From Desulfoferula mesophila (GTDB lineage Bacteria > Desulfobacterota > Desulfarculia > Desulfarculales > Desulfarculaceae), in the NCBI RefSeq assembly GCF_037076455.1, contig NZ_AP028679.1:2681501-2745500 (forward strand): a DNA stretch of 64,000 nucleotides, read 5' to 3'. A model generated the notes under the pieces. It saw only the letters and a program-made list of their open reading frames with translations, was not told the DNA's origin and did not search any database. Position numbers and translations under genes: made by a program. The stretch's first letter is position 1. Every line of letters begins with the position of its first letter. Shown here one piece after another: positions 1-64,000 of the stretch.

Positions 1-312
1 CGCGTCCACCACCAGTTGCACCTCGCCCCGGGCCTGGTACACGCTCACCCGTCCCTGGCAGAGCACCTGCAAACCCTCTTCCAGGGCGAAGCGCAGCAAG
101 GAGGCCTGGTGCTTGAACAGCACCGCCCGAAGGGTGGCGTCACGGTCCTTGAGGGCGAAATACATGTGGCCGCTGGGCGGGGTACGCAGGCCGCTGATCT
201 CGCCTTCCACCCACACAAAATCAAAGGTCTGCTCGGTCAGGCGCTTGAGGCGCCCCACCAGTTCGCTGACCGTAAGGATTTCGCGCCGGGTAAAAAGCTC
301 CAGGGGTTCCAC
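1..312 (-). CDS. xseA: Exodeoxyribonuclease VII large subunit, N-terminal part (runs off left edge)
   Basis: The minus-strand frame gives 104 residues of the OB-fold nucleic-acid-binding N-terminus of XseA: it opens with MEPLELFTRREILTVSEL, then has FVWVEGEISGLR, SGHMYFALKD and LRAVLFKHQ, the standard order in this family. XseA is the catalytic subunit of exonuclease VII, which degrades single-stranded DNA to short oligonucleotides in the cytoplasm together with XseB. I chose the GTG at 312-310 because no in-frame ATG precedes the conserved block and a GGGAG-like site lies just upstream. The catalytic C-terminal half lies outside the window. Confidence 0.88.
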   Translation of the reverse strand, partial: MEPLELFTRREILTVSELVGRLKRLTEQTFDFVWVEGEISGLRTPPSGHMYFALKDRDATLRAVLFKHQASLLRFALEEGLQVLCQGRVSVYQARGEVQLVVDA

Positions 313-335
313 GGCATTGCTCCCGTCAATGCGTC

Positions 336-355
336 GGGCCCCCGGCGGGGGGCCC
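336..355. other. GC-rich hairpin between the phospholipase-like gene and xseA
   Basis: An 8-bp perfect stem (336-343 with 348-355) with a 4-nt loop lies between two minus-strand genes. No T-run follows it in either direction, so it may be a processing or attenuation hairpin rather than a complete intrinsic terminator. Confidence 0.35.
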
Positions 356-399
356 TGATACCTCAAGTTATCACACGCTCCGGGGAGCCACAAGGCGGC

Positions 400-1371
400 C
401 TAGCGGATGGCCGGCAGGGAGTCGAGCCACTTGCGCGCCTGCTTCGCCTGGTCGCAACCTTGCTCCTCGCAGCCGGGGTCCGCGTCCAGGGTGCCCTGAG
501 GCCAGGCCCCTCCGGCCAGGACCTGGTTCAGTTCCTGGGCGCTCTGGGCCATGGCGGTGAGCAGGCCGCGCTGGTCCTGGGGCAAGGGCCAGCGGGCGGT
601 GAGCACCCCGCGGGCGTCCAGGTCCTGGTCCCGCCAGGTGAGCCAGGCCACGTACAGGGGCCGCGCGCTGTGGCCCAACACCCAACCCAGGGCGTTGCCC
701 GCCCAGCGCCCCGGACGCTCCAGGCGGCCGGAGAGCCAAAAAACATAGGGCAGCTGGCGCACCTGCTTTTGATGGGCCAGCATGGCCTGCTCCAAGACCG
801 AGCGCGGCACCAAGCGACCGTACACCGTGGCCACGGCCCGCTGCCACAGGCCTAACCCCGCTCGCCAGTCCAGGGGCGCCTCCCATAGCCACGCGCCCTG
901 GGGGCGGGCCAGCAGCCAGCAGTCCAGGCCCCACTCGAACTGTTTGTGGGCCAGCATGTGCTCGGAGTACGGGCCCTGGGTGAAAGCGTTGACCAGGTCG
1001 CGGTGGGCCCTGAGGTCCAAAAGGGCGTGGGAGAGCCAGCCCAGGGCAAAGGCCTGCTCGCCGGAATTGCGGGCCAGGGCCAGCATGGCCCGGGTCAATT
1101 GCCAGGGCCGCAGCAGGTGGACCGCATAGGCCAGGTTGCTCTCGCCGCCGGGATAGTAACCCGCGTCATGGGCGATGGCCCCGGCCAGGAACCCCGGCCA
1201 CAGGCGCTTAGCCTGGCTGGGGTCGAGGCCCAGGCGGGTGGACAGGGAGGGCCACAGCGCCCGGCAGAAGGTGAAGTGGCTGAACGGCCCCACCGCCTCG
1301 GCCGGGGCGGCCGGGGCCAAAAAAGCCGCCAAGAGCAGCAGACCAACCAGGCTACGGCCGGTCCAGGACAA
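400..1371 (-). CDS. Secreted zinc-dependent phospholipase C-like protein
   Basis: The 323-residue product starts with a signal peptide (about residues 1-26, ending APAAPAEA). It carries His/Asp blocks like those of the zinc-dependent phospholipase C fold: GPFSHFTFCRAL, AIAHDAGYYPGG, GWLSHALLDLRAHRDLV and EHMLAHKQFEWGLD. These would supply metal ligands for phosphoester hydrolysis outside the cytoplasm; the substrate is unknown. I chose the TTG at 1371-1369 because GGAGG lies 6 nt upstream and the signal peptide begins directly after it. A longer frame reaching to 1599 would run through the preceding methyltransferase gene and lacks a ribosome site. The first 20 nt overlap the 3' end of rlmD, which suggests translational coupling. 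Confidence 0.72.
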   Translation of the reverse strand: MSWTGRSLVGLLLLAAFLAPAAPAEAVGPFSHFTFCRALWPSLSTRLGLDPSQAKRLWPGFLAGAIAHDAGYYPGGESNLAYAVHLLRPWQLTRAMLALARNSGEQAFALGWLSHALLDLRAHRDLVNAFTQGPYSEHMLAHKQFEWGLDCWLLARPQGAWLWEAPLDWRAGLGLWQRAVATVYGRLVPRSVLEQAMLAHQKQVRQLPYVFWLSGRLERPGRWAGNALGWVLGHSARPLYVAWLTWRDQDLDARGVLTARWPLPQDQRGLLTAMAQSAQELNQVLAGGAWPQGTLDADPGCEEQGCDQAKQARKWLDSLPAIR

Positions 1372-2656
1372 GAAGCGCCTCCGTGTGCCCGGTGTGGGGG
1401 AACATGTCCACCACGGCCAGGCTCTGCATGGCGTAGCCCGCCTCCAAGAGCACCGCCGCGTCGCGGGCCAGGGCCGCCGGGTGGCAGGAGATGTAGATGA
1501 TTCGCTTGGGGGCCAGGGCGGCCAGGGCGGGCATGACTCCCTTGGCGCCGCTGCGTGGCGGGTCCAGCAGGGCCATGGCGAAGCCGCGTTTCTGGGCAAC
1601 CAGTTTGGCGGTGGCGGTGGCCGCCTCGCCTGCCATCAGCTCCACCTTGGCGGCCAGGCCCTCGCGCCGGGCCAGGGCCTTGGCGCTGGCGTAGCTTTCC
1701 GGGTCGCCTTCCACGGCCAGCACCGCCCGGCCGTCGTGGGCCAACGGCAGGGTGAAGTTGCCCCCGCCCGCGTACAACTCCAGCGCCCCGCCCTCCGAGG
1801 CTCCGGCCGCCGCCCGGCGCACCAGGCCGATCAGCTCGCGGTTGGCCCCGAAGTTGGCCTGAACGAACTCGCCGGGATAGGCGCTCAGGGTGAGGCCCTC
1901 TTCGCGCCAGTAGTCCACCCCGTTTTCCGCAGTGCGCTCCCAGGGCTCCACCCGGCCCGCCTGCTCCAAACGGGTGGCCGCGGCCCCGGCCCCCCGGCAG
2001 AGACGGCGCAGCTCGCCCCGCCAGCGGTTGGACAGGGGCCGGCCCCGGTCCAGGCCCACGGTGACCAGGGAACGCTCCTCGCCGCCCAACACCTCCAGAT
2101 AGGTGAGGTGGCTGGTGTCCATCTGGGCCAGGCCCTGGGCCAAGCCGGGCAACAGGCGGTTGACCTCCGGCGCGGCCACGGGGCAGGAGGTAACCGGCAC
2201 CACCCGTTGGCTGGCCGCGGCCAAGAAGCCCAGGCCTTCGGGCCCCACGCTGAGGCGCACCCGGTGGCGCCATCCCCAGACCTGGGGCGAGGGCACGCTC
2301 TTTAGGGGCGGCAAGTCCCCCAGGCGGGCCAACGCCCGGCTAACCCACCCCGCCTTGGCCTGAACCTGGGCCTCGTACTCCAGGTGCTGCATCTGGCAGC
2401 CGCCGCACTCACCGAACAGGGGGCAGGCGGGCTCCACCCGCTGGGGCGAGGCCTCATCCACGACCAACAGTTCGGCCCGCCCGAAGTCGCGCTTGGCCTC
2501 CACCAGACGGGCCCGCACCTTTTCGCCGGGCAGGGCGCCGGGCACGAACACCACCCGGCCCGAGGCCTCGTGGGCCAGGCCGTCGCCGCCGGAGGCCAAG
2601 TCCTCCACTGTAAGCGTCATTTCTTGGCCGGGCTGGGCCGGGTCTTGCAAGGTCAA
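1352..2656 (-). CDS. rlmD: 23S rRNA (uracil-5-)-methyltransferase, RlmD/RumA family
   Basis: The 434-residue protein has an N-terminal TRAM domain (about 12-70), then cysteines C78, C84, C87 and C158 in the arrangement that holds the [4Fe-4S] cluster of RumA. A SAM-dependent methyltransferase domain follows, with LYAGGGNFT, LLDPPRSG and the catalytic cysteine in YISCHP (about residue 391). The C-terminal VDMFPHTGHTE motif is diagnostic for the TrmA/RlmC/RlmD superfamily. It would methylate C5 of a uridine in 23S rRNA; RlmD specificity (U1939) is inferred from the family. A TTG at 2656-2654 preceded by AGGAGAG is the best start; the alternative ATG lies 12 codons downstream. It diverges from the thioesterase gene at 2744. 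Confidence 0.88.
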   Translation of the reverse strand: MTLQDPAQPGQEMTLTVEDLASGGDGLAHEASGRVVFVPGALPGEKVRARLVEAKRDFGRAELLVVDEASPQRVEPACPLFGECGGCQMQHLEYEAQVQAKAGWVSRALARLGDLPPLKSVPSPQVWGWRHRVRLSVGPEGLGFLAAASQRVVPVTSCPVAAPEVNRLLPGLAQGLAQMDTSHLTYLEVLGGEERSLVTVGLDRGRPLSNRWRGELRRLCRGAGAAATRLEQAGRVEPWERTAENGVDYWREEGLTLSAYPGEFVQANFGANRELIGLVRRAAAGASEGGALELYAGGGNFTLPLAHDGRAVLAVEGDPESYASAKALARREGLAAKVELMAGEAATATAKLVAQKRGFAMALLDPPRSGAKGVMPALAALAPKRIIYISCHPAALARDAAVLLEAGYAMQSLAVVDMFPHTGHTEALLVLDRP

Positions 2657-2743
2657 CTCGCTCTCCTGGGTATGGGTTACAAGGGCTCTTACATGCTATC
2701 TTACCGCAGGAAATCTTCTCACCCAGCCCCAGGGAGGAAAAGC

Positions 2744-3184
2744 GTGAGCCAAGAGGCGGTGGACAAACTTTGGAAGCGATGCCAGGACGAGCCCTTCCCC
2801 AAACTGCTGGACATCGAGGTGTTGGAGATCGAGCCCGGCCGGGCCCGCACGGCCATGACCTTTCGTCCGGAGATGAAAAACATCTTCGGCAAGCTGCACG
2901 GGGGCGCCATCTTTTCCCTGCTGGACGAGGCCTTTCAACTGGCCTGCAACGCCCACGGCCAGATAGCGGTAGCCCTGTCCCTGAACATCTATTATTTGGC
3001 CACGCCGGACGAGGGGGCGCGGCTGCTGGCCGAGGCCAGGGAAGTAAACGCCACCCGCAAGACGGCCCTGTACGACGCCGAGGTGTGGCAGGAAGACGGC
3101 AAGAAAATCGCCACCGGCCAGGCCCAGGCCTACCGGGTGGGGCACCCCCTGCCCCTGGACGATGAGGGCCAACTCACAACATAA
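2744..3184 (+). CDS. PaaI-like hotdog thioesterase
   Basis: The 146-residue protein shows the hotdog-fold signature: GRARTAMTFRPEMKNIFGKLHGGAIFSLLDEAFQLACN. The HGG and downstream acidic residue are typical of PaaI/YbdB-type acyl-CoA thioesterases, which release free acids from CoA esters such as aromatic or medium-chain acyl-CoA in the cytoplasm. I chose the GTG at 2744 because GGGAGG lies 7 nt upstream; the open frame extends much further 5' but only across the divergent rlmD gene. The substrate cannot be told from sequence. It ends 36 nt from the convergent sirtuin gene, across a very AT-rich spacer. Confidence 0.83.
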   Translation: MSQEAVDKLWKRCQDEPFPKLLDIEVLEIEPGRARTAMTFRPEMKNIFGKLHGGAIFSLLDEAFQLACNAHGQIAVALSLNIYYLATPDEGARLLAEAREVNATRKTALYDAEVWQEDGKKIATGQAQAYRVGHPLPLDDEGQLTT

Positions 3185-3220
3185 AGTAAATTATTAAGTA
3201 ATCTTTATTAAACTGCGTAA

Positions 3221-3985
3221 TTATTTATGATCTAATATGGCGTCGGCCAGGGCGGCCAAGGCCTCCCCGGCGGGCCGCCGGAACAGTAGCTTGGCCTTGG
3301 GGTCCAGGTGGGTCAGGGTCTGGTTGATGATCACCAGGTCGTGGTCCAGGCCCAGGGTGTAGCGCGGCAGCTCGGCCGCCGGGTTCACCGCCAGGCTGGA
3401 ACCCACCACCACCAGGGGCTGGGCCTCGCAGCACAGGTGGCGGGCCAGCTCCAGGTCCCGTAAACGCAGATCCTGTCCAAAAGAGATGGTGGCCGGCTTG
3501 AGCCGCCCCCCGCAGGATGGGCAGGTGGGGTCCTTGTGACCCTTGCGAAAGCGCTTGAGCACGTCGGCGGTGGGTTCGCTGAAATGGCCGCAATCCAGGC
3601 AGGTGGTCTCGAACACGTTACCGTGTAGCTGCACCACCGCCCGGTCCGGCACCCCGCCCGCCTGATGCAGGCTGTCCACGTTCTGGGTTATCACCCCCGT
3701 GAGCAGGCCCGCGTCCCACAAGCGGCCCAGGGCCTTGTGCCCCGGATTAGGGTAGGCCTTGGTAAAGCCGGGGTACCATTCCAGGTAAAAGCGCCAGTAG
3801 GCTTCGCGGGCCTCGGGGCTCTCCAGGAACTCCTCGAACAATACCGGCTTGTGACGGCTCCAGATTCCCCCCGGGGAACGGTAATCGGGTATGCCGCTTT
3901 CGGTGGACATGCCCGCCCCCGTGAACACCACCAGCCTGCCGCCCTGGGTGACCAGGTCGGCAAGCTGCTTGATTTTTTCGTCCAT
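3221..3985 (-). CDS. cobB: NAD-dependent protein deacylase, Sir2 family
   Basis: This 254-residue sirtuin has all core motifs: GAGMSTESGIPDYR (from residue 23, NAD binding), QNVDSLHQ (101-108), the catalytic histidine H121 in LHGN, and a zinc ribbon with two CxxC pairs (C129/C132 and C155/C158). The C-terminal VVGSSLAVNPAAELP completes the Rossmann fold. Sirtuins remove acetyl or acyl groups from protein lysines using NAD and affect central-metabolism enzymes such as acyl-CoA synthetases. The ATG at 3985 has AGGTGAGG 4 nt upstream; an in-frame GTG three codons earlier is less likely. It is divergent from the patatin gene with only 44 nt between, so they probably share a promoter region. Confidence 0.92.
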   Translation of the reverse strand: MDEKIKQLADLVTQGGRLVVFTGAGMSTESGIPDYRSPGGIWSRHKPVLFEEFLESPEAREAYWRFYLEWYPGFTKAYPNPGHKALGRLWDAGLLTGVITQNVDSLHQAGGVPDRAVVQLHGNVFETTCLDCGHFSEPTADVLKRFRKGHKDPTCPSCGGRLKPATISFGQDLRLRDLELARHLCCEAQPLVVVGSSLAVNPAAELPRYTLGLDHDLVIINQTLTHLDPKAKLLFRRPAGEALAALADAILDHK

Positions 3986-4029
3986 GTGCCTCACCTAGGT
4001 TGACAGTCACATGACTCCAGCATAGAGAT

Positions 4030-4902
4030 ATGACCATGAACAAGCAAGAAAATGCGGCAAACCTGGCCTCGTTGCCCCGTCCGTTGGTGGCGGTGATGTC
4101 TTCGGGATTTTTCGGCTTTTTTGCCCATGCCGGCTTTTTGCAGGGCCTGGCCGATTTGGGCCTAACCCCGGACGCCTATGCCGGCTCTTCTTCCGGCGCG
4201 TTGGTGGCCGCCTTCGCCGCGGGCGGGGCCTCGCCCCGGCGCATGCTGGAGCTGTTCGTCCAGCTGGGCCGCCGCGACTTCTGGGACCCGCCCTCCCCGG
4301 CCGCCACCCTGCGCTGGCTCATCGGCGGCCTCAGGGGGCGCAGCGGCTATCTGGCGGGCGAGGCCTTCGAACGCCTGCTGCAGGAATACCTGCCGGTCAC
4401 CCGCTTTGAGGACTGCCCCCATCCCTGCCTGATGAGCGCCCTGGATTTGACCAGCGCCCGCCGGGTGATTCTGACCCGGGGCTCCCTGCCCCACGCGGTG
4501 CGCGCCTCGGGGGCGGTGCCCGCCCTGTTCGCGGCGGTGCCGCATGAGGGCGGCCTCTTGGTGGATGGCGGGCTCGTGGACAAGGCCCCGCTCACGGCCA
4601 GCGCCGATCACCTGGGCGCGGCCACCCTGATGAGCCACATCCTGCCCAGTTCCAGCCTGGAGAGCGGCCCGGAGCAGACCCTGGCCCGCAGCCTGGCCCC
4701 CCTGCGCGTCCAGTCCCGCTCCGTGGACGCGGCCCGCTGGCAGGGATATTTGGACCAAAAGGATGAAGTGACCCGGCGGGGTCTGGCCCTGCGCGAGGTG
4801 GTGGCCCAAAACATCCCCCGCTGCGGCCCCAAGCGCATGCACCACGGCCCGGCCGCCTTTGCCGCGGCCCGGGCCAACGCCATCAAAATTTTAGGGGAAT
4901 GA
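4030..4902 (+). CDS. Patatin-like phospholipase (RssA/YchK type)
   Basis: The 290-residue protein has the patatin nucleophile elbow GSSSG (about residues 53-57) and the DGG catalytic aspartate motif in GGLLVDGGLVDKAP, the Ser-Asp dyad of patatin-like lipid acyl hydrolases. There is no signal peptide or transmembrane segment, so it is probably cytoplasmic or peripherally membrane-bound. The glycine-rich oxyanion loop usually reads GGGxRG; here the same place reads SSGFFGFFAHAG, which is unusual. The substrate is unknown. The start is ATG 4030, with a second ATG two codons later. It converges on the DUF116 gene. Confidence 0.8.
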   Translation: MTMNKQENAANLASLPRPLVAVMSSGFFGFFAHAGFLQGLADLGLTPDAYAGSSSGALVAAFAAGGASPRRMLELFVQLGRRDFWDPPSPAATLRWLIGGLRGRSGYLAGEAFERLLQEYLPVTRFEDCPHPCLMSALDLTSARRVILTRGSLPHAVRASGAVPALFAAVPHEGGLLVDGGLVDKAPLTASADHLGAATLMSHILPSSSLESGPEQTLARSLAPLRVQSRSVDAARWQGYLDQKDEVTRRGLALREVVAQNIPRCGPKRMHHGPAAFAAARANAIKILGE

Positions 4903-4905
4903 TCC

Positions 4906-5658
4906 CTAGGTTTCCTCGACCACGGGAAGCGCCGCCTGATAGGCTTCCCCTTGGCCCAGGGTCATGCAAAAGCGCACCCGCTCCCAATTCACCGTGCCCT
5001 GGCGGCAGTTCTGCCGGTCCATGAGCACCCCTTGCAGGGGCGCGGGGGTTTTATCGCGGGGGCCGTCGTTGTCCACGGAGGTGTAGTTGCCCCCTCGCAG
5101 GGTGTACTTGGCCAAGAGGCGGTTGCGCAGGTGCCAGGGGCAGGTCACCCCCAGGGCCGCGCCCGGTGCGTGGGCCTTGATCTTTTTCTTGATGAACTGG
5201 TCGCTGGGCAACAGCCCCCGGCCGTGCATGATGCGCGAACTGGGCACTACGTACACCGCGGCGTAGCCCAGGGCCAAAGCCTCGTCCCGCACCCGGCCCA
5301 CTTCGCAGCCCGGGCAGCCGCCGGTGCACAACAGCCCCATATCCTGATCCACGTCGGCGGGGCAATCCAGGGGCCTTAGGCAGAAGGGCAAAAACAGCAC
5401 CCGCCGGGAAAAGGGCGTGGCCGCGAAGGCCTTGCGGAAATAGCGATTGCCCGCCCGCACCATGAGGCGCAGGTCCAGGCCGGGGCTGATGCGGTCCAGC
5501 AGGCCCTGGAGCATCCAGCTATAGCGCCGGAACAGGGCCAGGGTGAGGCGCGGGCACAGCAGGCGGCCCACCAGCAAGGGCCCCAGCACGGCCACCAACA
5601 ACCCCGCCAAGCCCACACCGGCCCAGGCCAGCCACATCCATGCGCTGCTTTCCATCAT
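4906..5658 (-). CDS. DUF116 family membrane-anchored protein
   Basis: The 250-residue product begins with a hydrophobic segment (about 8-34) and continues with cysteine-rich conserved blocks: FLPFCLRPLDCPAD, LLCTGGCPGCEVGRV, and later VVPSSRIMHGRG, ALGVTCPWHL and LMDRQNCRQGTVNW. These match the DUF116 family, common in anaerobic bacteria and archaea. The clustered cysteines suggest a metal or Fe-S site, but the biochemical role is not known. It is the last gene of a closely spaced minus-strand run with the thioesterase and a small conserved gene upstream. Confidence 0.75.
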   Translation of the reverse strand: MMESSAWMWLAWAGVGLAGLLVAVLGPLLVGRLLCPRLTLALFRRYSWMLQGLLDRISPGLDLRLMVRAGNRYFRKAFAATPFSRRVLFLPFCLRPLDCPADVDQDMGLLCTGGCPGCEVGRVRDEALALGYAAVYVVPSSRIMHGRGLLPSDQFIKKKIKAHAPGAALGVTCPWHLRNRLLAKYTLRGGNYTSVDNDGPRDKTPAPLQGVLMDRQNCRQGTVNWERVRFCMTLGQGEAYQAALPVVEET

Positions 5659-5715
5659 TGGTGAAGTTTGCCAGGAGAAGCACCCGGAGGCAAGGGACGA
5701 CCGGGTGAATTCGCC

Positions 5716-6183
5716 CTAATCGCCCGACTCGCCCTCTGCCCGCTCATAGGCCCGCATGGCCGCGAGGTATTCCTCGGGCAGATCGCAGGCCCTCCCGGTG
5801 GCCGGGTTGAAGCAGGAAACCTTGGTGATCCCCTCGGCAGCCAAAAGGTCTTCCTCGGGCAGCCACAGGACGTAGCGGAAGCTGAAGGAACGCCGTCCCC
5901 AGTCGGCGGTGCGCAGATACACCTGCACCAAGTGGTGGTGCTGCACCGGAAGCTGGTAGCGGCAAGTGTCACGCTGCACCAAAAGGCAGCGCTCCTCGCC
6001 GCCCGCGGTGGAAAGGCCCAGGTGGGACAGATAAGCCAGGCGGGCCTCCTCGAAGTAGGTGAAGAAGCGCGAGTTGCTCACCCGGCCCAGGGGGTCCAGG
6101 TCGGAGAAACGGGGCCGGAACTCCAGGTTGAACCGGAAGAGGCTCAGGGGATGGGGTCGGTTGTCGCTTGCTCTTGGGCTCAT
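5716..6183 (-). CDS. Acyl-CoA thioesterase, 4-hydroxybenzoyl-CoA thioesterase-like
   Basis: This 155-residue hotdog protein has the segment RFSDLDPLGRVSNSRFFTYFEEARLAYL. In the 4HBT/FadM/YbgC type this contains the catalytic aspartate (D in DLDPLG) and the helix beginning near the conserved asparagine. It should hydrolyse acyl-CoA or aryl-CoA thioesters in the cytoplasm. The second half (RTADWGRRSFSFRYVLWLPEE) fits the fourth and fifth strands of the fold. It lies between two small conserved genes on the same strand with gaps of 24 and 57 nt, probably one transcript. It is unrelated to the PaaI-type thioesterase at 2744. Confidence 0.82.
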   Translation of the reverse strand: MSPRASDNRPHPLSLFRFNLEFRPRFSDLDPLGRVSNSRFFTYFEEARLAYLSHLGLSTAGGEERCLLVQRDTCRYQLPVQHHHLVQVYLRTADWGRRSFSFRYVLWLPEEDLLAAEGITKVSCFNPATGRACDLPEEYLAAMRAYERAEGESGD

Positions 6184-6207
6184 GCTTCCCTATCGGTGCT
6201 GCTAATA

Positions 6208-6552
6208 TCAACTCTTGGGGCGACGGCGGGACAAGCTCACCACCTTGCCGCCGCCTTGGTCCTGGGGCCCGGCGTCCGGCTCGGGCTCCGGCTCCCCGCC
6301 GTGGGGCTGGCTGGGCTGGGGCGGGGCCAGGCGCTCCAGGCGCATGGCTTCGCCGCCCATGCTGAACTCGTCGCCGTCGATATATTCTTCCCGCAGAATC
6401 CAGGTGGCCTCCTGGGCCGGGGGATGCAGGACCAGCAGACGAATCTGCCACCAGCCGGGCTTGATGTCGGCCAGGATCTCCTCCACCCTGGCGTAGGCCA
6501 CGGGCTCTTGCTTGCGGTGGATCAACACGATGTCGCCGATCTGGGTCTCCAC
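6208..6552 (-). CDS. Conserved hypothetical protein, soluble
   Basis: I do not recognise a named family. The 114-residue protein begins METQIGDIVLIHRKQEPVAYARVEEI and has a compact beta-rich domain with GWWQIRLLVLHPP and TWILREEYIDGDEF, followed by a proline/glutamate-rich tail and a basic end (SLSRRRPKS). I chose the GTG at 6552 because AGGAAAGGAG lies upstream; the frame is open further back, but that part overlaps the end of the kinase gene. Context gives no clear function: a PfkB kinase is upstream and a thioesterase downstream. Confidence 0.6.
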   Translation of the reverse strand: METQIGDIVLIHRKQEPVAYARVEEILADIKPGWWQIRLLVLHPPAQEATWILREEYIDGDEFSMGGEAMRLERLAPPQPSQPHGGEPEPEPDAGPQDQGGGKVVSLSRRRPKS

Positions 6553-6601
6553 GGGGCTCCTTTCCTGTCCATTCAGTATGCTGGCTGGGGGCCGCCCCCT
6601 G

Positions 6602-7537
6602 TCAAGCCGTCTCGCCGCCCAGGCGCTCCAAACGCCGGTCAAAATCCGCCCGGTCCACCGTGTACTCCTGGGTGCCGTAGCAGGCCACCGCATAGGAGGC
6701 CAACACCGCGCCCCACAAACAGGCCTGGGCCAGGTCCTTGCCCAGGGCCATGGCCTTGAGCAGGCCGGAGCGATAGGCGTCGCCCGCTCCGGTGGGGTCC
6801 TTCACCTGGCTCGCCGGACAGGCGGGGATGTCGGTGCGGTCCGGGCCCCGCCAAAGCACCGAGCCCTCCTCGCCCTTGGTGGTTATCACCGCCTCCACCT
6901 TGTCGATGATCTGGCTCAGCTTGAGCCCGGTCATGCGCTGGATAAGCTCCAGCTCGTAGTCGTTGCTGATGAGGACCTGGGCCCCGCTGAAGGCCTTGAC
7001 CAGCTCCGGCCCTTGCCAGATGTTGAGCGACTGGCCGGGGTCGAAAATATAGGGTATGCGGTGACGCCGAAACTGGGCGGGCAGTTCGGTCATGTCCTCC
7101 AGGTTGCCGGGGGCCACGATGGCCAGGGAGGAAGCGGGGTTCATATCCTCGACCGCGCACTGGCAGGAGAAATTCATGGCTCCGGGGTTGAAGCCGGTGA
7201 TTTGGTTGTCCGACTTGTCGGTGGTGATAAAGGCGCCGGCGGTGAACTCTTCCGGCACCTGGCGCACTTGGCTGGTGTCCACCCCCTGGCTATCCATCCA
7301 TTCCAAATAGCGGTCGCCGTCGCGGCCCAGGCAGGCCAGCAAGGTGGGCCGCTCGCCCAGTTGGGCCAGGCCGTAGGCGATGTTGCCCGCGGTGCCGCCC
7401 AGCTTTTCCTGCAACCCGTTTACGTTGAAGCACACGTTGAGGACGTGGATCTTGTCGGGCAGGATGTGATCGGCAAAGCGCCCTTCAAAGTTCATGATGC
7501 GGTCGTAGGCCAAGGAACCCGACACATAGATGCGCAC
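6602..7537 (-). CDS. PfkB-family carbohydrate/nucleoside kinase (adenosine kinase-like)
   Basis: The 311-residue protein has the two PfkB/ribokinase signatures: an N-terminal GGTAGNIAYGLAQLG block and the C-terminal KDPTGAGDAYRSG motif with the catalytic aspartate (about D253) and anion hole. The overall pattern (MRIYVSGSLAYDRIMNF at the N-terminus, FNPGAMNF, and TTKGEEGSVLW before the nucleotide motif) is that of adenosine-kinase-like proteins found in many Desulfobacterota and Geobacter-type genomes. It phosphorylates a sugar or nucleoside with ATP in the cytoplasm; adenosine is the likeliest substrate but is not proven by sequence. The GTG at 7537 has GAGGAG upstream. It follows a small hypothetical gene by 12 nt. 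Confidence 0.85.
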   Translation of the reverse strand: MRIYVSGSLAYDRIMNFEGRFADHILPDKIHVLNVCFNVNGLQEKLGGTAGNIAYGLAQLGERPTLLACLGRDGDRYLEWMDSQGVDTSQVRQVPEEFTAGAFITTDKSDNQITGFNPGAMNFSCQCAVEDMNPASSLAIVAPGNLEDMTELPAQFRRHRIPYIFDPGQSLNIWQGPELVKAFSGAQVLISNDYELELIQRMTGLKLSQIIDKVEAVITTKGEEGSVLWRGPDRTDIPACPASQVKDPTGAGDAYRSGLLKAMALGKDLAQACLWGAVLASYAVACYGTQEYTVDRADFDRRLERLGGETA

Positions 7538-7549
7538 TTAGCTGTCTCC

Positions 7550-7909
7550 TCAGGTTCGGGAAAAAACGCCGGGCTTGTCCAGGGCGGCCAGCAGCCGCTC
7601 CACCCAGGCTCTGGCCTCGGCCAAGGCCTGCCCGGAGGAAGGTTCGGGGACGGCTTCCTCGCTAAGGTCCAGGCTGAAGCACTCGCTTCGGGCCAGGCGG
7701 CACACCGTCCAGCCGGGCAGGCCCGGCGGCACATGGGGGCGCTCGTTAATGCGGTACAGGCTGAAGCACTCGGCGTCGCAACGCGCGCTGTAGAAACGTC
7801 CGTAAACCCGCACCCGGACGACCTGGTCCAGCAGATCACGCCTGGCGAATTCCCTTAGCACCAGGTCGAAAAGCTCTTTGCCCGGCTCGCCAATACCCTG
7901 TACGGCCAT
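7550..7909 (-). CDS. Conserved hypothetical protein
   Basis: The 119-residue protein starts at an ATG with a strong AAGGAGG site. It shows no signal peptide or membrane helix and does not match a family I know. Visible features are a charged N-terminal half (VRVRVYGRFYSARCDAECF), a short central region with PGLPGWTVCRLARSECF, and a C-terminal helix. The two SAxCxAECF / ARSECF-like cysteine sites could be coincidental. It is followed after 12 nt by the PfkB kinase, so they are probably cotranscribed. Confidence 0.6.
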   Translation of the reverse strand: MAVQGIGEPGKELFDLVLREFARRDLLDQVVRVRVYGRFYSARCDAECFSLYRINERPHVPPGLPGWTVCRLARSECFSLDLSEEAVPEPSSGQALAEARAWVERLLAALDKPGVFSRT

Positions 7910-7963
7910 AAGCCCTCCTTACGGTGATGGGCTGAAATGCCGCGTAGTTATGCAATAGTAGAA

Positions 7964-7997
7964 CCCCCGGCCCCACCTGTCAAGGTGGGGCCGGGGG
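7964..7997 (-). terminator. Strong hairpin terminating the ThiC-family transcript
   Basis: A 14-bp perfect GC-rich stem (7964-7977 with 7984-7997, loop TGTCAA) lies just downstream of the ThiC-family stop codon on the minus strand. The following minus-strand bases (TTCTACTATT) are only moderately U-rich. The gene therefore seems to be monocistronic. Confidence 0.65.
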
Positions 7998-8021
7998 GCA
8001 AAGGAGCTCCCGGAAGGAAAC

Positions 8022-9329
8022 TTAGCGCTTGGGGCTGGCGGCCAGCATATGGCCCAGGGCTTGGTTGGCCCCCCGGTTGGCGCAGAACTCACCGCACATG
8101 GTGCACACGTGGGTGTCGCTGGGCGAGCGCTCGCCCCGGATGCGCCGGGCGTCCTCGGGGAACAGGGCCAGCTCGAACTGGGCCTCCCAGTCCAGGTCGC
8201 GGCGGGCCTTGCTCATGGCCGTGTCGCGCCCCCGCCGCTCAGGGTATTTGGCCAGGTCCCCGATGTGGGCGGCCAGGCGGGCCACCTTGACCCCCTCCAC
8301 CACGTCGGCCAGGTTAGGCAGAGCCAGATGCTCGGCCGGGGTGATGTAGCAGATCAGGTCCGCCCCGTAGCGGGCGGACTGGGCCGCGCCAATGGCCGCC
8401 ACCACGTGGTCGTAGCCCGCCCCCAGGTCGGTGGGCAAGGGCCCCAGCATGTAATAGGGCGCCCCTCCGCTCATGCGCTTTTCCAGGATGATGTTGGCCT
8501 CCACCTCGTCCAGGGGCACGTGGCCCGGCCCCTCCACCATCATCTGGCAGCCTAACGAGCGGCCCACCTCGGCCAGCTCGCAGTTGATGATGAGTTCCTG
8601 CACCATGACCCGGTCGCTGGAATCGGCGATGGCCCCGGCCCTAAAACCGTTGCCCAGGCTGAGCACCGCGTCGTATTTCTTGAGGATGCCCGCCACCCGG
8701 TCGAACTGCTCGTAAAGGGGGTTTTCCCGGCGGTTGGCCTGCATCCAGGCCACCATGGAGGCCCCGCCCTTGCTCACCAGGCCGCCGTAGCGGTAACCTT
8801 GTCGCTCCAGGCGCTCCAGGGTGAACAGGTTGATGCCGCAGTGGATGGCCATGAAGGAGATGCCGTCGGCGCACTGGCGCTCGATCAGCTCGAACAGCTC
8901 CTCCGGGTCCAGCTTGTTGGGATCGCCGTGGCGCCGGGCCGCCTCGCTGAAGGCTTGGTACAGGGGCACGTTGCCCACCGGCAGCTCCACCGCGGCCAAT
9001 ACCTCGCGGCGCACCAGGTCCAAATCGCCGCCCACCGATAGCTCCATCAGGGTGTCGGCCCCCGCCTCCTGGGCGGCCAGGGCCTTGGCCACCTCCTGGC
9101 CCACGTCGGCCAGGTCGGTGCTGGTGCCGATGGAGGCGTTGATCTTGGTCCTGAGCCCGCGCCCGATGCCCACGGCGCGGCACTGGTGGTGGGGGTTCTG
9201 CGGCACCACCACCCGGCCCAGGGCGATCTGTTCACGCAGGGCCTCGGGGCTGAGTCCCTCGCCTTGGGCGATGGTTTGCATCACAGGGGTTACGCGGCCC
9301 GCCTGGGCCGCCTGCAGGGTGTTTTCCAT
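8022..9329 (-). CDS. ThiC-family radical SAM enzyme; probable 5-hydroxybenzimidazole synthase BzaF (alternatively ThiC)
   Basis: The 435-residue protein is a full-length short-form ThiC homologue: INASIGTSTDLADV, GADTLMELSVGGDL, FMAIHCGINL, MVEGPGHVPLDEVEANI, YMLGPLPTDLGAGYDHV and a C-terminal Cys triplet (C409, C412, C416) for the SAM-binding [4Fe-4S] cluster. The triplet reads CTMCGEFC, one residue shorter than the CX2CX4C of E. coli ThiC. ThiC makes the thiamin pyrimidine HMP-P from aminoimidazole ribotide; the related BzaF makes 5-hydroxybenzimidazole, the cobamide lower ligand, from the same substrate. I favour BzaF because the ancestral leader, now split by an island, appears to have held a cobalamin riboswitch rather than a TPP riboswitch. 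The ATG at 9329 has GGAGGA 6 nt upstream. Confidence 0.8.
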   Translation of the reverse strand: MENTLQAAQAGRVTPVMQTIAQGEGLSPEALREQIALGRVVVPQNPHHQCRAVGIGRGLRTKINASIGTSTDLADVGQEVAKALAAQEAGADTLMELSVGGDLDLVRREVLAAVELPVGNVPLYQAFSEAARRHGDPNKLDPEELFELIERQCADGISFMAIHCGINLFTLERLERQGYRYGGLVSKGGASMVAWMQANRRENPLYEQFDRVAGILKKYDAVLSLGNGFRAGAIADSSDRVMVQELIINCELAEVGRSLGCQMMVEGPGHVPLDEVEANIILEKRMSGGAPYYMLGPLPTDLGAGYDHVVAAIGAAQSARYGADLICYITPAEHLALPNLADVVEGVKVARLAAHIGDLAKYPERRGRDTAMSKARRDLDWEAQFELALFPEDARRIRGERSPSDTHVCTMCGEFCANRGANQALGHMLAASPKR

Positions 9330-9370
9330 GCTCGGTCCTCCGGAGATGGGGAGCAACTACCGTGCTCCAC

Positions 9371-9407
9371 AAAAAAAGCCCCGACCCGCAAAAATACGGG
9401 ATCGGGG
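9371..9407 (-). terminator. Intrinsic terminator in the leader of the ThiC/BzaF gene (expression platform remnant)
   Basis: On the minus strand, a stem made of CCCCGA/TCGGGG plus CCCG/CGGG (79-88 and 97-107 of the 9300 block, one bulged base) is followed by seven T residues. It ends about 40 nt before the ThiC-family start codon. A terminator at this place is typical of a riboswitch expression platform. The upstream arm overlaps the left boundary repeat of the integrated element. Confidence 0.8.
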
Positions 9408-9419
9408 ATTTACCATCTC
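9398..9419. repeat. Left attachment-site direct repeat (attL core)
   Basis: The 22 bp begin GGGATCGGG and end TTTACCATCTC. They match 25208-25229 at 21 of 22 positions. The repeat covers one arm of the leader terminator, which fits the preference of tyrosine recombinases for dyad-symmetric targets. Confidence 0.8.
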
Positions 9420-9534
9420 ACATTACTACTACTCTGCGCTTCCCCCTAAAAACACTCCCTTACGATTTAGCCCCATAAATATGCTTGACAATCTACTTTT
9501 TCCTACGACACAATACTCACGGCATCGCGTTCTA

Positions 9535-9557
9535 TTGCTTCCCCCATGCTTCCCCGA
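9535..9557. repeat. Subterminal 23-bp direct repeat, left copy
   Basis: This 23-bp sequence contains GCTTCCCC twice, 10 bp apart, and recurs without mismatch at 25137-25159 near the other end of the element. Its position just inside each end suggests integrase arm-type binding sites. The left copy also lies in the leader of the integrase gene. Confidence 0.65.
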
Positions 9558-9586
9558 GGAATGTGAGACCAAGCGAGGGACTTTTT

Positions 9587-10804
9587 ATGGCGAAGATAAC
9601 CAAGAGGCTGGTGGACAGCCTGAGGCCCGATCCTGAGCGGGATGTTTGGGCCTGGGATGACGAGATCAAAGGCTTTGGGGTCAGGGTCAAGCCCAGCGGC
9701 CACAAGGGCTACCTGGTCCAATACCGCGCCCAAGGCCGCACCCGCCGCTTTACCTTGGGCGCCCACGGCAAGCTGACCCCTGAGCAGGCCCGTAGATTGG
9801 CCCAGAAGAAGTTGGGAGAGGTGGCCGAGGGTGGAGATCCCGCCGAGGAGCGAAGACGCGGCAGACAGGCGCTCACGGTGCGAGAGCTGGCAAAACGCTA
9901 TATGGACGAGCATGCCATACCCAAAAAGAAGCCCGCCAGCACCTTCCGTGACGAGCGGCTGCTGGAACGCTTCATCTTGCCGGCCCTGGGCAACCGCAAG
10001 ATTAAGACCATAAGCAGGACCGACGTGGCGCAGCTGCACCACAAGATTGGCCAGGAGACCCCCACCCAGGCCAACCGCACCCTGGCCGTGCTTTCCAAAA
10101 TGCTGACCCTGGCCATCCGGTGGGGCTTGTATGAAGGGGAAAACCCTTGCCGCCACATCGAACGCTTTAAGGAGAGCAAGAGGGAACGCTATCTCAACCA
10201 GGATGAGCTGGCCCGCCTCGGAGCCGCCATCCACAAGGCCGAGGGGAGCAAGCAGATCAGCCCCACCGCTGCGGCCGCCCTGCGCCTCCTGACCCTTACC
10301 GGCATGCGGTTGGGCGAGGTGCTCAGCCTGCAATGGGCCTGGATTGACTCCCAGCGGGGCGTAATCTTCTTTCCGGATAGCAAGACCGGCCAGAAGGTCA
10401 CGGCCCTGGGAGGGCCCGCCCTGGAGCTCCTGGACAACCTTCCGAGGACCGCCGGCAACCCCCACGTGTTCCCGGGGCAGAAATTTGGCCGGTCGCTCCA
10501 AAGCCTCAATGTCCCCTGGCGCCTGGTCCGGGATAAGGCTGGCCTGAAAGGCGTCAGGCTCCACGATCTCCGCCACACCCACGCCAGCGTGGGGGCCGCA
10601 GCCGGCCTGTCCCTGCCGGTGATTGGGGCCCTGTTGGGCCACACCCAGGCGGCCACCACCCAGCGTTACGCCCACCTAGCCCAGGATCCCGTAAAGCAGG
10701 CAGCCGATCAGGTGGCGAGCCTAATTGATAGCGCCATGCGGGCGCCGGCTAAGCGCAAAGTAGTCGATATTTATAAAGGCAAGAAGGGGCAGCACGAAGA
10801 GTAG
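9587..10804 (+). CDS. int: Tyrosine recombinase / integrase of the island
   Basis: The 405-residue protein has an N-terminal DUF4102-like arm-binding region (MAKITKRLVDSLRPDPERDVWAWDDEIKGFGVRV), a SAM-like core-binding domain (about 95-190) and a C-terminal catalytic domain. Active-site residues are R241 (TGMRLGEVL), H326 and R329 (HDLRH), H352 (GHTQ) and Y361 (QRYAH). It would integrate and excise the element at the flanking 22-bp repeats. The ATG at 9587 is preceded by GAGGGA; the frame is open further upstream but without a good start signal. Its position next to attL and reading into the element is the usual arrangement for P4-like integrases. Confidence 0.93.
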   Translation: MAKITKRLVDSLRPDPERDVWAWDDEIKGFGVRVKPSGHKGYLVQYRAQGRTRRFTLGAHGKLTPEQARRLAQKKLGEVAEGGDPAEERRRGRQALTVRELAKRYMDEHAIPKKKPASTFRDERLLERFILPALGNRKIKTISRTDVAQLHHKIGQETPTQANRTLAVLSKMLTLAIRWGLYEGENPCRHIERFKESKRERYLNQDELARLGAAIHKAEGSKQISPTAAAALRLLTLTGMRLGEVLSLQWAWIDSQRGVIFFPDSKTGQKVTALGGPALELLDNLPRTAGNPHVFPGQKFGRSLQSLNVPWRLVRDKAGLKGVRLHDLRHTHASVGAAAGLSLPVIGALLGHTQAATTQRYAHLAQDPVKQAADQVASLIDSAMRAPAKRKVVDIYKGKKGQHEE

Positions 10805-10990
10805 CTTGCATTTCCTATAACAAAAAACAGACTATCTGGCTGAATTCAAGCAGTAGCCGATATGGATCACCGGCCCTTTTAGGGCGCAAATCACAGCAGC
10901 TTTTACAAGTCTATATTTTGAGAGGCAACCAGCGCGACGATTATGAATCCAGTACCATGCGCGCTGTCTGCTGTAACTCAGCCTTGGTGA

Positions 10991-11401
10991 TTGGTGTTCA
11001 CCGCCTCTATACACGGCCGTCCATCCTTCGCCTATCCCTATTTTTCAGTATTTGCCGAGGAGACCGGCGAGGGATCGGGCCAGGGGGGCAACCTGAACCT
11101 TTCCCTGCCCGAGTCCGTAGACGGCGAGGCCTATCGCGTTGCCCTGGGCACAGTGCTGCGTTGGGTCAAGCGTTTCGCGCCCACCTTCCTGGTGGTCTGC
11201 CTGGGCCTGGATACGGCCAAAGGCGATCTCACCAGCTCCTGGAGCCTGAGGGCGGCGGACTTTGAAGCCAATGGCCGCCTGCTGGGCGAGCTGGGCCTGC
11301 CCACCTTAGTGGTACAGGAGGGAGGCTATGACATCCGCTCCCTGGGGGTGAACGCGCGCAACTTCTTCAGCGGCCTGGCCCAGGGCATAGGGCTTTCCTA
11401 A
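10991..11401 (+). pseudogene. 3' remnant of an HDAC-superfamily deacetylase (acetylpolyamine amidohydrolase-like)
   Basis: The frame encodes only the C-terminal third of a histone-deacetylase/AcuC/AphA-type enzyme: VFTASIHGRPSFAYPYF, ETGEGSGQGGNLNLSLP, FLVVCLGLDTAKGD and LPTLVVQEGGY followed by SLGVNARNFF. The N-terminal half, with the His-Asp catalytic pairs, is missing and nothing upstream supplies it, so the product should be inactive. The intact enzyme would remove acyl groups from small amines or lysine derivatives. It lies opposite in strand and 2.3 kb from the kamA/ATP-grasp/GNAT operon. It may once have belonged with that cluster, because an acetyltransferase and a deacetylase would be logical partners. 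Confidence 0.8.
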
Positions 11402-11413
11402 GGTCGCGGTTTA

Positions 11414-11512
11414 ATGACCATGATCGCCGTGGCCGCGGTCGTCCTGGCCCTCTCGGCCGGCTATTACCTGGTTAAGAAATCTCACGGCAAGCAAGGCGAG
11501 CCGCCCAATTAG
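11414..11512 (+). CDS. Possible 32-residue single-span membrane peptide
   Basis: A short frame starting 12 nt after the HDAC remnant encodes MTMIAVAAVVLALSAGYYLV and then a basic/polar tail (KKSHGKQGEPPN). This is the shape of a small single-pass membrane protein with its tail in the cytoplasm. The ribosome site is weak and there is no family match, so it may be chance coding. Confidence 0.3.
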   Translation: MTMIAVAAVVLALSAGYYLVKKSHGKQGEPPN

Positions 11513-11523
11513 CCTTTAGGGCG

Positions 11524-13047
11524 TCAAGTTTCCGCAGGGTCCGGCAGGGGGGCGGCTGATTTCCTGGCAGCGACGCGTTGACGGGTTCTGCCCACTAGGG
11601 CAAAAGGGAACTCGGTGAGGGTGCGCAGGCCTCCGGCGGTGGAGAAGTTCCTGAGCTGCTGCGAAACTTGCCCCATGGCCTCCTTGAGTTTTATCTTCCC
11701 TTTGTCGTCGCCCAACTCCCTTACCCTCTTCAGGCGATACAGCGAGTAGCCGCCAAGCAGAAAGGCGAACAGAAAGAAGAAATCCCAGTACTGAAACTTG
11801 AGCACGTGGAACGCCTGCTCACTGCCAGGGGCCTCCCAGGTGAAACTGAAGGATAGCTTCCGGTCCTTGAAGAAATCCGCGAAGCGCCCGCCCACCACTG
11901 GGGCTAGGCTGGCCGCCAGGGAGTTGGCCAGGGTGGTGGCCGCCAAAAACCCTGTGGCCCTGCCGCTGGGGGCCAATTTGATAGCTATGTTGCCGGTGCT
12001 CAGGTTGGTGCCTGCGGTGGATATGCCCATGGCAACGTGCAGCAGAACCAAAAGAGGCATGGTCAGGCCATGCTCTAGCTCGGCGGGAAAGGTCACGAAG
12101 GTCCAGCCCAGCAAGCAAAAGATGAAAATGGGGCCGCTGATAGCCAGGACCGATTTGTTGCTGTAACGGTCGGAAAGCCTGCCCCAGATCAAATAAAAGA
12201 ATACGCTGATCAGCTGGCTCAAAGCTCCCAGGCCGATCACATAGGTCATGCTGTAGCCCAGGCGCTTAAGCATGTAGACTGTGAAAAAGGGGGCCGCCAG
12301 GTTCACCGCAAAGTTCCAAGAACCCAGAAAGTATATTAAATTTCTGAAATTGGAATCCTTGAACGGCTCCAAGAGCAAGGATATGAACCCGATTTTTCGC
12401 TTGGGCATGCGGACCTCGGGTATCTTGCTAATGAAGTAAATCGCCAGCACCCCCGCCGCGATGCCCAGCAGGAAAATGATTGAGTAACCATATTCCACAT
12501 GATCGGGCAACTGGCCTTTCCACCAGTCCAAAAAAATCGCCGCCGCAAGGCTTAGCACCAGGGCGGTCATGGTGGATAAGGCATGGCGTTTGGAATAGAA
12601 GCCGCCTAGGTTGTCGCTAGGCACCATATCCCTCATCCACGAATTCCAGGCGCTGTTGCTGAGGGAACTGCCCAAGTTCTTCAGGAAAAGCATGATTATG
12701 ATAATGTAGAGTGCGGTGGTGGGTGCCAGCAAAACCGGCGCCATCGCTAAGGCGAACAGGCAGACCCTGCCCACCGAAGCTCCAAATATCGTAATGGCCT
12801 TCCTGCGCCGAACTTTTTGCACCAGGTACACCCAAGGTATTTGGGCCAATTGGGCCAGGGGCGGAATGGCCGCCAGGATGCCAATCTGGAAATTGTCGGC
12901 CCCCAGCTTCAGGGCTAGGGCCACCAGGAAGGTCCCTCCGGTCAGGGTGAGCATGGCCTGTAGGGCCAAACCCTGCCAAGTGACCATGCGCAGGCCTTTG
13001 GCGAGTTGCTCGTCGCTTAGGTCGGGTGACGCGGCCTTTTCGGGCAT
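11524..13047 (-). CDS. MFS transporter
   Basis: The 507-residue protein has about twelve hydrophobic segments and major-facilitator features: a first-half loop with YLVQKVRRRKAITIFGA, WGRLSDRYSNKSVLA after helix 8, and long hydrophobic stretches throughout. The arrangement (an early LGADNFQIGILAAIPPLAQLAQIP region, no obvious drug-specific motif C) resembles uncharacterised MFS proteins of anaerobes. The substrate is unknown. I chose the ATG at 13047, which has an AAGAG site; a TTG 15 codons upstream has none. A minus-strand TATAAT (13104-13099) could be its promoter. It lies between two gene remnants, so it probably arrived or was rearranged separately from the operon upstream. Confidence 0.83.
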   Translation of the reverse strand: MPEKAASPDLSDEQLAKGLRMVTWQGLALQAMLTLTGGTFLVALALKLGADNFQIGILAAIPPLAQLAQIPWVYLVQKVRRRKAITIFGASVGRVCLFALAMAPVLLAPTTALYIIIIMLFLKNLGSSLSNSAWNSWMRDMVPSDNLGGFYSKRHALSTMTALVLSLAAAIFLDWWKGQLPDHVEYGYSIIFLLGIAAGVLAIYFISKIPEVRMPKRKIGFISLLLEPFKDSNFRNLIYFLGSWNFAVNLAAPFFTVYMLKRLGYSMTYVIGLGALSQLISVFFYLIWGRLSDRYSNKSVLAISGPIFIFCLLGWTFVTFPAELEHGLTMPLLVLLHVAMGISTAGTNLSTGNIAIKLAPSGRATGFLAATTLANSLAASLAPVVGGRFADFFKDRKLSFSFTWEAPGSEQAFHVLKFQYWDFFFLFAFLLGGYSLYRLKRVRELGDDKGKIKLKEAMGQVSQQLRNFSTAGGLRTLTEFPFALVGRTRQRVAARKSAAPLPDPAET

Positions 13048-13114
13048 CAGAATCTCTTGATGGACAAAATTATTGGATACATCCAAGTCCAAGCTTGCAT
13101 TATAAAAACCATCC

Positions 13115-13227
13115 CTATTCGAGCCACTTCTTTCGCCAGAAGTAAATGAGCATACCCACTGACACTAGGCTCACGATCCCCAGGGTGACGAAGTCACCGA
13201 GCTTCCCCGGTATGCCTCGCGTCCCGG
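13115..13227 (-). pseudogene. 3' tail of a CorA-like magnesium transporter gene (probable)
   Basis: Directly after the GNAT stop, a minus-strand frame without a start codon reads GDFVTLGIVSLVSVGMLIYF and then WRKKWLE before a TAG at 13117-13115. A last transmembrane helix followed by a short Arg/Lys/Trp tail is typical of the end of CorA-type transporters. Nothing of the rest of CorA is present. I read it as a rearrangement scar. The segment is too short to prove the family. Confidence 0.45.
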
Positions 13228-13734
13228 CTAGGGCCGGTTCATCCTTTTCAGGTAGATCACCTTGTCGTCGCCGGGGGCGTAGAAGTCGGTAAGCACCGCC
13301 TGGGGGGCGTAGCCCCGGGCCTGGTAGAAGTGCCGGGTGGGGCGGTACAGGGGACGCGAGGAGGTCTCCACGTACATGCGCTCCGCTCCGGCCGCCGCGG
13401 CCCGCTGCTCGGCCAGCTCCAGCAGGGCCCCGCCCAGGCCGGCGCCGCGCAAAAGTTGGTCCACCACGATCCAGAACAGGTCCCAGGAGGCGGTGGTGCA
13501 GGCGATGGGGCCGTAGCAGGCGTAACCGGCCAGCCCATCGCCTTGGGGTACGAAGATAAAGCGGTAGCCGCTGGCCGGGCCCTTGCTCAGGCGCTCGCTC
13601 ACCAGCTCGGCGGCCACAGCCACCTCGTCGGGCCGGAAAAAACCGCTGGCCGCGACCAGACGCTTCACCAGGGCCTCGTCGCTAGGCAGGACTTCTTCCC
13701 GCCAGGAATCCAGGTTCATGGCCACGTTTGGCAT
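13228..13734 (-). CDS. GNAT-family N-acetyltransferase
   Basis: The 168-residue protein has the GNAT acetyl-CoA site: VVDQLLRGAGLGGALLELAEQRA carries the pyrophosphate-binding loop (Q/RxxGxG/A form), followed by AERMYVETSSRPLYRPTRHFYQARGYAP, where the last tyrosine is in the usual general-acid region. It is the last gene of a tight minus-strand operon (kamA, two ATP-grasp ligases, GNAT), starting 12 nt after the second ligase. By analogy with AblB, which acetylates beta-lysine, it may acetylate beta-lysine or a ligase product, or give self-protection. Sequence alone does not settle the substrate. Confidence 0.82.
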   Translation of the reverse strand: MPNVAMNLDSWREEVLPSDEALVKRLVAASGFFRPDEVAVAAELVSERLSKGPASGYRFIFVPQGDGLAGYACYGPIACTTASWDLFWIVVDQLLRGAGLGGALLELAEQRAAAAGAERMYVETSSRPLYRPTRHFYQARGYAPQAVLTDFYAPGDDKVIYLKRMNRP

Positions 13735-13746
13735 GACTCTTAATCC

Positions 13747-14721
13747 TTAACCGCGATGGGCGTCGGCCAGGATGGCCGCCACCACCGCCTTTTGATCCAG
13801 CCCCCTCTGGGCCGCGGCGGCCACGAAGCCGGCGTCGCCGCTCAGGCAGGGGTTGGCGTTCACTTCCAGTATCCAGGGCCGTCCCAGGCGGTCCACCCGG
13901 AAATCCACCCGGGCCCATCCCCGCAGGCCGAACAGCTGCCAGCAGGCCCGGGCCAGACGCTGCTGCTCGCCCAACAGCCACCGGTCCTCGGCCGGGAAAT
14001 CGAAGCGGCGCGGGGTGTGGGCGTACTCAAAGGAGCCCGCCTCCCACTTGGCCCGGAAGCCCACCACCCGTAACTGGGCCGGGGCGAAATCGCCGAACAC
14101 GATCTCGGCCGGGGGCAGACAGCGGGGCCCGCCCCGCCCGGCCAACAGGGCCAGGTTGAACTCGCGGCCCTCGATGTAGGCCTCGGCGAACACCCGCCCG
14201 CCCAGCTGGGCCTGCTTGGCGGCCATGGCCGGGGCCAGGTCCCGGGTTCGGGGCACCAGGGAGGTCTCGTCGATGCCCAGGGAGCCGTGCTCCCAGATCG
14301 ACTTGATGAACCAGGGCCCCTGTTGGGGTTCACTGCCCTGCCCGTCCGGGCCGCGCCAGGCCGGGGTGGGCAGGCCCGCGCGGCGCAGGGTCCGCTTGGC
14401 CAGGAGCTTGTGCGAGGTGAGAAGCATGGCCCGGCCACCGGCTCCGGTGAAGCTCAGGCCCCGCCGGGCCAGGAGATAGGGAGCGGCCGCGATGCGGCTC
14501 GCCCGGCCCAGGGGCTCCTCCACCAGGTTGAACACCGCCTCGGGCCGCCGGGCGGTCAGGCGCTGCAGAGTGGCGGACAGGGGGCTTTCCCAGGCCATCA
14601 GCTCGGCCTGGTGGCCCAGCTCGCCCAGGCAGCGGGCCGCCTGCCGGGCCTGCACCAGGTTGTCGGCTAGGTCCGGGCGCGCGCCTTCATTCACGGCGTC
14701 ATGCAAGACCACGATGCGCAC
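13747..14721 (-). CDS. ATP-grasp ligase, D-Ala-D-Ala ligase-like (second of pair)
   Basis: The 324-residue protein has a divergent preATP-grasp domain (MRIVVLHDAVNEGARPDLADN), an ATP-grasp lid (GPWFIKSIWEHGSLGIDETSLV) and the magnesium/ATP motif LGRPWILEVNANPCLSGDAGF near the C-terminus. Such enzymes join a carboxylate to an amine through an acyl-phosphate. It starts at GTG 14721, 7 nt after its paralogue stops, so the two are probably translationally coupled. It differs strongly from the upstream copy, so they are likely to use different substrates or act in sequence on a beta-lysine-derived compound rather than serve peptidoglycan synthesis. Confidence 0.83.
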   Translation of the reverse strand: MRIVVLHDAVNEGARPDLADNLVQARQAARCLGELGHQAELMAWESPLSATLQRLTARRPEAVFNLVEEPLGRASRIAAAPYLLARRGLSFTGAGGRAMLLTSHKLLAKRTLRRAGLPTPAWRGPDGQGSEPQQGPWFIKSIWEHGSLGIDETSLVPRTRDLAPAMAAKQAQLGGRVFAEAYIEGREFNLALLAGRGGPRCLPPAEIVFGDFAPAQLRVVGFRAKWEAGSFEYAHTPRRFDFPAEDRWLLGEQQRLARACWQLFGLRGWARVDFRVDRLGRPWILEVNANPCLSGDAGFVAAAAQRGLDQKAVVAAILADAHRG

Positions 14722-14728
14722 GGCGGCC

Positions 14729-15721
14729 TCAGGACGGGCGGGGCGCGGCCGGGCCCCGCTCCAAGGCCGAGGCCACGATGCGCTCGATGAGCTTGACGTA
14801 GGGCAGGCCCACCAGACCGCAGAGGATGGGCAGATCCGAGTGTTCGGGGTGCAGCCCGGCCAGGGGGTTGACCTCCAGAAAAGAGGGCTTGCCCGCCGCG
14901 TCGCAGCGGAGGTCCACCCGGCCGGCGTCGCGGCACTCCAGGCCCCGCCAGCAGGACAGGGCCAGCTCGCCGGCCTCGCCGGCGATGGAGCCCTTGACCC
15001 GGCGGTAGGACACCAGGCTCTCGCACTCTTCCTTGTTGCGCCAGGAGTAGGCGTCTGCGTCGGCCCCGGCCTTGAGGGTCACTTCCATCACCCCGATTAC
15101 CCGCGCCTTGGCCCCAGTGCCCACGATGCCCACCGTGAACTCGCGGCCGGGCAAAAAGCTCTCAACCAAGACCGGCTGGTCGTAGCGCGCGATGAGTTCG
15201 GCGCAGGCGGCGGTCAGATCCTCGCGGCCGGTCACCTTGGAGGCGGCATCCACCCCCCGGCCGGTGCCTTCGGCCACCGGCTTGACAAACAGGGGCCATC
15301 CCAGGCCGATGGACCCGGCCTGCCCCGCCTCGGCCACCACCGCGAATTCCGGCGTGGCCAGGCCCAGGTCGCGCACCACCCGCTTGGCCATGCCCTTGTG
15401 CAGGGTGAGGCCCAGGGTCATGGGGTCGGAGAAGGTGTAGGGGACGCCGTAGTATTCCAGCAGGGCCGGCACCAGGGCCTCGCGGCCGTAGCGCCCCAGG
15501 CCCTCGGCGATGTTAAATACCATTTCCCAGCGCTCGCCCCGGCTCAGGGCCGCCACCAGGTTAGGCAGCGAGCCGATGCGCACCGGGTCGTGGCCCAGCG
15601 AGGCCAGGGCCTGCTCAATGCCCTCGATGGTGCGGGGGCCGTCGAACTCGGCCACCTGCTCCTCGCTGTAGCCCAGCTCCAGGTACTCCGAACGCAGATC
15701 GTATGTCAGGCCGATAAGCAT
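14729..15721 (-). CDS. ATP-grasp ligase, D-Ala-D-Ala ligase-like (first of pair)
   Basis: The 330-residue protein matches D-alanine-D-alanine-ligase-like ATP-grasp enzymes: MLIGLTYDLRSEYLELGYSEEQVAEFD at the N-terminus, VFNIAEGLGRYGREALVPALLEYYGVPYTFSDPM, the ATP-binding LFVKPVAEGTGRGVD and the metal site FLEVNPLAGLHPEHSDLP. True Ddl enzymes have a fuller G-rich substrate loop, so this is probably a dedicated ligase for another amino-acid pair. The ATG at 15721 follows the kamA stop by 77 nt; that spacer consists of tandem copies of the kamA 3' end. It is the second gene of the proposed beta-lysine operon. Confidence 0.85.
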   Translation of the reverse strand: MLIGLTYDLRSEYLELGYSEEQVAEFDGPRTIEGIEQALASLGHDPVRIGSLPNLVAALSRGERWEMVFNIAEGLGRYGREALVPALLEYYGVPYTFSDPMTLGLTLHKGMAKRVVRDLGLATPEFAVVAEAGQAGSIGLGWPLFVKPVAEGTGRGVDAASKVTGREDLTAACAELIARYDQPVLVESFLPGREFTVGIVGTGAKARVIGVMEVTLKAGADADAYSWRNKEECESLVSYRRVKGSIAGEAGELALSCWRGLECRDAGRVDLRCDAAGKPSFLEVNPLAGLHPEHSDLPILCGLVGLPYVKLIERIVASALERGPAAPRPS

Positions 15722-15736
15722 GGCCTAAAGTCCTTT

Positions 15737-15816
15737 GCCGTGCCCTAGCAGGCCGCCGTGCCCTAGTAGGCCACCGTGCCCTAGCAGGCCACCGTGCCCT
15801 AGCAGGCCTCCGTGCC
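15737..15816. repeat. 18-bp tandem repeat array derived from the kamA 3' end
   Basis: Four full units of CTAGCAGGCCxCCGTGCC (15745-15762, 15763-15780, 15781-15798, 15799-15816) plus a partial unit occupy the kamA-ligase spacer. On the coding strand each unit reads Gly-Thr-x-Ala-Cys(Tyr)-stop, so each is a copy of the last six codons of kamA including its TAG. Confidence 0.9.
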
Positions 15817-17076
15817 CGGGCTGCCACCGCAGTCGGGATAGGTGTAGGTCCCGCCCGCGTAGTTGGTCAGCACTAGGTCATTGCCGTTTTTGCCCACCAC
15901 CGCCTCGGGGTACAGGGCCACCTTGCCGCCGCCGCCGGGCGCGTCGATCACGAAGGTGGGCACCGCATATCCGCTGGTGTGGCCCCTGAGGCCCCTGATG
16001 ATCTCCAGGCCCTTGCTCACCGGGGTGCGGAAGTGGGCCGAGCCGGTGATGGGGTCGCACTGGTACAGGTAGTAGGGGCGCACCCGCATTTTCAACAGCC
16101 CCTGCATGAGTGAACGCATGGTCTCCACCGAGTCGTTGACCCCGGTCAGGAGCACCGTCTGGCTGCCCAGGGGGATGCCCGCGTCGGCTAAGCGGGCGCA
16201 AGCCCGGGCCGTCTCGGGGGTCAACTCCGCCGGATGGGTGAAGTGCAGGCTCATGAACAACGGGTGGTAGCGTTTTAGCCGCTTGACTAGGTCGCCGGTT
16301 ATGCGCTGGGGCAGCACCGCCGGGGTCTTGGTGCCCAGGCGCAGCACCTCCACATGGGGAATGCGCCGCAGGCGGCTGAGCAACCACTCCAGCCGGTCGT
16401 CGGCCATGGTCAGTGGGTCGCCGCCGGAGATCAAGACGTCGCGCACCGAGGGCGTGGCCTCGATGTAGGCGATGGCCCGCTCCATGGCCTCGCGACTGTG
16501 CACCGGGCCGTAGGTCTGGTGGCCCACCATGCGCGAGCGGGTGCAATAGCGGCAGTAGGCCGCGCAGAAGCCGGTGGCCAAAAACAGCACCCTGTCGGGG
16601 TAGCGGTGCACCAGCCCGGGCGCGGCCATGTCGTGGTCCTCGACAAGGGGGTCGCCGCTCTCGCCGGGGCCCACCACGCCTTCGAACCAGGTGGGCACCA
16701 TGGTCCGTCGCAGGGGATCGGCCGAGTCGTCCGGATCCATGAGGGACAGATAATAGGGAGTGATGCTCAAAGGCAGCTTGCCGGGGCAGGCGCTAAAGGC
16801 CCGCTTTTCGACCGGGACCAGCTTCAGGTAATGGGACAATTCCGTCAGGCTGGTGACCCGGTTGCGCACCTGCCAGCGCCAGTCGTTCCACAGGCTAATA
16901 GACAGCCTGGGGAAGTGGCGGCGGCGGAAGGCCGTCGTGGAGCGCCCCACAGGGGACGTAACCTGCTCCAGGGCATAGGATTTGGCCGCCGGAACCGCTT
17001 GAAGGCGCAGACCGGTTTCATGCCAGCCTCGGTGGGGAGGCTCCAGTGCATGGGCGCTGGTTTCGCTGTTTTTCAT
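15799..17076 (-). CDS. kamA: Lysine 2,3-aminomutase (KamA family radical SAM/PLP enzyme)
   Basis: The 425-residue protein has the radical SAM cysteines C171, C175 and C178 (FCAAYCRYC), SGGDPL for SAM binding, and the KamA C-terminal block FRTPVSKGLEIIRGLRGHTSGYAVPTF. K385 in the GGGGK motif should hold PLP. D341 (YQCDP) and D378 (VIDAP) match the two aspartates that bind the lysine side-chain amine in clostridial lysine 2,3-aminomutase, which argues for L-lysine to beta-lysine rather than the glutamate mutase variant. It heads an operon with two ATP-grasp ligases and a GNAT. The ATG at 17076 has GAGGG 6 nt upstream. The natural C-terminus ends GTEAC at the first repeat unit. Confidence 0.9.
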   Translation of the reverse strand: MKNSETSAHALEPPHRGWHETGLRLQAVPAAKSYALEQVTSPVGRSTTAFRRRHFPRLSISLWNDWRWQVRNRVTSLTELSHYLKLVPVEKRAFSACPGKLPLSITPYYLSLMDPDDSADPLRRTMVPTWFEGVVGPGESGDPLVEDHDMAAPGLVHRYPDRVLFLATGFCAAYCRYCTRSRMVGHQTYGPVHSREAMERAIAYIEATPSVRDVLISGGDPLTMADDRLEWLLSRLRRIPHVEVLRLGTKTPAVLPQRITGDLVKRLKRYHPLFMSLHFTHPAELTPETARACARLADAGIPLGSQTVLLTGVNDSVETMRSLMQGLLKMRVRPYYLYQCDPITGSAHFRTPVSKGLEIIRGLRGHTSGYAVPTFVIDAPGGGGKVALYPEAVVGKNGNDLVLTNYAGGTYTYPDCGGSPGTEAC

Positions 17077-17480
17077 ACGCAGCCCTCTACTTTATAATTA
17101 TGGTGACACTGCGGCGGAGAAAGCTCCGCCATTTCTGCCCTGCTTGGTTCAACCATTGGCAATATTTAAGGTTTTATAGATGGCATTCACCCACCCATAC
17201 CCTAGCTGGCAATCAAGAGAATCCTGGCCATGGGTCCTCCTTTCCTTGTAGGTGTGAAGGGGACCGTACAAAACACTCGAAGCGTCGAACTAGTTGCCCA
17301 GTGAAAGATCACTTCTCAATGCTCGGTAGGCTTGCCTTGGCGAGGTTGGCCGAAGCTTGACCACAGGCGGCAAGTGGGAGCAAGCGGTGCCCGCTTTGTC
17401 TCTATTAAATTATCCCTTGGATTTCTGGAAACGCACAGATGAGATACAGTTTAAATAATGACTATATTAAATCATCATTA
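17077..17480. other. Intergenic region between kamA and the PAS-LuxR gene
   Basis: About 400 nt without a credible gene. A TATAAT-like stretch just upstream of kamA on the minus strand (around 17088-17100) may be its promoter. I see no operator, RNA gene or terminator that I can support. Confidence 0.4.
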
Positions 17481-18998
17481 TCAAAGCTCGGATAAGCGGG
17501 AGCTCAAGCTGACCTTATGTCCTAATATGCCAATTTTACGACGTATATTGTGCCTATAGGTGGCAACCGTGTCGCCTGATACATTCAACACCTCGGCGAT
17601 CTCCTTGCTCGCCAAACCCTCTCGAATCATCATGGCCACCTGAATCTCTCTAGGCGTGAGGCGGAATTTGGGGGAGTTCAGCCGCTGGGCAAAAGAGGAG
17701 GTGATGTGTTTCAGTTGAGATATCAGCAGCCGCACCGCTCTTTGCTGGTTCTGCTCGAGCCCAGATTCCAGCAGCCCCTGCAGGCGGGGAACAAGGAGCC
17801 GGTGGGTCTGCTGGGTAATGGCGTTTTCCAGCTCTTCCCTGTCTTCTTCGCCCCGGCGCATCAAGACCCGCAAGGCGGTGTTGGCCTCTTCCAATTCCAG
17901 GGTTTTGAATTCCAATTCAGTCTTCTGCTCATGCAACTCCGCCGCCGCCTGTTTGCGCTTTTCCAGCCCATCCCGCAGGGCTTTGTTGGCCTGGGACAGT
18001 TCCAGGGTTCTCCTGTGCACCTCAGCTTCCAGGTTGTCGCGCGAGTCGTGCAAGGCCCGCTCATACATCTTGCGCTCGGTGATGTCACGGCCCACTACCC
18101 AGACACCGGCAACTTTGCCAAAATCAAATTCCGGCTCCAAGATGAAATAGAAAATCAAGTAGTCGCCAGTGCTGGATAGAATCCTTGCTTCCTCGGCTAT
18201 ACCTCCTTTTCCAGCCAGGGCGTTATGTATTACCTTCTTGGCCATACCCAGGTCGTGGGGGTGAAGCAAGTCCCAAAAATTGCGCCCCAACCAATCATCT
18301 CTAGTGAAGCCGGTGATTTTCTCAAAAGCCGGGTTAAGAGAGGCAATGGCCCCATCAGGCAAAAGGGTAAAGATCGCGTCCGGCATAGTCTCTATAAGGC
18401 GGCGATAACGCCCTTGGCTCTGGCTTAGTTGGTTTTCCGCCCGCTTGCGCTCGGTTACATCGACGACGGCCATTCTGATTTGCAGGGGTAGGTCATAATT
18501 AACCAGTTTTGGCGCGCTCTCCACCTGGGCGTGGAATAGGGAACCGTCTTGCCGAATCATTTCGATGGCAAGGGTCTGCTTGCCGCTGTCTCCAGTCCTT
18601 GACTTCAGGAGATCAAGCAAAGCCTTGTGATAGTCTCGGGCTACGAAAAGATAGAGGCTTCGCCCCACCAGGTTGCCGCGCGGCAGGGCCAGCATGTTGG
18701 CTATGGTCAGGTTGGCTTGAAGGATTATTCCCCTGGCATCAGTGCTAAGGTAGCCCACCGGGGCCTGATCATAAAGATCGAAATATTGGTCCCGCGAATC
18801 CTCAAGCTCATTTTGGGTGCGGCGTAACTCCTCGTTCTGGATCTCCAGCTCTATCTGATGGACTCGTAGCTCCTGAAGGATAGAGGGAAAGTTTTCCGAT
18901 CTCAGTTCGGAGTCGTCAGAAGGGCTTACTTGCAAGCGCTCCTTAGCGATCCGACGCAATTCTTGCGATTCGGTTGGGTCCCGGGTGGGCTTTTTCAT
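17481..18998 (-). CDS. PAS-domain regulator with LuxR-type C-terminal HTH
   Basis: The 505-residue protein has an N-terminal coiled helix (about 30-70), a PAS domain (YFDLYDQAPVGYLSTDARGII), a second PAS/PAC pair (RRLIETMPDAIFTLLPDGAI and VAGVWVVGRDITERK), a long coiled coil (about 310-400) and a LuxR/FixJ DNA-binding domain at the end (LTPREIQVAMMIREGLASKEIAEVL then TVATYRHNIRRKIG). There is no histidine-kinase or receiver domain, so it is probably a one-component sensor-regulator responding to a small molecule or redox state through PAS. It lies inside the island beside the kamA operon, divergent from nothing close, and may regulate island cargo. Confidence 0.82.
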   Translation of the reverse strand: MKKPTRDPTESQELRRIAKERLQVSPSDDSELRSENFPSILQELRVHQIELEIQNEELRRTQNELEDSRDQYFDLYDQAPVGYLSTDARGIILQANLTIANMLALPRGNLVGRSLYLFVARDYHKALLDLLKSRTGDSGKQTLAIEMIRQDGSLFHAQVESAPKLVNYDLPLQIRMAVVDVTERKRAENQLSQSQGRYRRLIETMPDAIFTLLPDGAIASLNPAFEKITGFTRDDWLGRNFWDLLHPHDLGMAKKVIHNALAGKGGIAEEARILSSTGDYLIFYFILEPEFDFGKVAGVWVVGRDITERKMYERALHDSRDNLEAEVHRRTLELSQANKALRDGLEKRKQAAAELHEQKTELEFKTLELEEANTALRVLMRRGEEDREELENAITQQTHRLLVPRLQGLLESGLEQNQQRAVRLLISQLKHITSSFAQRLNSPKFRLTPREIQVAMMIREGLASKEIAEVLNVSGDTVATYRHNIRRKIGILGHKVSLSSRLSEL

Positions 18999-19494
18999 GG
19001 TTGACTCCGCACCGTCCCTCTCTTTTGCTAACTATTTACACTATCATTATGCTTGAAGGCCGCCGTCCAGGTCATCGGCGCAAACCGGATACTGCGCTAG
19101 GTTCGGTAATTTCGAATGTAAGGAAGGTGTGGCAAGCTACAGGTCGGGTGGCCAACTTAAAGTGCAAGTAATGCTAAGAAAGGTGCACCGCCTGGGTCCC
19201 TCTGCTCCGATTACCTTGTAATACCTCCATTAATTTTCAGTCACGTAACTCCTTGTACAGCACCTCCTGTGGTAGGTTTCGCGGGGCTAAATACCAGACC
19301 TCTTGGCCGGGCCTAGCTTGTGGTGAACCCCATATAGGTTAAGTCCAGTTAATAGCGCCTGCGGCCTCCTCCTTCTACCTGGCACTTTACCCTCTTAAAG
19401 AGGCAACCTAGCAAGTGGATATCTTGATTGATGGCCCCATTAGGGCGCATCTTAAAAAACGGTAACAACGATCACCCGAGGAGAAAAATAGCTA
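18999..19494. other. Intergenic region, about 500 nt, inside the island
   Basis: No credible coding frame. There is an ACCCTCTTAAAGAGG short dyad near 19392-19406 and a good GAGGAG ribosome site just before the HD gene. Nothing else can be supported. Confidence 0.35.
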
Positions 19495-19971
19495 ATGACC
19501 CATAAGGACACACAGAGTGATCATCAACCAGCCCTCCTGGAGCGGGCCCTTGAGATCGCCGTCCAAGCCCACCTGGGCCAACGCGACAAGGCCGGCGCGC
19601 CATACCTGTTTCATCCGGTGAAGCTCGCGTTACAGGCTGAATCGGAAGAGGCCATGATCGTGGCCCTGCTCCATGACGTGGTTGAGGACGCTGATGAGGA
19701 GTGGAGCTTTGAGGACCTTAGGGAAGAGGGCTTTACTCCAACGGTCGTGGAGGCCCTGAGGTGCCTCACCAAGGCGGATGACGAACACGGAACCGACGCT
19801 GGCTATGCAAAGTTCATCCAGCGGATCAAAGGCAACAAGCTGGCCCGGCGGGTCAAGCTGCTCGACCTGGCGGACAACATGAATTTGCTCAGGCTTGAGA
19901 CCCTGAGCGAGAAGGACTTGTCGCGTCAGGCCAAATATCATCGAGCCTGGCAGGAGCTTCAAGGGGATTAA
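19495..19971 (+). CDS. HD-domain hydrolase, small alarmone hydrolase/Mesh1-like
   Basis: The 158-residue protein matches the stand-alone HD domain of SpoT/Mesh1 proteins: ALEIAVQAHLGQRDKAGAPYLFHPVKLAL, ALLHDVVEDADEEWSFEDLREEGF and a late LLDLADNMNLLRL. The H...HD...D residues would bind manganese. Related enzymes hydrolyse (p)ppGpp 3'-pyrophosphate, and similar genes are frequent on phages and integrative elements. It has no synthetase, TGS or ACT domain. An effect on host alarmone level is inference. The ATG at 19495 follows an AGGAGAAAAATAGCTA leader. Confidence 0.78.
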   Translation: MTHKDTQSDHQPALLERALEIAVQAHLGQRDKAGAPYLFHPVKLALQAESEEAMIVALLHDVVEDADEEWSFEDLREEGFTPTVVEALRCLTKADDEHGTDAGYAKFIQRIKGNKLARRVKLLDLADNMNLLRLETLSEKDLSRQAKYHRAWQELQGD

Positions 19972-20071
19972 CCACTAACAGCGCGGCTAGGCGTAGCTGG
20001 CCGAAAACCGGGCTCCCGCGCCCGGCCGCCGCGCTCACTCTACAACCGCGGGCACCTTGCGGGAGGTGATC

Positions 20072-21010
20072 ATGGCCAAAGGAAAAAGATCGGGATTTGT
20101 GCGCGGGGCCCATCAAGATGAGGAAGAGCGCATCAAGGCGACCTTGGACTGCTTCGAGGCAAGAGGGATTACCCTGGCACCCGATACGGAAAATAAATTT
20201 ATAATCTGCCTTGAAAGATATTTTTGGGAACGTCATTTTGAGGGCGATCGCCCAAGTCTGGACCAGGTCAAAAAGCAACTCCGTAGGGCGCGCAAAGCCG
20301 CTGTTGAATTTCGGGAAGCGCTTGACGGCCTGGATCAGTGGACGTTTTCCGCAGTCAAACGGTTGCAGGTGGTAGACACCTCTGATCGCGACCGCAAGGG
20401 GCAAACGATCATAGAAAATCTGGTGTCGCGAGGTGGCCTGAAGAGGGGCCGCCCTGGCAAAAAACCCACCGGCGTTTACCGCCACACGACCGAGGACGAG
20501 TGTAGCCAGCTATCCAGCAGGCACCCAGGGCTGATCAAAAAGGACGGGCGGATACACTTGGAGGCCGCGGCCAAGTCACATGAAATGCACCCCCGAGAAT
20601 TCCTTGCCCTGCTGTTAGAGACCCGCCCCCTGGAAGGTGGGCCGATGCTTCTTTGGGGTGAGGAAGATTTTAGGATTATCTCCCAGCTCCTGGGGAGACA
20701 CCATGCAGATGTTTGGGCTACAGCAACGTCCATTGCCCTTGAGCAACTACCTGCACGGGGTAAGACCCGCAGGCCGAGGACCGAGAGGAACTTAATTTTA
20801 TGTATTGCTGATGCTTGGTTTGCCTCCAAGGGGACAAAGCCGACAGCGGCGCATGAAGCCCCCCACGGGCCCTTTACCTCGCTTTGCCAAAACGTCTTTT
20901 TGGTTGTTGGCGCGAGTCCAATTCAAAGTGATACCGCCTTAGCACTATCCATTAGCCGAGCCCTAAAAGATTGGGCCCCACCTTCAGGCCACCAAACAGG
21001 ATCACATTAG
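20072..21010 (+). CDS. Island hypothetical protein
   Basis: The 312-residue soluble protein starts at an ATG preceded by GGGAGG. It is charged and helix-rich, with a basic region RGGLKRGRPGKKPTGVYRH near residue 130 and no motif I can assign. Position just before the AlpA-like gene and the replication genes suggests a phage-module protein (DNA binding or regulation), but this is inference from location only. Confidence 0.55.
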   Translation: MAKGKRSGFVRGAHQDEEERIKATLDCFEARGITLAPDTENKFIICLERYFWERHFEGDRPSLDQVKKQLRRARKAAVEFREALDGLDQWTFSAVKRLQVVDTSDRDRKGQTIIENLVSRGGLKRGRPGKKPTGVYRHTTEDECSQLSSRHPGLIKKDGRIHLEAAAKSHEMHPREFLALLLETRPLEGGPMLLWGEEDFRIISQLLGRHHADVWATATSIALEQLPARGKTRRPRTERNLILCIADAWFASKGTKPTAAHEAPHGPFTSLCQNVFLVVGASPIQSDTALALSISRALKDWAPPSGHQTGSH

Positions 21011-21103
21011 GCGCGCCTAACCGGTGTAATAAGATCCTACCTAGCAGCACCTACCGACCTGTAGCGTTACCTCCAGGTGATCAAATTTTTCTGGGAGTAC
21101 GTT

Positions 21104-21322
21104 ATGTCGCAGTTCAGCCGGCTTTTAACCACCAAGGCCCTCGCGGATCGCTGGGGCGTCAGCAACCGAAGCTTAGAGGGGCGGCGGCTCCGTGGTGAAG
21201 GCCCTCCTTTCGTTAAAATTGGGGCTTCCGTCCGGTATCGCCTAGAAGACGTTGAGGCGTGGTTGGTAGCTCAGACCCGGCAGAGCACCTCGGACCAGGG
21301 GCCCGACCAGGACGCCGCGTAG
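21104..21322 (+). CDS. AlpA/excisionase-like winged-HTH regulator
   Basis: The 72-residue protein fits the MerR-like HTH_17 family used by AlpA and phage excisionases: LTTKALADRWGVSNRSLEGRRLRGEGPPFVKIGASVRYRLEDVEAWL. It should bind DNA near the attachment sites or the element's own promoters to control excision and replication. I chose the ATG at 21104 because GGGAG lies upstream and the conserved domain begins soon after. The next gene starts 8 nt downstream, so they are probably cotranscribed. Confidence 0.82.
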   Translation: MSQFSRLLTTKALADRWGVSNRSLEGRRLRGEGPPFVKIGASVRYRLEDVEAWLVAQTRQSTSDQGPDQDAA

Positions 21323-21330
21323 GCCGCCCC

Positions 21331-22206
21331 ATGGGTAATAGCGATATTCGCCTGCAGCTCAGCTTCCGGCACCACCCCAAGATCAAGAAGCTGGAGCGCC
21401 GCCTGGGCAAGCCCGCCGTCCTTGGCTTGGTCTACCTGTTTATGCACACCGCGGAGAACAAACCAGACGGCCAGCTCACCGGCATGAGTGCCGAGGACGT
21501 GGCGCTCGCCGCCGATTGGGAACGCGAGCCCGAGGAGTTTATGGGAGCCCTGGTCGAGCTGCGGATCCTGGAGGGAGAGCCCGGTAATTATTCCATCCAC
21601 GATTGGGCGGAGCATCAACCCTGGGTCGCCGGGGCGCCCGAGCGGTCTGCTAAGGCCAAAAAGGCGGCCCAGGTACGCTGGGACAAGTCCAAAGAGACCC
21701 CGCCCGATGCTCGGAGCATGCTACCAGCATGCGGCGAGCATGCTAACAAGATGCGGGTAGCATCGTTTAGCAATGCCCCATCTCCATCTCCATCTCCATC
21801 TCCATCTCCATCTCCAACTCCCTCCCAACAATATAAGTCAGGTTTGCTTGATGAGGAGTTCAAGCAGTTCTGGAAAGCCTGCCCCCATGAGATGCGCCGA
21901 TCTGCCTCCAAGGCAAAAGCCAAAGAGTCCTACGTCAAGGCCCGCACCGGGAAGCTGAAGGAACAAAAGGGTCAACCAGCTACCCATCAGGCCATCGCGG
22001 ACGGCCTCGGCAAGGCCAAGGCCCTATGGGCCATGCGTGGATCCGTTGATGAGTTCATTCCCAACCCGCCTATGGCCACCACCTGGTTAAACCGGCTCGG
22101 GTGGGAGGACGATTATCGGCTCAAGGAGCCCCCGCCGCCGGAGGTTTTAGCGAAAGCCAAGGACAACCCCTACCTAGCCTTGGCCGCGGGGGGCGGCGAT
22201 GAGTAG
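21331..22206 (+). CDS. Phage-type replication initiation protein
   Basis: The 291-residue protein has an N-terminal winged-helix-like domain (LQLSFRHHPKIKKLERRLGKPAVLGLVYLFMHTAENKPDG) like that found in DnaD/O-type phage replication proteins. A Ser-Pro linker (about 148-162) comes from a hexanucleotide repeat in the DNA, and a basic C-terminal domain (FKQFWKACPHEMRRSASKAKAKESYVKAR) follows. It would bind the element origin and load the DnaB helicase encoded next. It overlaps the helicase start by 8 nt. The ATG at 21331 lacks a strong ribosome site and may depend on coupling with the AlpA gene. Confidence 0.68.
   Translation: MGNSDIRLQLSFRHHPKIKKLERRLGKPAVLGLVYLFMHTAENKPDGQLTGMSAEDVALAADWEREPEEFMGALVELRILEGEPGNYSIHDWAEHQPWVAGAPERSAKAKKAAQVRWDKSKETPPDARSMLPACGEHANKMRVASFSNAPSPSPSPSPSPSPTPSQQYKSGLLDEEFKQFWKACPHEMRRSASKAKAKESYVKARTGKLKEQKGQPATHQAIADGLGKAKALWAMRGSVDEFIPNPPMATTWLNRLGWEDDYRLKEPPPPEVLAKAKDNPYLALAAGGGDE
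21779..21817. repeat. Hexanucleotide (ATCTCC)n microsatellite in the replication gene
   Basis: Six consecutive ATCTCC units followed by an ATCTCCA variant encode an alternating Ser-Pro linker. Being a multiple of three, copy-number changes would alter linker length without shifting frame. Confidence 0.85.
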
Positions 22207-23512
22207 GGCAAGCCAGCCGCCTCAAGATCTGGCCGCGGAGCGGGGCGTCCTGGGCGGGATTCTGATCCACGGCGATGAGGTCCTGGCCCAGGTGGCCGAC
22301 CAGCTCAAGCCCGGCGACTTATACGACCGCCGCCATGGCTTCATCTACGAGGCCATGCTGGCACTGTATGAGCGCAACCAGCCGGTGGACGAGATCACCC
22401 TCACCTCCCGCTTAGCCGACGAGGGCCGCCTGGAGGCGGTGGGAGGACCGGCCTACCTCGCGGAGCTGGCCGACATCATGCTGGCCCCGGCCCATGTGGA
22501 GCACTACGCGGCCCAGGTCCGGGAGAAGGCCGAGGCCCGGGCCTTCATCGCGGCGGCCTACAAGGGCATAGAGCTTGTCCAGAAGGCCAACGGCGACCTG
22601 TCGGAGGTCCTGGAGCAGGCCGAGGCGGGGATATTCGCCGCCAACAAGCGCGGATCCGCCGGCGGACCTGCACCCCTCGGCCAGGGGCTCAAGGCCCTTT
22701 TGGAGGAGATGGGGACGCGAAAAAAGCCCGGAATCCCAACCGGCTTTCCCTCCCTTGATCGGCTAACCCTGGGCCTGCACCCTGGGGACCTGGCCGTGGT
22801 CGCCGGGCGCCCGGGCATGGGCAAAAGCGCCTTTGCCGTCCAGGTAGCCCGCAACATCGCCGCCGACGGCATGCCGGTGGTGGTGTTCAGCCTCGAAATG
22901 AGCAGGGAGCAGCTGCAACAGCGGCTTTTGGCCGGCGAGGCTGGTGTGGCTTTCCAGAAAATCCGGGCCCAACAGCTGTATGGGGAGCATTGGTCTTTGA
23001 TCACCAAGGCGGCCGAGGTCCTGCACGCCTTGCCCCTGCTCATAGACGATTCCCCGGCCTTGAGCGTTCTACAGATCAGGTCCAGGGCCCGCAGGGTGGC
23101 CGCTAAGGGCCGGCTGGGCCTGGTGGTGGTGGACTATCTGCAGCTCGCCCGGGCCCCCAAAGCTAAGGAAGCCAAACGCGAGGAGGAAGTGGCCGAGGTG
23201 TCCCGTTCCCTCAAGGCCCTGGCCAAGGAGCTTCATTGCCCGGTCATGGCCCTCAGCCAACTCAACCGAAAGGTGGAGGAGCGGAGCGACAAGGATAAGC
23301 GACCAAGGCTCAGCGACCTGCGGGAATCGGGGGCCATCGAGCAGGACGCGGACCTCATCGCCTTCATCTACCGGCCCGGGGTTTACACCAAGGACAAGAG
23401 CGACCAGTCGGCGGAGATCATCGTGGAGAAGCAGCGGAACGGGCCGACAGACACCGCTCACCTGCTTTTTGAGGGGCCTTACGTCCGCTTTACGGAGGGA
23501 TCTCATGGATGA
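22199..23512 (+). CDS. dnaB: Replicative DNA helicase, DnaB family (phage-type)
   Basis: The 437-residue protein has the DnaB N-terminal domain (ERGVLGGILIHGDEVL, PVDEITLTSRLADEGRLEAVGG) and a RecA-like C-terminal ATPase with Walker A GRPGMGKS (203-210), FSLEMSREQLQQRLL, Walker B VVVDYLQL, the ALSQLNRKVEER sensor and SDLRESGAIEQDADLIAFIYRP. It is a hexameric 5'-3' helicase that would unwind the element's own origin. It is slightly shorter than chromosomal DnaB and lies between the initiator-like gene and small phage genes, so it is the element's own helicase. Confidence 0.93.
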   Translation: MSRASQPPQDLAAERGVLGGILIHGDEVLAQVADQLKPGDLYDRRHGFIYEAMLALYERNQPVDEITLTSRLADEGRLEAVGGPAYLAELADIMLAPAHVEHYAAQVREKAEARAFIAAAYKGIELVQKANGDLSEVLEQAEAGIFAANKRGSAGGPAPLGQGLKALLEEMGTRKKPGIPTGFPSLDRLTLGLHPGDLAVVAGRPGMGKSAFAVQVARNIAADGMPVVVFSLEMSREQLQQRLLAGEAGVAFQKIRAQQLYGEHWSLITKAAEVLHALPLLIDDSPALSVLQIRSRARRVAAKGRLGLVVVDYLQLARAPKAKEAKREEEVAEVSRSLKALAKELHCPVMALSQLNRKVEERSDKDKRPRLSDLRESGAIEQDADLIAFIYRPGVYTKDKSDQSAEIIVEKQRNGPTDTAHLLFEGPYVRFTEGSHG

Positions 23513-23660
23513 CAAGCAGGCGCGGTTGAGGGAGCTCCGGGACCAAGCCCGCATGTACTACAGGGCGACCCTCAAGGGTTTATGGAGCCTCGATTTTACC
23601 ATTACGGAACACTTAGCGTGGATAGAGCAGGAAATGGCCATGGTCGAGGCCAAGGGCTAA
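23505..23660 (+). CDS. Small phage-type hypothetical protein
   Basis: A 51-residue charged helical protein (MDDKQARLRELRDQARMYYRATLKGLWSLDF...) starts at an ATG with GGAGGG 6 nt upstream and overlaps the helicase stop. Overlap and ribosome site support it as real. Function is unknown. Confidence 0.6.
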   Translation: MDDKQARLRELRDQARMYYRATLKGLWSLDFTITEHLAWIEQEMAMVEAKG

Positions 23661-23771
23661 GGCTCGCTGTTCCCTCCACATGGTGGGGCCTAGATACATG
23701 CCGCCCGTGATCAGCATCGACAGCCGCGAGCGGCGGCAAGAGATTCGCCACCATGGAAAGGAGTGCTTGAT

Positions 23772-24305
23772 TTGTCCCTGACCGCCAAGCAAAAGGTTTT
23801 CATCCAGGAGTATCTCCAAGATCTGAACGCCACCCAGGCCGCCATCAGGGCCGGGTACAGCCCTAAAACGGCCAAGGAGATCGGCGCGGAGAACCTAACA
23901 AAACCTCACGTCGCGGCGGCGATTAAGAAGGCCGTGGACGAGCGAGCCGAAAAGCTGGAGATCAGCGCGGAGCAGGTGGTGACCGACCTGGCAAAGGTGG
24001 CGTTCGCCAAGATGGACGATTACTGCACCTGGGGGCCCGATGGTGTCCGGTTGCATCCCTCCCAGGCCCTGCCCGGGGGCGCCAGCGTCGCGGTGATCAA
24101 GGTCAAGGAGCGGCGGGTGGTCACCGGCGGAGAGAACCCCACCGAGACGGTCACCACCGAGTTCCAACTGTGCGACAAGCTCCGGGCATTGGAGCTGTTG
24201 GGCAAGCACATTGGCATGTTCAAGGACGGCCCGCCGGTGGTCCAGGTCAGCCTGGCCGAGGTCCTGGACATGCTGGACGGCAATAAAAGCTCTGTGGCCG
24301 CCTGA
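23772..24305 (+). CDS. terS: Phage small terminase subunit (TerS)
   Basis: The 177-residue protein begins MSLTAKQKVFIQEYLQDLNATQAAIRAGYSPKTAKEIGAENL, the classic terminase_2 (TerS) signature with an HTH that recognises the pac site; the rest (ISAEQVVTDLAKVAFAKMDDYCTWGPDG) is the common oligomerisation/C-terminal part. I chose the TTG at 23772 because AAAGGAG lies 8 nt upstream. There is no large terminase, portal or capsid gene after it. A lone TerS is how SaPI-type satellites redirect helper phage packaging; it may also be all that remains of a packaging module. Confidence 0.85.
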   Translation: MSLTAKQKVFIQEYLQDLNATQAAIRAGYSPKTAKEIGAENLTKPHVAAAIKKAVDERAEKLEISAEQVVTDLAKVAFAKMDDYCTWGPDGVRLHPSQALPGGASVAVIKVKERRVVTGGENPTETVTTEFQLCDKLRALELLGKHIGMFKDGPPVVQVSLAEVLDMLDGNKSSVAA

Positions 24306-24349
24306 GCGCCTCCAAGCCGGGCTTTTGGGTTATAATGGGGATAGGAACC

Positions 24350-24580
24350 ATGCCGCTATTTTTGGAGCTCGGCCCCGAGGATGAAAGATTTGTAGAGTCT
24401 GAGGGCGCCGCTTTCATTTTGACCAAGGACTTGAGAGCGTTCAGGCTGGAGGGGGATAAAAGGTTCCCCACCATGATAATCTGGAGCAAGTCCCCTTGGG
24501 CCCATCGACTACGGGTGCGGGACATCAACCCGAACCCGTCTCTCCGCAAGGTAATGTTTCATGCACCGGCAAGAACGTGA
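24350..24580 (+). CDS. Possible small hypothetical protein
   Basis: The 76-residue frame (MPLFLELGPEDERFVESEGAAFILTKDLRAFRLEGDKRFP...) has an AGGA ribosome-like site and a TATAAT hexamer at 24331-24336 just upstream. It overlaps the following gene by 20 nt. I see no family. The TATAAT could instead serve the flavin-binding-type gene that follows. Confidence 0.4.
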   Translation: MPLFLELGPEDERFVESEGAAFILTKDLRAFRLEGDKRFPTMIIWSKSPWAHRLRVRDINPNPSLRKVMFHAPART

Positions 24581-25064
24581 AATCACCGACCGCAGCGAAA
24601 TTGACGCCATCCTTGAACGCGGCGAGGTGTGCCGCATCGCCCTGGCGGACGACAACGTCCCCTACCTCGTGACCATGAACTACGGCTACCGCCACGGGGA
24701 TCGGGCCGCCCTGTTTTTGCACAGCGCGCCCCAGGGCAAGAAGCTGGACATCATCCGGCGCAACAACCTGGCCTGCTTTTAGGTGAGCCTGGATCACCAA
24801 ATGATCGAGACCCAGGTACGCTGCAACTGCGGCATGAAATACAAGAGCGTGGTGGGAATGGGCCGCATAAGCCTGCTCACGGACTATGACGAAAAGATAG
24901 AGGGGCTCAACTGCCTGGTGCGCCACTACCACGGGCAAGACCGGCCGCGTTACACCCCGGCCTACGTGAACGCCACCGTCGTGCTCCGGTTGGATATAGA
25001 GGAGCTGACAGGGAAAAAGTGCGAGGGGCCGTCCCAGCCGGACCCCAATCTTCCGGTGGGGTAA
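24561..25064 (+). pseudogene. Pyridoxamine 5'-phosphate oxidase-like flavin-binding protein with an in-frame amber codon
   Basis: Reading through one TAG at 24780-24782 gives a 167-codon protein of the PNPOx-like family: REITDRSEIDAILERGEVCRIALADDNVPYLVTMNYGY, LFLHSAPQGKKLDIIRRNNLACF, [TAG], then VSLDHQMIETQ, GMKYKSVVGMGRISLLTDYDEKIEGLNCLVRHY and a C-terminal VNATVVLRLDIEELTGKK. Relatives commonly have glutamate (ACFEVDxDH) where the stop lies, so one GAG to TAG change explains it. The downstream half has an in-frame GTG but no ribosome site. I treat it as a recent nonsense mutant; amber decoding (pyrrolysine) is a remote alternative. Confidence 0.8.
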
Positions 25065-25136
25065 ACCGCGTTTAAATTTCTAGGGCAGCTTCTTTTCAAC
25101 ACCGCCAGGGCACAAAACAGGCCGAAATTGATCCCG

Positions 25137-25159
25137 TTGCTTCCCCCATGCTTCCCCGA
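25137..25159. repeat. Subterminal 23-bp direct repeat, right copy
   Basis: Exact copy of 9535-9557, in the same orientation, about 50-90 bp from the right boundary repeat. Confidence 0.65.
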
Positions 25160-25207
25160 AAAAAGCCTACTACTGCAACATGCTTAATTTAAAGTTGTTT
25201 TTTTGAT

Positions 25208-25229
25208 GGGATCGGTGATTTACCATCTC
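25208..25229. repeat. Right attachment-site direct repeat (attR core)
   Basis: Matches the left copy at 9398-9419 in 21 of 22 positions. It lies directly downstream (minus strand) of the cobalamin riboswitch aptamer. The sequence on the island side of this copy does not form the T-tailed terminator seen at the left junction. Confidence 0.8.
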
Positions 25230-25244
25230 CCACGACCGGGGCGT

Positions 25245-25445
25245 GCATGGCGTGGCCGGTCTTCTGGCTCGTGGATCGCCCTACTCCCCGCACCTTCCCG
25301 GCCCGCGCTCCTCCCCGGAGGCCGGCCAGTGGCTCATCGCGGGTTTGGTCCCCACTCACAGCGGCGGGTCCGCGCCGGATTCTCACCGGCTTCCCATGCT
25401 CCCGAGGGAGCGCCACACCACATGGCTTGTGCCTGGTGTTTATCA
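25245..25445 (-). promoter_or_regulatory. Cobalamin riboswitch (aptamer)
   Basis: The minus strand shows the conserved cobalamin-riboswitch core in order: GGGAAGCCGGTGAGAATCCG, then GGACCCGCCGCTGT, GAGCCACTG, GGGAAGG and GAGCCAGAAGACCGGCC. The variable stems between these blocks pair as expected (for instance the GGCGCTCCC/GGGAGC region). Adenosylcobalamin or methylcobalamin binding normally shuts down downstream genes through a terminator or a blocked ribosome site. Here the strand reads into the island's right end, with no gene in that sense. Its natural target is probably the ThiC/BzaF gene at 9329, whose leader terminator sits at the left island junction. Confidence 0.93.
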
Positions 25446-25567
25446 TCGCCGGGCGCGGCGGTCAAGGTTTGGCTTACGGTTGCCATTGACCCGGAGCGGC
25501 AAAACAGGCTATCCCAAGAACAGGCGAACAAATCCGGCCCGAGAGGACCGCAAGCATGGAGAGGCGC

Positions 25568-26311
25568 ATGGACTTCAACACAGAGGTGGCCCTGGTCACC
25601 GGAGCGGGGCGGGGCATCGGCCTGGCCGTGGCCGAAAAGCTGGGCAACCTGGGGGCGGCGGTGGTGCTGGCCGACCAGGACCTGACCGGCGCCGAGGCCG
25701 GGGCCCTGGCCATAGAGGGCGCGGGCGGCCGGGCCACGGCTCTGGCCATGGACGTGCGCCGGGCCGAGGACTGGCAAGAGGTGGTGGCCGAGGCGGTGCG
25801 CCGCTACGGCCCGCTCAGCGTGCTGGTGAACAACGCGGGCTTCGACCGCCCCGGCGGGGTGGCCAAGCTGGACCGGTGCGATTTCGAGGCGGTGCTGGAG
25901 GTGCACCTCACCTCTTGTCTGCTGGGCATGCAGACGGTGCTGCCGGTGTTCGCCCAGGCCGGGCAAGGAGCCATCGTCAACGTGTCCAGCGTGTATGCCA
26001 AGATCGGCGGCCAGGGCGAGGCTGCCTACAGCGCGGCCAAGGCGGGCATGGTGGGGCTCACCAAGTCGGCGGCCCGGGAGATGGCCCGCCAGGGGGTGCG
26101 GGTCAACTGCGTGTTGCCCGGCCTCACCAACACCCCGGCCATTCGCGCCATGATGTCCGAGAAGATCAAGGCCAAGCTCTTGGCCGAGACCCCGCTGAGG
26201 CGTATGGCCCAGCCTGGCGAAATCGCCAACGTCATCGCCTTTTTGGCCTCCAGCGAGGCCAGCTTTGTTACCGGCGCGGCGTGGGAGGTGTCGGGCGGCT
26301 GGAACATGTAG
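25568..26311 (+). CDS. Short-chain dehydrogenase/reductase (FabG-like)
   Basis: The 247-residue SDR has TGAGRGIG (NAD(P) binding, about 11-18), NNAG, the catalytic serine region VNVSSVYAKIGG, YSAAKAG with the catalytic Tyr/Lys, and the C-terminal PLRRMAQPGEIANVIAFLAS...VTGAAWEVSGGW typical of 3-oxoacyl-ACP-reductase-like enzymes. The acidic residue after the second strand (VLADQD) suggests NAD preference. The substrate is not known. Start candidates are ATG 25568 (GGAGAGG close by) and ATG 25556. It diverges from the riboswitch. Confidence 0.86.
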   Translation: MDFNTEVALVTGAGRGIGLAVAEKLGNLGAAVVLADQDLTGAEAGALAIEGAGGRATALAMDVRRAEDWQEVVAEAVRRYGPLSVLVNNAGFDRPGGVAKLDRCDFEAVLEVHLTSCLLGMQTVLPVFAQAGQGAIVNVSSVYAKIGGQGEAAYSAAKAGMVGLTKSAAREMARQGVRVNCVLPGLTNTPAIRAMMSEKIKAKLLAETPLRRMAQPGEIANVIAFLASSEASFVTGAAWEVSGGWNM

Positions 26312-26319
26312 CTAGGCGG

Positions 26320-26446
26320 CTTCGCCAGAAACCAGCATACTGCGTTGCCGACGTCGCGTCTGCCTCGGCGTAGGTTACCTACGCCTGCGGCACCCGCGTC
26401 GCCGGGCGCCTTGTCTGCTGGCCCCTGGCTGTGCCGCTACACGCTT
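26320..26446. repeat. Dispersed palindromic intergenic repeat, copy A
   Basis: Contains a perfect GGCGTAGGTTACCTACGCC dyad at about 26367-26385 and ends with a GGCTGTGCCGCTACA block. The reverse complement aligns with 27725-27858 (shared GGCACAG, GACAAGGCG, CGGCGA, GTTACCTACG/CGAGG segments). It lies between SDR and the rRNA methyltransferase-like gene and could form a strong RNA hairpin. Confidence 0.7.
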
Positions 26447-26474
26447 TTATTTTGAAAAATTTATCGAAAAAGAT

Positions 26475-27659
26475 TTATTTCTGCGGGACGGTGCCGAAGA
26501 GCAGGGTCACGTGCAGGCCGCCGAAGGGCGCGGTGATGGCGGTGGTCTCGCTTAGGCCCAGGGCCTCGGCCCACTCCGGTCGGTAGAGCACCACCCCGCA
26601 GCGCCAACCGCCATAGGCCTGGGTCAGGCGCTGCCCGATGCGCCGGGCCAAATCCTGGGCCTGGCGCACGCTGCCCAGGCGCTTGCCATAGGGCGGATTC
26701 ATGACCAACAGCCCCGGCCCGGCGGGCGGCGCGGCGGTGAAGAAGTCCCCCGCCTCCAAATCGACCCCCTGCCCCACCCCGGCCAGCTCGGCGTTACCCT
26801 GGGCCAGGGCCACGGCCTCGCGGTTGCTGTCGCGGCCTAGAATAGGCGCGGCCGGGGCGGCCAGGGCCTGCTCCAGGGTGTGGCGCTTCAGATAATTCCA
26901 GGCCGCCTCCCGGTGGCAGGGCCAGGACTCGAAGGCAAAGGAGCGGCCCCGCCCCGGCGGCAGGCCACGGGACAGGGACGCGGCCTCGATGACCAGGGTG
27001 CCGCTGCCGCACATGGGGTCCAGCAGGGGCTCTCTGCCGTCGTAGCCGCAGAGCATTAGCAGCGCGGCGGCCAGGTCTTCGCGCAAGGGGGCCAAGCCGC
27101 CCTGAGCCCGCCAGCCCCGCTTGTGCAAGTGGGCCCCGCTCATGTCCAGGCTGATGGACGCCCGCCGGTCGTTGCCCCGCACCTGCAGGCGCTGGGCGTT
27201 CTCGTCGCCCGGCTCGGAGGGCACCGGGGGAGCCAGGCCTACCTCGCGCAGGCGCTGGGCCGCGGCCCGGCCCACCACCTCGGCGATGCGCCCGGTGTGC
27301 TTGAGGTTGCTCCCCTTGAGCGCCACCTGGATGTTGAGCGGCGCGCCGGGGGCCAGGAACACCTCCCAAGGCACCGCCTCGGCCTGGCGCGTCAGGTCTT
27401 CCCAGAGCCGCACCCTAAAGTCCTTGAGGCGCAACCACACCCGGCCGGCGGTGCGCAACCACAGATTGGCGGCCACGGCCAGCTCCAGCTTGGCGCTGAA
27501 GTTGACCCCGCCGGTCTCGGGCTGCACCTCGCCCGCGCCCAGGGCGGTGAGCTCGGCGGCGCAAAGGGCCTCCAGCCCCGGCGCGGTCACCGCGAAAAAG
27601 CGGTGTTCCGGGAACCAGGCCTGGCGTTTGATGCGGCGTTCTAGATTTACGTTTGACAT
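26475..27659 (-). CDS. 23S rRNA guanine-N2 methyltransferase-like protein (RlmL/YpsC type)
   Basis: The 394-residue protein has an N-terminal ferredoxin-like/THUMP region (FFAVTAPGLEALCAAELTALG...GGVNFSAKLELAVAANLWLRTAGRVW, IQVALKGSNLKHTGRIAEVVGRA) and a Rossmann methyltransferase domain with LLDPMCGSGTLVIEAA, ILGRDSNREAV and the catalytic NPPYGKRLG. This is the order in the RlmL N-terminal domain/YpsC/Trm14 family, which makes N2-methylguanosine in rRNA or tRNA using SAM. The C-terminal RlmK domain of E. coli RlmL is absent, as in YpsC. Palindromic repeats flank the gene on both sides. Confidence 0.87.
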   Translation of the reverse strand: MSNVNLERRIKRQAWFPEHRFFAVTAPGLEALCAAELTALGAGEVQPETGGVNFSAKLELAVAANLWLRTAGRVWLRLKDFRVRLWEDLTRQAEAVPWEVFLAPGAPLNIQVALKGSNLKHTGRIAEVVGRAAAQRLREVGLAPPVPSEPGDENAQRLQVRGNDRRASISLDMSGAHLHKRGWRAQGGLAPLREDLAAALLMLCGYDGREPLLDPMCGSGTLVIEAASLSRGLPPGRGRSFAFESWPCHREAAWNYLKRHTLEQALAAPAAPILGRDSNREAVALAQGNAELAGVGQGVDLEAGDFFTAAPPAGPGLLVMNPPYGKRLGSVRQAQDLARRIGQRLTQAYGGWRCGVVLYRPEWAEALGLSETTAITAPFGGLHVTLLFGTVPQK

Positions 27660-27724
27660 GGCCGAGGTTTACCACGGCATGGGCTTGGCTACCAACCCAT
27701 TGTGCGGCCTAAGGCAGGCATCCG

Positions 27725-27858
27725 CCCCGAGGCGGCACAGACTGGAGGGCGTGGACAAGGCGAACGGCGAGGGGGCCCGCAGCCGTAGCGTTACCTACGT
27801 CGAGGAGCACCCAAAGCCGTCCAGCAAAACCCCCGGCTTCCAGGCTGCGCCGCTACAC
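27725..27858. repeat. Dispersed palindromic intergenic repeat, copy B (inverted relative to A)
   Basis: Shares GGCACAG, GACAAGGCG, GGCGA and GTTACCTACG blocks with the reverse complement of copy A. It ends in GGCTGCGCCGCTACA next to the radical SAM gene stop. Confidence 0.65.
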
Positions 27859-29019
27859 CATGGAGTCGGCCAGCTCGTTGAGCACCTCGTCGGCGTTGTG
27901 CCCCGAAGCCTCGATGCGGGCCAGGTTGGACTCCAAATCGCTCCTGAGGCCCATACGGTCGATGTCCCGGGGCTCCCGGCAGCGGCCCATGCGGCGGCAG
28001 ATGCGATACAGCAGGCGCTCATGATCCGGCAGGGCCAGATAATCGTCCAGGATGGCCAGCATCTTGGGCTTGTCCTCGGGCAGCTTGCCGCCTACCGTCT
28101 CGATGAGGTTCATCATGTGGTCGCTGGTGATGGTGGAGGTTATGCCCTCCAGGGTGGCGATGAACAGGCGAATCTCCTCGGCCGTCTCGTCGTCGCTTAG
28201 CTTGACGAAATCACCGGCCACCAGGTCCTTGTGCAGTTCGATACGCTCGGGCACCCTTAGGGTGCGCAGGCGGATGAAGTCGGGGTTGATCTGGTTGAGC
28301 ACCTCGGCGGTGGCGACGGCGTGCTCGCGCCACCATTTACGCCCGCCCAGGCCGGGCATCACGTACTCGCTCAGCTCCATGCCCGCGGCCTTGATGTTTT
28401 GCCCGCCCTTGATCTGCTTGGCCGCGGTGACCCCCTTGTTCATGAACTTGAGCAGCGGATCGTAGCCGGTCTCCAGGCCGACGTGCACCCGGTCCAACCC
28501 GGCCTTGCGCAGCATGGTCAGTTCCTCCACGCTGCGCTGGGCGGCGGTGGAGGAGCGGGCGTAGGTGGTGACCCGCTTGGCCTCGGGCAGCTTTTCCCGC
28601 AGATAGCGCAGGGCCTCGGCCAGCACCTCGGGTTTCATCACCAGGTTGTTGGCGTCCTGCAAGAACACGTTGCCCGTGCCGTAGTAGAGCCAGCCGGCCA
28701 CGTTGCGGAAGGCGTCGCTGACCGTGGGGGTGGAGAACACCCGGTTCACCACCTCGGCGCTGACGTCTCCGCCATGGCCCATGGCCTTGGACAGCGCCAG
28801 AATCTCCCGGCGCATCTCGGCCGCCGCGTCGATGTCGGCCTTGATCTCTTCCAGAGAGCGGCGGCTGAAGGTGCGGCGCTTGTACACCGGGCAGAACTTG
28901 CACTTGTTCCAGGGGCAGTTGCGGGTGAAGCGCAAGAGCAGGCTCCGGGCCTCGCTGGGCGGGCGGATGGGGCCTTGCTCAAAGGTCAGGGTGGGGTCCA
29001 GGGCGGGAAGCGCGGTCAC
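27853..29019 (-). CDS. Radical SAM protein of unknown function
   Basis: The 388-residue protein has a radical SAM CxxxCxxC motif near the N-terminus (CPWNKCKFC, about residues 35-43) preceded by RSLLLRFTRNC, and later Elp3/MiaB-type radical SAM core features: TYARSSTAAQRSVEELTMLRKAGLDRVHVGLETGYDPLLKFMNKGVT and SEYVMPGLGG. There is no B12-binding domain or second cluster that I can see. Such proteins occur widely in sulfate reducers next to unrelated genes. The reaction cannot be assigned. Confidence 0.8.
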   Translation of the reverse strand: MTALPALDPTLTFEQGPIRPPSEARSLLLRFTRNCPWNKCKFCPVYKRRTFSRRSLEEIKADIDAAAEMRREILALSKAMGHGGDVSAEVVNRVFSTPTVSDAFRNVAGWLYYGTGNVFLQDANNLVMKPEVLAEALRYLREKLPEAKRVTTYARSSTAAQRSVEELTMLRKAGLDRVHVGLETGYDPLLKFMNKGVTAAKQIKGGQNIKAAGMELSEYVMPGLGGRKWWREHAVATAEVLNQINPDFIRLRTLRVPERIELHKDLVAGDFVKLSDDETAEEIRLFIATLEGITSTITSDHMMNLIETVGGKLPEDKPKMLAILDDYLALPDHERLLYRICRRMGRCREPRDIDRMGLRSDLESNLARIEASGHNADEVLNELADSMV

Positions 29020-29268
29020 GTTCTCTCCTTGGCTGGGGTCGGCTCGTCGGGTGGTGCGTAACTAGTTAAGTAATTTGTAGGGCCAGACGCCGGCGGTGTC
29101 AAGGATGGTGGACGGGTGCGGGGATGGATAACCCCTATTCGTGATAGCGCCGCCTGCTTCGCCCCGAGATTGCTTTGTCGCTGCGCTCCTCGCAACGACA
29201 AGGCTTGTATCAAAAACCAACCCCCGAGCCCTTGCAGGTCCGGGGGCGAAAACCGGCTCTCCCCTCCC

Positions 29269-29691
29269 CTATGGCACGGGCACGCTGGCGTGGGCCAGCC
29301 ACTGCCAGCCCTGGTCGGTCTTGATGAACACGCTCATGCGCGGGGCGGTCTTGCTCCCCACCCGCCGGCCGTCCTTCATGGTCTCCACCCTGGCCAGGTA
29401 GGTGACCACCAACACCGGCCCTTGCCGGGTGGTGCGAAACCCGCTGAGCACGTAGTTGCTGATCACGGCCCGGTCCAGCGCGGCCAGCTCCGTGGCCTTG
29501 TCGTGCACCCCGGCGGATTGCACGGACATGAAGGCGGGCGAAACCTCGCCGACCTTTTGTTGCCACTGCCGGCCTGCCGTCGTCGTCCAAAGATCGCGCA
29601 CCAACTGCTCGCCGCTCACCGGGGGTTCGGCCCAGGCGACCGGGGCCAGCAGCAGGAGCGCGGCGACACACAGGCAGGCAACGCGCGGCAT
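29269..29691 (-). CDS. Secreted NTF2/SnoaL-like protein, copy 2
   Basis: The 140-residue product has a signal peptide (MPRVACLCVAALLLLAPVAWA) and a domain with GEQLVRDLWTTTAGRQW, NYVLSGFRTTRQGPVLVVTYLARVET and FIKTDQGWQWLAHASV. This resembles small SnoaL/DUF4440-like alpha-beta folds. It is a paralogue of the gene 8 nt upstream (29700-30110), so the pair arose by tandem duplication. Likely periplasmic; function unknown. Confidence 0.7.
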   Translation of the reverse strand: MPRVACLCVAALLLLAPVAWAEPPVSGEQLVRDLWTTTAGRQWQQKVGEVSPAFMSVQSAGVHDKATELAALDRAVISNYVLSGFRTTRQGPVLVVTYLARVETMKDGRRVGSKTAPRMSVFIKTDQGWQWLAHASVPVP

Positions 29692-29699
29692 GAGCGGCC

Positions 29700-30110
29700 T
29701 CACTGCACCGGCTCCAGGTTGGCGTGGGCCAGCCACTGCCAGCCCTGCTCGGTGTTGATGAAAACCTCCAGGCGCAGGGCGGGCTTGTCGCCCCGGGCCT
29801 GGGCCGCGCCGAAGTGATATGAGACCACTATCACCGGGCCCTGCTCGGTGGCGTGGAAGTCGCTCAGGGTGTAGGCGCCCAGGTTCAGGCCCGCTAGCCG
29901 CTTCATCTCGTCCTGTTTGTCGTTGGCGCCGAAGGAGTGCACCGCCTGGAACTCCGGGCTGGTCGTGGCCGCGATCTTGGCCATGTCCTTGGCCGCGATC
30001 AGGGCCCACAGGCCGCGCACCAGCGTCTCCCCCTGGCTCTGGGCGGCCCGGGCGGGGCCGGCGGCCAGCAGCAGGATCAGGGCCAGGGCGAAAATTATCA
30101 TCCTCTTCAT
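29700..30110 (-). CDS. Secreted NTF2/SnoaL-like protein, copy 1
   Basis: The 136-residue product has a signal peptide (MKRMIIFALALILLLAAGPARA) and the same domain as its downstream neighbour: GETLVRGLWALIAAKDM, YTLSDFHATEQGPVIVVSYHF and FINTEQGWQWLAHANLEP. The ATG at 30110 has AAGGAGCG upstream. Both copies keep the GWQWLAHA end, so that edge strand is probably functionally important. No enzymatic residues can be named. Confidence 0.72.
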   Translation of the reverse strand: MKRMIIFALALILLLAAGPARAAQSQGETLVRGLWALIAAKDMAKIAATTSPEFQAVHSFGANDKQDEMKRLAGLNLGAYTLSDFHATEQGPVIVVSYHFGAAQARGDKPALRLEVFINTEQGWQWLAHANLEPVQ

Positions 30111-30166
30111 GCCGCGCTCCTTGGGTGGTCGCCTTAATTCTACGGCAGATTTCGGAGCAAGCAAAA

Positions 30167-30193
30167 GCCCCCGGACCGTGACGGTCCGGGGGC
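30167..30193 (-). terminator. Intrinsic terminator of the Fe-S/CCG protein gene
   Basis: Perfect 11-bp stem (30167-30177 with 30183-30193, loop GTGAC) followed on the minus strand by TTTT. It lies 21 nt beyond the stop codon at 30214. Confidence 0.85.
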
Positions 30194-30213
30194 GAATGGA
30201 TTACGGATAACTT

Positions 30214-31353
30214 TTAGAGCTGCTCGGCGATGATCTCCACCAGGTCCTTGACCTCGATCTTCTCGTCCACGTTCTCGGTCTTGGCGCTGTCGGTGAACAT
30301 GCTGATGCAATAGGGACAGCAGGTGGCCACCACCTCCGCGCCCTTGGCGTCGGCCTCGCGGATCTTGTGGGTGCTGAAGCGCTGCTCGGGGTCGGCCTCC
30401 ATCCACAGGCGGCCACCGCCGCCGCCGCAGCACAGGGCCATGCCCTTGTTGCGGTCGAACTCCATGACCTCCGCGCCGGCGGCGCCCAACAGCTCGCGGG
30501 GCTCGTCGAACACCTTGCTGTGGCGGCCCAGGTAGCAGGGGTCGTGGTAGATCACCTTCTTGCCGTAGCCGCCCAGGCTCAGCTTGCCCTCGTCCAAGAG
30601 CTGCTTGAGCAGTTGGGTGTAGTGCACCACCTCGAACTCGCCGCCGAACTCGGGGTATTCCTGGGTAAAGGTGGTGTAGCAGTGGGGGCTGGTGGTGAGG
30701 ATCTTCTTGACGCCCTTGTCGTTGAACAGGTTGATGTTCTTCTCGGCCAGGCCCATGAACTGCTCTTCGTCGCCCATCTTGCGCAGGGCCTCGCCGCAGC
30801 AGCTTTCCTCGTTGCCGATGATGCCGAAGCTCACGCCCGCGGCGCCCAGCACCTTGACCAAGGATTTGGCGATCTGCTGGGAGCGGGGGTCGTAGGCTGA
30901 GGTACAGCACACGCTGAGGAAGTACTCCTGGCTGCCGTCGAAGCGGGGGATATCCAGGCCCTCGGTCCACTTTTCGCGCTTGTCGCGCTCCTCGGACCAG
31001 GGATTGCCCTTGGAGTGGATGGAGCCCATGATGGAGCTAAGGCTCTTGGGGGCCGCGCCGCTCTCGGCGATCATGGCCCGCATGGCCCGGATCACGTCGA
31101 TGATCTTCACCTCGCGGGGACAGTTTTCCACGCACAGCTTGCAGGTGGTGCAGGCGTAGAGGATATCGTCGGACTCGAAGCCCTCCAGGCCCAACTGGCC
31201 CATCTTGATGAGCTGGCGGGTGCGGAAGGGGCTGTCCACCGCGGGCCAGGGGCAGAGCCCGGAGCACAGACCGCACTGCATGCACTGGTACAGGGTATCG
31301 CCGCCCATCAGGGCGATGGCCTCACTAACCTCCAGAAACGGCGTGGCGGGCAT
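30214..31353 (-). CDS. (Fe-S)-binding, CCG-domain protein (HdrD/GlpC-like)
   Basis: The 379-residue protein has two ferredoxin-type [4Fe-4S] motifs (CMQCGLCSGLCP and CTTCKLCVENCP) and two cysteine-rich CCG domains: CCTSAYDP...ESCCGEALRK...PHCYTTF, and DPCYLGRHS...CCGGGGGRLW...ATCCPYC. This layout is shared by HdrD, GlpC and LldE-type subunits that move electrons between membrane carriers, disulfides and dehydrogenases. No transmembrane helix is present, so it is a cytoplasmic or peripheral subunit. No dehydrogenase partner is adjacent here. The ATG at 31353 has AAGGAG upstream; a TTG eight codons earlier is less likely. Confidence 0.88.
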   Translation of the reverse strand: MPATPFLEVSEAIALMGGDTLYQCMQCGLCSGLCPWPAVDSPFRTRQLIKMGQLGLEGFESDDILYACTTCKLCVENCPREVKIIDVIRAMRAMIAESGAAPKSLSSIMGSIHSKGNPWSEERDKREKWTEGLDIPRFDGSQEYFLSVCCTSAYDPRSQQIAKSLVKVLGAAGVSFGIIGNEESCCGEALRKMGDEEQFMGLAEKNINLFNDKGVKKILTTSPHCYTTFTQEYPEFGGEFEVVHYTQLLKQLLDEGKLSLGGYGKKVIYHDPCYLGRHSKVFDEPRELLGAAGAEVMEFDRNKGMALCCGGGGGRLWMEADPEQRFSTHKIREADAKGAEVVATCCPYCISMFTDSAKTENVDEKIEVKDLVEIIAEQL

Positions 31354-31508
31354 TCCGTGATTCTCCTTATTGTCCAAAAATCAGCAGAAGCGCCCTCCAC
31401 CATGGCTGGGCGCTGGTCATGCGGGTGCTCATGATGAATAGCACCATCATTATTTAGTGTCAAGAAAATGGAACGGGGAATTTTCGATGGTTTCGCTGGG
31501 CTATGCGC

Positions 31509-32045
31509 TCAGTCCAGGGCGGCCTTGAAGGCGGCCAGGGCTTGGGGTATCACCGAGCGCACCACCGCCTCGGGCTCCAGGTTCATGCGCCGCTCAACCT
31601 GCTGGTAGGAGGGATAGTCCTGGGTCAGCTTCAGGGGCGATCTTCCGGCCACGGCCTTGAGCTGGTGGTAATCCCGGGCCATTTCCATGATGCTCGTCCC
31701 GCGCACCGGGCCGGGGTCCAGCCAGCCCAGGCGCGCCATCACCTCGAAGCGCACCTGATCGGCCAGAAACAAAAACACGTCCAGGGCTTCCAGCTTGGTC
31801 CTGGCCTCCAGGTCGGGATAGCGCTCGCCGGGGCCCAGTCCGCGCACCCCCAGCACCACGTCGTACAGGGCCAGGGTGCCCTCCTGCCCCAGCTCGGCCA
31901 GCTTGCACAAAACATCGTCGGGCAGCTCGGAAAGGGCGGCATCGGAGCGGGGACGATATCCCAGGCGGCGTTGCCAAGGACCAAAGGCAGCCCTGGCCGC
32001 CTTGTCGCGCCTCGCCTGCTCCAGGCTCACCAACTGTCCGCTCAT
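31509..32045 (-). CDS. Conserved hypothetical protein next to the GAF kinase
   Basis: The 178-residue soluble helical protein starts MSGQLVSLEQARRDKAARAAF and has no recognised domain. Conserved-looking parts are LYDVVLGVRGLGPGERYPDLEARTKLEALDVFLFLADQVRFEVMARLGW and the end NLEPEAVVRSVIPQALAAF. It begins 15 nt after the histidine kinase stop, so it is probably cotranscribed and may be linked to the same signalling route. Confidence 0.6.
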   Translation of the reverse strand: MSGQLVSLEQARRDKAARAAFGPWQRRLGYRPRSDAALSELPDDVLCKLAELGQEGTLALYDVVLGVRGLGPGERYPDLEARTKLEALDVFLFLADQVRFEVMARLGWLDPGPVRGTSIMEMARDYHQLKAVAGRSPLKLTQDYPSYQQVERRMNLEPEAVVRSVIPQALAAFKAALD

Positions 32046-32060
32046 TGTGCTCCTCGGCGC

Positions 32061-34394
32061 CTACTTGAGGTAGGCCCGCCCCTCTTCGGCCGCGGGCAGG
32101 GTCACCAGGAAGGAGGCTCCCTCGCTGCCCCGGTTGTGCACCTCCACCTGGCCGAAGTGGCGGGTGACGATCTTGTGCACGATGGACAGGCCCAGGCCCG
32201 ATCCGGCGTCCTTGGTGGTGAAGAAGGGGTTGAAGATGTTGTGCACCACCTCCATGGGAATGCCGCCGCCGGTGTCGCTCACCTCCCCGGCCACGAACTG
32301 CTTGCCCTCGCGCATCACGCTGAAGCTGCGCAGGGTCAGGCGCCCGTGGTCCGGCCCCATGGCCTGTACCGCGTTGAGGATGAGGTTCAAAAACACGTGC
32401 TTTATCTGGCGGTCGTCGCAGTAAACCGGCGGCAGGCCCTGGCCCAGCTCCAGCTTCACCTCGATGTTGTTTTCCGCCAGCTCGCGTTCCAGCAACTCCA
32501 GGGACTGCTCGATGATGCTGTTGAGATCGTGCTCCTCGAAGTGGCCGCGGGCGTCCGAGGAAAAATCCAACATCTCGTTGAGGGTGCGCTCCAGGCGCGA
32601 GACCTCCTCGATGATCACGTCCAGGTAGGCGGTTATAGGCGAGTCGTCGCCCACCTTCTTGCGAATGCGCCGGGTAAAGCCGCCGATGGATACCAACGGG
32701 TTTCTTATCTCGTGGGCCACCCCGGCGGCGATCTCGCCCAAGGCGGCCAGCTTGTCCGCCTCCAAAAGGCGGTTGCGCATCTGGGCCAGCTCCTTGTTGG
32801 CGCTCTCCAGTTTGTGGTAGAGCCGCGCGGTCTCCAGGGCCAGACCGGCCAGGCTGGCCAGCATGCCCAAAAGCTTGAGGTCGCGCTCTCCAAAGGAGCG
32901 GCCACTAATGCGGTTGTTCACCAGGATGGCGCCCACCACCTTGCCCTTGGCGAACATGGGCACGGCCACGAAGGGCTCGCGCAGGTGGAGCACCTCGACC
33001 ATTTCGGGATCGATCCGGGGGTCGTTTTGGGGATCGTCCACCATCACGCTGGCCCCTTTGTTGATATAAAGGGCGGTCTTGCTGTCCTGCGGGTCGAAGG
33101 GCACTTCCAGGTTGGCCAAGCGCAAATCGGTAAGCAAGGGACGATGGGGTCGCTGGTCCCGCAGGTCGCTCAGGCTTTGGGTCAGCTCCATGCGCACTTG
33201 ATTGTCCGGGTCCTTGCTCATGTTGGCCACGGGGCGCATCACCCCCTTGGCTTCGTCGAGCAAGAACAGCACCACCAGGTCGTGATCCAGGCCGGCGGGA
33301 TGGGTCAAGGCATCCATGACGATGAGCAGGGTGGCTTCAAAGTCCATGGTGGTCATGAGCACGGTGCTGATCTCGTACAAGGTGGCCAGGGCGCCCACCA
33401 TCTCCTCGTTGCGCTGGACCAACACCTCCATGCGCTGAAAGATAAGGGCGTTCTCCAGGGCCGAGGAGATCATGGAGGCCATGGTGACCAGCAGGTTGAA
33501 GTCCTCCGCGTTGAAACGCGGCACCGCATCCTTGTCCAGCACCATTTTCTCGAACACGCATAAATGGCCGTCGTAGTTGCCCTTGAAGCTCAGGGGAACG
33601 CACAAGCCCCTGGCCCGTTCGTCGCCCTCCACTGGAACTCCGTCCCGAGTGGCGCAGTAGCGACAGTCGCCCAGGCAGTCGGCTATATCGGAGCACTCCG
33701 GGGGCACCTTGCCGAAAAGGGCCTGCAGCCGCGGAGGATCGTTGGTGGGCGCGTTGATGCACACCTTGCCCCCCTTGGCCCCCAACAACTTGGCCACCAT
33801 GCCCGCCACGGTGTCCAGAAGCTGGTCCAGATCTATGGTGGAAACCGCCGCCCGGCCCAATTCGCTGATCACGTTAAGCTCGGTGATGCGCCGCTTGGCG
33901 TCGAAATAAAGGCGGTGATTGCGGATGGTGCCGGCCATCTCCCGGGAAACCATCTGCAACAGGAGCACCTCCTCGTTGTCCATCTCCCTGCCCGGCTCGA
34001 ACACCAGCAGCAGAACCGCGTAGACTCGGTTGTCGTCCATCACGGGGAACATGGCCGCCAGCTCGTCTTGGCGGCACAGGGAGTCGATGGCCCGGTCGTC
34101 GGCGGGCAGCGATACGCGCACCAGTTGGGGCTCACGGTCCCGGGCCGCCCGGCCCACCGGGCCCTGGCCAAAGGGCACCTCCAGGGCCTTGCCCTCCTTG
34201 GCCTGGCGGGGCCAGACGTTGGATTGGGTCAGTTGGCTTTTGGCGGCCTCTTGCAAAAACAACACGGCCAGTCGCGACCCAAGGTGCTTGTTGATGGTGC
34301 CCAGAATGCTGTCCAGGCGCTCATGCGCCTCCACCGAGGCGTTGGCGATCTCCACCACGTGGGCCAGGACGTCGAATCTACGCTCGTGGTCCAT
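32061..34394 (-). CDS. Sensor histidine kinase with tandem GAF domains
   Basis: The 777-residue soluble kinase has an N-terminal GAF domain, a second GAF with a cysteine cluster CSDIADCLGDCRYC (about 232-245), a third GAF region (ALATLYEISTVLMTTMDFEATL and following), then HisKA with the phospho-acceptor in AHEIRNPLVSIGGF (about 560) and HATPase_c with NLILNAVQAMG, DTGGGIP and GSGLGLSIVHKI. There are no membrane spans, so it senses a cytoplasmic signal; the cysteines may bind an iron-sulfur or other metal centre. It starts 3 nt after the glycogen synthase stop, so energy-storage control is plausible. No cognate regulator is adjacent. Confidence 0.88.
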   Translation of the reverse strand: MDHERRFDVLAHVVEIANASVEAHERLDSILGTINKHLGSRLAVLFLQEAAKSQLTQSNVWPRQAKEGKALEVPFGQGPVGRAARDREPQLVRVSLPADDRAIDSLCRQDELAAMFPVMDDNRVYAVLLLVFEPGREMDNEEVLLLQMVSREMAGTIRNHRLYFDAKRRITELNVISELGRAAVSTIDLDQLLDTVAGMVAKLLGAKGGKVCINAPTNDPPRLQALFGKVPPECSDIADCLGDCRYCATRDGVPVEGDERARGLCVPLSFKGNYDGHLCVFEKMVLDKDAVPRFNAEDFNLLVTMASMISSALENALIFQRMEVLVQRNEEMVGALATLYEISTVLMTTMDFEATLLIVMDALTHPAGLDHDLVVLFLLDEAKGVMRPVANMSKDPDNQVRMELTQSLSDLRDQRPHRPLLTDLRLANLEVPFDPQDSKTALYINKGASVMVDDPQNDPRIDPEMVEVLHLREPFVAVPMFAKGKVVGAILVNNRISGRSFGERDLKLLGMLASLAGLALETARLYHKLESANKELAQMRNRLLEADKLAALGEIAAGVAHEIRNPLVSIGGFTRRIRKKVGDDSPITAYLDVIIEEVSRLERTLNEMLDFSSDARGHFEEHDLNSIIEQSLELLERELAENNIEVKLELGQGLPPVYCDDRQIKHVFLNLILNAVQAMGPDHGRLTLRSFSVMREGKQFVAGEVSDTGGGIPMEVVHNIFNPFFTTKDAGSGLGLSIVHKIVTRHFGQVEVHNRGSEGASFLVTLPAAEEGRAYLK

Positions 34395-34397
34395 GGT

Positions 34398-35864
34398 TCA
34401 GGCCCTCTGCCTCTGGCCCGCCAACTCCAGGGCCTTGCGGTATATCTCTTCGTAACGGGGCGCCACCGCCTGCCAGGAGAAGTCCTGGGCCATGGCCCGC
34501 TGCATCAGCCCCCGCCATTCCTGGGGCCTGTCGTAGGCCTGCTTGGCTCTGTCCAGGGTCTGAAGCATCGCCTCCATGGTGAAGGGCTCGAACTTGAACC
34601 CGGTGCCTTCCACGCCCGGCCGCTGGTCCACGACGGTGTCGGCCAGGCCCCCGGTGTCGCGCACCACCGGCACCACGCCGTAGCGCAGGGCCTGCATCTG
34701 ATGGATGCCGCAGGGTTCGTAGCGGCTGGGCACCAGGAGCATGTCCACCCCGGCCATGATGCGGTGGGCCAGGTCTATGTCGAAGCCGATGGTCAACCCC
34801 AAACGGCCGGGATGACGCGCGGCCAGCTCGCCCAAAGCCACATGGTAGTGGTCCTCGCCGTAGCCCATGACCACCAGGTTGAGCCCCACCTCGAAAAACC
34901 GCTCCATGCCCGCGGTGATAAGGTCCAAGCCCTTGCGGTCTTCCAGGCGGCCCACCACGGCCACCAGGGGACGGCCTCCGCCGTCTTCCAACCCGTAGTG
35001 CCCCATCAACTCCTGGCGGCAACGGGCCTTGGGAGAGGGATCGTGGCGGTCGTAATTGGCGGCCAGGCGATAGTCGTCGGCCGGATTCCAGACTTGGTAG
35101 TCTATGCCGTTGACGACGGCGGCCAAGCGGTCGCGCCGGGCCATGAGCACGCCTTCCATGCCGCGGCCCAGCTCCGGAGTGAGGATTTCTTGGGCATAGG
35201 TGTGGGACACCGTGGAGATCATGTCCGCGAACACCAGGCCGCCCTTCAGGAAATTGATCTGTCCGTAAAATTCCAGGGCCTCGGGGACGAAGTATTCCCA
35301 CCCCAGACCGGTGAGCGGCATGTCGTAATGCCAAAACTGGCCCTGATTGCCCAGATTGTGCACGGTCATCAAAGAGGCCGCGTCTTTCAGGCAAGGATCT
35401 CCGGCGTAAAGGGTTCTGAGGTATACCGGCACCAAGCCCGTGGTCCAATCGTTGGCGTGGAACACGTCCACCCGCCAGTCCATGGTCCGGGCCAGCTCCA
35501 GGCAGGCGCGGCTGTAGAATATGAAACGTTCGGCGTTGTCTTCGTAATCGCCGTAGGCGTTGCCGTAGAGCCCCTCGCGGTCGAACAAATGCTCGTGACC
35601 GATGAGGTACACCTCTACCCCCGATGGCTCCTGGTGCCGGTAGACCTCGGCCAAGTGGCGCTTCCAGGAAACCGGAACCTCCAACACCGTGTCGAGGCGC
35701 TCCAGGCCCTGTTCCATCTCCTGGCTCAAACGCGGTTTGGGGGTGACCACCCCCACCTTGTGACCCAGGGCGGCCAAGGCGCGGGGCAGGTCGTAGGCGA
35801 CCTCGGCAAGGCCCCCCACCCGCTTGAAGGGCCAAACTTCCGGTGCCAGAAACAGAACATGCAT
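34398..35864 (-). CDS. glgA: Glycogen synthase (ADP-glucose:starch glucosyltransferase, GT5)
   Basis: The 488-residue protein has the GT5 signature: the N-terminal LAPEVWPFKRVGGLAEVAYDLPRALAALGH (KxGGL motif binding ADP-glucose), HANDWTTGLVP, the VNGIDYQVWNP block, VVGRLEDRKGLDLI and the C-terminal PSRYEPCGIHQMQALRYGVVPVVRDTGGLADTV with the catalytic glutamate. It extends alpha-1,4-glucan using a nucleotide-glucose donor in the cytoplasm. The ATG at 35864 has GGAGAG upstream and gives the family's usual N-terminus. It is followed immediately by a GAF histidine kinase. Confidence 0.93.
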   Translation of the reverse strand: MHVLFLAPEVWPFKRVGGLAEVAYDLPRALAALGHKVGVVTPKPRLSQEMEQGLERLDTVLEVPVSWKRHLAEVYRHQEPSGVEVYLIGHEHLFDREGLYGNAYGDYEDNAERFIFYSRACLELARTMDWRVDVFHANDWTTGLVPVYLRTLYAGDPCLKDAASLMTVHNLGNQGQFWHYDMPLTGLGWEYFVPEALEFYGQINFLKGGLVFADMISTVSHTYAQEILTPELGRGMEGVLMARRDRLAAVVNGIDYQVWNPADDYRLAANYDRHDPSPKARCRQELMGHYGLEDGGGRPLVAVVGRLEDRKGLDLITAGMERFFEVGLNLVVMGYGEDHYHVALGELAARHPGRLGLTIGFDIDLAHRIMAGVDMLLVPSRYEPCGIHQMQALRYGVVPVVRDTGGLADTVVDQRPGVEGTGFKFEPFTMEAMLQTLDRAKQAYDRPQEWRGLMQRAMAQDFSWQAVAPRYEEIYRKALELAGQRQRA

Positions 35865-35984
35865 TACCAATCTCTCCGGTTGATAGCTAAAATATATCAT
35901 GACCCGCTTCACGACAAAACAACAGCAAATCATGCTTTGCCGCGTTGACACTTTGAACGTGGCGGCGATAAGGTGAGCCCACTT

Positions 35985-37448
35985 ATGCGCGCGCAAGATT
36001 TTTCCAGAATATGGCTCTGGCTTATCGCTGCCGTGGGCCTTGTATGCCTAACCTGGGCCTCGTTGGGCGGCTACCTGGACTACGTAGCCTGGCAACGCTC
36101 TCCCCAGGACCTGGAGTGGCGTCGCTGGCTGGCCTGGTCCCTGTTTTTAAGGGGAATGGGCCTTGCCGCGGTTTTGGCCGCCCTGGCTGGATGGTTTCTG
36201 CTGCGCCGCCGCATAGACCGTCAAATAGACACCCTGGTGGAGGCCTGCCACGCCATGGCCTTGGGCGAAGCCTCCCCCCTGCCCGACTCTCCCCAACGCT
36301 TGCAAGACATGGGACGCCTTTCCCTGGCCATCCAGGTAATGCACGAAGCCCTTTTGGATTACCTGAATCTGTACCGGCGATTTTTCGACGCGGCCCCGGA
36401 CATGTTTCTCTCCCTGGCCCCGGCCGGCCAGCGCATCCTGGACGCCAACACCGCCTTTTGCCGCACCTTGGGCCTTTTAAAGGACGAGGTGCTGGGCCAG
36501 CCGGTAAATCGTTTCGTAAAGCTGGACAAGGGCTGGGAACGGGCGCTGAGCGAAGGCGGCGAACTGATCACCGGCTCCATTCACGGACCCAGCGGTATCA
36601 TCAGGGTGGAGGCCAGCATATCTCTGGAGGGTGCCTCTGGAGGGCAGCCCTGGGTTCTGGGCACCATCTTGCGCGACGTGACCCTGCGCGACGCCCTGTA
36701 CAGCGAGCTATTGCAAAAATCCACGGCACTGGAAAAGGCCTTGGAGGAGATAAAAAGCGTGGAAGAGCTAAAAGACGAATTCCTGACCACCCTGAGTCAT
36801 GAGCTAAAGACCCCCTTGGTCTCTTTAAAGGGTTTTTTGCAGCTGCTGCGTCAAGGCAAGGCCTCCGAGGATCAGGGTCAAAAGTACCTGGAAATATGCT
36901 GGCGCAACCTCAATAAGTTGGAAACTCAGATCAACAATCTTTTGGACCTGGCCCGGCTCAGCCACTCCAAGGAGCAATACTCCTTGGAGCCGGTGGACCT
37001 GGCCGCCCTGCTGCGCACCTCCGCCGAAAACCTGCAGGCCGCCGCCGCCGAACGCAAGGTGGCCATCGACGTCTCCCATGTGCCCGAGGAGCCACTCAAG
37101 GTGCGTGGGCATCATGGCAAGCTGGTGCAGCTGGTGGACAACCTGGTGCTCAACGCCGTCAAGTACAACAACGAAAACGGCGAGGTGCACCTGGACCTAC
37201 AACAACAAGGCCAAGAGGTGATGCTCAAGGTGGCCGACTCGGGGGTGGGCATCGACCGCGAGCACATGGCGGTGATTTTCAACCGCTTCTACCGGGCCGA
37301 CCTGAGCGGCACCGGCCGCCTGGAGGGCCTGGGAATCGGTTTGAGCTTGGTTCAAGAGATCGTAAAGCTGCACAATGGAGACATAAGGGTGGAAAGTGAG
37401 CCTGGCCAGGGCACCACCTTCACCGTCACCTTGGAGGCAGCCTCTTGA
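35985..37448 (+). CDS. Membrane sensor histidine kinase with PAS domain
   Basis: The 487-residue kinase has two transmembrane helices (about 9-30 and 58-78) around a short periplasmic loop, a juxtamembrane signal helix, a PAS domain (FFDAAPDMFLSLAPAGQRILDANTAFCRTLG), HisKA with SHELKTPLVSLKGFLQLL (His about 271) and HATPase_c (LVDNLVLNAVKYNNENG, DSGVGID, LGIGLSLVQEI). I chose ATG 35985, which has AAGGTGAG 8 nt upstream, over the GTG at 35973. It overlaps a receiver gene by 4 nt, so they form a two-component pair. The signal is unknown. Confidence 0.88.
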   Translation: MRAQDFSRIWLWLIAAVGLVCLTWASLGGYLDYVAWQRSPQDLEWRRWLAWSLFLRGMGLAAVLAALAGWFLLRRRIDRQIDTLVEACHAMALGEASPLPDSPQRLQDMGRLSLAIQVMHEALLDYLNLYRRFFDAAPDMFLSLAPAGQRILDANTAFCRTLGLLKDEVLGQPVNRFVKLDKGWERALSEGGELITGSIHGPSGIIRVEASISLEGASGGQPWVLGTILRDVTLRDALYSELLQKSTALEKALEEIKSVEELKDEFLTTLSHELKTPLVSLKGFLQLLRQGKASEDQGQKYLEICWRNLNKLETQINNLLDLARLSHSKEQYSLEPVDLAALLRTSAENLQAAAAERKVAIDVSHVPEEPLKVRGHHGKLVQLVDNLVLNAVKYNNENGEVHLDLQQQGQEVMLKVADSGVGIDREHMAVIFNRFYRADLSGTGRLEGLGIGLSLVQEIVKLHNGDIRVESEPGQGTTFTVTLEAAS

Positions 37449-37822
37449 CGCAGCCGCTGATACTACTTGTTGAAGACGACGAAGACATAGCCGCCCTGTA
37501 CGGGGATGTGCTCACGGGCGAGGGCATGGAGCTGGTGCTATGCCGCAGCCGGGAGCAGGCCCGCAACTGGCTGCACAGAACCCAGCGCCGTCCCGACCTG
37601 GTGGTTTTGGACGTGCGCCTACCCGATGGCAACGGCTTGGACCTGTGTTGCGAATTGGGCAATATGGGTTTGGGGCAACCCCACCAGCCGGTTCTGATCC
37701 TCAGCGCCCACGGCGACCCGCGAATGCCGATATTGTGCAAACAGGCCGGTGCTTCCGAATTTATGGACAAAATGGAAGGTCTGGACAAACTGCTGCATAA
37801 TGTCCACAAATTGCTGCCTTAA
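37445..37822 (+). CDS. Single-domain response regulator (receiver only)
   Basis: The 125-residue protein is a stand-alone CheY-like receiver: the acidic pocket VEDDED, phospho-acceptor D56 in VLDVRLPDG, a Ser at LILSAHGD and a late K in MDKMEG. There is no output domain, so it must act by protein contacts. The start is TTG 37445, inside the kinase stop region (TTGA overlap), which indicates translational coupling to the upstream histidine kinase. Confidence 0.85.
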   Translation: MTQPLILLVEDDEDIAALYGDVLTGEGMELVLCRSREQARNWLHRTQRRPDLVVLDVRLPDGNGLDLCCELGNMGLGQPHQPVLILSAHGDPRMPILCKQAGASEFMDKMEGLDKLLHNVHKLLP

Positions 37823-37900
37823 CTTACTGATACCACCCATCGGAAATATTTAGGGTTTAAATTACCGATTTTAATCGATTGCTGGGTTTAAGTCATTTTT

Positions 37901-37933
37901 GCCCGACTTTAATCGGGCGTTAACGCCCTTTTT
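37901..37933 (+). terminator. Terminator after the two-component genes
   Basis: GGGCGTTAACGCCC stem (37915-37928) followed by TTTTT, with a preceding GCCCGA/TCGGGC hairpin. Correct position for ending the kinase-receiver transcript. Confidence 0.8.
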
Positions 37934-38289
37934 CAACAATATACCACCGCAATTTGCTTCCCGGAAAAATGATGAAAAATTGAAAGCCGGCGTGGACACG
38001 CCCTTGGCACCGAGGGGAAACCTCTTGCAACGCCCCGAAATATCTTAATATGTCATATTTGGCATAAGTAATAAAAAAGGAGCGCGCCCTCGTTTTGCAT
38101 CCTCCCTGCCTGCCCCTCTAGGGAGAATGTTCAACTCAGGCGCGCGCCATGCTGGTGGTTATCTGCAAAACGCGGGCCAACCACCAATCACTTTCAAAAA
38201 TATAGCTGTGGCCGCCCCGTATAAACCAAGCCTCCAGCCTTGGCGGAGGCTTGTGGCCATAGCGGCTCCTGCGGGAAATGAGGTCCCGG
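37934..38289. other. Intergenic region with a candidate structured RNA
   Basis: About 350 nt without a credible gene. Between 38082 and 38186 are several complementary arms: GCGCGCC/GGCGCGC (38082-38088 with 38139-38145), CTCCCT/AGGGAG (38102-38107 with 38120-38125), TGGTGGTT/AACCACCA (38153-38160 with 38179-38186), and an alternative CGTTTTGCA/TGCAAAACG pairing (38091-38099 with 38164-38172) that would compete with them. A further 9-bp stem at 38227-38253 lies downstream of the SurA-like gene on the minus strand and may end that transcript. Confidence 0.45.
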
Positions 38290-39282
38290 CTAGTCAATGA
38301 TCTTGACGTAATTGTCCGAGCGCAGCTTTTTCATCCAGTCCTTGAATATCTTTTCCATCTTTTGTTGGGCAAGCTTGGAGCGTATCTGCTCATTTACCTG
38401 GGCCAGACCCAGATCCTTGCTGCCACTGCGATCGATCAGCTTCATGATCACGAAGCCCTGGGGGATCTGGAGCACTTCGCTCACTTGGTCGGGCTTGAGC
38501 TCACCCAAAGCCTGGCGCATGCTGGGCAACAGGTCGCTGGCCTTGACCGGCCCCAAGCGCCCGCCTTTCTCAGCTCCCGGCCCCTGGGAATACTGCTGGG
38601 CCAGCTTGCCGAAGTCTTCGCCGGCCTTGATCTTTTGTAAAATATTTTCCGCCTGCTGGCGCACGGCGTTTTCAGCGGTCAACCCGGCTTGGGGGTCCAC
38701 CTTCAAGAAGATGGCCATGATGTTGACCTCGTCCATGTTTTGGTACTGCGCGTAATTCTTTTTGTAGTACTCCTCGACCTCGGCATCGGTGACCACCACC
38801 TGCTTTTGGACTTCTTGGTTTATCAGGCGCTGCTTGAGGATATCTTGGCGCAGATCGTCGCGGTATTCCTGCAGGGTCATTCCCTGGCGGCTCAGGCTGG
38901 CCACGAAGTCCTCTTCGGTGAGGTTGTTGTTTCGTTTGATGCTGTCGATGTAGTGGTTCAACTCCTCGTCGCTGACCGACAGGCCGAGCCTCTTCACCTC
39001 TTTGGCGAAGATCTTTTCATCGATCATGCGCTCCAGGGCCATCCGCCGGATTTGGGCCGGAGGCACGCCGCCGGCTTGCTGCATGGCTTCCATGCGGGCC
39101 AGGTCCATTTTCAGACGGCGTATAGCCCGGTTGAGTTCCATGGAGGTGACGACTTCGTCGTCAACGATGGCCACCACCCGGTTGACAACCACTTCCTCGG
39201 CCGCATGGGCCGAGCCCAGCCCCATGGGAAAAGCCAAAAAACCTGCCATGAGGAAGCAGCACAGGAAACGTCGCGGCATCAT
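38290..39282 (-). CDS. Periplasmic SurA-like peptidyl-prolyl isomerase/chaperone
   Basis: The 330-residue protein has a signal peptide (cleavage near GSAHA, about 27), an N-terminal SurA chaperone domain (VVNRVVAIVDDEVVTSMELNRAIRRL, LNHYIDSIKRNNNLTEEDFVASLSRQGMTLQEYRDDLR) and one PPIC/parvulin domain (VNIMAIFLKVDP, AGEDFGKLAQQYSQGPGAEKGGRLG, VLQIPQGFVIMKLID). SurA assists folding of outer-membrane proteins in the periplasm; having a single parvulin domain is common outside the gammaproteobacteria. It overlaps the lipoprotein gene by 4 nt and follows it on the minus strand, so the two chaperones and mfd form one operon. Confidence 0.88.
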   Translation of the reverse strand: MMPRRFLCCFLMAGFLAFPMGLGSAHAAEEVVVNRVVAIVDDEVVTSMELNRAIRRLKMDLARMEAMQQAGGVPPAQIRRMALERMIDEKIFAKEVKRLGLSVSDEELNHYIDSIKRNNNLTEEDFVASLSRQGMTLQEYRDDLRQDILKQRLINQEVQKQVVVTDAEVEEYYKKNYAQYQNMDEVNIMAIFLKVDPQAGLTAENAVRQQAENILQKIKAGEDFGKLAQQYSQGPGAEKGGRLGPVKASDLLPSMRQALGELKPDQVSEVLQIPQGFVIMKLIDRSGSKDLGLAQVNEQIRSKLAQQKMEKIFKDWMKKLRSDNYVKIID

Positions 39283-40265
39283 TTACTCCTTGCAGAGGCC
39301 ACCTGGCCCTTATCCAAAAACTGTTGGTCATAGATTATAACCGATTTGGCCTTTAGCTCCTCTAGCAAGGAAACGGCCAGCGCCTCCTGCTTTTGAGCGA
39401 CCAGTTTTTTCTGTATCTCCGGCGCGGCCTGGGCCAAGCTGAGGGAGCTGGCCGGACGCTTGGCCGTCACCCGCAGCACATGGAAACCATAAGGACTGGG
39501 CAGAGGCCCGGCCAGCTGGCCCGCTTTCAGGGCGAAGACCTTGGCTTCCAGGCCCGGCGGCATGTGGCCCCGGCTCAGCCAGGTGGGCTGCCCTCCCCCG
39601 GCCAGGGGAGCGCCCATCTGCTCCGCGGCCTGGCTCATGTCTTTACCCTCCTGCACCTGATCCACCAGCTTCTGGGCCATACCCTTGTTGGGCAGCAGGG
39701 CGTGCTGGGCCAAAATCTGCTCCGGCCGATAAAACTCTTCGCGGTGGCCCTGGTAATAGTCGGTAATCATTTTGGGCGTCACCCGTATCTGGGGACGCAG
39801 GATGAGGCGCAGGGCCTTTTCCATCAACAGTTGGTCGGCCAGCTCCCTTTGCCATTGCTCTTGGCTGATGCCGTGCACGGCCAAATTGTGCTTGAAGACA
39901 TCGGGCGCCAACTTGCTGAAAAGCTGCTCCTGGCGCTTGGCCAACTCCTCGGGCTGCAAAACTATGCCTTGGCGCGCGGCTTCGGCCAACAGCAGCATGC
40001 GGGTCACCAAGCCATCCAGCACCGCCCGTCTCAACTCCGGCTCCAACAGGGCGGGATCTCCCCCCAGCCCCATGAAGGCGGCCCGGCATTGGAATGCCGC
40101 CAGAGTCACCGGCTTGCCGTTCACCTTGGCCACCGAGGGCGGCCCCTGTTTCTCACCAGAAGCGCAAGCCACCAAGGACGCGGCCAGCAAGATGGCCAGC
40201 GCCCAATAGAGCCCCCTGGGGACTCTATGGGAGGACACCTGCTGAGATGTTACTAATACCGCCAT
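39279..40265 (-). CDS. PpiC/PrsA-like peptidyl-prolyl isomerase lipoprotein
   Basis: The 328-residue protein has a lipoprotein signal with lipobox LVAC (SLVACASG, Cys about 35), SurA_N-like helical region (VNGKPVTLAAFQCRAAFMGLGGD, VTRMLLLAEAARQGIVLQPEEL) and a PPIC domain (RPEQILAQHALLPNKGMAQKLVDQVQEGKDMSQAAEQ, GFHVLRVTAKRPA). It would be anchored in the outer or inner membrane facing the periplasm and help fold exported proteins. I chose ATG 40265; a GTG seven codons upstream overlaps the mfd stop. It sits between mfd and the SurA-like gene. Confidence 0.85.
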   Translation of the reverse strand: MAVLVTSQQVSSHRVPRGLYWALAILLAASLVACASGEKQGPPSVAKVNGKPVTLAAFQCRAAFMGLGGDPALLEPELRRAVLDGLVTRMLLLAEAARQGIVLQPEELAKRQEQLFSKLAPDVFKHNLAVHGISQEQWQRELADQLLMEKALRLILRPQIRVTPKMITDYYQGHREEFYRPEQILAQHALLPNKGMAQKLVDQVQEGKDMSQAAEQMGAPLAGGGQPTWLSRGHMPPGLEAKVFALKAGQLAGPLPSPYGFHVLRVTAKRPASSLSLAQAAPEIQKKLVAQKQEALAVSLLEELKAKSVIIYDQQFLDKGQVASARSK

Positions 40266-40275
40266 GTTATCGGCT

Positions 40276-43200
40276 CTAGTTACCACCGCGACTGATGTAT
40301 TGCAAGAATTGCTTGGCTTGCTCCAAGGGGGGGCGCTCGGTCGTCAAGCGCAGCTTCACCCGGCCGTCGGGAAACACCCGCACCTTTTCCGGCTGCTCCT
40401 GGGCCATGGCCAATAGCCGGTCCAGGTTCAAGCCCTCGGTATGGGTGAAATAGGCCATCAAACCGTCGCTGGACAGGTCCAGCCGGTCTGATTGCATATG
40501 GCGCAACAAAACCTTGAGCTCCACCCCGCCCAAAAGGTTGTCCGCCGCCGCCGGGGGGGCGCCGAAGCGGTCGTTCATCTCCGAGGCCACCTGTTCCAGC
40601 TGCTCGGCGTTGCGCACCCCGCTCAAACGCCGGTACAGACTCAGGCGCACCTCCGCATCGGGCACGTAGCTCTCGGGCAGGTGGGCGGGCAGGCCCAGCT
40701 TGAGCTCGGGCTCCGGCCCTTCCGGCGGGGCCTCGCCCTTGAGCCGGGCAATGGCCTCTTCCAGCATGCGCAAATAAAGCTCGTAGCCCACCTCGGCGGC
40801 CACCCCGCTCTGGGCCTCGCCCAGCATGTTGCCCGCCCCGCGAATCTGCAAATCGTGCATGGCGATGGAAAAGCCCGCCCCCAGTTGGGTGAAGTCCATG
40901 AGCGCCTTGAGGCGCTTGGCCGCCTGGCGGCTTAGGCTGGCCTCCGAGCGCACGAACAAATAGGCGTAGGCCCGGCGCTCGGAGCGCCCCACCCGGCCCC
41001 GCAACTGGTAAATCTGGCTCAGGCCGAACTTGTCGGCGTTGTTGATGATGATGGTGTTGGCACTGGGGATGTCCAGGCCCGACTCGATGATGGTGGTGCA
41101 CACCAACACGTCCAGCTCGCGGCGCACGAAACTGAGCATGACCCGCTCCAGCTCCTTTTCGGGAAGCTGGCCGTGGGCCACGGCCACCCGCACTCCGGGC
41201 ACCAGGCGCCCCACCATGGCCGCCATCTTGCCGATGTCCTGCACCCGGTTGTGCACGAAAAACACCTGGCCCTCGCGGGCCAGCTCGCGCTCGATGGCCT
41301 GGGCCACGGCCTTGGGGCTAAAGGAAGCCACGTAGGTCTTGATGGCCCGGCGGTCGGCGGGGGGGGTATTGATGACGCTCAGATCCCTGAGGCCCGACAG
41401 GCTCATCTGCAGGGTGCGGGGAATGGGGGTGGCGGTGAGGGTGAGCACGTCCACCAGGCGGCGCATCTTTTTGAGGCGCTCCTTGTCCTTGACCCCGAAG
41501 CGCTGTTCCTCGTCCACCACCATGAGGCCCAGATCCTTGAACTCCACGTCCTTTTGCAAGATGCGGTGGGTGCCGACCACGATGTCCACCGCGCCCGCCT
41601 TGAGCCCGGCCAAGACCTCCCGCTGCTGGGCCGGGGTCTTGAAACGGCTCAGGGAGGCCACCTCCAGGGGCTGATCCACCAGGCGCTCCACGAAGGTCTG
41701 GTAGTGCTGCTCGGCCAGCACCGTAGTGGGCACCAAAAATGCCACCTGGCGTCCCTGCATGGCCACCAGGTAGGCGGCGCGCAGGGCCACCTCGGTCTTG
41801 CCGAAGCCCACGTCGCCGCACACCAGGCGGTCCATGGGCTTGGGGGCCGAAAGATCGGCCAGGACGTCCTGGATGGCCCGGGCCTGGTCCGGGGTCTCCT
41901 CCCAGGGGAAGCCGGCCTCGAACTCCCGGAAGGCGCTGTCCGGCGGGGTGAAGGACTTGCCCTTGGCCACCGAGCGGGCGGCGTAGAGCTCCACCAGGTC
42001 GTGGGCGATGAGCTCCACCGCCTTTTTGGCCCGGCCCCTCACCCGCTCCCAGGCGCGGCCGCCCAACTGGTCCAGCTTGGGCTTGGCTCCCTCGGGGCCC
42101 CGGTATTTGCTGATGAGCCCCATGCGGTCGGCGGGCAGATACAGCTTGTCGCCCCCGGCAAAGGTCAGGTGCAAAAAGTCGCTCTCCGCCGCGCCCACGG
42201 CCACGGTGGTCAGGCCCTCGTAGCGGGCCACCCCGTGGTCGATGTGCACCACCAGGTCGCCGGGCTCCATGTCGTCCAGGGCGGCCAGCATCTCGCTGAG
42301 CCGGGGCGGGGCCTTGTGGCGCACCACCCGGGGCGCGCCGAACACCTCGTCCTCGGTGATGAAGCACACCGGCAGCTCGGCCGGAGCCAGCCCGGCGGTG
42401 AGCACCCCCTCCATGAGGAATAGAGGCGTCTCGTCGGTGGGAGGCGGCCAGGTCTCGGCGGCCGTGCCCACCACCCGAACCAGAACCTCGCGCTCGCTGA
42501 GTAGCTCGGCCAGGCGCTCCACCTGAGAGCGGGAGCGGCACACCAGGGTCACGCTGCGGCCTTGTTCCCGCCGGGCCTCCGCCCAGGCCAGGAAGCGGGT
42601 GATCACCGACCCTTCGCCGCCGCGCTTGAGCTCCTGGTGCAGGCCGGGGAAGGTCTCGGCCTTCAGGCGCACCAGGGGAGCTTCGCCCGGCTCGTCCAGA
42701 CCCATGGCCAGGGCCCGGCACAGAAGGTGGGGCCGCTCCTTCAGGCGCTGGGCCATCTGACCGGGAGTGCGCCGCAGCAAGGGCGGGGCCAGCACCACCC
42801 GGCCGTCTTCCCGCGCCTCGCCGAACTGAACCTCCATCTCCTCGGCGTCGGCCTTCAGGCGGTTGTCCACCTCGGCGGGTTCCAAGACGTAGAGCCAGGC
42901 CTCTTCGGACAGATAGCTGAAGATGTCCCCGGCGTTTTTGAAAAACACCGGCAGCAGCGACTCCAGTCCGCTGAAGGGGGCGCGCAGCTCGATCTTTTCC
43001 ACCAGCTCGGCCAGGCGGCGGGTGGAGAGCCCCTCCTCCCGGGCCAGCTTGCGCAGGCGCTCCACCGCCCGCTTGGCCGCCTCCGGCGACAGCTCCACCG
43101 GCAGGCAGGGAATCAAGCCGGCCTCTCGCAGGGGAAGCTGGGAGCGCTGGTCGCTGGGATCGAAGCGCCTGAGGCTCTCGATCTCGTCGCCGAAAAACTC

Positions 43201-43830
43201 CACCCGCACCGGATCGTCCAACAGGGGGCCGAAGAAATCCACCACCGAGCCGCGCACCGCGAAGTCGCCCACCTGCTCCACCAGGCCCACCGGGGTGTAG
43301 CCCCCTTGGGCCAGAGCGGCCACCAGGGCGTCGCGCTCCAGGCGTTGCCCCTTGCTCAATTCCAAGAAATTATCAAGCAGGTGCTCGGGCGGGCACAGGC
43401 GCGAGGCGGCGGCCACCGCCGAGGTGACCACCAGCAGGGGCTCTTCGGCGGCGATGAGCTCCCACATTACGGACAGGCGCCGGGCGGTTACCTCCGGCGG
43501 GGGGTCCAGCTCTTGGTAGGGACTTACCTCATAGGCCGGGAACAGGCGCACCGGCGATCCGTCCCGGCCCTGACCGGCCAGAAAAAATTCCAGATCGCGC
43601 ACCAGGGTCTCGGCCATGGACAAGGTGGGGCAAACCACCAGGGTGGTGCGGGGGGCGCTGTTGAACAAGCGAGCCAAGGCAAAGGCCCGGCCAGCGCCCT
43701 CCAGGCCGCCCAACAGGGCCGCGCCTGATTCGCGCAACAGACGACTAGCCTCGTCCAGGCGTTCTCCGGCCGGCCAGTATCGCCGCGACCCATTTTTCTG
43801 ATCAGCGTTCATTCCCAGCGTAATTTTCAC
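40276..43830 (-). CDS. mfd: Transcription-repair coupling factor
   Basis: The 1184-residue protein is full length for Mfd: an N-terminal UvrB-homology region (LVVCPTLSMAETLVRDLEFFL, RLFPAYEVSPYQELDPPPEV), the RNA-polymerase-interaction domain (PGDLVVHIDHGVARYEGL), the RecG-like translocase with Walker A VCGDVGFGKTEVALRAAYL, DEEQRFGV, TATPIPRTLQMSLSG and QLRGRVGRSERRAYAYL, and the C-terminal TRCF domain (ESYVPDAEVRLSLYRRLSG). It displaces RNA polymerase stalled at lesions and recruits UvrA. Start is GTG 43830 or ATG 43812; neither has a strong ribosome site. It is followed closely by two periplasmic chaperone genes. Confidence 0.96.
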   Translation of the reverse strand: MKITLGMNADQKNGSRRYWPAGERLDEASRLLRESGAALLGGLEGAGRAFALARLFNSAPRTTLVVCPTLSMAETLVRDLEFFLAGQGRDGSPVRLFPAYEVSPYQELDPPPEVTARRLSVMWELIAAEEPLLVVTSAVAAASRLCPPEHLLDNFLELSKGQRLERDALVAALAQGGYTPVGLVEQVGDFAVRGSVVDFFGPLLDDPVRVEFFGDEIESLRRFDPSDQRSQLPLREAGLIPCLPVELSPEAAKRAVERLRKLAREEGLSTRRLAELVEKIELRAPFSGLESLLPVFFKNAGDIFSYLSEEAWLYVLEPAEVDNRLKADAEEMEVQFGEAREDGRVVLAPPLLRRTPGQMAQRLKERPHLLCRALAMGLDEPGEAPLVRLKAETFPGLHQELKRGGEGSVITRFLAWAEARREQGRSVTLVCRSRSQVERLAELLSEREVLVRVVGTAAETWPPPTDETPLFLMEGVLTAGLAPAELPVCFITEDEVFGAPRVVRHKAPPRLSEMLAALDDMEPGDLVVHIDHGVARYEGLTTVAVGAAESDFLHLTFAGGDKLYLPADRMGLISKYRGPEGAKPKLDQLGGRAWERVRGRAKKAVELIAHDLVELYAARSVAKGKSFTPPDSAFREFEAGFPWEETPDQARAIQDVLADLSAPKPMDRLVCGDVGFGKTEVALRAAYLVAMQGRQVAFLVPTTVLAEQHYQTFVERLVDQPLEVASLSRFKTPAQQREVLAGLKAGAVDIVVGTHRILQKDVEFKDLGLMVVDEEQRFGVKDKERLKKMRRLVDVLTLTATPIPRTLQMSLSGLRDLSVINTPPADRRAIKTYVASFSPKAVAQAIERELAREGQVFFVHNRVQDIGKMAAMVGRLVPGVRVAVAHGQLPEKELERVMLSFVRRELDVLVCTTIIESGLDIPSANTIIINNADKFGLSQIYQLRGRVGRSERRAYAYLFVRSEASLSRQAAKRLKALMDFTQLGAGFSIAMHDLQIRGAGNMLGEAQSGVAAEVGYELYLRMLEEAIARLKGEAPPEGPEPELKLGLPAHLPESYVPDAEVRLSLYRRLSGVRNAEQLEQVASEMNDRFGAPPAAADNLLGGVELKVLLRHMQSDRLDLSSDGLMAYFTHTEGLNLDRLLAMAQEQPEKVRVFPDGRVKLRLTTERPPLEQAKQFLQYISRGGN

Positions 43831-44153
43831 CCTGTGAATTTATCCCCACGCAGCCTTCGCCGTCCCCTTACGTCGCCCCCATAAATTGCTTCAACTAACT
43901 ACTTTAATTTTAACCATATTGGCAACCCGGCTTGAAAACTGGCATAAATAGGCCAATTCCAAGCGTATGCCTACATATTTTTACCACAAAATAGTCACAA
44001 CTTAATCACAGCAAGGGCTAACTCGTTGTTTCCGTTGGCTCAAAGATAACCGAGCCTGGGCCGTGCGGCAAGCGTCCTCGGCTGGGAGACGGCCGCCACC
44101 TGGGGTATACTGTTGCTCCACCCAAGACGGCCCGCCAGCAACGAGGAGTTCTT
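43831..44153. other. Divergent intergenic region between mfd and the RtcA-like gene
   Basis: AT-rich promoter-like DNA without a gene. A TATACT hexamer at 44106-44111 lies 43 nt before the RtcA-like start and is a fair -10 candidate; no convincing -35 is seen. Confidence 0.4.
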
Positions 44154-45227
44154 TTGCAGGACATGGTGGAGATAAAAGACGGCGGCGCGGCGCGCAATGC
44201 CGGTTTACGCATCGGCCTGGCTTTGAGCCTTATCACCGGCCGACCCACGCGATTGGGCGGCCTGGTGGACGACGCCCCCCGTCCCCGGCCGGGCCTGGGC
44301 CCCGGCGGGCTTACCCAGGCCGTGGCCGCCTCGGCGGTAAGCCGTGGCCGGTTGCAGGCCGAGGCCGGTTCGCCGGAGTTGACCCTCACCCCCGGCGGCC
44401 CGCCCCAACCCGGTGATTACCACCTGGACGTGGCCCACCTGGAGCCCAGCTCCGCCCCCTTCAGCCCCCTGTTGGAGATGCTGCTGCCGCCCCTTTCCCT
44501 GGCCGGCGGCACCAGCGGCCTGATCCTGCGCGGGGGCAGCCACGTGATGGGCGGTCCCACCAGCGACGAGATATCCACGGTGCTCCTGCCCAACTGGCGC
44601 GCCCTGGGTCTCAACGCCGACTATCGGGAGATATCCCCCGGCTTTTTCCCCGGCGGCGGCGGCGAGGCCGAGGTCACGGTGGTGGAGGCTGGCGGCCCCT
44701 TGAACTCCATCCGGGCCGAGGAGCCTTTCCAGGTCCGCGAGGTGGGAGTGGAGGTGCTGTGCTCCAACCTGCCGGTGCACCTAGCCGAGCAGGCCATGCA
44801 AGGCGCCCTGGACCGCCTGGCCCTGCACGGGCTCAGCGGCGAGGGCAACCTGCGCCGGGCCAAGGGCGGCAAGGGCCAGGCCCTGCTGGTGTGGGCCGGA
44901 GACGGCCGCTTGCGCATCGGCTTTTCCACCCTGGGCAAGCGGGGCAGCCGCCCCGAGGCCCTGGCCCTGGAGGCGGTGGAGGCCCTCACCCACTTCCTCA
45001 AAAGCGGGGCCGGTCTGCCCTCGGCCCTGGCCGCGCGCATGCTGTTGTGCCTGGCCTGCGCCAAGGGCATCAGCCATTTCACGGTGAGCGGCCCGCCCAA
45101 GCCATTGCAGGCGGCCATGAAGATCATCAACGCCTTTTGGCCCGGCACGGTGCGCCTATCCTCGCCGCGGGACGAAGCCCTTTTGGAAGTAAAGGTCATC
45201 GGCCGTGACTGGGGCCGGGTGCTTTAA
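44154..45227 (+). CDS. RNA 3'-phosphate cyclase-like protein (RtcA/Rcl1 family), catalytic His missing
   Basis: The 357-residue protein follows the RtcA fold: VEIKDGGAARNAGLRIGLALSLITGRPTRL (usually EGGGQILRxALALS), PGLGPGGLTQAVAAS, GGTSGLILRGGSHVMGGPTSDEISTVLLP and FFPGGGGEAEVTV. RtcA converts RNA 3'-phosphate ends to 2',3'-cyclic phosphate using ATP through an adenylated histidine in a C-terminal HPSCHLLTN-like motif. Here that place reads VSGPPKPLQAAM, with proline (about residue 317) where the histidine should be. It may therefore be a non-catalytic or altered relative, like eukaryotic Rcl1. The TTG at 44154 has GAGGAG 5 nt upstream. No rtcB is nearby. Confidence 0.78.
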   Translation: MQDMVEIKDGGAARNAGLRIGLALSLITGRPTRLGGLVDDAPRPRPGLGPGGLTQAVAASAVSRGRLQAEAGSPELTLTPGGPPQPGDYHLDVAHLEPSSAPFSPLLEMLLPPLSLAGGTSGLILRGGSHVMGGPTSDEISTVLLPNWRALGLNADYREISPGFFPGGGGEAEVTVVEAGGPLNSIRAEEPFQVREVGVEVLCSNLPVHLAEQAMQGALDRLALHGLSGEGNLRRAKGGKGQALLVWAGDGRLRIGFSTLGKRGSRPEALALEAVEALTHFLKSGAGLPSALAARMLLCLACAKGISHFTVSGPPKPLQAAMKIINAFWPGTVRLSSPRDEALLEVKVIGRDWGRVL

Positions 45228-45243
45228 TATCTCCTGAAAATCC

Positions 45244-45360
45244 TCAGCGACCCTCCCACTTGGGCTCGCGCTTTTCCAAAAAGGCGCTGATGCCCTCTTG
45301 GGCGTCGTGCAGGCCCAGGTTGAGGCCCATGACCGGGGTGGCCCCCACCAGCACAAAATC
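45244..45360 (-). pseudogene. 3' remnant of an enoyl-CoA hydratase/crotonase gene
   Basis: A minus-strand frame reads DFVLVGATPVMGLNLGLHDA then QEGISAFLEKREPKWEGR and stop, the characteristic crotonase C-terminus (DAxEGxxAFLEKRxPxW). An in-frame TAG directly precedes it and there is no start, so only the last 38 codons remain. It is not derived from the complete crotonase gene at 52088, whose end reads differently (AGIEKREPNFPEE). Confidence 0.8.
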
Positions 45361-45505
45361 CTAACTATAAATTTGGGAACGTTTTAGGGAACAGGTCGAG
45401 GCAAAGACGTGGCCGCGATCCGCCTCGGAGGATCAGCCCATCCCCACCAATAACCCAAGCCCGCTCATCCCGGGGGGGTGATGGGCCTTGGTGACCCAAA
45501 CATTG

Positions 45506-45555
45506 CATCACCAAAAAGGTGATGGGCTGGACAGGGAAAGAATGTCCGTCCAGCC
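45506..45555 (-). terminator. Double hairpin after the CoA-transferase operon
   Basis: On the minus strand an 8-bp stem GGCTGGAC/GTCCAGCC (45525-45555) is followed by CATCACC-TTTTT-GGTGATG (45506-45524), whose loop is five T. It lies 17 nt beyond the stop of the CoA-transferase beta gene and probably ends that transcript. Confidence 0.55.
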
Positions 45556-45571
45556 TCGGCTACAAAATCGC

Positions 45572-46363
45572 TTAACCTTTTTTGCGCAGAGAGCCGGTGG
45601 TATCCACGGTGCGGAGGTTGGCCAACTCCTGCTCGGTGGGCTCGGGCACCATTTTGATATCGGGCGACACCTTCAGGTCCCAACCGGTGGACGCCTTGAC
45701 CTCCTCGACGTTGGTAGAGGGGAAGTAGGCGTCCAGAAAAAATTCCTTGGTATCGGGATCGGGCCGCAGAATGCCCAGGGTGGAGATTATGGCCGAGGGC
45801 CCGCCGCCCACGAATCCGCAACGTTCCCGGGCGTCCCCGCCGTCCAGATAGCCCGGGCTGGAAATGTAGTCCACCTTTTCTATGAAGCGGCGTTTCTCAT
45901 GGGAAGCCATGATCAAATAGCTCTTGGCCCCCACCGCAATGTCGTTGGCCCCGCCGCTTCCATTGAGGCGCACCCTGGGCGGCACGTATTTGCCGAGCTT
46001 CCAGGGTGGCTCCTCCCATATGCCGGTGGTGTTGACGTTGCCGAACTTGTCCACTTGAGCCGCGCCAATTACCGCGTTGTCGCAGCGGCCGGAAGCCACG
46101 AGGAAACCCAGGGCGTCGATGGCATTGGTGAAGCTGGTGGCGTTGGCGCTGATCCGGTTACACTCGATGCCCCATGGAAGGCCGCCCACGGGAGTGGAGC
46201 CGTATACCCCGCCCTCGGTGAAGGGTCTCAGGTCGGGAGCGTGGTTGAGGTGGGCGAAGTACCCGGCCAGCATGGACAGGCCCACCCCCAGAATGATCAG
46301 CTGCCCGTCTTTTATCTCCCGGCCGGTGACGATGGCCATGAATTCCTGCTTAGTATATTCCAT
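45572..46363 (-). CDS. CoA-transferase family I, beta subunit (glutaconate CoA-transferase-like)
   Basis: The 263-residue protein fits the GctB/IpdB type: MEYTKQEFMAIVTGREIKDGQLIILGVGLSMLAGYFAHL, FTEGGVYGSTPVGGLPW, GRCDNAVIGAAQVDKFGNVNTT, RLNGSGGANDIAVGAKSYLI and FVGGGPSAIISTLGILRPD. With the alpha subunit encoded 5 nt upstream it should transfer CoA between acyl-CoA and a free carboxylic acid in the cytoplasm. The substrate is probably an acid imported by the TRAP system next door. Sequence does not define it; ring-cleavage-type acids (IpdAB-like) or dicarboxylates are possible. Confidence 0.85.
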   Translation of the reverse strand: MEYTKQEFMAIVTGREIKDGQLIILGVGLSMLAGYFAHLNHAPDLRPFTEGGVYGSTPVGGLPWGIECNRISANATSFTNAIDALGFLVASGRCDNAVIGAAQVDKFGNVNTTGIWEEPPWKLGKYVPPRVRLNGSGGANDIAVGAKSYLIMASHEKRRFIEKVDYISSPGYLDGGDARERCGFVGGGPSAIISTLGILRPDPDTKEFFLDAYFPSTNVEEVKASTGWDLKVSPDIKMVPEPTEQELANLRTVDTTGSLRKKG

Positions 46364-46368
46364 AGCGC

Positions 46369-47358
46369 CTATCCCTTCGCCCGATCCAACAACTCGGCCA
46401 CCTGCGCGTCGCTCTTTATCCATTTGCGGTAGGGGTCCATTAAAAACGCGGTTTCCGTGGCCGAAATCTTGGCGATCTTTTCATGGCCGATAAGGTCCAG
46501 ATACTGCTCCGGGGTTTCATAGGAGCGCACCCACTTGCGGCAATAATCCTCCGTGTCTTCTGCGGTTTTCATGGCCTTGTTCATGTAGAACATGTGCTCC
46601 TCGTCGGAGTCGTAGAGCCCGCAGGAGGCCTGGGGCCAGGAGCAAAGGGGCCAGTAGACCACGGCATCAACCACCTCTGCAATTATGCGGACCAGGTTGG
46701 GGTATTGGCGCATGCAGTCGGTGTCCACGATCTTATCCGCCACCAACACCACCTTTTCGGCCGCCCGCGACATCTCAAAACGGCTCCATTCGCTGCCCAG
46801 CATGATGGCATTGCCGTGGATATCGGCCATGGTGACGTGAATGGCCGCCACCTCGGGCCGCAGCGAGCGGAAAGCGCCCAGGGTTTGGCCGGTAAAGGGG
46901 TCGGTGATGGTGGGGATCTTGGCGGTGGCCGGGTATACCTGCGGCTCATCACCGGAGCACCACTGCTGGTCGTTGCAGATGTTTACGGTGGCCGGCACGA
47001 AGGGCCAATTCATGGCCCCGCCGAAGAAACGGAAGGCCATGGCTCCATTGGAGTAGTCCTCTATTATGGTTTGGCCGCTGGTCACCGCCCGGTTGAGGCC
47101 ATTGGCAAAGCCGTAGACCTCCAAGCCGGAGAAACCGACCTCCACCCGCCGCACCGCGCCTACGGCGGCCAGCAGGTTGACCTGGCTGGAGCCGCAGTGG
47201 CAGATGACGTTGAGGTCTTTACGCCCCTGCTTGACCATCTCCTTGCCAAAAGCCACAGAGTCCGAGCCCACGGGAAAGGCCGCGCCGTGGCAATAGGTCA
47301 TGCCGTCCCAAGTGTAGGCGGCCACCGCCTCTTGCATGGTCATTAACTTGTTGTGCAA
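46369..47358 (-). CDS. CoA-transferase family I, alpha subunit (glutaconate CoA-transferase-like)
   Basis: The 329-residue protein fits GctA/IpdA: KLMTMQEAVAAYTWDGMTYCHGAAFPVGSDSVAFGKEMVKQGRKDLNVI, CGSSQVNLLAAVGAVRRVEVGFSGLEVYG, ITDPFTGQTLGAFRSLRPEVAAIHVTMADIHGNAIMLGSEW and AAEKVVLVADKIVDT. It forms the other half of the heteromeric CoA-transferase. I chose TTG 47358 because AAGGAGG lies 6 nt upstream and the family's N-terminus starts there. A sigma-54 promoter (47456-47441) precedes it. Confidence 0.86.
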   Translation of the reverse strand: MHNKLMTMQEAVAAYTWDGMTYCHGAAFPVGSDSVAFGKEMVKQGRKDLNVICHCGSSQVNLLAAVGAVRRVEVGFSGLEVYGFANGLNRAVTSGQTIIEDYSNGAMAFRFFGGAMNWPFVPATVNICNDQQWCSGDEPQVYPATAKIPTITDPFTGQTLGAFRSLRPEVAAIHVTMADIHGNAIMLGSEWSRFEMSRAAEKVVLVADKIVDTDCMRQYPNLVRIIAEVVDAVVYWPLCSWPQASCGLYDSDEEHMFYMNKAMKTAEDTEDYCRKWVRSYETPEQYLDLIGHEKIAKISATETAFLMDPYRKWIKSDAQVAELLDRAKG

Positions 47359-47440
47359 AGGCAACCTCCTTAAGCCGTGGTGGTGGCGCCGGAACCAAAT
47401 CCGGCCAGCCGACTCCAATAAATTCCGGTCACGATCAATA

Positions 47441-47457
47441 TTGCAGAACCCATGCCA
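47441..47457 (-). promoter_or_regulatory. Sigma-54 promoter upstream of the CoA-transferase genes
   Basis: The minus strand reads TGGCATGGGTTCTGCAA with the invariant GG-N10-GC spacing. It lies about 83 nt before the TTG start. Confidence 0.72.
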
Positions 47458-47460
47458 GGT

Positions 47461-48564
47461 TCAGCGGGGTTCTCCGCTGCAACAAGGGGACTTGATACCC
47501 GGGTCAAAGCTGCTTTTTTTCACGGAGGAGTTGCCCATGCCCAGCATATAGGCCTTGAAGACGCGCGAGGCCGGCTTGCCCGCGGACACCAGCCGCGCCG
47601 GAGCCGGTTTGGCCGGGATTTGGATTTTGGAGCCGTTCCAACTCAGCGCGAGTTGCAAGGCCCCTTGGGCCTTGTCTGCCAACGCCCGGACCATGATCAA
47701 CAGCGGGCCGGCGCCCGTAAGATTTCCCGCTTTCCACTCGCTCTGCATGGGCCGCCACTTGTCCGCCGTGAACAAGGCCAACCCCTGGGCCGGGGCCAAT
47801 GTCAGGGTGGCGGTGGCCCCGGCTGGCGCCTGCAACAGGAAATAGCGGGCTTCCCCTTTTTCAAGGGGGCCGATATTTACGATTTGCTTCAGGTCGCTTT
47901 TGCCGGAGCCTGTCTGTTGGCTCGCTCCGGGACCGGGCAGGATGGCGGCGGCGATCAATGGGGTGTAGTCCACCTTAAGTTTTACATACCCTGATTTGCC
48001 GCGGTCCTCGGGCAACAGGCACATGCAGCCCAGCAGGTTCTCGCCCGGCTCCAGGGTTCCCGGGGTCGCGACCATCCCTGAAGAATGATCAAAGCGGCGG
48101 TGCCCCCCTTTGTTCAACCCGCTGTTCAGACAAGAGGCGATCTTGGAGGCTTTCAGGAAAAAGGGCCGGCCTTGGGCTTTGCCCTCGCGGGTAAACATCT
48201 CCACGTCCAGCCGGTCCATGCGAAAAGTTATGGGGGCGCGTTGGGCGTCTTGCATAGAAGTGTTGACCAGCCCTTGATCCCAGCGGCCGTTGTTCACGCC
48301 ACACATGCAGCCGGACCCCTGGGTGTCGTGCGGGTCATGGCCCTTTGCCGCCAGAAAGTCGCTGAACGCCTGCAAACGCACATCTCCCCCATCCAGGGCA
48401 TCCAAGGCCTCCGGCTTGAACATCATTTCATAGTATACGCCTGGGAAACACCCCCCCGCCCAGGCCATGGGCGAGACCATAACCAGGGCCCCCACCATCA
48501 ACAAAGCCAAGCAGGCTGCCGCCCTGCATCCCAACCCATTGACCCTCCGACGAACAGATCTCAA
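47461..48564 (-). CDS. Secreted cysteine-containing protein of unknown function
   Basis: I do not recognise a family. The 367-residue protein has a signal peptide (about residues 10-36, ending SPMAWA) and then several short Cys motifs: GGCFPGVYY, GSGCMCGVNNG, LLGCMCLLP and a terminal SPCCSGEP. The region 230-330 is beta-rich (YFLLQAPAGATATLTLAPAQGLALF). Cys pairs may form disulfides or bind a metal or heme-like group, but there is no CxxCH. It has its own sigma-54 promoter and lies inside the TRAP/CoA-transferase locus, so an extracytoplasmic role in the same uptake or degradation pathway is plausible. The TTG at 48564 has AAGGAAGGGG upstream. Confidence 0.6.
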   Translation of the reverse strand: MRSVRRRVNGLGCRAAACLALLMVGALVMVSPMAWAGGCFPGVYYEMMFKPEALDALDGGDVRLQAFSDFLAAKGHDPHDTQGSGCMCGVNNGRWDQGLVNTSMQDAQRAPITFRMDRLDVEMFTREGKAQGRPFFLKASKIASCLNSGLNKGGHRRFDHSSGMVATPGTLEPGENLLGCMCLLPEDRGKSGYVKLKVDYTPLIAAAILPGPGASQQTGSGKSDLKQIVNIGPLEKGEARYFLLQAPAGATATLTLAPAQGLALFTADKWRPMQSEWKAGNLTGAGPLLIMVRALADKAQGALQLALSWNGSKIQIPAKPAPARLVSAGKPASRVFKAYMLGMGNSSVKKSSFDPGIKSPCCSGEPR

Positions 48565-48645
48565 AGCAGTCCCCTTCCTTTGAGCTAGGGCGGCCCCTTG
48601 TCCCGGCGCGGCTCAACGCGCCGCGGACGCACCAAAACAGCAATT

Positions 48646-48663
48646 TGCAACAATCGCACCAAT
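48646..48663 (-). promoter_or_regulatory. Sigma-54 promoter upstream of the secreted protein gene
   Basis: The minus strand reads TTGGTGCGATTGTTGCAA, GG-N10-GC with a perfect TTGCA -12 element. About 83 nt before the TTG at 48564. Confidence 0.68.
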
Positions 48664-48712
48664 CGGCCGGGTGAGCGGGCTGAGGGCGCTGGGGCGCCAA
48701 CATACCCGACCG

Positions 48713-48730
48713 GTGGCATGCGTTTTGCTT
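48713..48730 (+). promoter_or_regulatory. Sigma-54 promoter upstream of the TRAP transporter operon
   Basis: The plus strand reads GTGGCATGCGTTTTGCTT, a GG-N10-GC match close to the TGGCAC-N5-TTGCW consensus. It lies 235 nt before dctP. With the divergent promoter at 48646-48663 only about 50 nt away, the two transcripts probably share activator sites. Confidence 0.72.
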
Positions 48731-48963
48731 AGTTGTGCGGGCAACAAGTGCCTGGCAATGATCACGTTCCGATTAACTGCTGCCACTGGGCGGATGAGAG
48801 ACAAGATGAGGGACAACATCAGCATTGCTTAACACCTTCAGTCAAACCTCCCCCATCCATAACCGCAGCCACCGCCCCGGCTGTCCCTGCCCCGCTTTCC
48901 GGCGATACGTTGCCGAAAATATAAGGATGGTTAACCGGTTGTTTACCAACGAGGGAGGAAGTA

Positions 48964-50058
48964 ATGAGACTTGGGAAAAAGCTGATGGTGCTGGCTCTGG
49001 TTCTTATGCTGGGGGCGGCCTTTGTTCTGCCGTCCATGGCGGCCAACAAGCCTGAGTTCGTCTGGAAGGTTCAGTCTTCCTGGCCCCGGGGCAGCGGTCT
49101 GCACTACCTGCAGATGCGGACCCTGGACTTCGTCGAAGAATGGACCAACGGCCGGGTGAAGTTCGAGCGGCACAGCGCCGGTGAGATCGTACCCGGTTAT
49201 GAGACCTGGAACGCTGTGCAGCGCGGCGTGCTGGATGCCGGCCTGGCCTGCACCTGCTACACCATGCGTAAGGACTGGACCAGCGGCATGTATTGCTCCG
49301 CCCCCGGTCTGGGCCCGGTGGAGAAGATGGCCTTCTACCACGGCACCAAAGACGTGGCAGGCACCAAGGATTACCGCACAGCGGTTTGGAAACTGCTTGA
49401 AAAAATCGGCATGGAAAAGTTCGGCGTGGAGATCATGCCCAGCGCCATGCAGACCACTGAGACCTTCCTGTACTCCACCAAGCCGATCAACTCTATCAAG
49501 GACCTGCAGTCACTTAAGATTCGCTCGGTAGGCGTGCGCGGCGACGTGTTCAAGTTCGCCGGTTGTTCGGTAGTGGGCATGCCCGCCGGCGAGGTTATGC
49601 CCGCCTTGGAGCGCGGCGTCATAGATGCGGCCGAGTTTGCCAACTTCTTCGGCGACGTTGACCTGGGCTTCGCCGACGTGGCCAAGTACATCTACTTGAA
49701 TCCCTACAGCTCCGCCCCTTCCAACCTGATGTTTTTCATCAACAAAGACGTCTGGGCCAAGGTGCCTGACGATCTGAAGGCTCAGATCAGGGAAGCGGCC
49801 TTCGAGTCCATGAAGTGGTCCCTGTCCGAGTGCCTGTTCCTGGACTTTTTGAAGATGAAGAAAGCCGAGCAGCTGGGCGCCAAGGTTGCCACCATTCCCA
49901 TGGAGGTGGGTGAGTACCTGGACAAAAAGGCTCTGGAGTTCTACGCCAAGAAGGCAAAAGAGGATCCGGAGATGGCCGAGTACATGAAGTATTACGACCA
50001 GTTCTTCAACAAGGAAGGTTACGGCAAGTACGTGCATTTCGTGAACGACTTGCTCTAG
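48964..50058 (+). CDS. dctP: TRAP transporter substrate-binding protein (DctP family)
   Basis: The 364-residue protein has a signal peptide (ending VLPSMAA, about 27) and the DctP fold: FVWKVQSSWPRGSGLHYLQMRTLDFVEEWTNGRVKFERHSAGEIVPGYETWNAVQRGVLDAG, the conserved binding-site arginine region LQSLKIRSVGVRGDVFKFAGCSVVGMPAGEVMPALERGVIDAAEF, and a C-terminal helical end. It captures an organic acid in the periplasm for the DctQM permease. The GEVMPALERGVIDAAEF pattern is like the mannitol/keto-acid/aromatic acid TRAP subfamily. GAGGGAGGAAG gives a strong ribosome site. A hairpin separates it from dctQ. Confidence 0.93.
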   Translation: MRLGKKLMVLALVLMLGAAFVLPSMAANKPEFVWKVQSSWPRGSGLHYLQMRTLDFVEEWTNGRVKFERHSAGEIVPGYETWNAVQRGVLDAGLACTCYTMRKDWTSGMYCSAPGLGPVEKMAFYHGTKDVAGTKDYRTAVWKLLEKIGMEKFGVEIMPSAMQTTETFLYSTKPINSIKDLQSLKIRSVGVRGDVFKFAGCSVVGMPAGEVMPALERGVIDAAEFANFFGDVDLGFADVAKYIYLNPYSSAPSNLMFFINKDVWAKVPDDLKAQIREAAFESMKWSLSECLFLDFLKMKKAEQLGAKVATIPMEVGEYLDKKALEFYAKKAKEDPEMAEYMKYYDQFFNKEGYGKYVHFVNDLL

Positions 50059-50079
50059 AGCTTCTCCAAGGACTAACAC

Positions 50080-50111
50080 GGCCCCCGCCCTCCATTTATT
50101 GGGCGGGGGCC
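50080..50111 (+). terminator. Hairpin between dctP and dctQ
   Basis: Perfect 11-bp stem GGCCCCCGCCC/GGGCGGGGGCC with a 10-nt loop and no T-run. Probably a partial terminator or an mRNA-stabilising hairpin that keeps the binding protein in excess over the permease. Confidence 0.7.
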
Positions 50112-50144
50112 GGTTATAGGCATGAAAGCAAGGAGACTCGCGCG

Positions 50145-50654
50145 ATGACATTTACCAAGATAGTCGACTGGATAAGCGATTGGAGCGGCAAGACTGTCTC
50201 CTGGCTGTTTCTGGTCCTGTGCATAACCGTGGCCTGGGACTTGATCGAGCGCAGGATCACCGGAAGAGCCACGGACTGGGCCTTTGATGTCAACTATATG
50301 ATTTACGGCACCAACTTCATGATCGCCGGGGCCTACACCCTGCTGCACAACGGCCACGTGCGGGTGGACGTGCTGTACAACACCTTTTCCGTCAAGACCA
50401 GGGCCTGGTTGGAAGTGCTGTTCTACGTGGTGTTCATGTTGCCCATGTGCGTAATTCTGCTTTCATCCACCTGGTTGGATTTCATGTACTCCTTCGAGGC
50501 CCGCGAGGTGTCTATTCAAAGCTCCTGGCACCCGGCCATCTGGCCCTATAAGTTCGTGATGCCCCTGACCTTCGCTCTCATACTGCTCCAGTCCTTAGCC
50601 GAATTACTCAAAAACATCTACACCTTGGCTGGGAGGGATCAGTATGTCGCTTAA
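50145..50654 (+). CDS. dctQ: TRAP transporter small permease subunit
   Basis: The 169-residue protein has four transmembrane helices and the DctQ pattern: KTVSWLFLVLCITVAWDLIERRITGRATDWAFDVNYMIYGTNFMIAGAYTLLHNGHVRVDVLYNTFSVKTRAWLEVLFY (conserved HVRVDVLYN loop) and SWHPAIWPYKFVMPLTFALILLQSLAELLKNI. It forms the membrane complex with DctM. The ATG at 50145 follows an AAGGAGA site. Its last 11 nt overlap dctM. Confidence 0.92.
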   Translation: MTFTKIVDWISDWSGKTVSWLFLVLCITVAWDLIERRITGRATDWAFDVNYMIYGTNFMIAGAYTLLHNGHVRVDVLYNTFSVKTRAWLEVLFYVVFMLPMCVILLSSTWLDFMYSFEAREVSIQSSWHPAIWPYKFVMPLTFALILLQSLAELLKNIYTLAGRDQYVA

Positions 50655-51972
50655 TGAAGTATATGCCATCCTGATGGTCTGCATGCTCTTGGGCGGCGTG
50701 ATCATCGGTTTCCCGGTGGCCTTCATGTTAGGCGCCCTGGGAGTGTTGTTCGGGACCTTGGCCTATGGTTTCAATGCGGCGAGTTATCAAGCGGCCTTGA
50801 GCACTTACGGTGTCATGTCCGGCTGGTCGCTGCTGGCCATTCCCTTGTTTGTTTTCATGGGAGTTGTACTGGAAAAAGCCGAGTTGGCGGACCGGTTATA
50901 CACTGGCCTGCGCCTGTTGTTGGGGCCCATACGCGGCGGCTTGGCCATATCCACCATGGCCTTGGCCACCATGTTTGCCGCTTGCACCGGCATCGCCGGG
51001 GCCTCGGTAATCGCCATCGGCCTTATCGCCCTGCCGTCCATGCTGAGGTTCGGTTATGACAAAAAGCTGGCCTCCGGAGCCATCTGCGCCGGCGGCGGTT
51101 TAGGTGTGATCATTCCCCCCAGCATCATGATGATCCTCTACGGACCCCAGGCCGGGGTATCCATTGCCAAACTGTTTATGGCCGCGGTTTTCCCGGGCTT
51201 GATCATGGCTGGGCTCTATATCGTTTATATGATCGTTATTTGCGGGGTTAAACCCCAATTGGGTCCCCCTGTCTTCAAGGAAGAGGCGGCCCAATACTCT
51301 AAAAAGGATATAGCCAAGTTGCTGCTGGTGGCCGGGGTACCGCCAGTGGGGTTGGTCATTGCGGTTTTGGGAAGCATCTTTTTTGGCTGGGCCGCGCCCA
51401 CCGAGGCAGCGTCCTTGGGCGCTTTGGGCGCGCTTATCATCACCGGTTTCTACGGCAAGCTTAACCTGAAGATGATGAAGGAAACCGTTTTTAGCGCCCT
51501 CAAGATCAGCACCTTCATCATGTGGCTGGTATTAGGGGCAAAATACTTCATGTCCACCTTCAACAAGCTTGGGGGAGGCAACCTTATCGGCGACATGCTG
51601 CTTTCAGTGGATTTGGGCCCCACCGGCTTGTTGATCTTGATGTTGGGCCTGATATTCATCTTGGGCATGTTCATGGACTGGATCGGCATTCTGCTGGTGG
51701 TTATCCCCATTTTTGTTCCCATCGTAAAGACCATGGGTTGGGATCCGCTGTGGTTCGCCATGCTGTTCTGCATAACCTTGCAAATTTCATATATAACCCC
51801 TCCATTCGCCTATTCGATCTTTTACTTGAAGGGAATCGCGCCTCCAGACGTAAAGCTGACCGACATCTACCGGGGATGTATTCCCTTTATCATCATCCAG
51901 TTTGTGGCTCTTTTGATCCTCTACTTATGGCCCTCGCTGGCAACCTATCTGCCCGCGATCATGAGGTCCTAA
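50644..51972 (+). CDS. dctM: TRAP transporter large permease subunit
   Basis: The 442-residue protein has 12 or more hydrophobic segments and standard DctM blocks: LAIPLFVFMGVVLEKAELADRLYTGLRLLLGPIRGGLAISTMALATMFAACTGIAGASVIAIGLIALPSML, GVIIPPSIMMILYGPQAGVSIAKLFMAAVFPGL, FGWAAPTEAASLGALGALII and LFCITLQISYITPPFAYSIFYLKGI. It is the sodium-coupled transport channel. Immediate overlap with dctQ is usual. The gene is followed after 115 nt by an enoyl-CoA hydratase. Confidence 0.94.
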   Translation: MSLNEVYAILMVCMLLGGVIIGFPVAFMLGALGVLFGTLAYGFNAASYQAALSTYGVMSGWSLLAIPLFVFMGVVLEKAELADRLYTGLRLLLGPIRGGLAISTMALATMFAACTGIAGASVIAIGLIALPSMLRFGYDKKLASGAICAGGGLGVIIPPSIMMILYGPQAGVSIAKLFMAAVFPGLIMAGLYIVYMIVICGVKPQLGPPVFKEEAAQYSKKDIAKLLLVAGVPPVGLVIAVLGSIFFGWAAPTEAASLGALGALIITGFYGKLNLKMMKETVFSALKISTFIMWLVLGAKYFMSTFNKLGGGNLIGDMLLSVDLGPTGLLILMLGLIFILGMFMDWIGILLVVIPIFVPIVKTMGWDPLWFAMLFCITLQISYITPPFAYSIFYLKGIAPPDVKLTDIYRGCIPFIIIQFVALLILYLWPSLATYLPAIMRS

Positions 51973-52087
51973 TAAAGGGTTTGGTTCTTGTGCGAAATGG
52001 CTTAGAAAGAAGCATGAGGCCTTAAAGGGGTATCAGGAGAGTTCCCAGGCTTGCGCGGGGAATCTTTAAAAAGACGGAGGCATAGAC

Positions 52088-52867
52088 ATGGCTTACAAAT
52101 ACATCCTGACTGAGGTCAAGGACAATATCGGCATCTTGGCTCTGAACCAGCCGGACAAGATGAACGCCTTGGGCGCGGCGGTGGAAAGGGAGATTACCGA
52201 CTGCCTCAAAACCTGGGCGGATGGCAAGGAAGTCAAGGTAGTTATCCTCAAGGCCAACGGCAAGGTCTTCTGTTCGGGGCACGACCGGTTGGAGGTGCGC
52301 GACGGCACGCCCTCCTCTATCCGCGCTCTTTTCCAGACCTCTTACGACATGATGACCTGCATGCGCTCGGTGCGCATGCCCATCATTGCTCAGGTGCACG
52401 GCATTGCCATGGCCGGCGGTTGCCACCTGGTGGCCGGCTGCGACCTGGCGGTGGCCGCCGAACAGGGCGCTAAGTTCGGCATGACCGGTCTGAAGATCGG
52501 CTACAACTGCTCTACCCCCACGGTGGCGGTGAGCCGGGCGGTGGGCTCGAAGAAATGCCTGGAAATGCTTTTCACCGGTAACCTTTACACCGCCCAAGAG
52601 TCCATGGAAATGGGCCTGATCAACCGGGTGGTGCCCGATGACAAACTGGAAGAAGAGACCTTTGCTTTGGCCAAGGAGATCGCCAAGGGCTCGCGCATTA
52701 CGTTGGGCATATCCAAGCAGGTTTTCTACGGTCAGATCGAGATGACCGAGGACCAGGCCTATCATTACGCCAAGGAAATGATGGCCATTGCCGCACTGCT
52801 GCCCGATGCCCAGGAGGGGTTCACCGCCGGTATCGAGAAACGAGAGCCTAACTTCCCGGAAGAATAG
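52088..52867 (+). CDS. Enoyl-CoA hydratase/isomerase family protein
   Basis: The 259-residue crotonase has the two oxyanion-hole loops (FCSGHDRLEV and GIAMAGGCHLVAGCDLAVA) and the FGMTGLKIGYNCSTP / LEMLFTGNLYTAQESMEMGLINRVVP signature of echA-like proteins. In the second loop the positions of the two catalytic glutamates of hydratase 1 carry other residues, so it may be an isomerase, hydrolase or specialised hydratase rather than a canonical one. GGAGG lies 9 nt before the ATG. It is part of the imported-acid degradation locus and is followed by a strong terminator. Confidence 0.85.
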   Translation: MAYKYILTEVKDNIGILALNQPDKMNALGAAVEREITDCLKTWADGKEVKVVILKANGKVFCSGHDRLEVRDGTPSSIRALFQTSYDMMTCMRSVRMPIIAQVHGIAMAGGCHLVAGCDLAVAAEQGAKFGMTGLKIGYNCSTPTVAVSRAVGSKKCLEMLFTGNLYTAQESMEMGLINRVVPDDKLEEETFALAKEIAKGSRITLGISKQVFYGQIEMTEDQAYHYAKEMMAIAALLPDAQEGFTAGIEKREPNFPEE

Positions 52868-52902
52868 GAAAACCTGGCCTAAACGACATAAAAGTCAATA
52901 AT

Positions 52903-52930
52903 GGAGGGCCTCCCCTTGGGGAGGCCCTCC
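52903..52930 (+). terminator. Intrinsic terminator after the enoyl-CoA hydratase gene
   Basis: Perfect 13-bp stem GGAGGGCCTCCCC/GGGGAGGCCCTCC with a 2-nt central spacer, followed by an AT-rich stretch ending in TTTTTT (52945-52950). Confidence 0.85.
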
Positions 52931-53067
52931 TGAATTAGGTTCAATTTTTTCCTAGTGAACCCATTGCATTATTGCACCAAAACTTCCACAGATGATAGAA
53001 TCATCCAGCTTTGTCGGAGCATCCCTTCCTGATTTTCGTAATACTTTGGAGCAGACAAAAAACAAAT

Positions 53068-54825
53068 ATGTTCTCTCTGCCAGAAACTATACCGTTTTCG
53101 CAGGGGGCAGAACATCTTGAGCGCACACCAACAAACGGCACCGCCCTTTTGAACTGGGATAAAACGGGGCATTTAAAAAGCCTCAATACCAAGGCAGTCG
53201 AACTGCTGGGCCTGGACCCCAAACAATGCCTGGGCCAGGCCGCGCCAGAGCTGCTGTCTTGCGGCAAGCTATTGTCTTTTCTGCAAGAAGCCCCCGATAA
53301 GGGCAAAATCATGCAGGTCAATGGACAGGATTGCTATGTCTGCCTAGAGCAAATGCAAGGCCCGGAGCAGGGATCGACGCTGATTTTGCGGCCAGGTCAG
53401 GAGCAGATAGACGAATACCTGCAAAAGGAGTTCACCTACCTGCTGGACAACTCCTACGACGGTATCATCGTGGCTGATAACCTCAGAATCCTTAAGGTAA
53501 ACTCCAGCTTCGGTCGAATAACCGGAGTGTCGCCCAGCCTTTTGGTGGGGAGATATATCGATAAGCTAGACGCCACCAAACATGTGTGCCTAGCCGCCTT
53601 GGTCGAAGTTATCCGCCTGACCCGTCATCACAAGAAAACCATCACCTTGCAGCGTAAGCTGCGCTCGGGAAACGAGATTTTTGTCACCTGCAACCCGGTA
53701 TTCAACCAAAGACAACAGGTGGACCGTGTAGTCATAAATGTGCGGGATATCAAAGAATTAAAGAAACTAGAAGATCAGATCAAAAAGCTTTCGGTGCTTC
53801 GGCGGGAGGGCGAGACCCCGCAGCAACACCACGCGGCCCTGGGCGAAATCGTTGCCGAAAGCCCATCAATGAAGCGGCTTCTGCAGCTGGTGCTCAGGGT
53901 GAGCCAGGTTAATTCCACCGTATTGCTGAGCGGCGAGAGCGGAACGGGCAAGGACGTTGTCGCCAGGCTGATTCATAGGATAAGCTGTTGTAACAAAGAG
54001 CCTTTCGTCTCGGTAAACTGCGGGGCGGTGCCTGAAAACCTGTTGGAGAGCGAGTTTTTCGGTTATGAGAAGGGGGCCTTTACCTCGGCCAGTCGCACCG
54101 GCAAACCCGGGCTTTTTGAACAGGCCAACGGTGGGACCTTCTTTTTGGACGAGGTGGGAGAGCTTCCCCTGAACCTGCAGGTCAAGTTATTGAAAGTAAT
54201 ACAAGATCAAAGCTGCCGCCGCTTGGGAAGCACGCGCAATATCGACCTCAACATCCGCTTTATCGCCGCCTCCAACCGGGATCTACGCAAAATGGTGGCC
54301 GAGGGTCAGTTCCGCGAAGACCTTTTTTACCGCCTCTATGTGGTGCCCATAAACATCGATCCTCTTCGCCAAAGGCGCGACGACATCCTGCCCCTGGCCA
54401 TAATGTTCCTCAAGGAGTTCAATGAAAAATACGGGACCAGCCGCAGCCTGGGCCATGAATTGATATCAATTTTGGAGTCTTACAACTGGCCGGGCAATGT
54501 GCGCGAGCTGCAAAACGTTATTGAGCGCCTGGTGGTCACCGCTGACAGCGATATCCTTCGTGCCCATCATCTGCCCAACTCCATATACCAAGAAGCGTTG
54601 GAAGATGGCGTTTACTGGTGGGTCGGCGAAAATCTGAACCTTCGCCAAGCGCGCGACGCCTTGGAGCGCCAGATGATACAAAAGGCGGTCGCCAAAACCG
54701 GCAATGCCCGCAAGGCGTCTCATTTGCTCGGGATTGACCACAGTACGGTGGTGCGCAAAGCCCAACGTCTGGGCCTCAATCTCAAATCGGTGGCTTCCAA
54801 GAGTCAACAGAAGAATCAGCCATAA
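53068..54825 (+). CDS. Sigma-54-dependent transcriptional activator with PAS domains
   Basis: The 585-residue protein has a divergent N-terminal PAS-like region (about 25-110), a clear PAS domain (YLLDNSYDGIIVADNLRILKVNSSFGRITGVS), the sigma-54 interaction AAA+ domain with Walker A GESGTGKD, the loop ESEFFGYEKGAFTSAS (usual form GAFTGA), FFLDEVGELPLNLQVKLLKVIQ, and ESYNWPGNVRELQNVIERL, then a Fis-type HTH (NARKASHLLGIDHSTVVRKAQRLGL). It lies beside four sigma-54-type promoters and probably activates them when its PAS domain binds the substrate. The ATG at 53068 has GGAG rather far upstream; a TTG at 53011 extends the frame by 19 codons and cannot be excluded. Confidence 0.9.
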   Translation: MFSLPETIPFSQGAEHLERTPTNGTALLNWDKTGHLKSLNTKAVELLGLDPKQCLGQAAPELLSCGKLLSFLQEAPDKGKIMQVNGQDCYVCLEQMQGPEQGSTLILRPGQEQIDEYLQKEFTYLLDNSYDGIIVADNLRILKVNSSFGRITGVSPSLLVGRYIDKLDATKHVCLAALVEVIRLTRHHKKTITLQRKLRSGNEIFVTCNPVFNQRQQVDRVVINVRDIKELKKLEDQIKKLSVLRREGETPQQHHAALGEIVAESPSMKRLLQLVLRVSQVNSTVLLSGESGTGKDVVARLIHRISCCNKEPFVSVNCGAVPENLLESEFFGYEKGAFTSASRTGKPGLFEQANGGTFFLDEVGELPLNLQVKLLKVIQDQSCRRLGSTRNIDLNIRFIAASNRDLRKMVAEGQFREDLFYRLYVVPINIDPLRQRRDDILPLAIMFLKEFNEKYGTSRSLGHELISILESYNWPGNVRELQNVIERLVVTADSDILRAHHLPNSIYQEALEDGVYWWVGENLNLRQARDALERQMIQKAVAKTGNARKASHLLGIDHSTVVRKAQRLGLNLKSVASKSQQKNQP

Positions 54826-55181
54826 TTACCATGACGCGTTTTTGATCTATAATTTATTTTCTGGTAAATATTATTAATTACAGCAACATAGCTTTTATTT
54901 GCCTGCGCGGCTGCCAAAAAGCCAATTACAAGTTTTCACATGGGAATTGCATGTATGCAACATATAGGGCTTCCCTTAGGTCGTAGAAGAATGCTGCATG
55001 CTCCAAGCGAAGGCATTAAAAAAAATTTTTGACTGCGAGATTGCACTCATCATCGCAGGATATATTTATTAATTTTTAATAATAACAATATATTATCTAT
55101 TTTATACCGAGGCATTATAATTGAAAAATATTGGCAGGCATGGGGAACAATGCGGTTTTTGTAAGTGAAAAAAAGCTTTTT

Positions 55182-55248
55182 CTTCCTGTTTTGGTGCGTT
55201 TTTGCAATGGAAAACGTGTCTACTGCAAAAATGCACCAAAAAAGGAAG
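55182..55248. repeat. Long imperfect inverted repeat (25-bp arms)
   Basis: Arms CTTCCTGTTTTGGTGC... and its complement are separated by 17 nt. Two positions deviate. It could form a very stable hairpin and might be a miniature element, operator region or transcript end. Confidence 0.8.
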
Positions 55249-55414
55249 CCGCTCCTCCCAGTTATCATCTTTTTAAGGCGGAAAGACCCAAATAAATTAG
55301 TTTTTTTTGGGGCGGTGCGGCAGTATGGAATCGCTGTTGGGGCCAAATGCTCCCAGAGCGCCCTTCCATGGGGGAGATTAAGCCCATGGCGCGACAACCT
55401 TCAGATAAATCCCA

Positions 55415-55430
55415 TTGGCACATATGTTGT
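55415..55430 (+). promoter_or_regulatory. Sigma-54-like promoter upstream of the methyltransferase operon
   Basis: TTGGCACATATGTTGT has a perfect -24 element but GT instead of GC at -12 (GG-N10-GT). It lies about 65 nt before the UroD-like start, close to the sigma-54 activator gene. Weak or nonfunctional versions are possible. Confidence 0.45.
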
Positions 55431-55493
55431 ATCTGCCTTTGCTATATTCCGGTTACTCATGATCGGCCGGATGTTCTTTCAAGGAGCGTAGCG

Positions 55494-55642
55494 TGAGCGA
55501 ATATAAGCACATACCCCTAGGCGTGGGGTTTTACCCTGATTGGTGGAAAGCAAACTACGGCATCGCCTTTGGCCGGGACTATTACTATGATCCCGACTAC
55601 CGGGTCGAGGTGGGCCTCAAGCAGCAAAAAGCCCTGTACGAG
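55494..55642 (+). pseudogene. UroD-like corrinoid methyltransferase, 5' fragment (IS-disrupted)
   Basis: From the GTG at 55494, with GGAGCG upstream, the frame reads MSEYKHIPLGVGFYPDWWKA, NYGIAFGRDYYYDPDYRVEVGLKQQKALYE and then runs into the IS element. Removing the IS and one CGAG copy joins it in frame to the fragment at 56847-57741 (LYE|RFGDVGLG). The intact protein of about 346 residues would be a uroporphyrinogen-decarboxylase-superfamily methyltransferase (MtaA/MtbA relatives) that moves a methyl group between a substrate and a corrinoid protein. Confidence 0.9.
55639..55642. repeat. Target-site duplication CGAG, left copy
   Basis: CGAG immediately precedes the IS and recurs at 56847-56850 after it; the uninterrupted gene would read TACGAGCGC. 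Confidence 0.88.
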
Positions 55643-55721
55643 TGTAACCCTCCCTTAAAATAGGGCCAGTTTGAGGTAGAGACTTCTGGCAGACTGAGGT
55701 CTGCAAGGAGGACTCTTCACG

Positions 55722-55988
55722 ATGCGCAGGACCAGATTCAGCGAAACTCAGATCGTCAAAATTCTGAAAGAGGTGGAAGGGGGCAGGACCGCCAAGGAGG
55801 TCTGCCGGGAATACGGTGTCAGCAGCGCCACCTACTACAAATGGAAGTCCAAGTACGGGGGCATGGAGGCCTCGGACATCGTCCGGCTCAAGGAGCTTGA
55901 AGAAGAAAACAGGCGTCTAAAGCAGATGTACGCCGACTTGAGCCTTGAGAATCGGGCTCTGAAGGACGTCATCGAAAGAAAAATATAA
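55722..55988 (+). CDS. IS3-family transposase OrfA
   Basis: The 88-residue protein has the OrfA HTH (MRRTRFSETQIVKILKEVEGGRTAKEVCREYGVSSATYYKWKSKYGG) and a leucine-zipper-like coiled coil (LKELEEENRRLKQMYADLSLENRALKDVIERK). It binds the IS ends and regulates transposition. It ends at an A-rich stretch (AGAAAAATATAA) where a -1 shift would join it to OrfB. Confidence 0.92.
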   Translation: MRRTRFSETQIVKILKEVEGGRTAKEVCREYGVSSATYYKWKSKYGGMEASDIVRLKELEEENRRLKQMYADLSLENRALKDVIERKI

Positions 55989-56020
55989 GGCCAGCGGGTC
56001 GGCGCGATCTGGCTAAGTTC

Positions 56021-56830
56021 ATGTGCAAAGAGCACGGTCTGAGCATTCGCCGGGCCTGCCGCGCCCTGAGGCTGAGCCGGTCGGTTTATGCCTACCGACC
56101 CAAGCCCCGCGACGATGGTCCGATCATCGAGGCGCTGACTTCGCTGGCAGACAAATATCCCAGATACGGCTTTGCCAAACTGTTTCAAGTAATTCGGCGG
56201 GATGGACATGGCTGGAATCACAAGCGGGTGTACCGAGTGTACTGCGCCCTGAAGCTAAACCTTCGCAGGAAGGGTAAGAAGCGCCTGCCTACTCGTGATC
56301 CCCAGCCGCTTGCAGTGCCGGATCTGGCCAATATCTGCTGGTCGGTGGACTTCATGAGCGATGCCCTGTATGGCGGCCAGCGATTCAGGACCTTTAATGT
56401 GGTGGATGATTTCAATCGAGAGGCCCTGGCCATAGAGGTGGACGTCAATCTCCCCGCCCAAAGGATAATCCGAGTGCTGGAGCGTATCGCTGCCTGGCGG
56501 GGCTACCCGTCCAGGCTGAGGCTGGACAACGGCCCGGAGCTGGTCAGTGTAGCTATGGCCCAATGGGCCGAGGAGCATAGTATCGATTTGGGTTTCACTC
56601 AGCCCGGCAAGCCCACCCAGAATTCATACATTGAACGCTTCAACCGGACCTATCGGGAAGAGGTGCTGGACCTTTACATATTTTCCCGTCTAAGCGAGGT
56701 GCGGGAAATCACGGATCGCTGGCTCAAGGAGTACAACGAGGAACGCCCTCATGAGTCCCTCGGCAACCTGACACCAGCCGAATACCTCGCTATAAATTCA
56801 CCTGAAGTTTCTACTGTTGACTGGCACTAA
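56021..56830 (+). CDS. IS3-family transposase OrfB (DDE integrase)
   Basis: From the ATG, 269 residues; the -1 frame is open further back (…RRDLAKFMCKEHGLS), consistent with production as an OrfAB fusion by frameshifting at the A-run near 55980. Catalytic residues are visible: D in WSVDFMSD, D in LRLDNGPEL and E in NSYIERFNRTYREEVLD, with the HTH_21 region RKPRDDGPIIEALTSLADKYPRYG-like segment before them. It cuts and joins the IS ends. Confidence 0.92.
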   Translation: MCKEHGLSIRRACRALRLSRSVYAYRPKPRDDGPIIEALTSLADKYPRYGFAKLFQVIRRDGHGWNHKRVYRVYCALKLNLRRKGKKRLPTRDPQPLAVPDLANICWSVDFMSDALYGGQRFRTFNVVDDFNREALAIEVDVNLPAQRIIRVLERIAAWRGYPSRLRLDNGPELVSVAMAQWAEEHSIDLGFTQPGKPTQNSYIERFNRTYREEVLDLYIFSRLSEVREITDRWLKEYNEERPHESLGNLTPAEYLAINSPEVSTVDWH

Positions 56831-56846
56831 TCGGGGGAGGTTTACA

Positions 56847-56850
56847 CGAG
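56847..56850. repeat. Target-site duplication CGAG, right copy
   Basis: Second CGAG copy adjoining the right IS end; see 55639-55642. Confidence 0.88.
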
Positions 56851-57741
56851 CGCTTCGGCGACGTGGGCCTGGGCCAGGCCGACCCCCAGCCCAAGCCCCT
56901 GATCACCTTCGGCATGGTGATGCTGCCGGCCATCTTCGGCTGCGAGATCGTCTACGAGGAGGCGGCCCTGCCCTGGGCCATGCCCATGAACCTCTCGGCC
57001 GAAGAGTGCGACAAGCTCCAAAAACCCGACCTGACCAAGGCCGAGCCCATGGCCACGGTGCTCAAGCAAATAGAGCACCTCAAGGGCAAGTACGGCAAAG
57101 TGGTGGGCGACATCAACGTCACCGGCGTGCAGAACCTGGCCCTCAAGCTCCGGGGCGAGGAGCTGTACATGGACTACTACGAGGAGCCGGAGTTCGCCCA
57201 CCGGCTGCTCACCTTCTGCTCCGAGTGCATCATAGACCTGTGGAAATTCGTCTACCCCATCACCGGCACCGGCGCGGTGGACGTGACCCCCATGTGCGAC
57301 CCCACCATCTTCTGCGTGCCCAACTGCACCGTGGAGCAGATCAGCGGCGACACCTACGAGGAGTTTGGCCTGCCCTACGACAACATGCTGGGCGAGGCCT
57401 GCCATCCCTTTGGCATCCACCACTGCGGCAGCCTGGACCCGGTGGTGGAGCATTACGCCAAGGTCAAGAACCTGGTGTTCGTGGAGGCCGGCTTTGGCAC
57501 CGATTTCGCGGCGGCCCGTAAGATTTTGGGGCCCGAGGTGGCCTTCAACGCCCGCATCAGCCCGGTGCTCATGAAAAACGGCAGCGCCGAGGAAGTGGCG
57601 GCCACGGTCAAGGACGCCATCGACCAGGGCGCCCCCCTGAGCAACTATTCCATAGACACCGTGGGGCTCACCGACGGGGTGCCCGACGAGAACGTGCGCG
57701 CCGCCCGCCGCACGGCCATGGAATTCGGAAAGATATCCTAG
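56847..57741 (+). pseudogene. UroD-like corrinoid methyltransferase, 3' fragment (IS-disrupted)
   Basis: This part carries most of the UroD-superfamily barrel: FGMVMLPAIFGCEIVYEEAALPWAMPMNLSAEECDKL, KYGKVVGDINVTGVQNLALKLRGEELYMDYYEEPEFAHRLLTFC, YDNMLGEACHPFGIHHCGSLDPVVEHYAKVKNLVFVEAG and a late CHP/HHC zinc-ligand region like that of MtaA/MtbA. It has an in-frame ATG (about 56896) that could allow an N-terminally shortened product, but the N-terminal 50 or more residues would be missing. The rest of the operon follows in the same direction. Confidence 0.88.
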
Positions 57742-57757
57742 GAAAGACGAGGCAAGC

Positions 57758-58615
57758 ATGAAGACCGTAATCAGCAGCCCCAGCCGGGAAGTCATCATCG
57801 GCCACGACCAGCCGGTGGTGATGATCGGCGAGCGCATCAACCCCACGGGCCGCAAGAAGCTGGCCGCCGCCTTGGAAGCCGGCGACATGAGCCTGGTGCA
57901 GAGCGAGGCCCAAAAGCAGGTGGCCGCCGGAGCCCAGGTGTTGGACGTCAACGTGGGCGTGTCGGGCGCGGACGAAAAGGATCTCATGCTGCAAGCTTTG
58001 CAGGCCATCACCGAAGTGGTGGACGTGCCGCTTTGCATCGACTCGGCCAAGCCCGAGGTTTTGGCCGCTGGTCTGGAGGCCTACAAGGGCAAAGCCCTGG
58101 TCAACTCGGTGAACGGCGAGGAGGCCAAACTAAAGGAAGTGCTGCCCCTGGTGGCCGCGCACAAGGCGGCGGTGGTGGCCCTGACCATGGACGACCACGG
58201 CATCCCCACCGACGTGCCCACCCGCCTGGCCATCGCCGACAAGATCGTAAACGAGGCGGCCAAGCTGGGCATCCCCTTGGAGGACATCGTCATCGACCCC
58301 CTGGCCATGAGCGTGGCCGCCGACGACGCCGCCGGGTTGGCCGCTTTGAGCGCCCTGGCGGGCATCAAGGGGAAGCTGGGCGTCAACCAGACCATCGGAG
58401 CCAGCAACGTTTCCTATGGTCTGCCCGACCGCAAGGCCATCAACGCCACCTTCCTGGCCATGGCGGTCATGTCCGGGCTTACCTGCCCCATCACCGACCC
58501 CACCGTTTGGCCCGTCCGCCGGACCCTGTTGATCAGCGACCTTCTGACCGGCAAGGACGAGTACGCCATGAACTATATCACCGCCTACCGGGAACAATTC
58601 CCGGAAGAAGACTAG
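57758..58615 (+). CDS. Methyltetrahydrofolate:corrinoid methyltransferase (MeTr/MtgA-like, DHPS fold)
   Basis: The 285-residue protein has the pterin-binding-domain pattern of AcsE/MtgA/MtvA: VVMIGERINPTGRKKLAAALEAGD, AGAQVLDVNVGVSGADE, VPLCIDSAKPEVLAAGL, LVNSVNGEE, ALTMDDHGIPTD and GVNQTIGASNVSYGLPDRKAINATFLAMAV. It moves the methyl group between the corrinoid protein and tetrahydrofolate in the cytoplasm, linking a methylated substrate to one-carbon metabolism. It starts 16 nt after the UroD-like fragment and precedes the corrinoid-protein gene by 26 nt, so it is probably polar-affected by the IS. Confidence 0.9.
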   Translation: MKTVISSPSREVIIGHDQPVVMIGERINPTGRKKLAAALEAGDMSLVQSEAQKQVAAGAQVLDVNVGVSGADEKDLMLQALQAITEVVDVPLCIDSAKPEVLAAGLEAYKGKALVNSVNGEEAKLKEVLPLVAAHKAAVVALTMDDHGIPTDVPTRLAIADKIVNEAAKLGIPLEDIVIDPLAMSVAADDAAGLAALSALAGIKGKLGVNQTIGASNVSYGLPDRKAINATFLAMAVMSGLTCPITDPTVWPVRRTLLISDLLTGKDEYAMNYITAYREQFPEED

Positions 58616-58641
58616 GGCGAGCAGAGCAAAGAGGAGGAATC

Positions 58642-59289
58642 GTGGCTGACTTGCAGGCAATCAAGGAAGCGGTAAGCAAGGGCAAGCGCAAGGACATCGC
58701 CGGGCTGGTGCAGACCGCCCTGGACGACGGTGCGGACCCCAACACCATCATCAACAACTACATGATCGAGGCCATGAAAGAGGTGGGCGCGCGCTTCGAG
58801 GCCAAGAAGATCTTCGTGCCCGAAATGATGATCGCCGCCCGCACCATGCAGACCGGGCTGGACGTGATCAAGCCCTTGCTGGAGGCCCAGGGCTCCCAGA
58901 AGGAGACCGTGGGCACCGTGGTCATCGGCACGGTGTTCGGCGACCTGCACGACATCGGCAAGAACCTGGTGGTGCTGATGCTGGAAAGCTCGGGCTTCGA
59001 GGTGTTCAACATCGGCGAGAACGTGCCGCCCGAGAAGTTCGTGGAAAAGGCCAAGGAGCATGGCGCCGACATCGTGGGCCTCTCCAGCCTGCTGACCACC
59101 GGCGACCCCCACTTGAAGGCCACCATCGAGGCGGTCAAGGCCAGCGATTTGGCCGACAAGGTCAAGGTGGTCTGCGGCGGCGCGGCGGTGACCCGCAAGT
59201 TCGCGGTGGACCAGTGCGGCGCCGACGGCCACGCCACCGACGCGGTGGACGCGGTCAAGACCATCAAACAGCTCATGGGCCTCAACTAG
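58642..59289 (+). CDS. Corrinoid (B12-binding) methyl-carrier protein
   Basis: The 215-residue protein has an N-terminal cap/helical domain (AIKEAVSKGKRKDIAGLVQTALDDGADPNTIINNYMIEAMKEVG) and a Rossmann B12 domain with the cobalt-ligand motif DLHDIGKN (H103), LESSGFEVFNIGENVPPEKFVE and CGGAAVTRKFAVDQCGADG. This matches MtbC/MttC/MtgC-type carriers. It accepts the methyl group from the substrate enzyme and gives it to the MeTr-like protein. I chose GTG 58642 because GAGGAGG lies upstream and the family's N-terminus begins there. Confidence 0.92.
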   Translation: MADLQAIKEAVSKGKRKDIAGLVQTALDDGADPNTIINNYMIEAMKEVGARFEAKKIFVPEMMIAARTMQTGLDVIKPLLEAQGSQKETVGTVVIGTVFGDLHDIGKNLVVLMLESSGFEVFNIGENVPPEKFVEKAKEHGADIVGLSSLLTTGDPHLKATIEAVKASDLADKVKVVCGGAAVTRKFAVDQCGADGHATDAVDAVKTIKQLMGLN

Positions 59290-59372
59290 ACCCTCCCCTC
59301 CCTCCCAACCAGGCGCGCGGGGCCTTCCCCCCCTCCATGGCCCCGCGCGCCGCCCCCTTTATGGGAGCGAAC

Positions 59373-61214
59373 ATGCCCCGCGCCGACCAAGAGCGAGTAA
59401 CTTTCCAGCCCATGGGCCGCCGGGCCGACCCCCAGCCGGGCCAAAGTCTTTTGCATTTGGCCCAGAGCGCCGGAGTGGGCATCGAGGCGCCCTGCGGCGG
59501 CAAGGGCCTGTGCGGCAAGTGCCGGGTGCGCCCGGAGGGTGCGGCCACGCCCCTCACCCCGGCGGAAAAGGCCCTGCTGGGCTCTGACGCGCAAGAGGGA
59601 CTGCGCCTGGCCTGCCAGGCCGCCCTGCCCCAGGGAGGCACGGTGTGGGTGCCGCCCGAGAGCCGGGCCCAGCGCCAGGTGATTCTCACCAGCGGACCAA
59701 GCGGCGAGTTGGAGCTGGACCCGGCGGTAAGGGCCTTTGAGCTGAGCGTGCCCCCGGCCCAACCGCCGGAGCCCGAGGCGGCGCGGGAACGCCTGCAGGC
59801 CGCCCTTTCCCAAGCCGCCGGTAACCACCTGCAAGCCCCGCCGGAGCTCCCGTTGGGCCTTTTGCGGGCTTTGCCCGGCCTGCTCAAGCAAGGTGGCGAG
59901 CTCCAGGCTACCCTGCGCCACGACCGGGAGATAGTGGACCTGACCCCGGTCGGCGAGGGCTCGCCCCTGGGCCTGGCCGTAGACCTGGGCACTACCACGG
60001 TGGTCGCCTACCTGTGCGACCTGAATAGCGGCCAACTGTTGGCGGTCAGTTCGGAGATGAACCCCCAGGTCCCCTACGGCGACGACGTCATCTCGCGCAT
60101 GTCCCTGTGCGCCGGCGATCCCCAAGGCCTGGGCAGGCTCAGCGCGGCGGCGGTGGAATGCGTCAACGCCCTGGCCATGGACGCCTGCGCCCAGGCGGGG
60201 CGCGACCCCGGCCGCATCCTGGAATGCGTCATGGTGGGCAACTCCGCCATGCATCACATCTTCCTGGCCCTGGAGCCGGCCTCGCTGGCCATGGCCCCTT
60301 ACGCCCCGGTAGTGCGCGGCCCGGTGGAGGTAAAGGCCCGCCAGGCGGGGCTGGCTCTGAGCCGGGAGGCTTGGCTGCACTGGCTGCCGCTCAAGGCCGG
60401 ATTCGTGGGGGCGGACATCGTGGCCGTGGCCCTGGCCGTTGGCGCCGACCAAATCGAGGAGCCCACCCTGATCCTGGACCTGGGCACCAACGGCGAGATG
60501 GTCCTGGCCGCGGGCGGACGCATGCTGGCCTGCTCCACCGCCGCCGGACCCGCCTTGGAAGGCGGGCACATCGGACAGGGCATGCGCGGCGCGCCGGGCG
60601 CGGTGGAGAGGGCGTCTTTGGAGCTAGGCGCGGCAAAAGCGAATCTAAGTGTCATTGGTGGCGAGCCTGCGGTGGGCTTCTGCGGCTCGGGCCTGGTGTC
60701 GCTGATCAGCTGCCTGCTGAACGCGGGCATCCTGTTGCCCGGCGGAGGTTTTGACCGCGAGCGAGGCAAGGGCCTGGTGCGTTCCGGCGAGCATGGCCTG
60801 GAGTTCGTGGCCGCACCCTCCGGGGCCACCGGCCATGGCCGAGACCTGGTGCTCACCAGCAAGGACGTATCCGAGGTGCAGCTGGCCAAGGCGGCCATCC
60901 GGGCCGGCGCCGAGGTGCTCATGGCCGAGATGGGGGTGGAGCGCCTTGAGCGGGTGCTGTTGGCCGGGGCCTTCGGCAACTACCTGGACCCCGGCGAGGC
61001 CGCCCGAATCGGCCTGTTCCCGCCGGTGGCTTTGGAGCGCATACAGGGGGTAGGCAACGCCGCCGGAGTGGGAGCGGTGATGGCTCTGCTCAGCGACAGG
61101 CAACGTCGCCGGGCCGAGAAGCTGGCCCGGGACATGGGATACGTGGAGCTTTCCGGCCACAATTTGTTCCAGGAGCTTTTCGTGGACAGCATGCCCTTTC
61201 CCTCTGATGGCTAA
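59373..61214 (+). CDS. Reductive activator of corrinoid proteins (RACo-like, 2Fe-2S/ASKHA ATPase)
   Basis: The 613-residue protein begins with a plant-type [2Fe-2S] ferredoxin domain (C41, C47, C50, C81 in CGGKGLCGKC...C), then a linker and a large DUF4445/ASKHA-ATPase region with GLAVDLGTTTVVAYL (about 203-217), ECVMVGNSAMHH, LDLGTNGEMVLAAGGRMLACSTAAGPALEGG and LLAGAFGNYLDPGEA. RACo uses ATP binding to reduce accidentally oxidised Co(II) corrinoid back to active Co(I). I chose ATG 59373 because GGGAG lies 7 nt upstream. It follows the corrinoid-protein gene by 83 nt. Confidence 0.92.
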   Translation: MPRADQERVTFQPMGRRADPQPGQSLLHLAQSAGVGIEAPCGGKGLCGKCRVRPEGAATPLTPAEKALLGSDAQEGLRLACQAALPQGGTVWVPPESRAQRQVILTSGPSGELELDPAVRAFELSVPPAQPPEPEAARERLQAALSQAAGNHLQAPPELPLGLLRALPGLLKQGGELQATLRHDREIVDLTPVGEGSPLGLAVDLGTTTVVAYLCDLNSGQLLAVSSEMNPQVPYGDDVISRMSLCAGDPQGLGRLSAAAVECVNALAMDACAQAGRDPGRILECVMVGNSAMHHIFLALEPASLAMAPYAPVVRGPVEVKARQAGLALSREAWLHWLPLKAGFVGADIVAVALAVGADQIEEPTLILDLGTNGEMVLAAGGRMLACSTAAGPALEGGHIGQGMRGAPGAVERASLELGAAKANLSVIGGEPAVGFCGSGLVSLISCLLNAGILLPGGGFDRERGKGLVRSGEHGLEFVAAPSGATGHGRDLVLTSKDVSEVQLAKAAIRAGAEVLMAEMGVERLERVLLAGAFGNYLDPGEAARIGLFPPVALERIQGVGNAAGVGAVMALLSDRQRRRAEKLARDMGYVELSGHNLFQELFVDSMPFPSDG

Positions 61215-61273
61215 TCTCTGTCTCTGAAACAAAACGGCCCACCGGCCGGCCTGAACAGGCATGGGACGCGTTA

Positions 61274-61975
61274 ATGACTTTGTTGGAAATCCCGAAGCCG
61301 GATATTGATCCCGAACGATTGGCCTTGGCCATCAACCGGGGCCGTCTTAGTGAAACATTGCGGGAAAGCGTGCAAGAGAGTTTGCCCCGAGCCCGGGAGC
61401 TTGTTGCGCCCCAGGCGGTTTATGAGCTGTGGGAGGTGGTTGAGACGGGGCCTAACCTGTTACGGGTGAAAACCAGCGACGGCAGATCGGCCACGCTAAC
61501 GGTGGGCCCCCACGCCGATCTGCTGTCCCCCGCCCGAATGGCGCTTGCCGCAGCCGCCACCATTGGCCAGGCGTTGGACGACGCCGTAAAGCGCCTGAAC
61601 CAGGAAAATGACCTTTATGGCGCCTATGTGTTGGGTTGCCTGGGCGTGGCCTTTTTGGCGGAGGCGGGAAGGGCGGTGGACCACCTGGCCGAGCAAGAGG
61701 CATTACGGAGGGGATGGGGAGTCGGTCCCCGCCTGGCACCGGGCTCCCTGCCCGGCTGGGATTTGCGCGACCAGAAAGTCTTGGCGCAACTGCTCTTGCG
61801 CGACCCCGGCCCAATCTCCCTGAACCAGGACGGAGTGCTTATTCCCTTCAAGTCCGTTACCAGCCTTATCGGGATGGGCTTCGGTTACACCTCCGGCCGG
61901 GTGGAACGCATCTGCCACATGTGCTCCAAACGCGACGATTGCTGGAGCAATGAAAAGTTCGCTAAAGATGACTAG
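61274..61975 (+). CDS. MetH activation-domain-like protein of the methyltransferase operon
   Basis: The 233-residue protein has a C-terminal half like the reactivation domain of B12-dependent methionine synthase: AARMALAAAATIGQALDDAVKRL-type helices, GLPGWDLRDQKVLAQLL-like SLPGWDLRDQKVLAQLLLRDPGPISLNQDGVLIPFKSVTSLIGMGFGY, and a Cys-rich end (ICHMCSKRDDCW). Such proteins occur with corrinoid methyltransferase operons and may help remethylate or hold the cofactor. The terminal cysteines are unusual for MetH itself. It is the last gene of the operon. Confidence 0.78.
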   Translation: MTLLEIPKPDIDPERLALAINRGRLSETLRESVQESLPRARELVAPQAVYELWEVVETGPNLLRVKTSDGRSATLTVGPHADLLSPARMALAAAATIGQALDDAVKRLNQENDLYGAYVLGCLGVAFLAEAGRAVDHLAEQEALRRGWGVGPRLAPGSLPGWDLRDQKVLAQLLLRDPGPISLNQDGVLIPFKSVTSLIGMGFGYTSGRVERICHMCSKRDDCWSNEKFAKDD

Positions 61976-61997
61976 CCTAAAAGCTCACGACGCCTTC

Positions 61998-63224
61998 TTA
62001 CCATAAGGCCCAGACCACGGTGGAGCCTTGGGGCCATTCTTCGGGCCACTGCTCCAGCTTGGGCGCATCGTCCGGCTTTTGTCCGGCCATGAGAGCCAGG
62101 ATCTGGCTCCGGCTCAGACCGGGAAAGGCCAGCAGGCTCAGCCCCCGGGGCTTGCCTCCGGCGCGCACCCCGGCCTGCTCCACCAAATCGCCGTAACTTT
62201 CGGCGAGTTCCTTGGCCTCCTGGGCCAACTCCGGGGCCAGGCCGGGCCACCACTTCTCCCCGTCCACCCTGCGGGCCAGGTGATCCACCTTTTGGCGCAG
62301 CAGGTCGAAATCCGCATTGCCCGCCAGCTTGGCGGCGAGGCCCAAAAAGGCCTGATCGTCCAGCTCGGACAGGTCGGGCAGCACCAGGCGGGCCGCCTCC
62401 TGGGCCAGGGGGTTGTCCGGCCGGGGGGACATGGGGGCCAAGCCCAAGGGCGACACCGCCCCCGCCGGGGTGCGGAACTCCTTGAGCGGCGGCTGCACCA
62501 ACTCGTGGGCCCGCTCCAGAAGCAGGCGGGCCGCCGCCCCGCTGGTGGTGGCCAGCCAGCCGGTCTCCTCCCCCAGCCCCTGGGCCAGGGTGGCCCAGGC
62601 CTTGAGGCGGCTCTCCAGCAGGTGCTCCTGAGGCAGGGTGTAGTCCACCGGGGCCAGATGGTCCAGCAGCGGGGCGTCATAGTCCACCGGCTGGTAGTCG
62701 TCCTGGTCCTGACCCATGGAGTGGCGCAAACGGCTCTCTCCCTGGCGGGCCTGGGACAGGGCCTGCTCCAGCTCGGCCGCTTCCTGGTCCTGGATGTGGG
62801 CCAAATGCAACAAAAGGTCGGCCTCTACTCCGGGCAGGCCGGGGTCCTGTTTGCCGTCCGGCCCCTGATAGCCCTTGATGTCGCGCATCACCGAGCGGAA
62901 GGTCTCGGGCGGGGCGGGCGGCTCCACGCCCGCCTTAACGGCGTCCACCGAGCTGGAGCCCTGGTGTTGGGCCAGCCACTGCTGCCACTGGCCCAGAAGC
63001 TGGGCCGCTTGGCGGGCCGAGGGGTTGTCCGAGCCCGCCGCGCCGGGCTGGCCCGCGGGTTTGAGCATGCGGGCCAGGCTCTCCAGCCCCGGCGGGGTGG
63101 CCCGTCCCTCCGCGCCCAGGCTGGGCGGCTCCAATACCTGAAGAGGTGCAAACAAGGGGCACAGGGCGGTCAGGGCGCTGCGCCGCAGGGCGGTGGCCGG
63201 GAAAATGAGAGCGCTTAAAGACAT
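61998..63224 (-). CDS. Conserved hypothetical protein, large soluble
   Basis: I do not recognise this 408-residue protein. It is rich in Ala, Leu, Gln and Pro, with a Pro/Ser/Gln-rich first half, an acidic patch (GQDQDDYQPVDYDAPLLDHLAPVDY, about 190-215) and a more regular C-terminal half (LAAKLAGNADFDLLRQKVDHLARRVDGEKWW, LAESYGDLVEQAGVRAGGKPRGLSLLAFPGLSRSQIL). No signal peptide or membrane span. ATG 63224 has AAGGGATA upstream. It converges on the MetH-like gene. Function unknown. Confidence 0.55.
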   Translation of the reverse strand: MSLSALIFPATALRRSALTALCPLFAPLQVLEPPSLGAEGRATPPGLESLARMLKPAGQPGAAGSDNPSARQAAQLLGQWQQWLAQHQGSSSVDAVKAGVEPPAPPETFRSVMRDIKGYQGPDGKQDPGLPGVEADLLLHLAHIQDQEAAELEQALSQARQGESRLRHSMGQDQDDYQPVDYDAPLLDHLAPVDYTLPQEHLLESRLKAWATLAQGLGEETGWLATTSGAAARLLLERAHELVQPPLKEFRTPAGAVSPLGLAPMSPRPDNPLAQEAARLVLPDLSELDDQAFLGLAAKLAGNADFDLLRQKVDHLARRVDGEKWWPGLAPELAQEAKELAESYGDLVEQAGVRAGGKPRGLSLLAFPGLSRSQILALMAGQKPDDAPKLEQWPEEWPQGSTVVWALW

Positions 63225-63347
63225 GGTAGATATCCCTTTGGCCGGCGGCCCGAACCACGGGGCTCGGCCCGGCAAGGCCGGTGTGGTAATTTAGTCGCTA
63301 GTCATTGTCCACTTTAGCGGCCTGCGGGGGCAAGGGGAAGCGAGAAC

Positions 63348-63587
63348 ATGGATCAACGCATCTTTGAACAGGGTCTCAGCGTGGAGGCCACCAGCCTGTA
63401 TCTGCTGCTCAGCGCCCTGGCCGATCAGGGGGTGCCCCTGATTGTGGAGCGGGTGGAGCCCATCTGGAACGCCGATCCCCGGACCTTGGGCCCGTCATTC
63501 GCGGAATTGGCCCAAAGAGGCATCGCCCAGCAGGACGCGGCCGGGGCCTGGCATTTGAACCCCGCCAGCCAGTGGAAGCCAGCCTAA
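63348..63587 (+). CDS. Small conserved hypothetical protein
   Basis: A 79-residue protein (MDQRIFEQGLSVEATSLYLLLSALADQGVPLIVERVEPIW...) with GGGGAAGCGAGA upstream. The helix-turn pattern SVEATSLYLLLSALAD...RTLGPSFAELAQRGI recalls short winged-helix-like proteins, but I cannot assign one. It converges on the DUF493 gene. Confidence 0.55.
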   Translation: MDQRIFEQGLSVEATSLYLLLSALADQGVPLIVERVEPIWNADPRTLGPSFAELAQRGIAQQDAAGAWHLNPASQWKPA

Positions 63588-63602
63588 TTCCTGGCCCACC
63601 CC

Positions 63603-63929
63603 CTAGGCCAGCATCACCAGCCCCTCCAAACCCTTCAGGGCCTCGTACACGTCCAGCACCTGGGCCGAGCTCTCCACCTGGGTGTCGATGGTCACCGCCA
63701 GGTACTTGTCCCCGGAGGAGGGCCGCGAACGCACCTCGTCCTTGCCCATTATGGGCCCCAGCACCGACTCGGCCGCCTGGCGCACCTCCTGGGCGAATTC
63801 GCCGGAGTTGTAGCCGATCGCCTTGAACATGTACACGCAGGGGAAGTCGTGGTGCTCTTCCAGCTTGCTGAGGGCCTCTCGGCGCTCGGCCGGGGTGGGG
63901 CGCTGGATCTCGGAGGTGCATTCGGTCAT
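63603..63929 (-). CDS. DUF493 / YbeD-like protein
   Basis: The 108-residue protein has the YbeD ferredoxin-like fold pattern: ALSKLEEHHDFPCVYMFKAIGYNSGEFAQEVRQAAESVLG, then VRSRPSSGDKYLAVTIDTQVESSAQVLDVYEALKGLEGLVMLA. YbeD-type proteins are cytoplasmic and suspected to regulate through an ACT-like fold; their role is not established. The ATG overlaps the stop of the gene at the window's right edge (ATGA). Confidence 0.85.
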   Translation of the reverse strand: MTECTSEIQRPTPAERREALSKLEEHHDFPCVYMFKAIGYNSGEFAQEVRQAAESVLGPIMGKDEVRSRPSSGDKYLAVTIDTQVESSAQVLDVYEALKGLEGLVMLA

Positions 63930-64000
63930 GGCTGGCCTCGCTGCTCATGAAGTTTGGCATTAAATTCGGAATGTTCGCCTTTGTATTCTATGGGGCGCGC
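63926..64000 (-). CDS. 3' end of an unidentified gene (runs off right edge)
   Basis: A minus-strand frame is open from the window edge and ends ...RPIEYKGEHSEFNAKLHEQRGQP with TGA at 63928-63926, overlapping the DUF493 start by 4 nt. The overlap suggests a translationally coupled operon. Too short to identify. Confidence 0.5.
   Translation of the reverse strand, partial: ARPIEYKGEHSEFNAKLHEQRGQP

Follow-up and report, generated by a model that had tools for sequence, protein, structure and literature searches.

The gene at position 44154 of the window (the whole 64,000-nucleotide stretch of Desulfoferula mesophila DNA analyzed here) raises the question of whether a protein with the fold of the RNA cyclase RtcA, but with the catalytic histidine replaced, can still cyclize RNA ends and, if not, what it may be retained for. 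For an RNA-repair enzyme that became a non-catalytic factor, the known example is Rcl1, which helps to build ribosomes in eukaryotes. The gene and its start region are as follows.

44154 to 45227, plus strand: gene for an RtcA-like putative pseudo-cyclase of 357 amino acids, TTG start
44143 to 44148, plus strand: GAGGAG, resembling a ribosome-binding site in sequence, 5 nucleotides upstream of the TTG

The TTG codon is the aligned start in 13 of the 17 full-length family rows. Both the RTC fold and its insert domain are present in the encoded protein, as judged from matches to Pfam RTC (89 bits; cut-off, 27) and RTC_insert (35.6 bits; cut-off, 23) and from superposition on RtcA. The predicted model (AlphaFold, 9 sequences; five models averaged pLDDT 68 to 86) had a pLDDT of 86 and a pTM of 0.87, and in structural alignment it matched RtcA structures with Z scores of 36 to 38 over 329 to 338 residues (26 to 27% identity) and Rcl1 with Z scores of 31 to 34. 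A reading made from the sequence alone had reported that the RtcA fold motifs are present, and these matches bear it out. However, neither equivalog cut-off of the NCBIfam RtcA models was reached (156.1 bits versus 250.05 and 152.9 bits versus 352), and three further members of the clade described below scored 172 to 180 bits against a cut-off of 250.

The positions at which the protein departs from canonical RtcAs are the following.

44178 to 44210, plus strand: residues 9 to 19, DGGAARNAGLR, replacing the GEGGGQILR loop; Glu14 is lost and Arg21 is kept (as R19)
44268 to 44273, plus strand: D39-D40, a two-residue insertion beside Arg40/Arg43; V38 replaces Arg40
44304 to 44309, plus strand: G51-G52, replacing Gln51-His52
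45033 to 45038, plus strand: A294-R295, replacing Asp287-Gln288
45102 to 45104, plus strand: codon CCA, P317, at the position of the nucleophile His309 (from alignments)

P317 lies opposite H309 of E. coli RtcA in the phmmer alignment to 1qmh and 3tut, and the same register was reproduced by a profile of 17 relatives. The proline that the sequence-only reading had placed at the H309 position is thus confirmed, as is the altered N-terminus that it had described (GGGQILR to DGGAARN), since canonical GEGGGQILR aligns with GGAARNAGLR.

The same divergent RTC was found in all 20 family genomes examined, which represent 7 genera; the Pfam search recovered it in 19 of them and the clade profile in all 20, the copy in G014 being a fragment. 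It is the sole RTC of each of these genomes, D. mesophila included. The family, one of sulfate-reducing bacteria, is Desulfarculaceae by its named records; the names under which close copies are recorded include Desulfarculaceae and Desulfarculus. Among 63 genomes of the class, three further genomes carry RTCs, all of them canonical. The survey covered one phylum, with RTCs in 131 of 395 sampled genomes, 10 of the 131 belonging to the family. Outside the family (121 RTC-bearing genomes, 122 rows, 7 of which stop short of the nucleophile position), histidine was present in 115 of the 115 rows that cover the position. A scan of genome contigs with the window protein alone as the query returned only close copies, at 8 loci, and the search for wider homologues found none in plasmids and none in viral contigs. 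A second type of RTC is also present in the phylum, accounting for 14 of the 83 canonical rows (L003, L121, L124 to L127, L130 to L136, and L141); it has GSGT instead of GGGQ, carries Ser at the Glu14 position and Thr at the Gln18 position, and retains the nucleophile histidine.

Across the 20 family genomes the nucleophile position is occupied by P in 7, E in 5, A in 4, G in 3, and S in 1 (the Ser, in G014, was aligned by eye), and in none by histidine. The sequence-only reading had pointed to homologues with proline or glutamine at this site, an expectation that these residues do not fit. When 17 clade rows were compared with 83 canonical rows, Glu14, Arg40, Gln51, Asp287, and His309 were each found in none of the clade rows and His52 in 4; Thr312 was lost entirely or nearly so, Gln288 was lost in 15 rows, and Asn313 was lost in all. 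The structural glycines are retained in the clade, as are Arg21 (15/17) and Arg43 (13/17, with K or H in the other 4). A bacterial relative of RtcA without catalytic residues, which the sequence-only reading had proposed, therefore agrees with the sequence data from all 20 family genomes, and no paper on such a family was found in the open-licence literature.

Of the seven residues that are essential, five (Glu14, Arg43, Gln51, His52, and the histidine) are missing from maize RCL1 according to the available part of PMC9048941, and the residues lost in the clade overlap this essential set. The window protein itself is without five residues of essential type, namely Glu14, Arg40, Gln51, His52, and the nucleophile histidine. 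The remaining two of the seven essential RTC residues we take to be Arg40 and Arg21.

A different histidine aligned as the nucleophile would have spoken against the sequence-only reading; all seven histidines of the window protein were checked as substitutes, and none takes over. H130 is the only histidine invariant in the clade, and it is also histidine in 99 of 125 canonical rows; H209 is a histidine common to canonical RtcAs; H225 is new in the clade (15/17 rows) and is located in the insert domain; and each of the rest occurs in at most 6 of the 17 clade rows.

Loss of most catalytic positions on a long stem might be expected of a gene that is decaying and heading for loss, but the reading frame is intact, purifying selection extends across genomes of 7 genera, and identity between genera is near that of the SurA-like neighbors. 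dN/dS was 0.105 to 0.197 among the four closest rows; values for distant pairs reached 0.72, at distances where dS is unreliable in this GC-rich DNA. On these ratios the gene is under purifying selection, and decay seems hardly credible. Since the nucleophile and the ATP-handling residues are lost in all members while the frames are intact and selected, it is very likely that the family protein is a dead cyclase.

The distribution of constraint within the protein suggests what may have replaced catalysis. The region concerned is the following.

44730 to 44999, plus strand: insert domain, residues 193 to 282 (Pfam RTC_insert), the best-conserved region of the clade in the constraint test

In canonical RtcAs no other region is nearly as well conserved as the catalytic pocket, which had an entropy of 0.32 to 0.65 versus 0.91 to 1.36 elsewhere in five canonical groups of similar divergence, whereas in the clade the values were 1.02 and 1.27. 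With masks and regions that were the analyst's choice, the residual excess of pocket conservation in the clade had a p value of 0.02, or 0.086 with another mask. The insert domain of the clade had an entropy of 1.04 versus 1.30 elsewhere (circular-shift p, 0.039), the opposite of all six canonical sets, in which it is more variable than the remainder. Constraint thus appears to have moved largely away from the catalytic pocket, and there appears to be a modest shift toward the insert domain. The mean pI of the clade is lower than that of canonical RtcAs (8.2 versus 9.2), which argues against a general gain of basic character and is a point against a binding role.

The main rival to a protein without chemistry is an enzyme with a new function, in which the rebuilt pocket would catalyze or bind something else with N15, D39-D40, H130, E159, and the PTSDE segment as working residues. 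Several residues are near-fixed in the clade, including N15 (16/17), D40 (17/17, in a column that is empty in all 83 canonical rows), E159 (17/17), S137 (16/17), and D138 and E139 (15/17 each), and all are atypical of canonical RtcAs except D138, which occurs in 16 of the 83 canonical rows. The catalytic side chains have also been exchanged for small ones (Gln51 for G; Thr312 and Asn313 for A), a pattern that does not look random. The slight pocket conservation that persists, together with the fixed N15 and D40 in the adjoining loops, would be compatible with a new ligand or a new reaction as well. However, the pocket is hardly more conserved than background, in contrast to the large excess in working RtcAs, and the old nucleophile position varies freely among P, E, A, G, and S. 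A new activity is therefore possible but doubtful.

The likeness to Rcl1 raises a different possibility, that in bacteria the protein plays the part of Rcl1, as an RTC without catalysis that aids rRNA processing or ribosome assembly. The clade is monophyletic (support, 100/100), with a stem length of 1.52 changes per column, and it is placed inside the GEGGGQ-type bacterial RtcAs, with Rcl1 on a very long branch apart from it. A grouping of the clade with two Rcl1 rows was not rejected by the AU test (p, 0.319), and the match of the predicted fold to Rcl1 and the set of lost residues, which resembles that of maize RCL1 in the available part of PMC9048941, point in the same direction. On the other hand, the E values of the 17-relative profile were 7e-48 to RtcA and 7e-9 to Rcl1. 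The Rcl1 model TIGR03400 (cut-off, 227.95 bits) matched 8 of 17 clade members at all and gave 18 to 69 bits for three of them, versus 47 to 125 bits for five canonical RtcAs (three at 77 to 125 bits, the others at 47 and 51). The 125 bits belong to L003, of the GSGT type, the four other canonical RtcAs having 47 to 95. The Rcl1 fragment has Arg40 but no Arg43, the opposite of what the clade shows, and it has no D39-D40 insertion. Because the E values lie nearer RtcA, the TIGR03400 scores are weaker, and the opposite arginine was lost, the clade likely arose separately from Rcl1. The parallel that the sequence-only reading had drawn with Rcl1 is real in kind, in that a similar residue set was lost. 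No ribosomal genes are neighbors in the family loci, and on balance an Rcl1-like role seems unlikely.

Kinship with the RtcAs of the same class (L002 and L004) was rejected by the AU test (p, 0.0018), so the origin of the clade was not simply vertical from these RtcAs.

The surroundings of the gene were examined for partners.

40276 to 43830, minus strand: mfd (transcription-repair coupling factor), the head-to-head neighbor
39279 to 40286, minus strand: PpiC/SurA-like gene, behind mfd

mfd is head to head with the putative pseudo-cyclase gene in 15 of 19 family loci (three of the 19 end at the latter gene), and two SurA/PpiC-like genes come after mfd. In the order-mate G020 the contig ends inside mfd. 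The most divergent family member (L074, in G012) is not by mfd, and neither RtcB nor archease was found in its genome. mfd being divergent, no co-directional or operon partner is conserved among the 19 family loci, and no promoter or terminator signals above chance were detected at the locus. Downstream, a 38-residue scrap on the minus strand (45247 to 45360), preceded by a stop, is similar to an enoyl-CoA hydratase C-terminus, although its Pfam match (E, 0.006) falls short of the cut-off, and a reading frame of 367 amino acids on the minus strand (47464 to 48564) has no Pfam match. Elsewhere in the D. mesophila genome, archease and rtcB genes adjoin at G000:C1:98071-100063 (L146).

It is conceivable that the protein assists or regulates the RtcB ligase as a subunit, having kept the contacts that RtcA makes with partners but not its chemistry. 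RtcB was found in 16 of the 20 family genomes, in D. mesophila beside archease, and according to the available part of PMC9650030, E. coli RtcA and RtcB bind RtcR in complexes whose formation does not need catalysis. However, E. coli RtcA is a working enzyme, the family gene is away from rtcB, RtcR was not found in the 20 genomes searched (12 of the family), and G012, which is 92% complete, has the gene with no RtcB found. Such a role is thus quite improbable.

The reading that we prefer is that of a pseudo-cyclase that probably acts by binding, mainly through its insert domain. An RtcA in the family ancestor would have lost the residues for self-adenylylation and ATP handling, and the dead protein would then have been retained for another use. 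Without an enzyme-AMP intermediate it would not cyclize RNA ends; it may instead bind an RNA 3' end or a ribonucleoprotein partner, most likely via the insert domain together with R19 and R43, and so serve RNA processing or repair as an adaptor without catalytic activity. More specifically, and only tentatively, it might be a dead RNA cyclase that bacteria evolved independently of Rcl1, with a role in the assembly of RNA or ribonucleoproteins and with the insert domain carrying the working surface.

The family protein resembles RtcA in its fold with the insert domain, its structural glycines, Arg21, and, mostly, Arg43, and differs from it in the absence of His309, Glu14, Arg40, Gln51, and Asp287 and in scores below the RtcA cut-offs. 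It resembles Rcl1, which lacks the histidine according to the available part of PMC9048941, as a conserved protein of the RTC fold without the catalytic set, but it is bacterial and has no known Bms1-like partner. The function of Rcl1 is itself disputed, with a reported nuclease activity set against results that point to Utp24 (PMC4914098, in its available part). A second, apparently separate case, fixed throughout a family as its only RTC, would show what uses the fold can have without its active site, and a match to Pfam RTC does not imply RNA cyclization.
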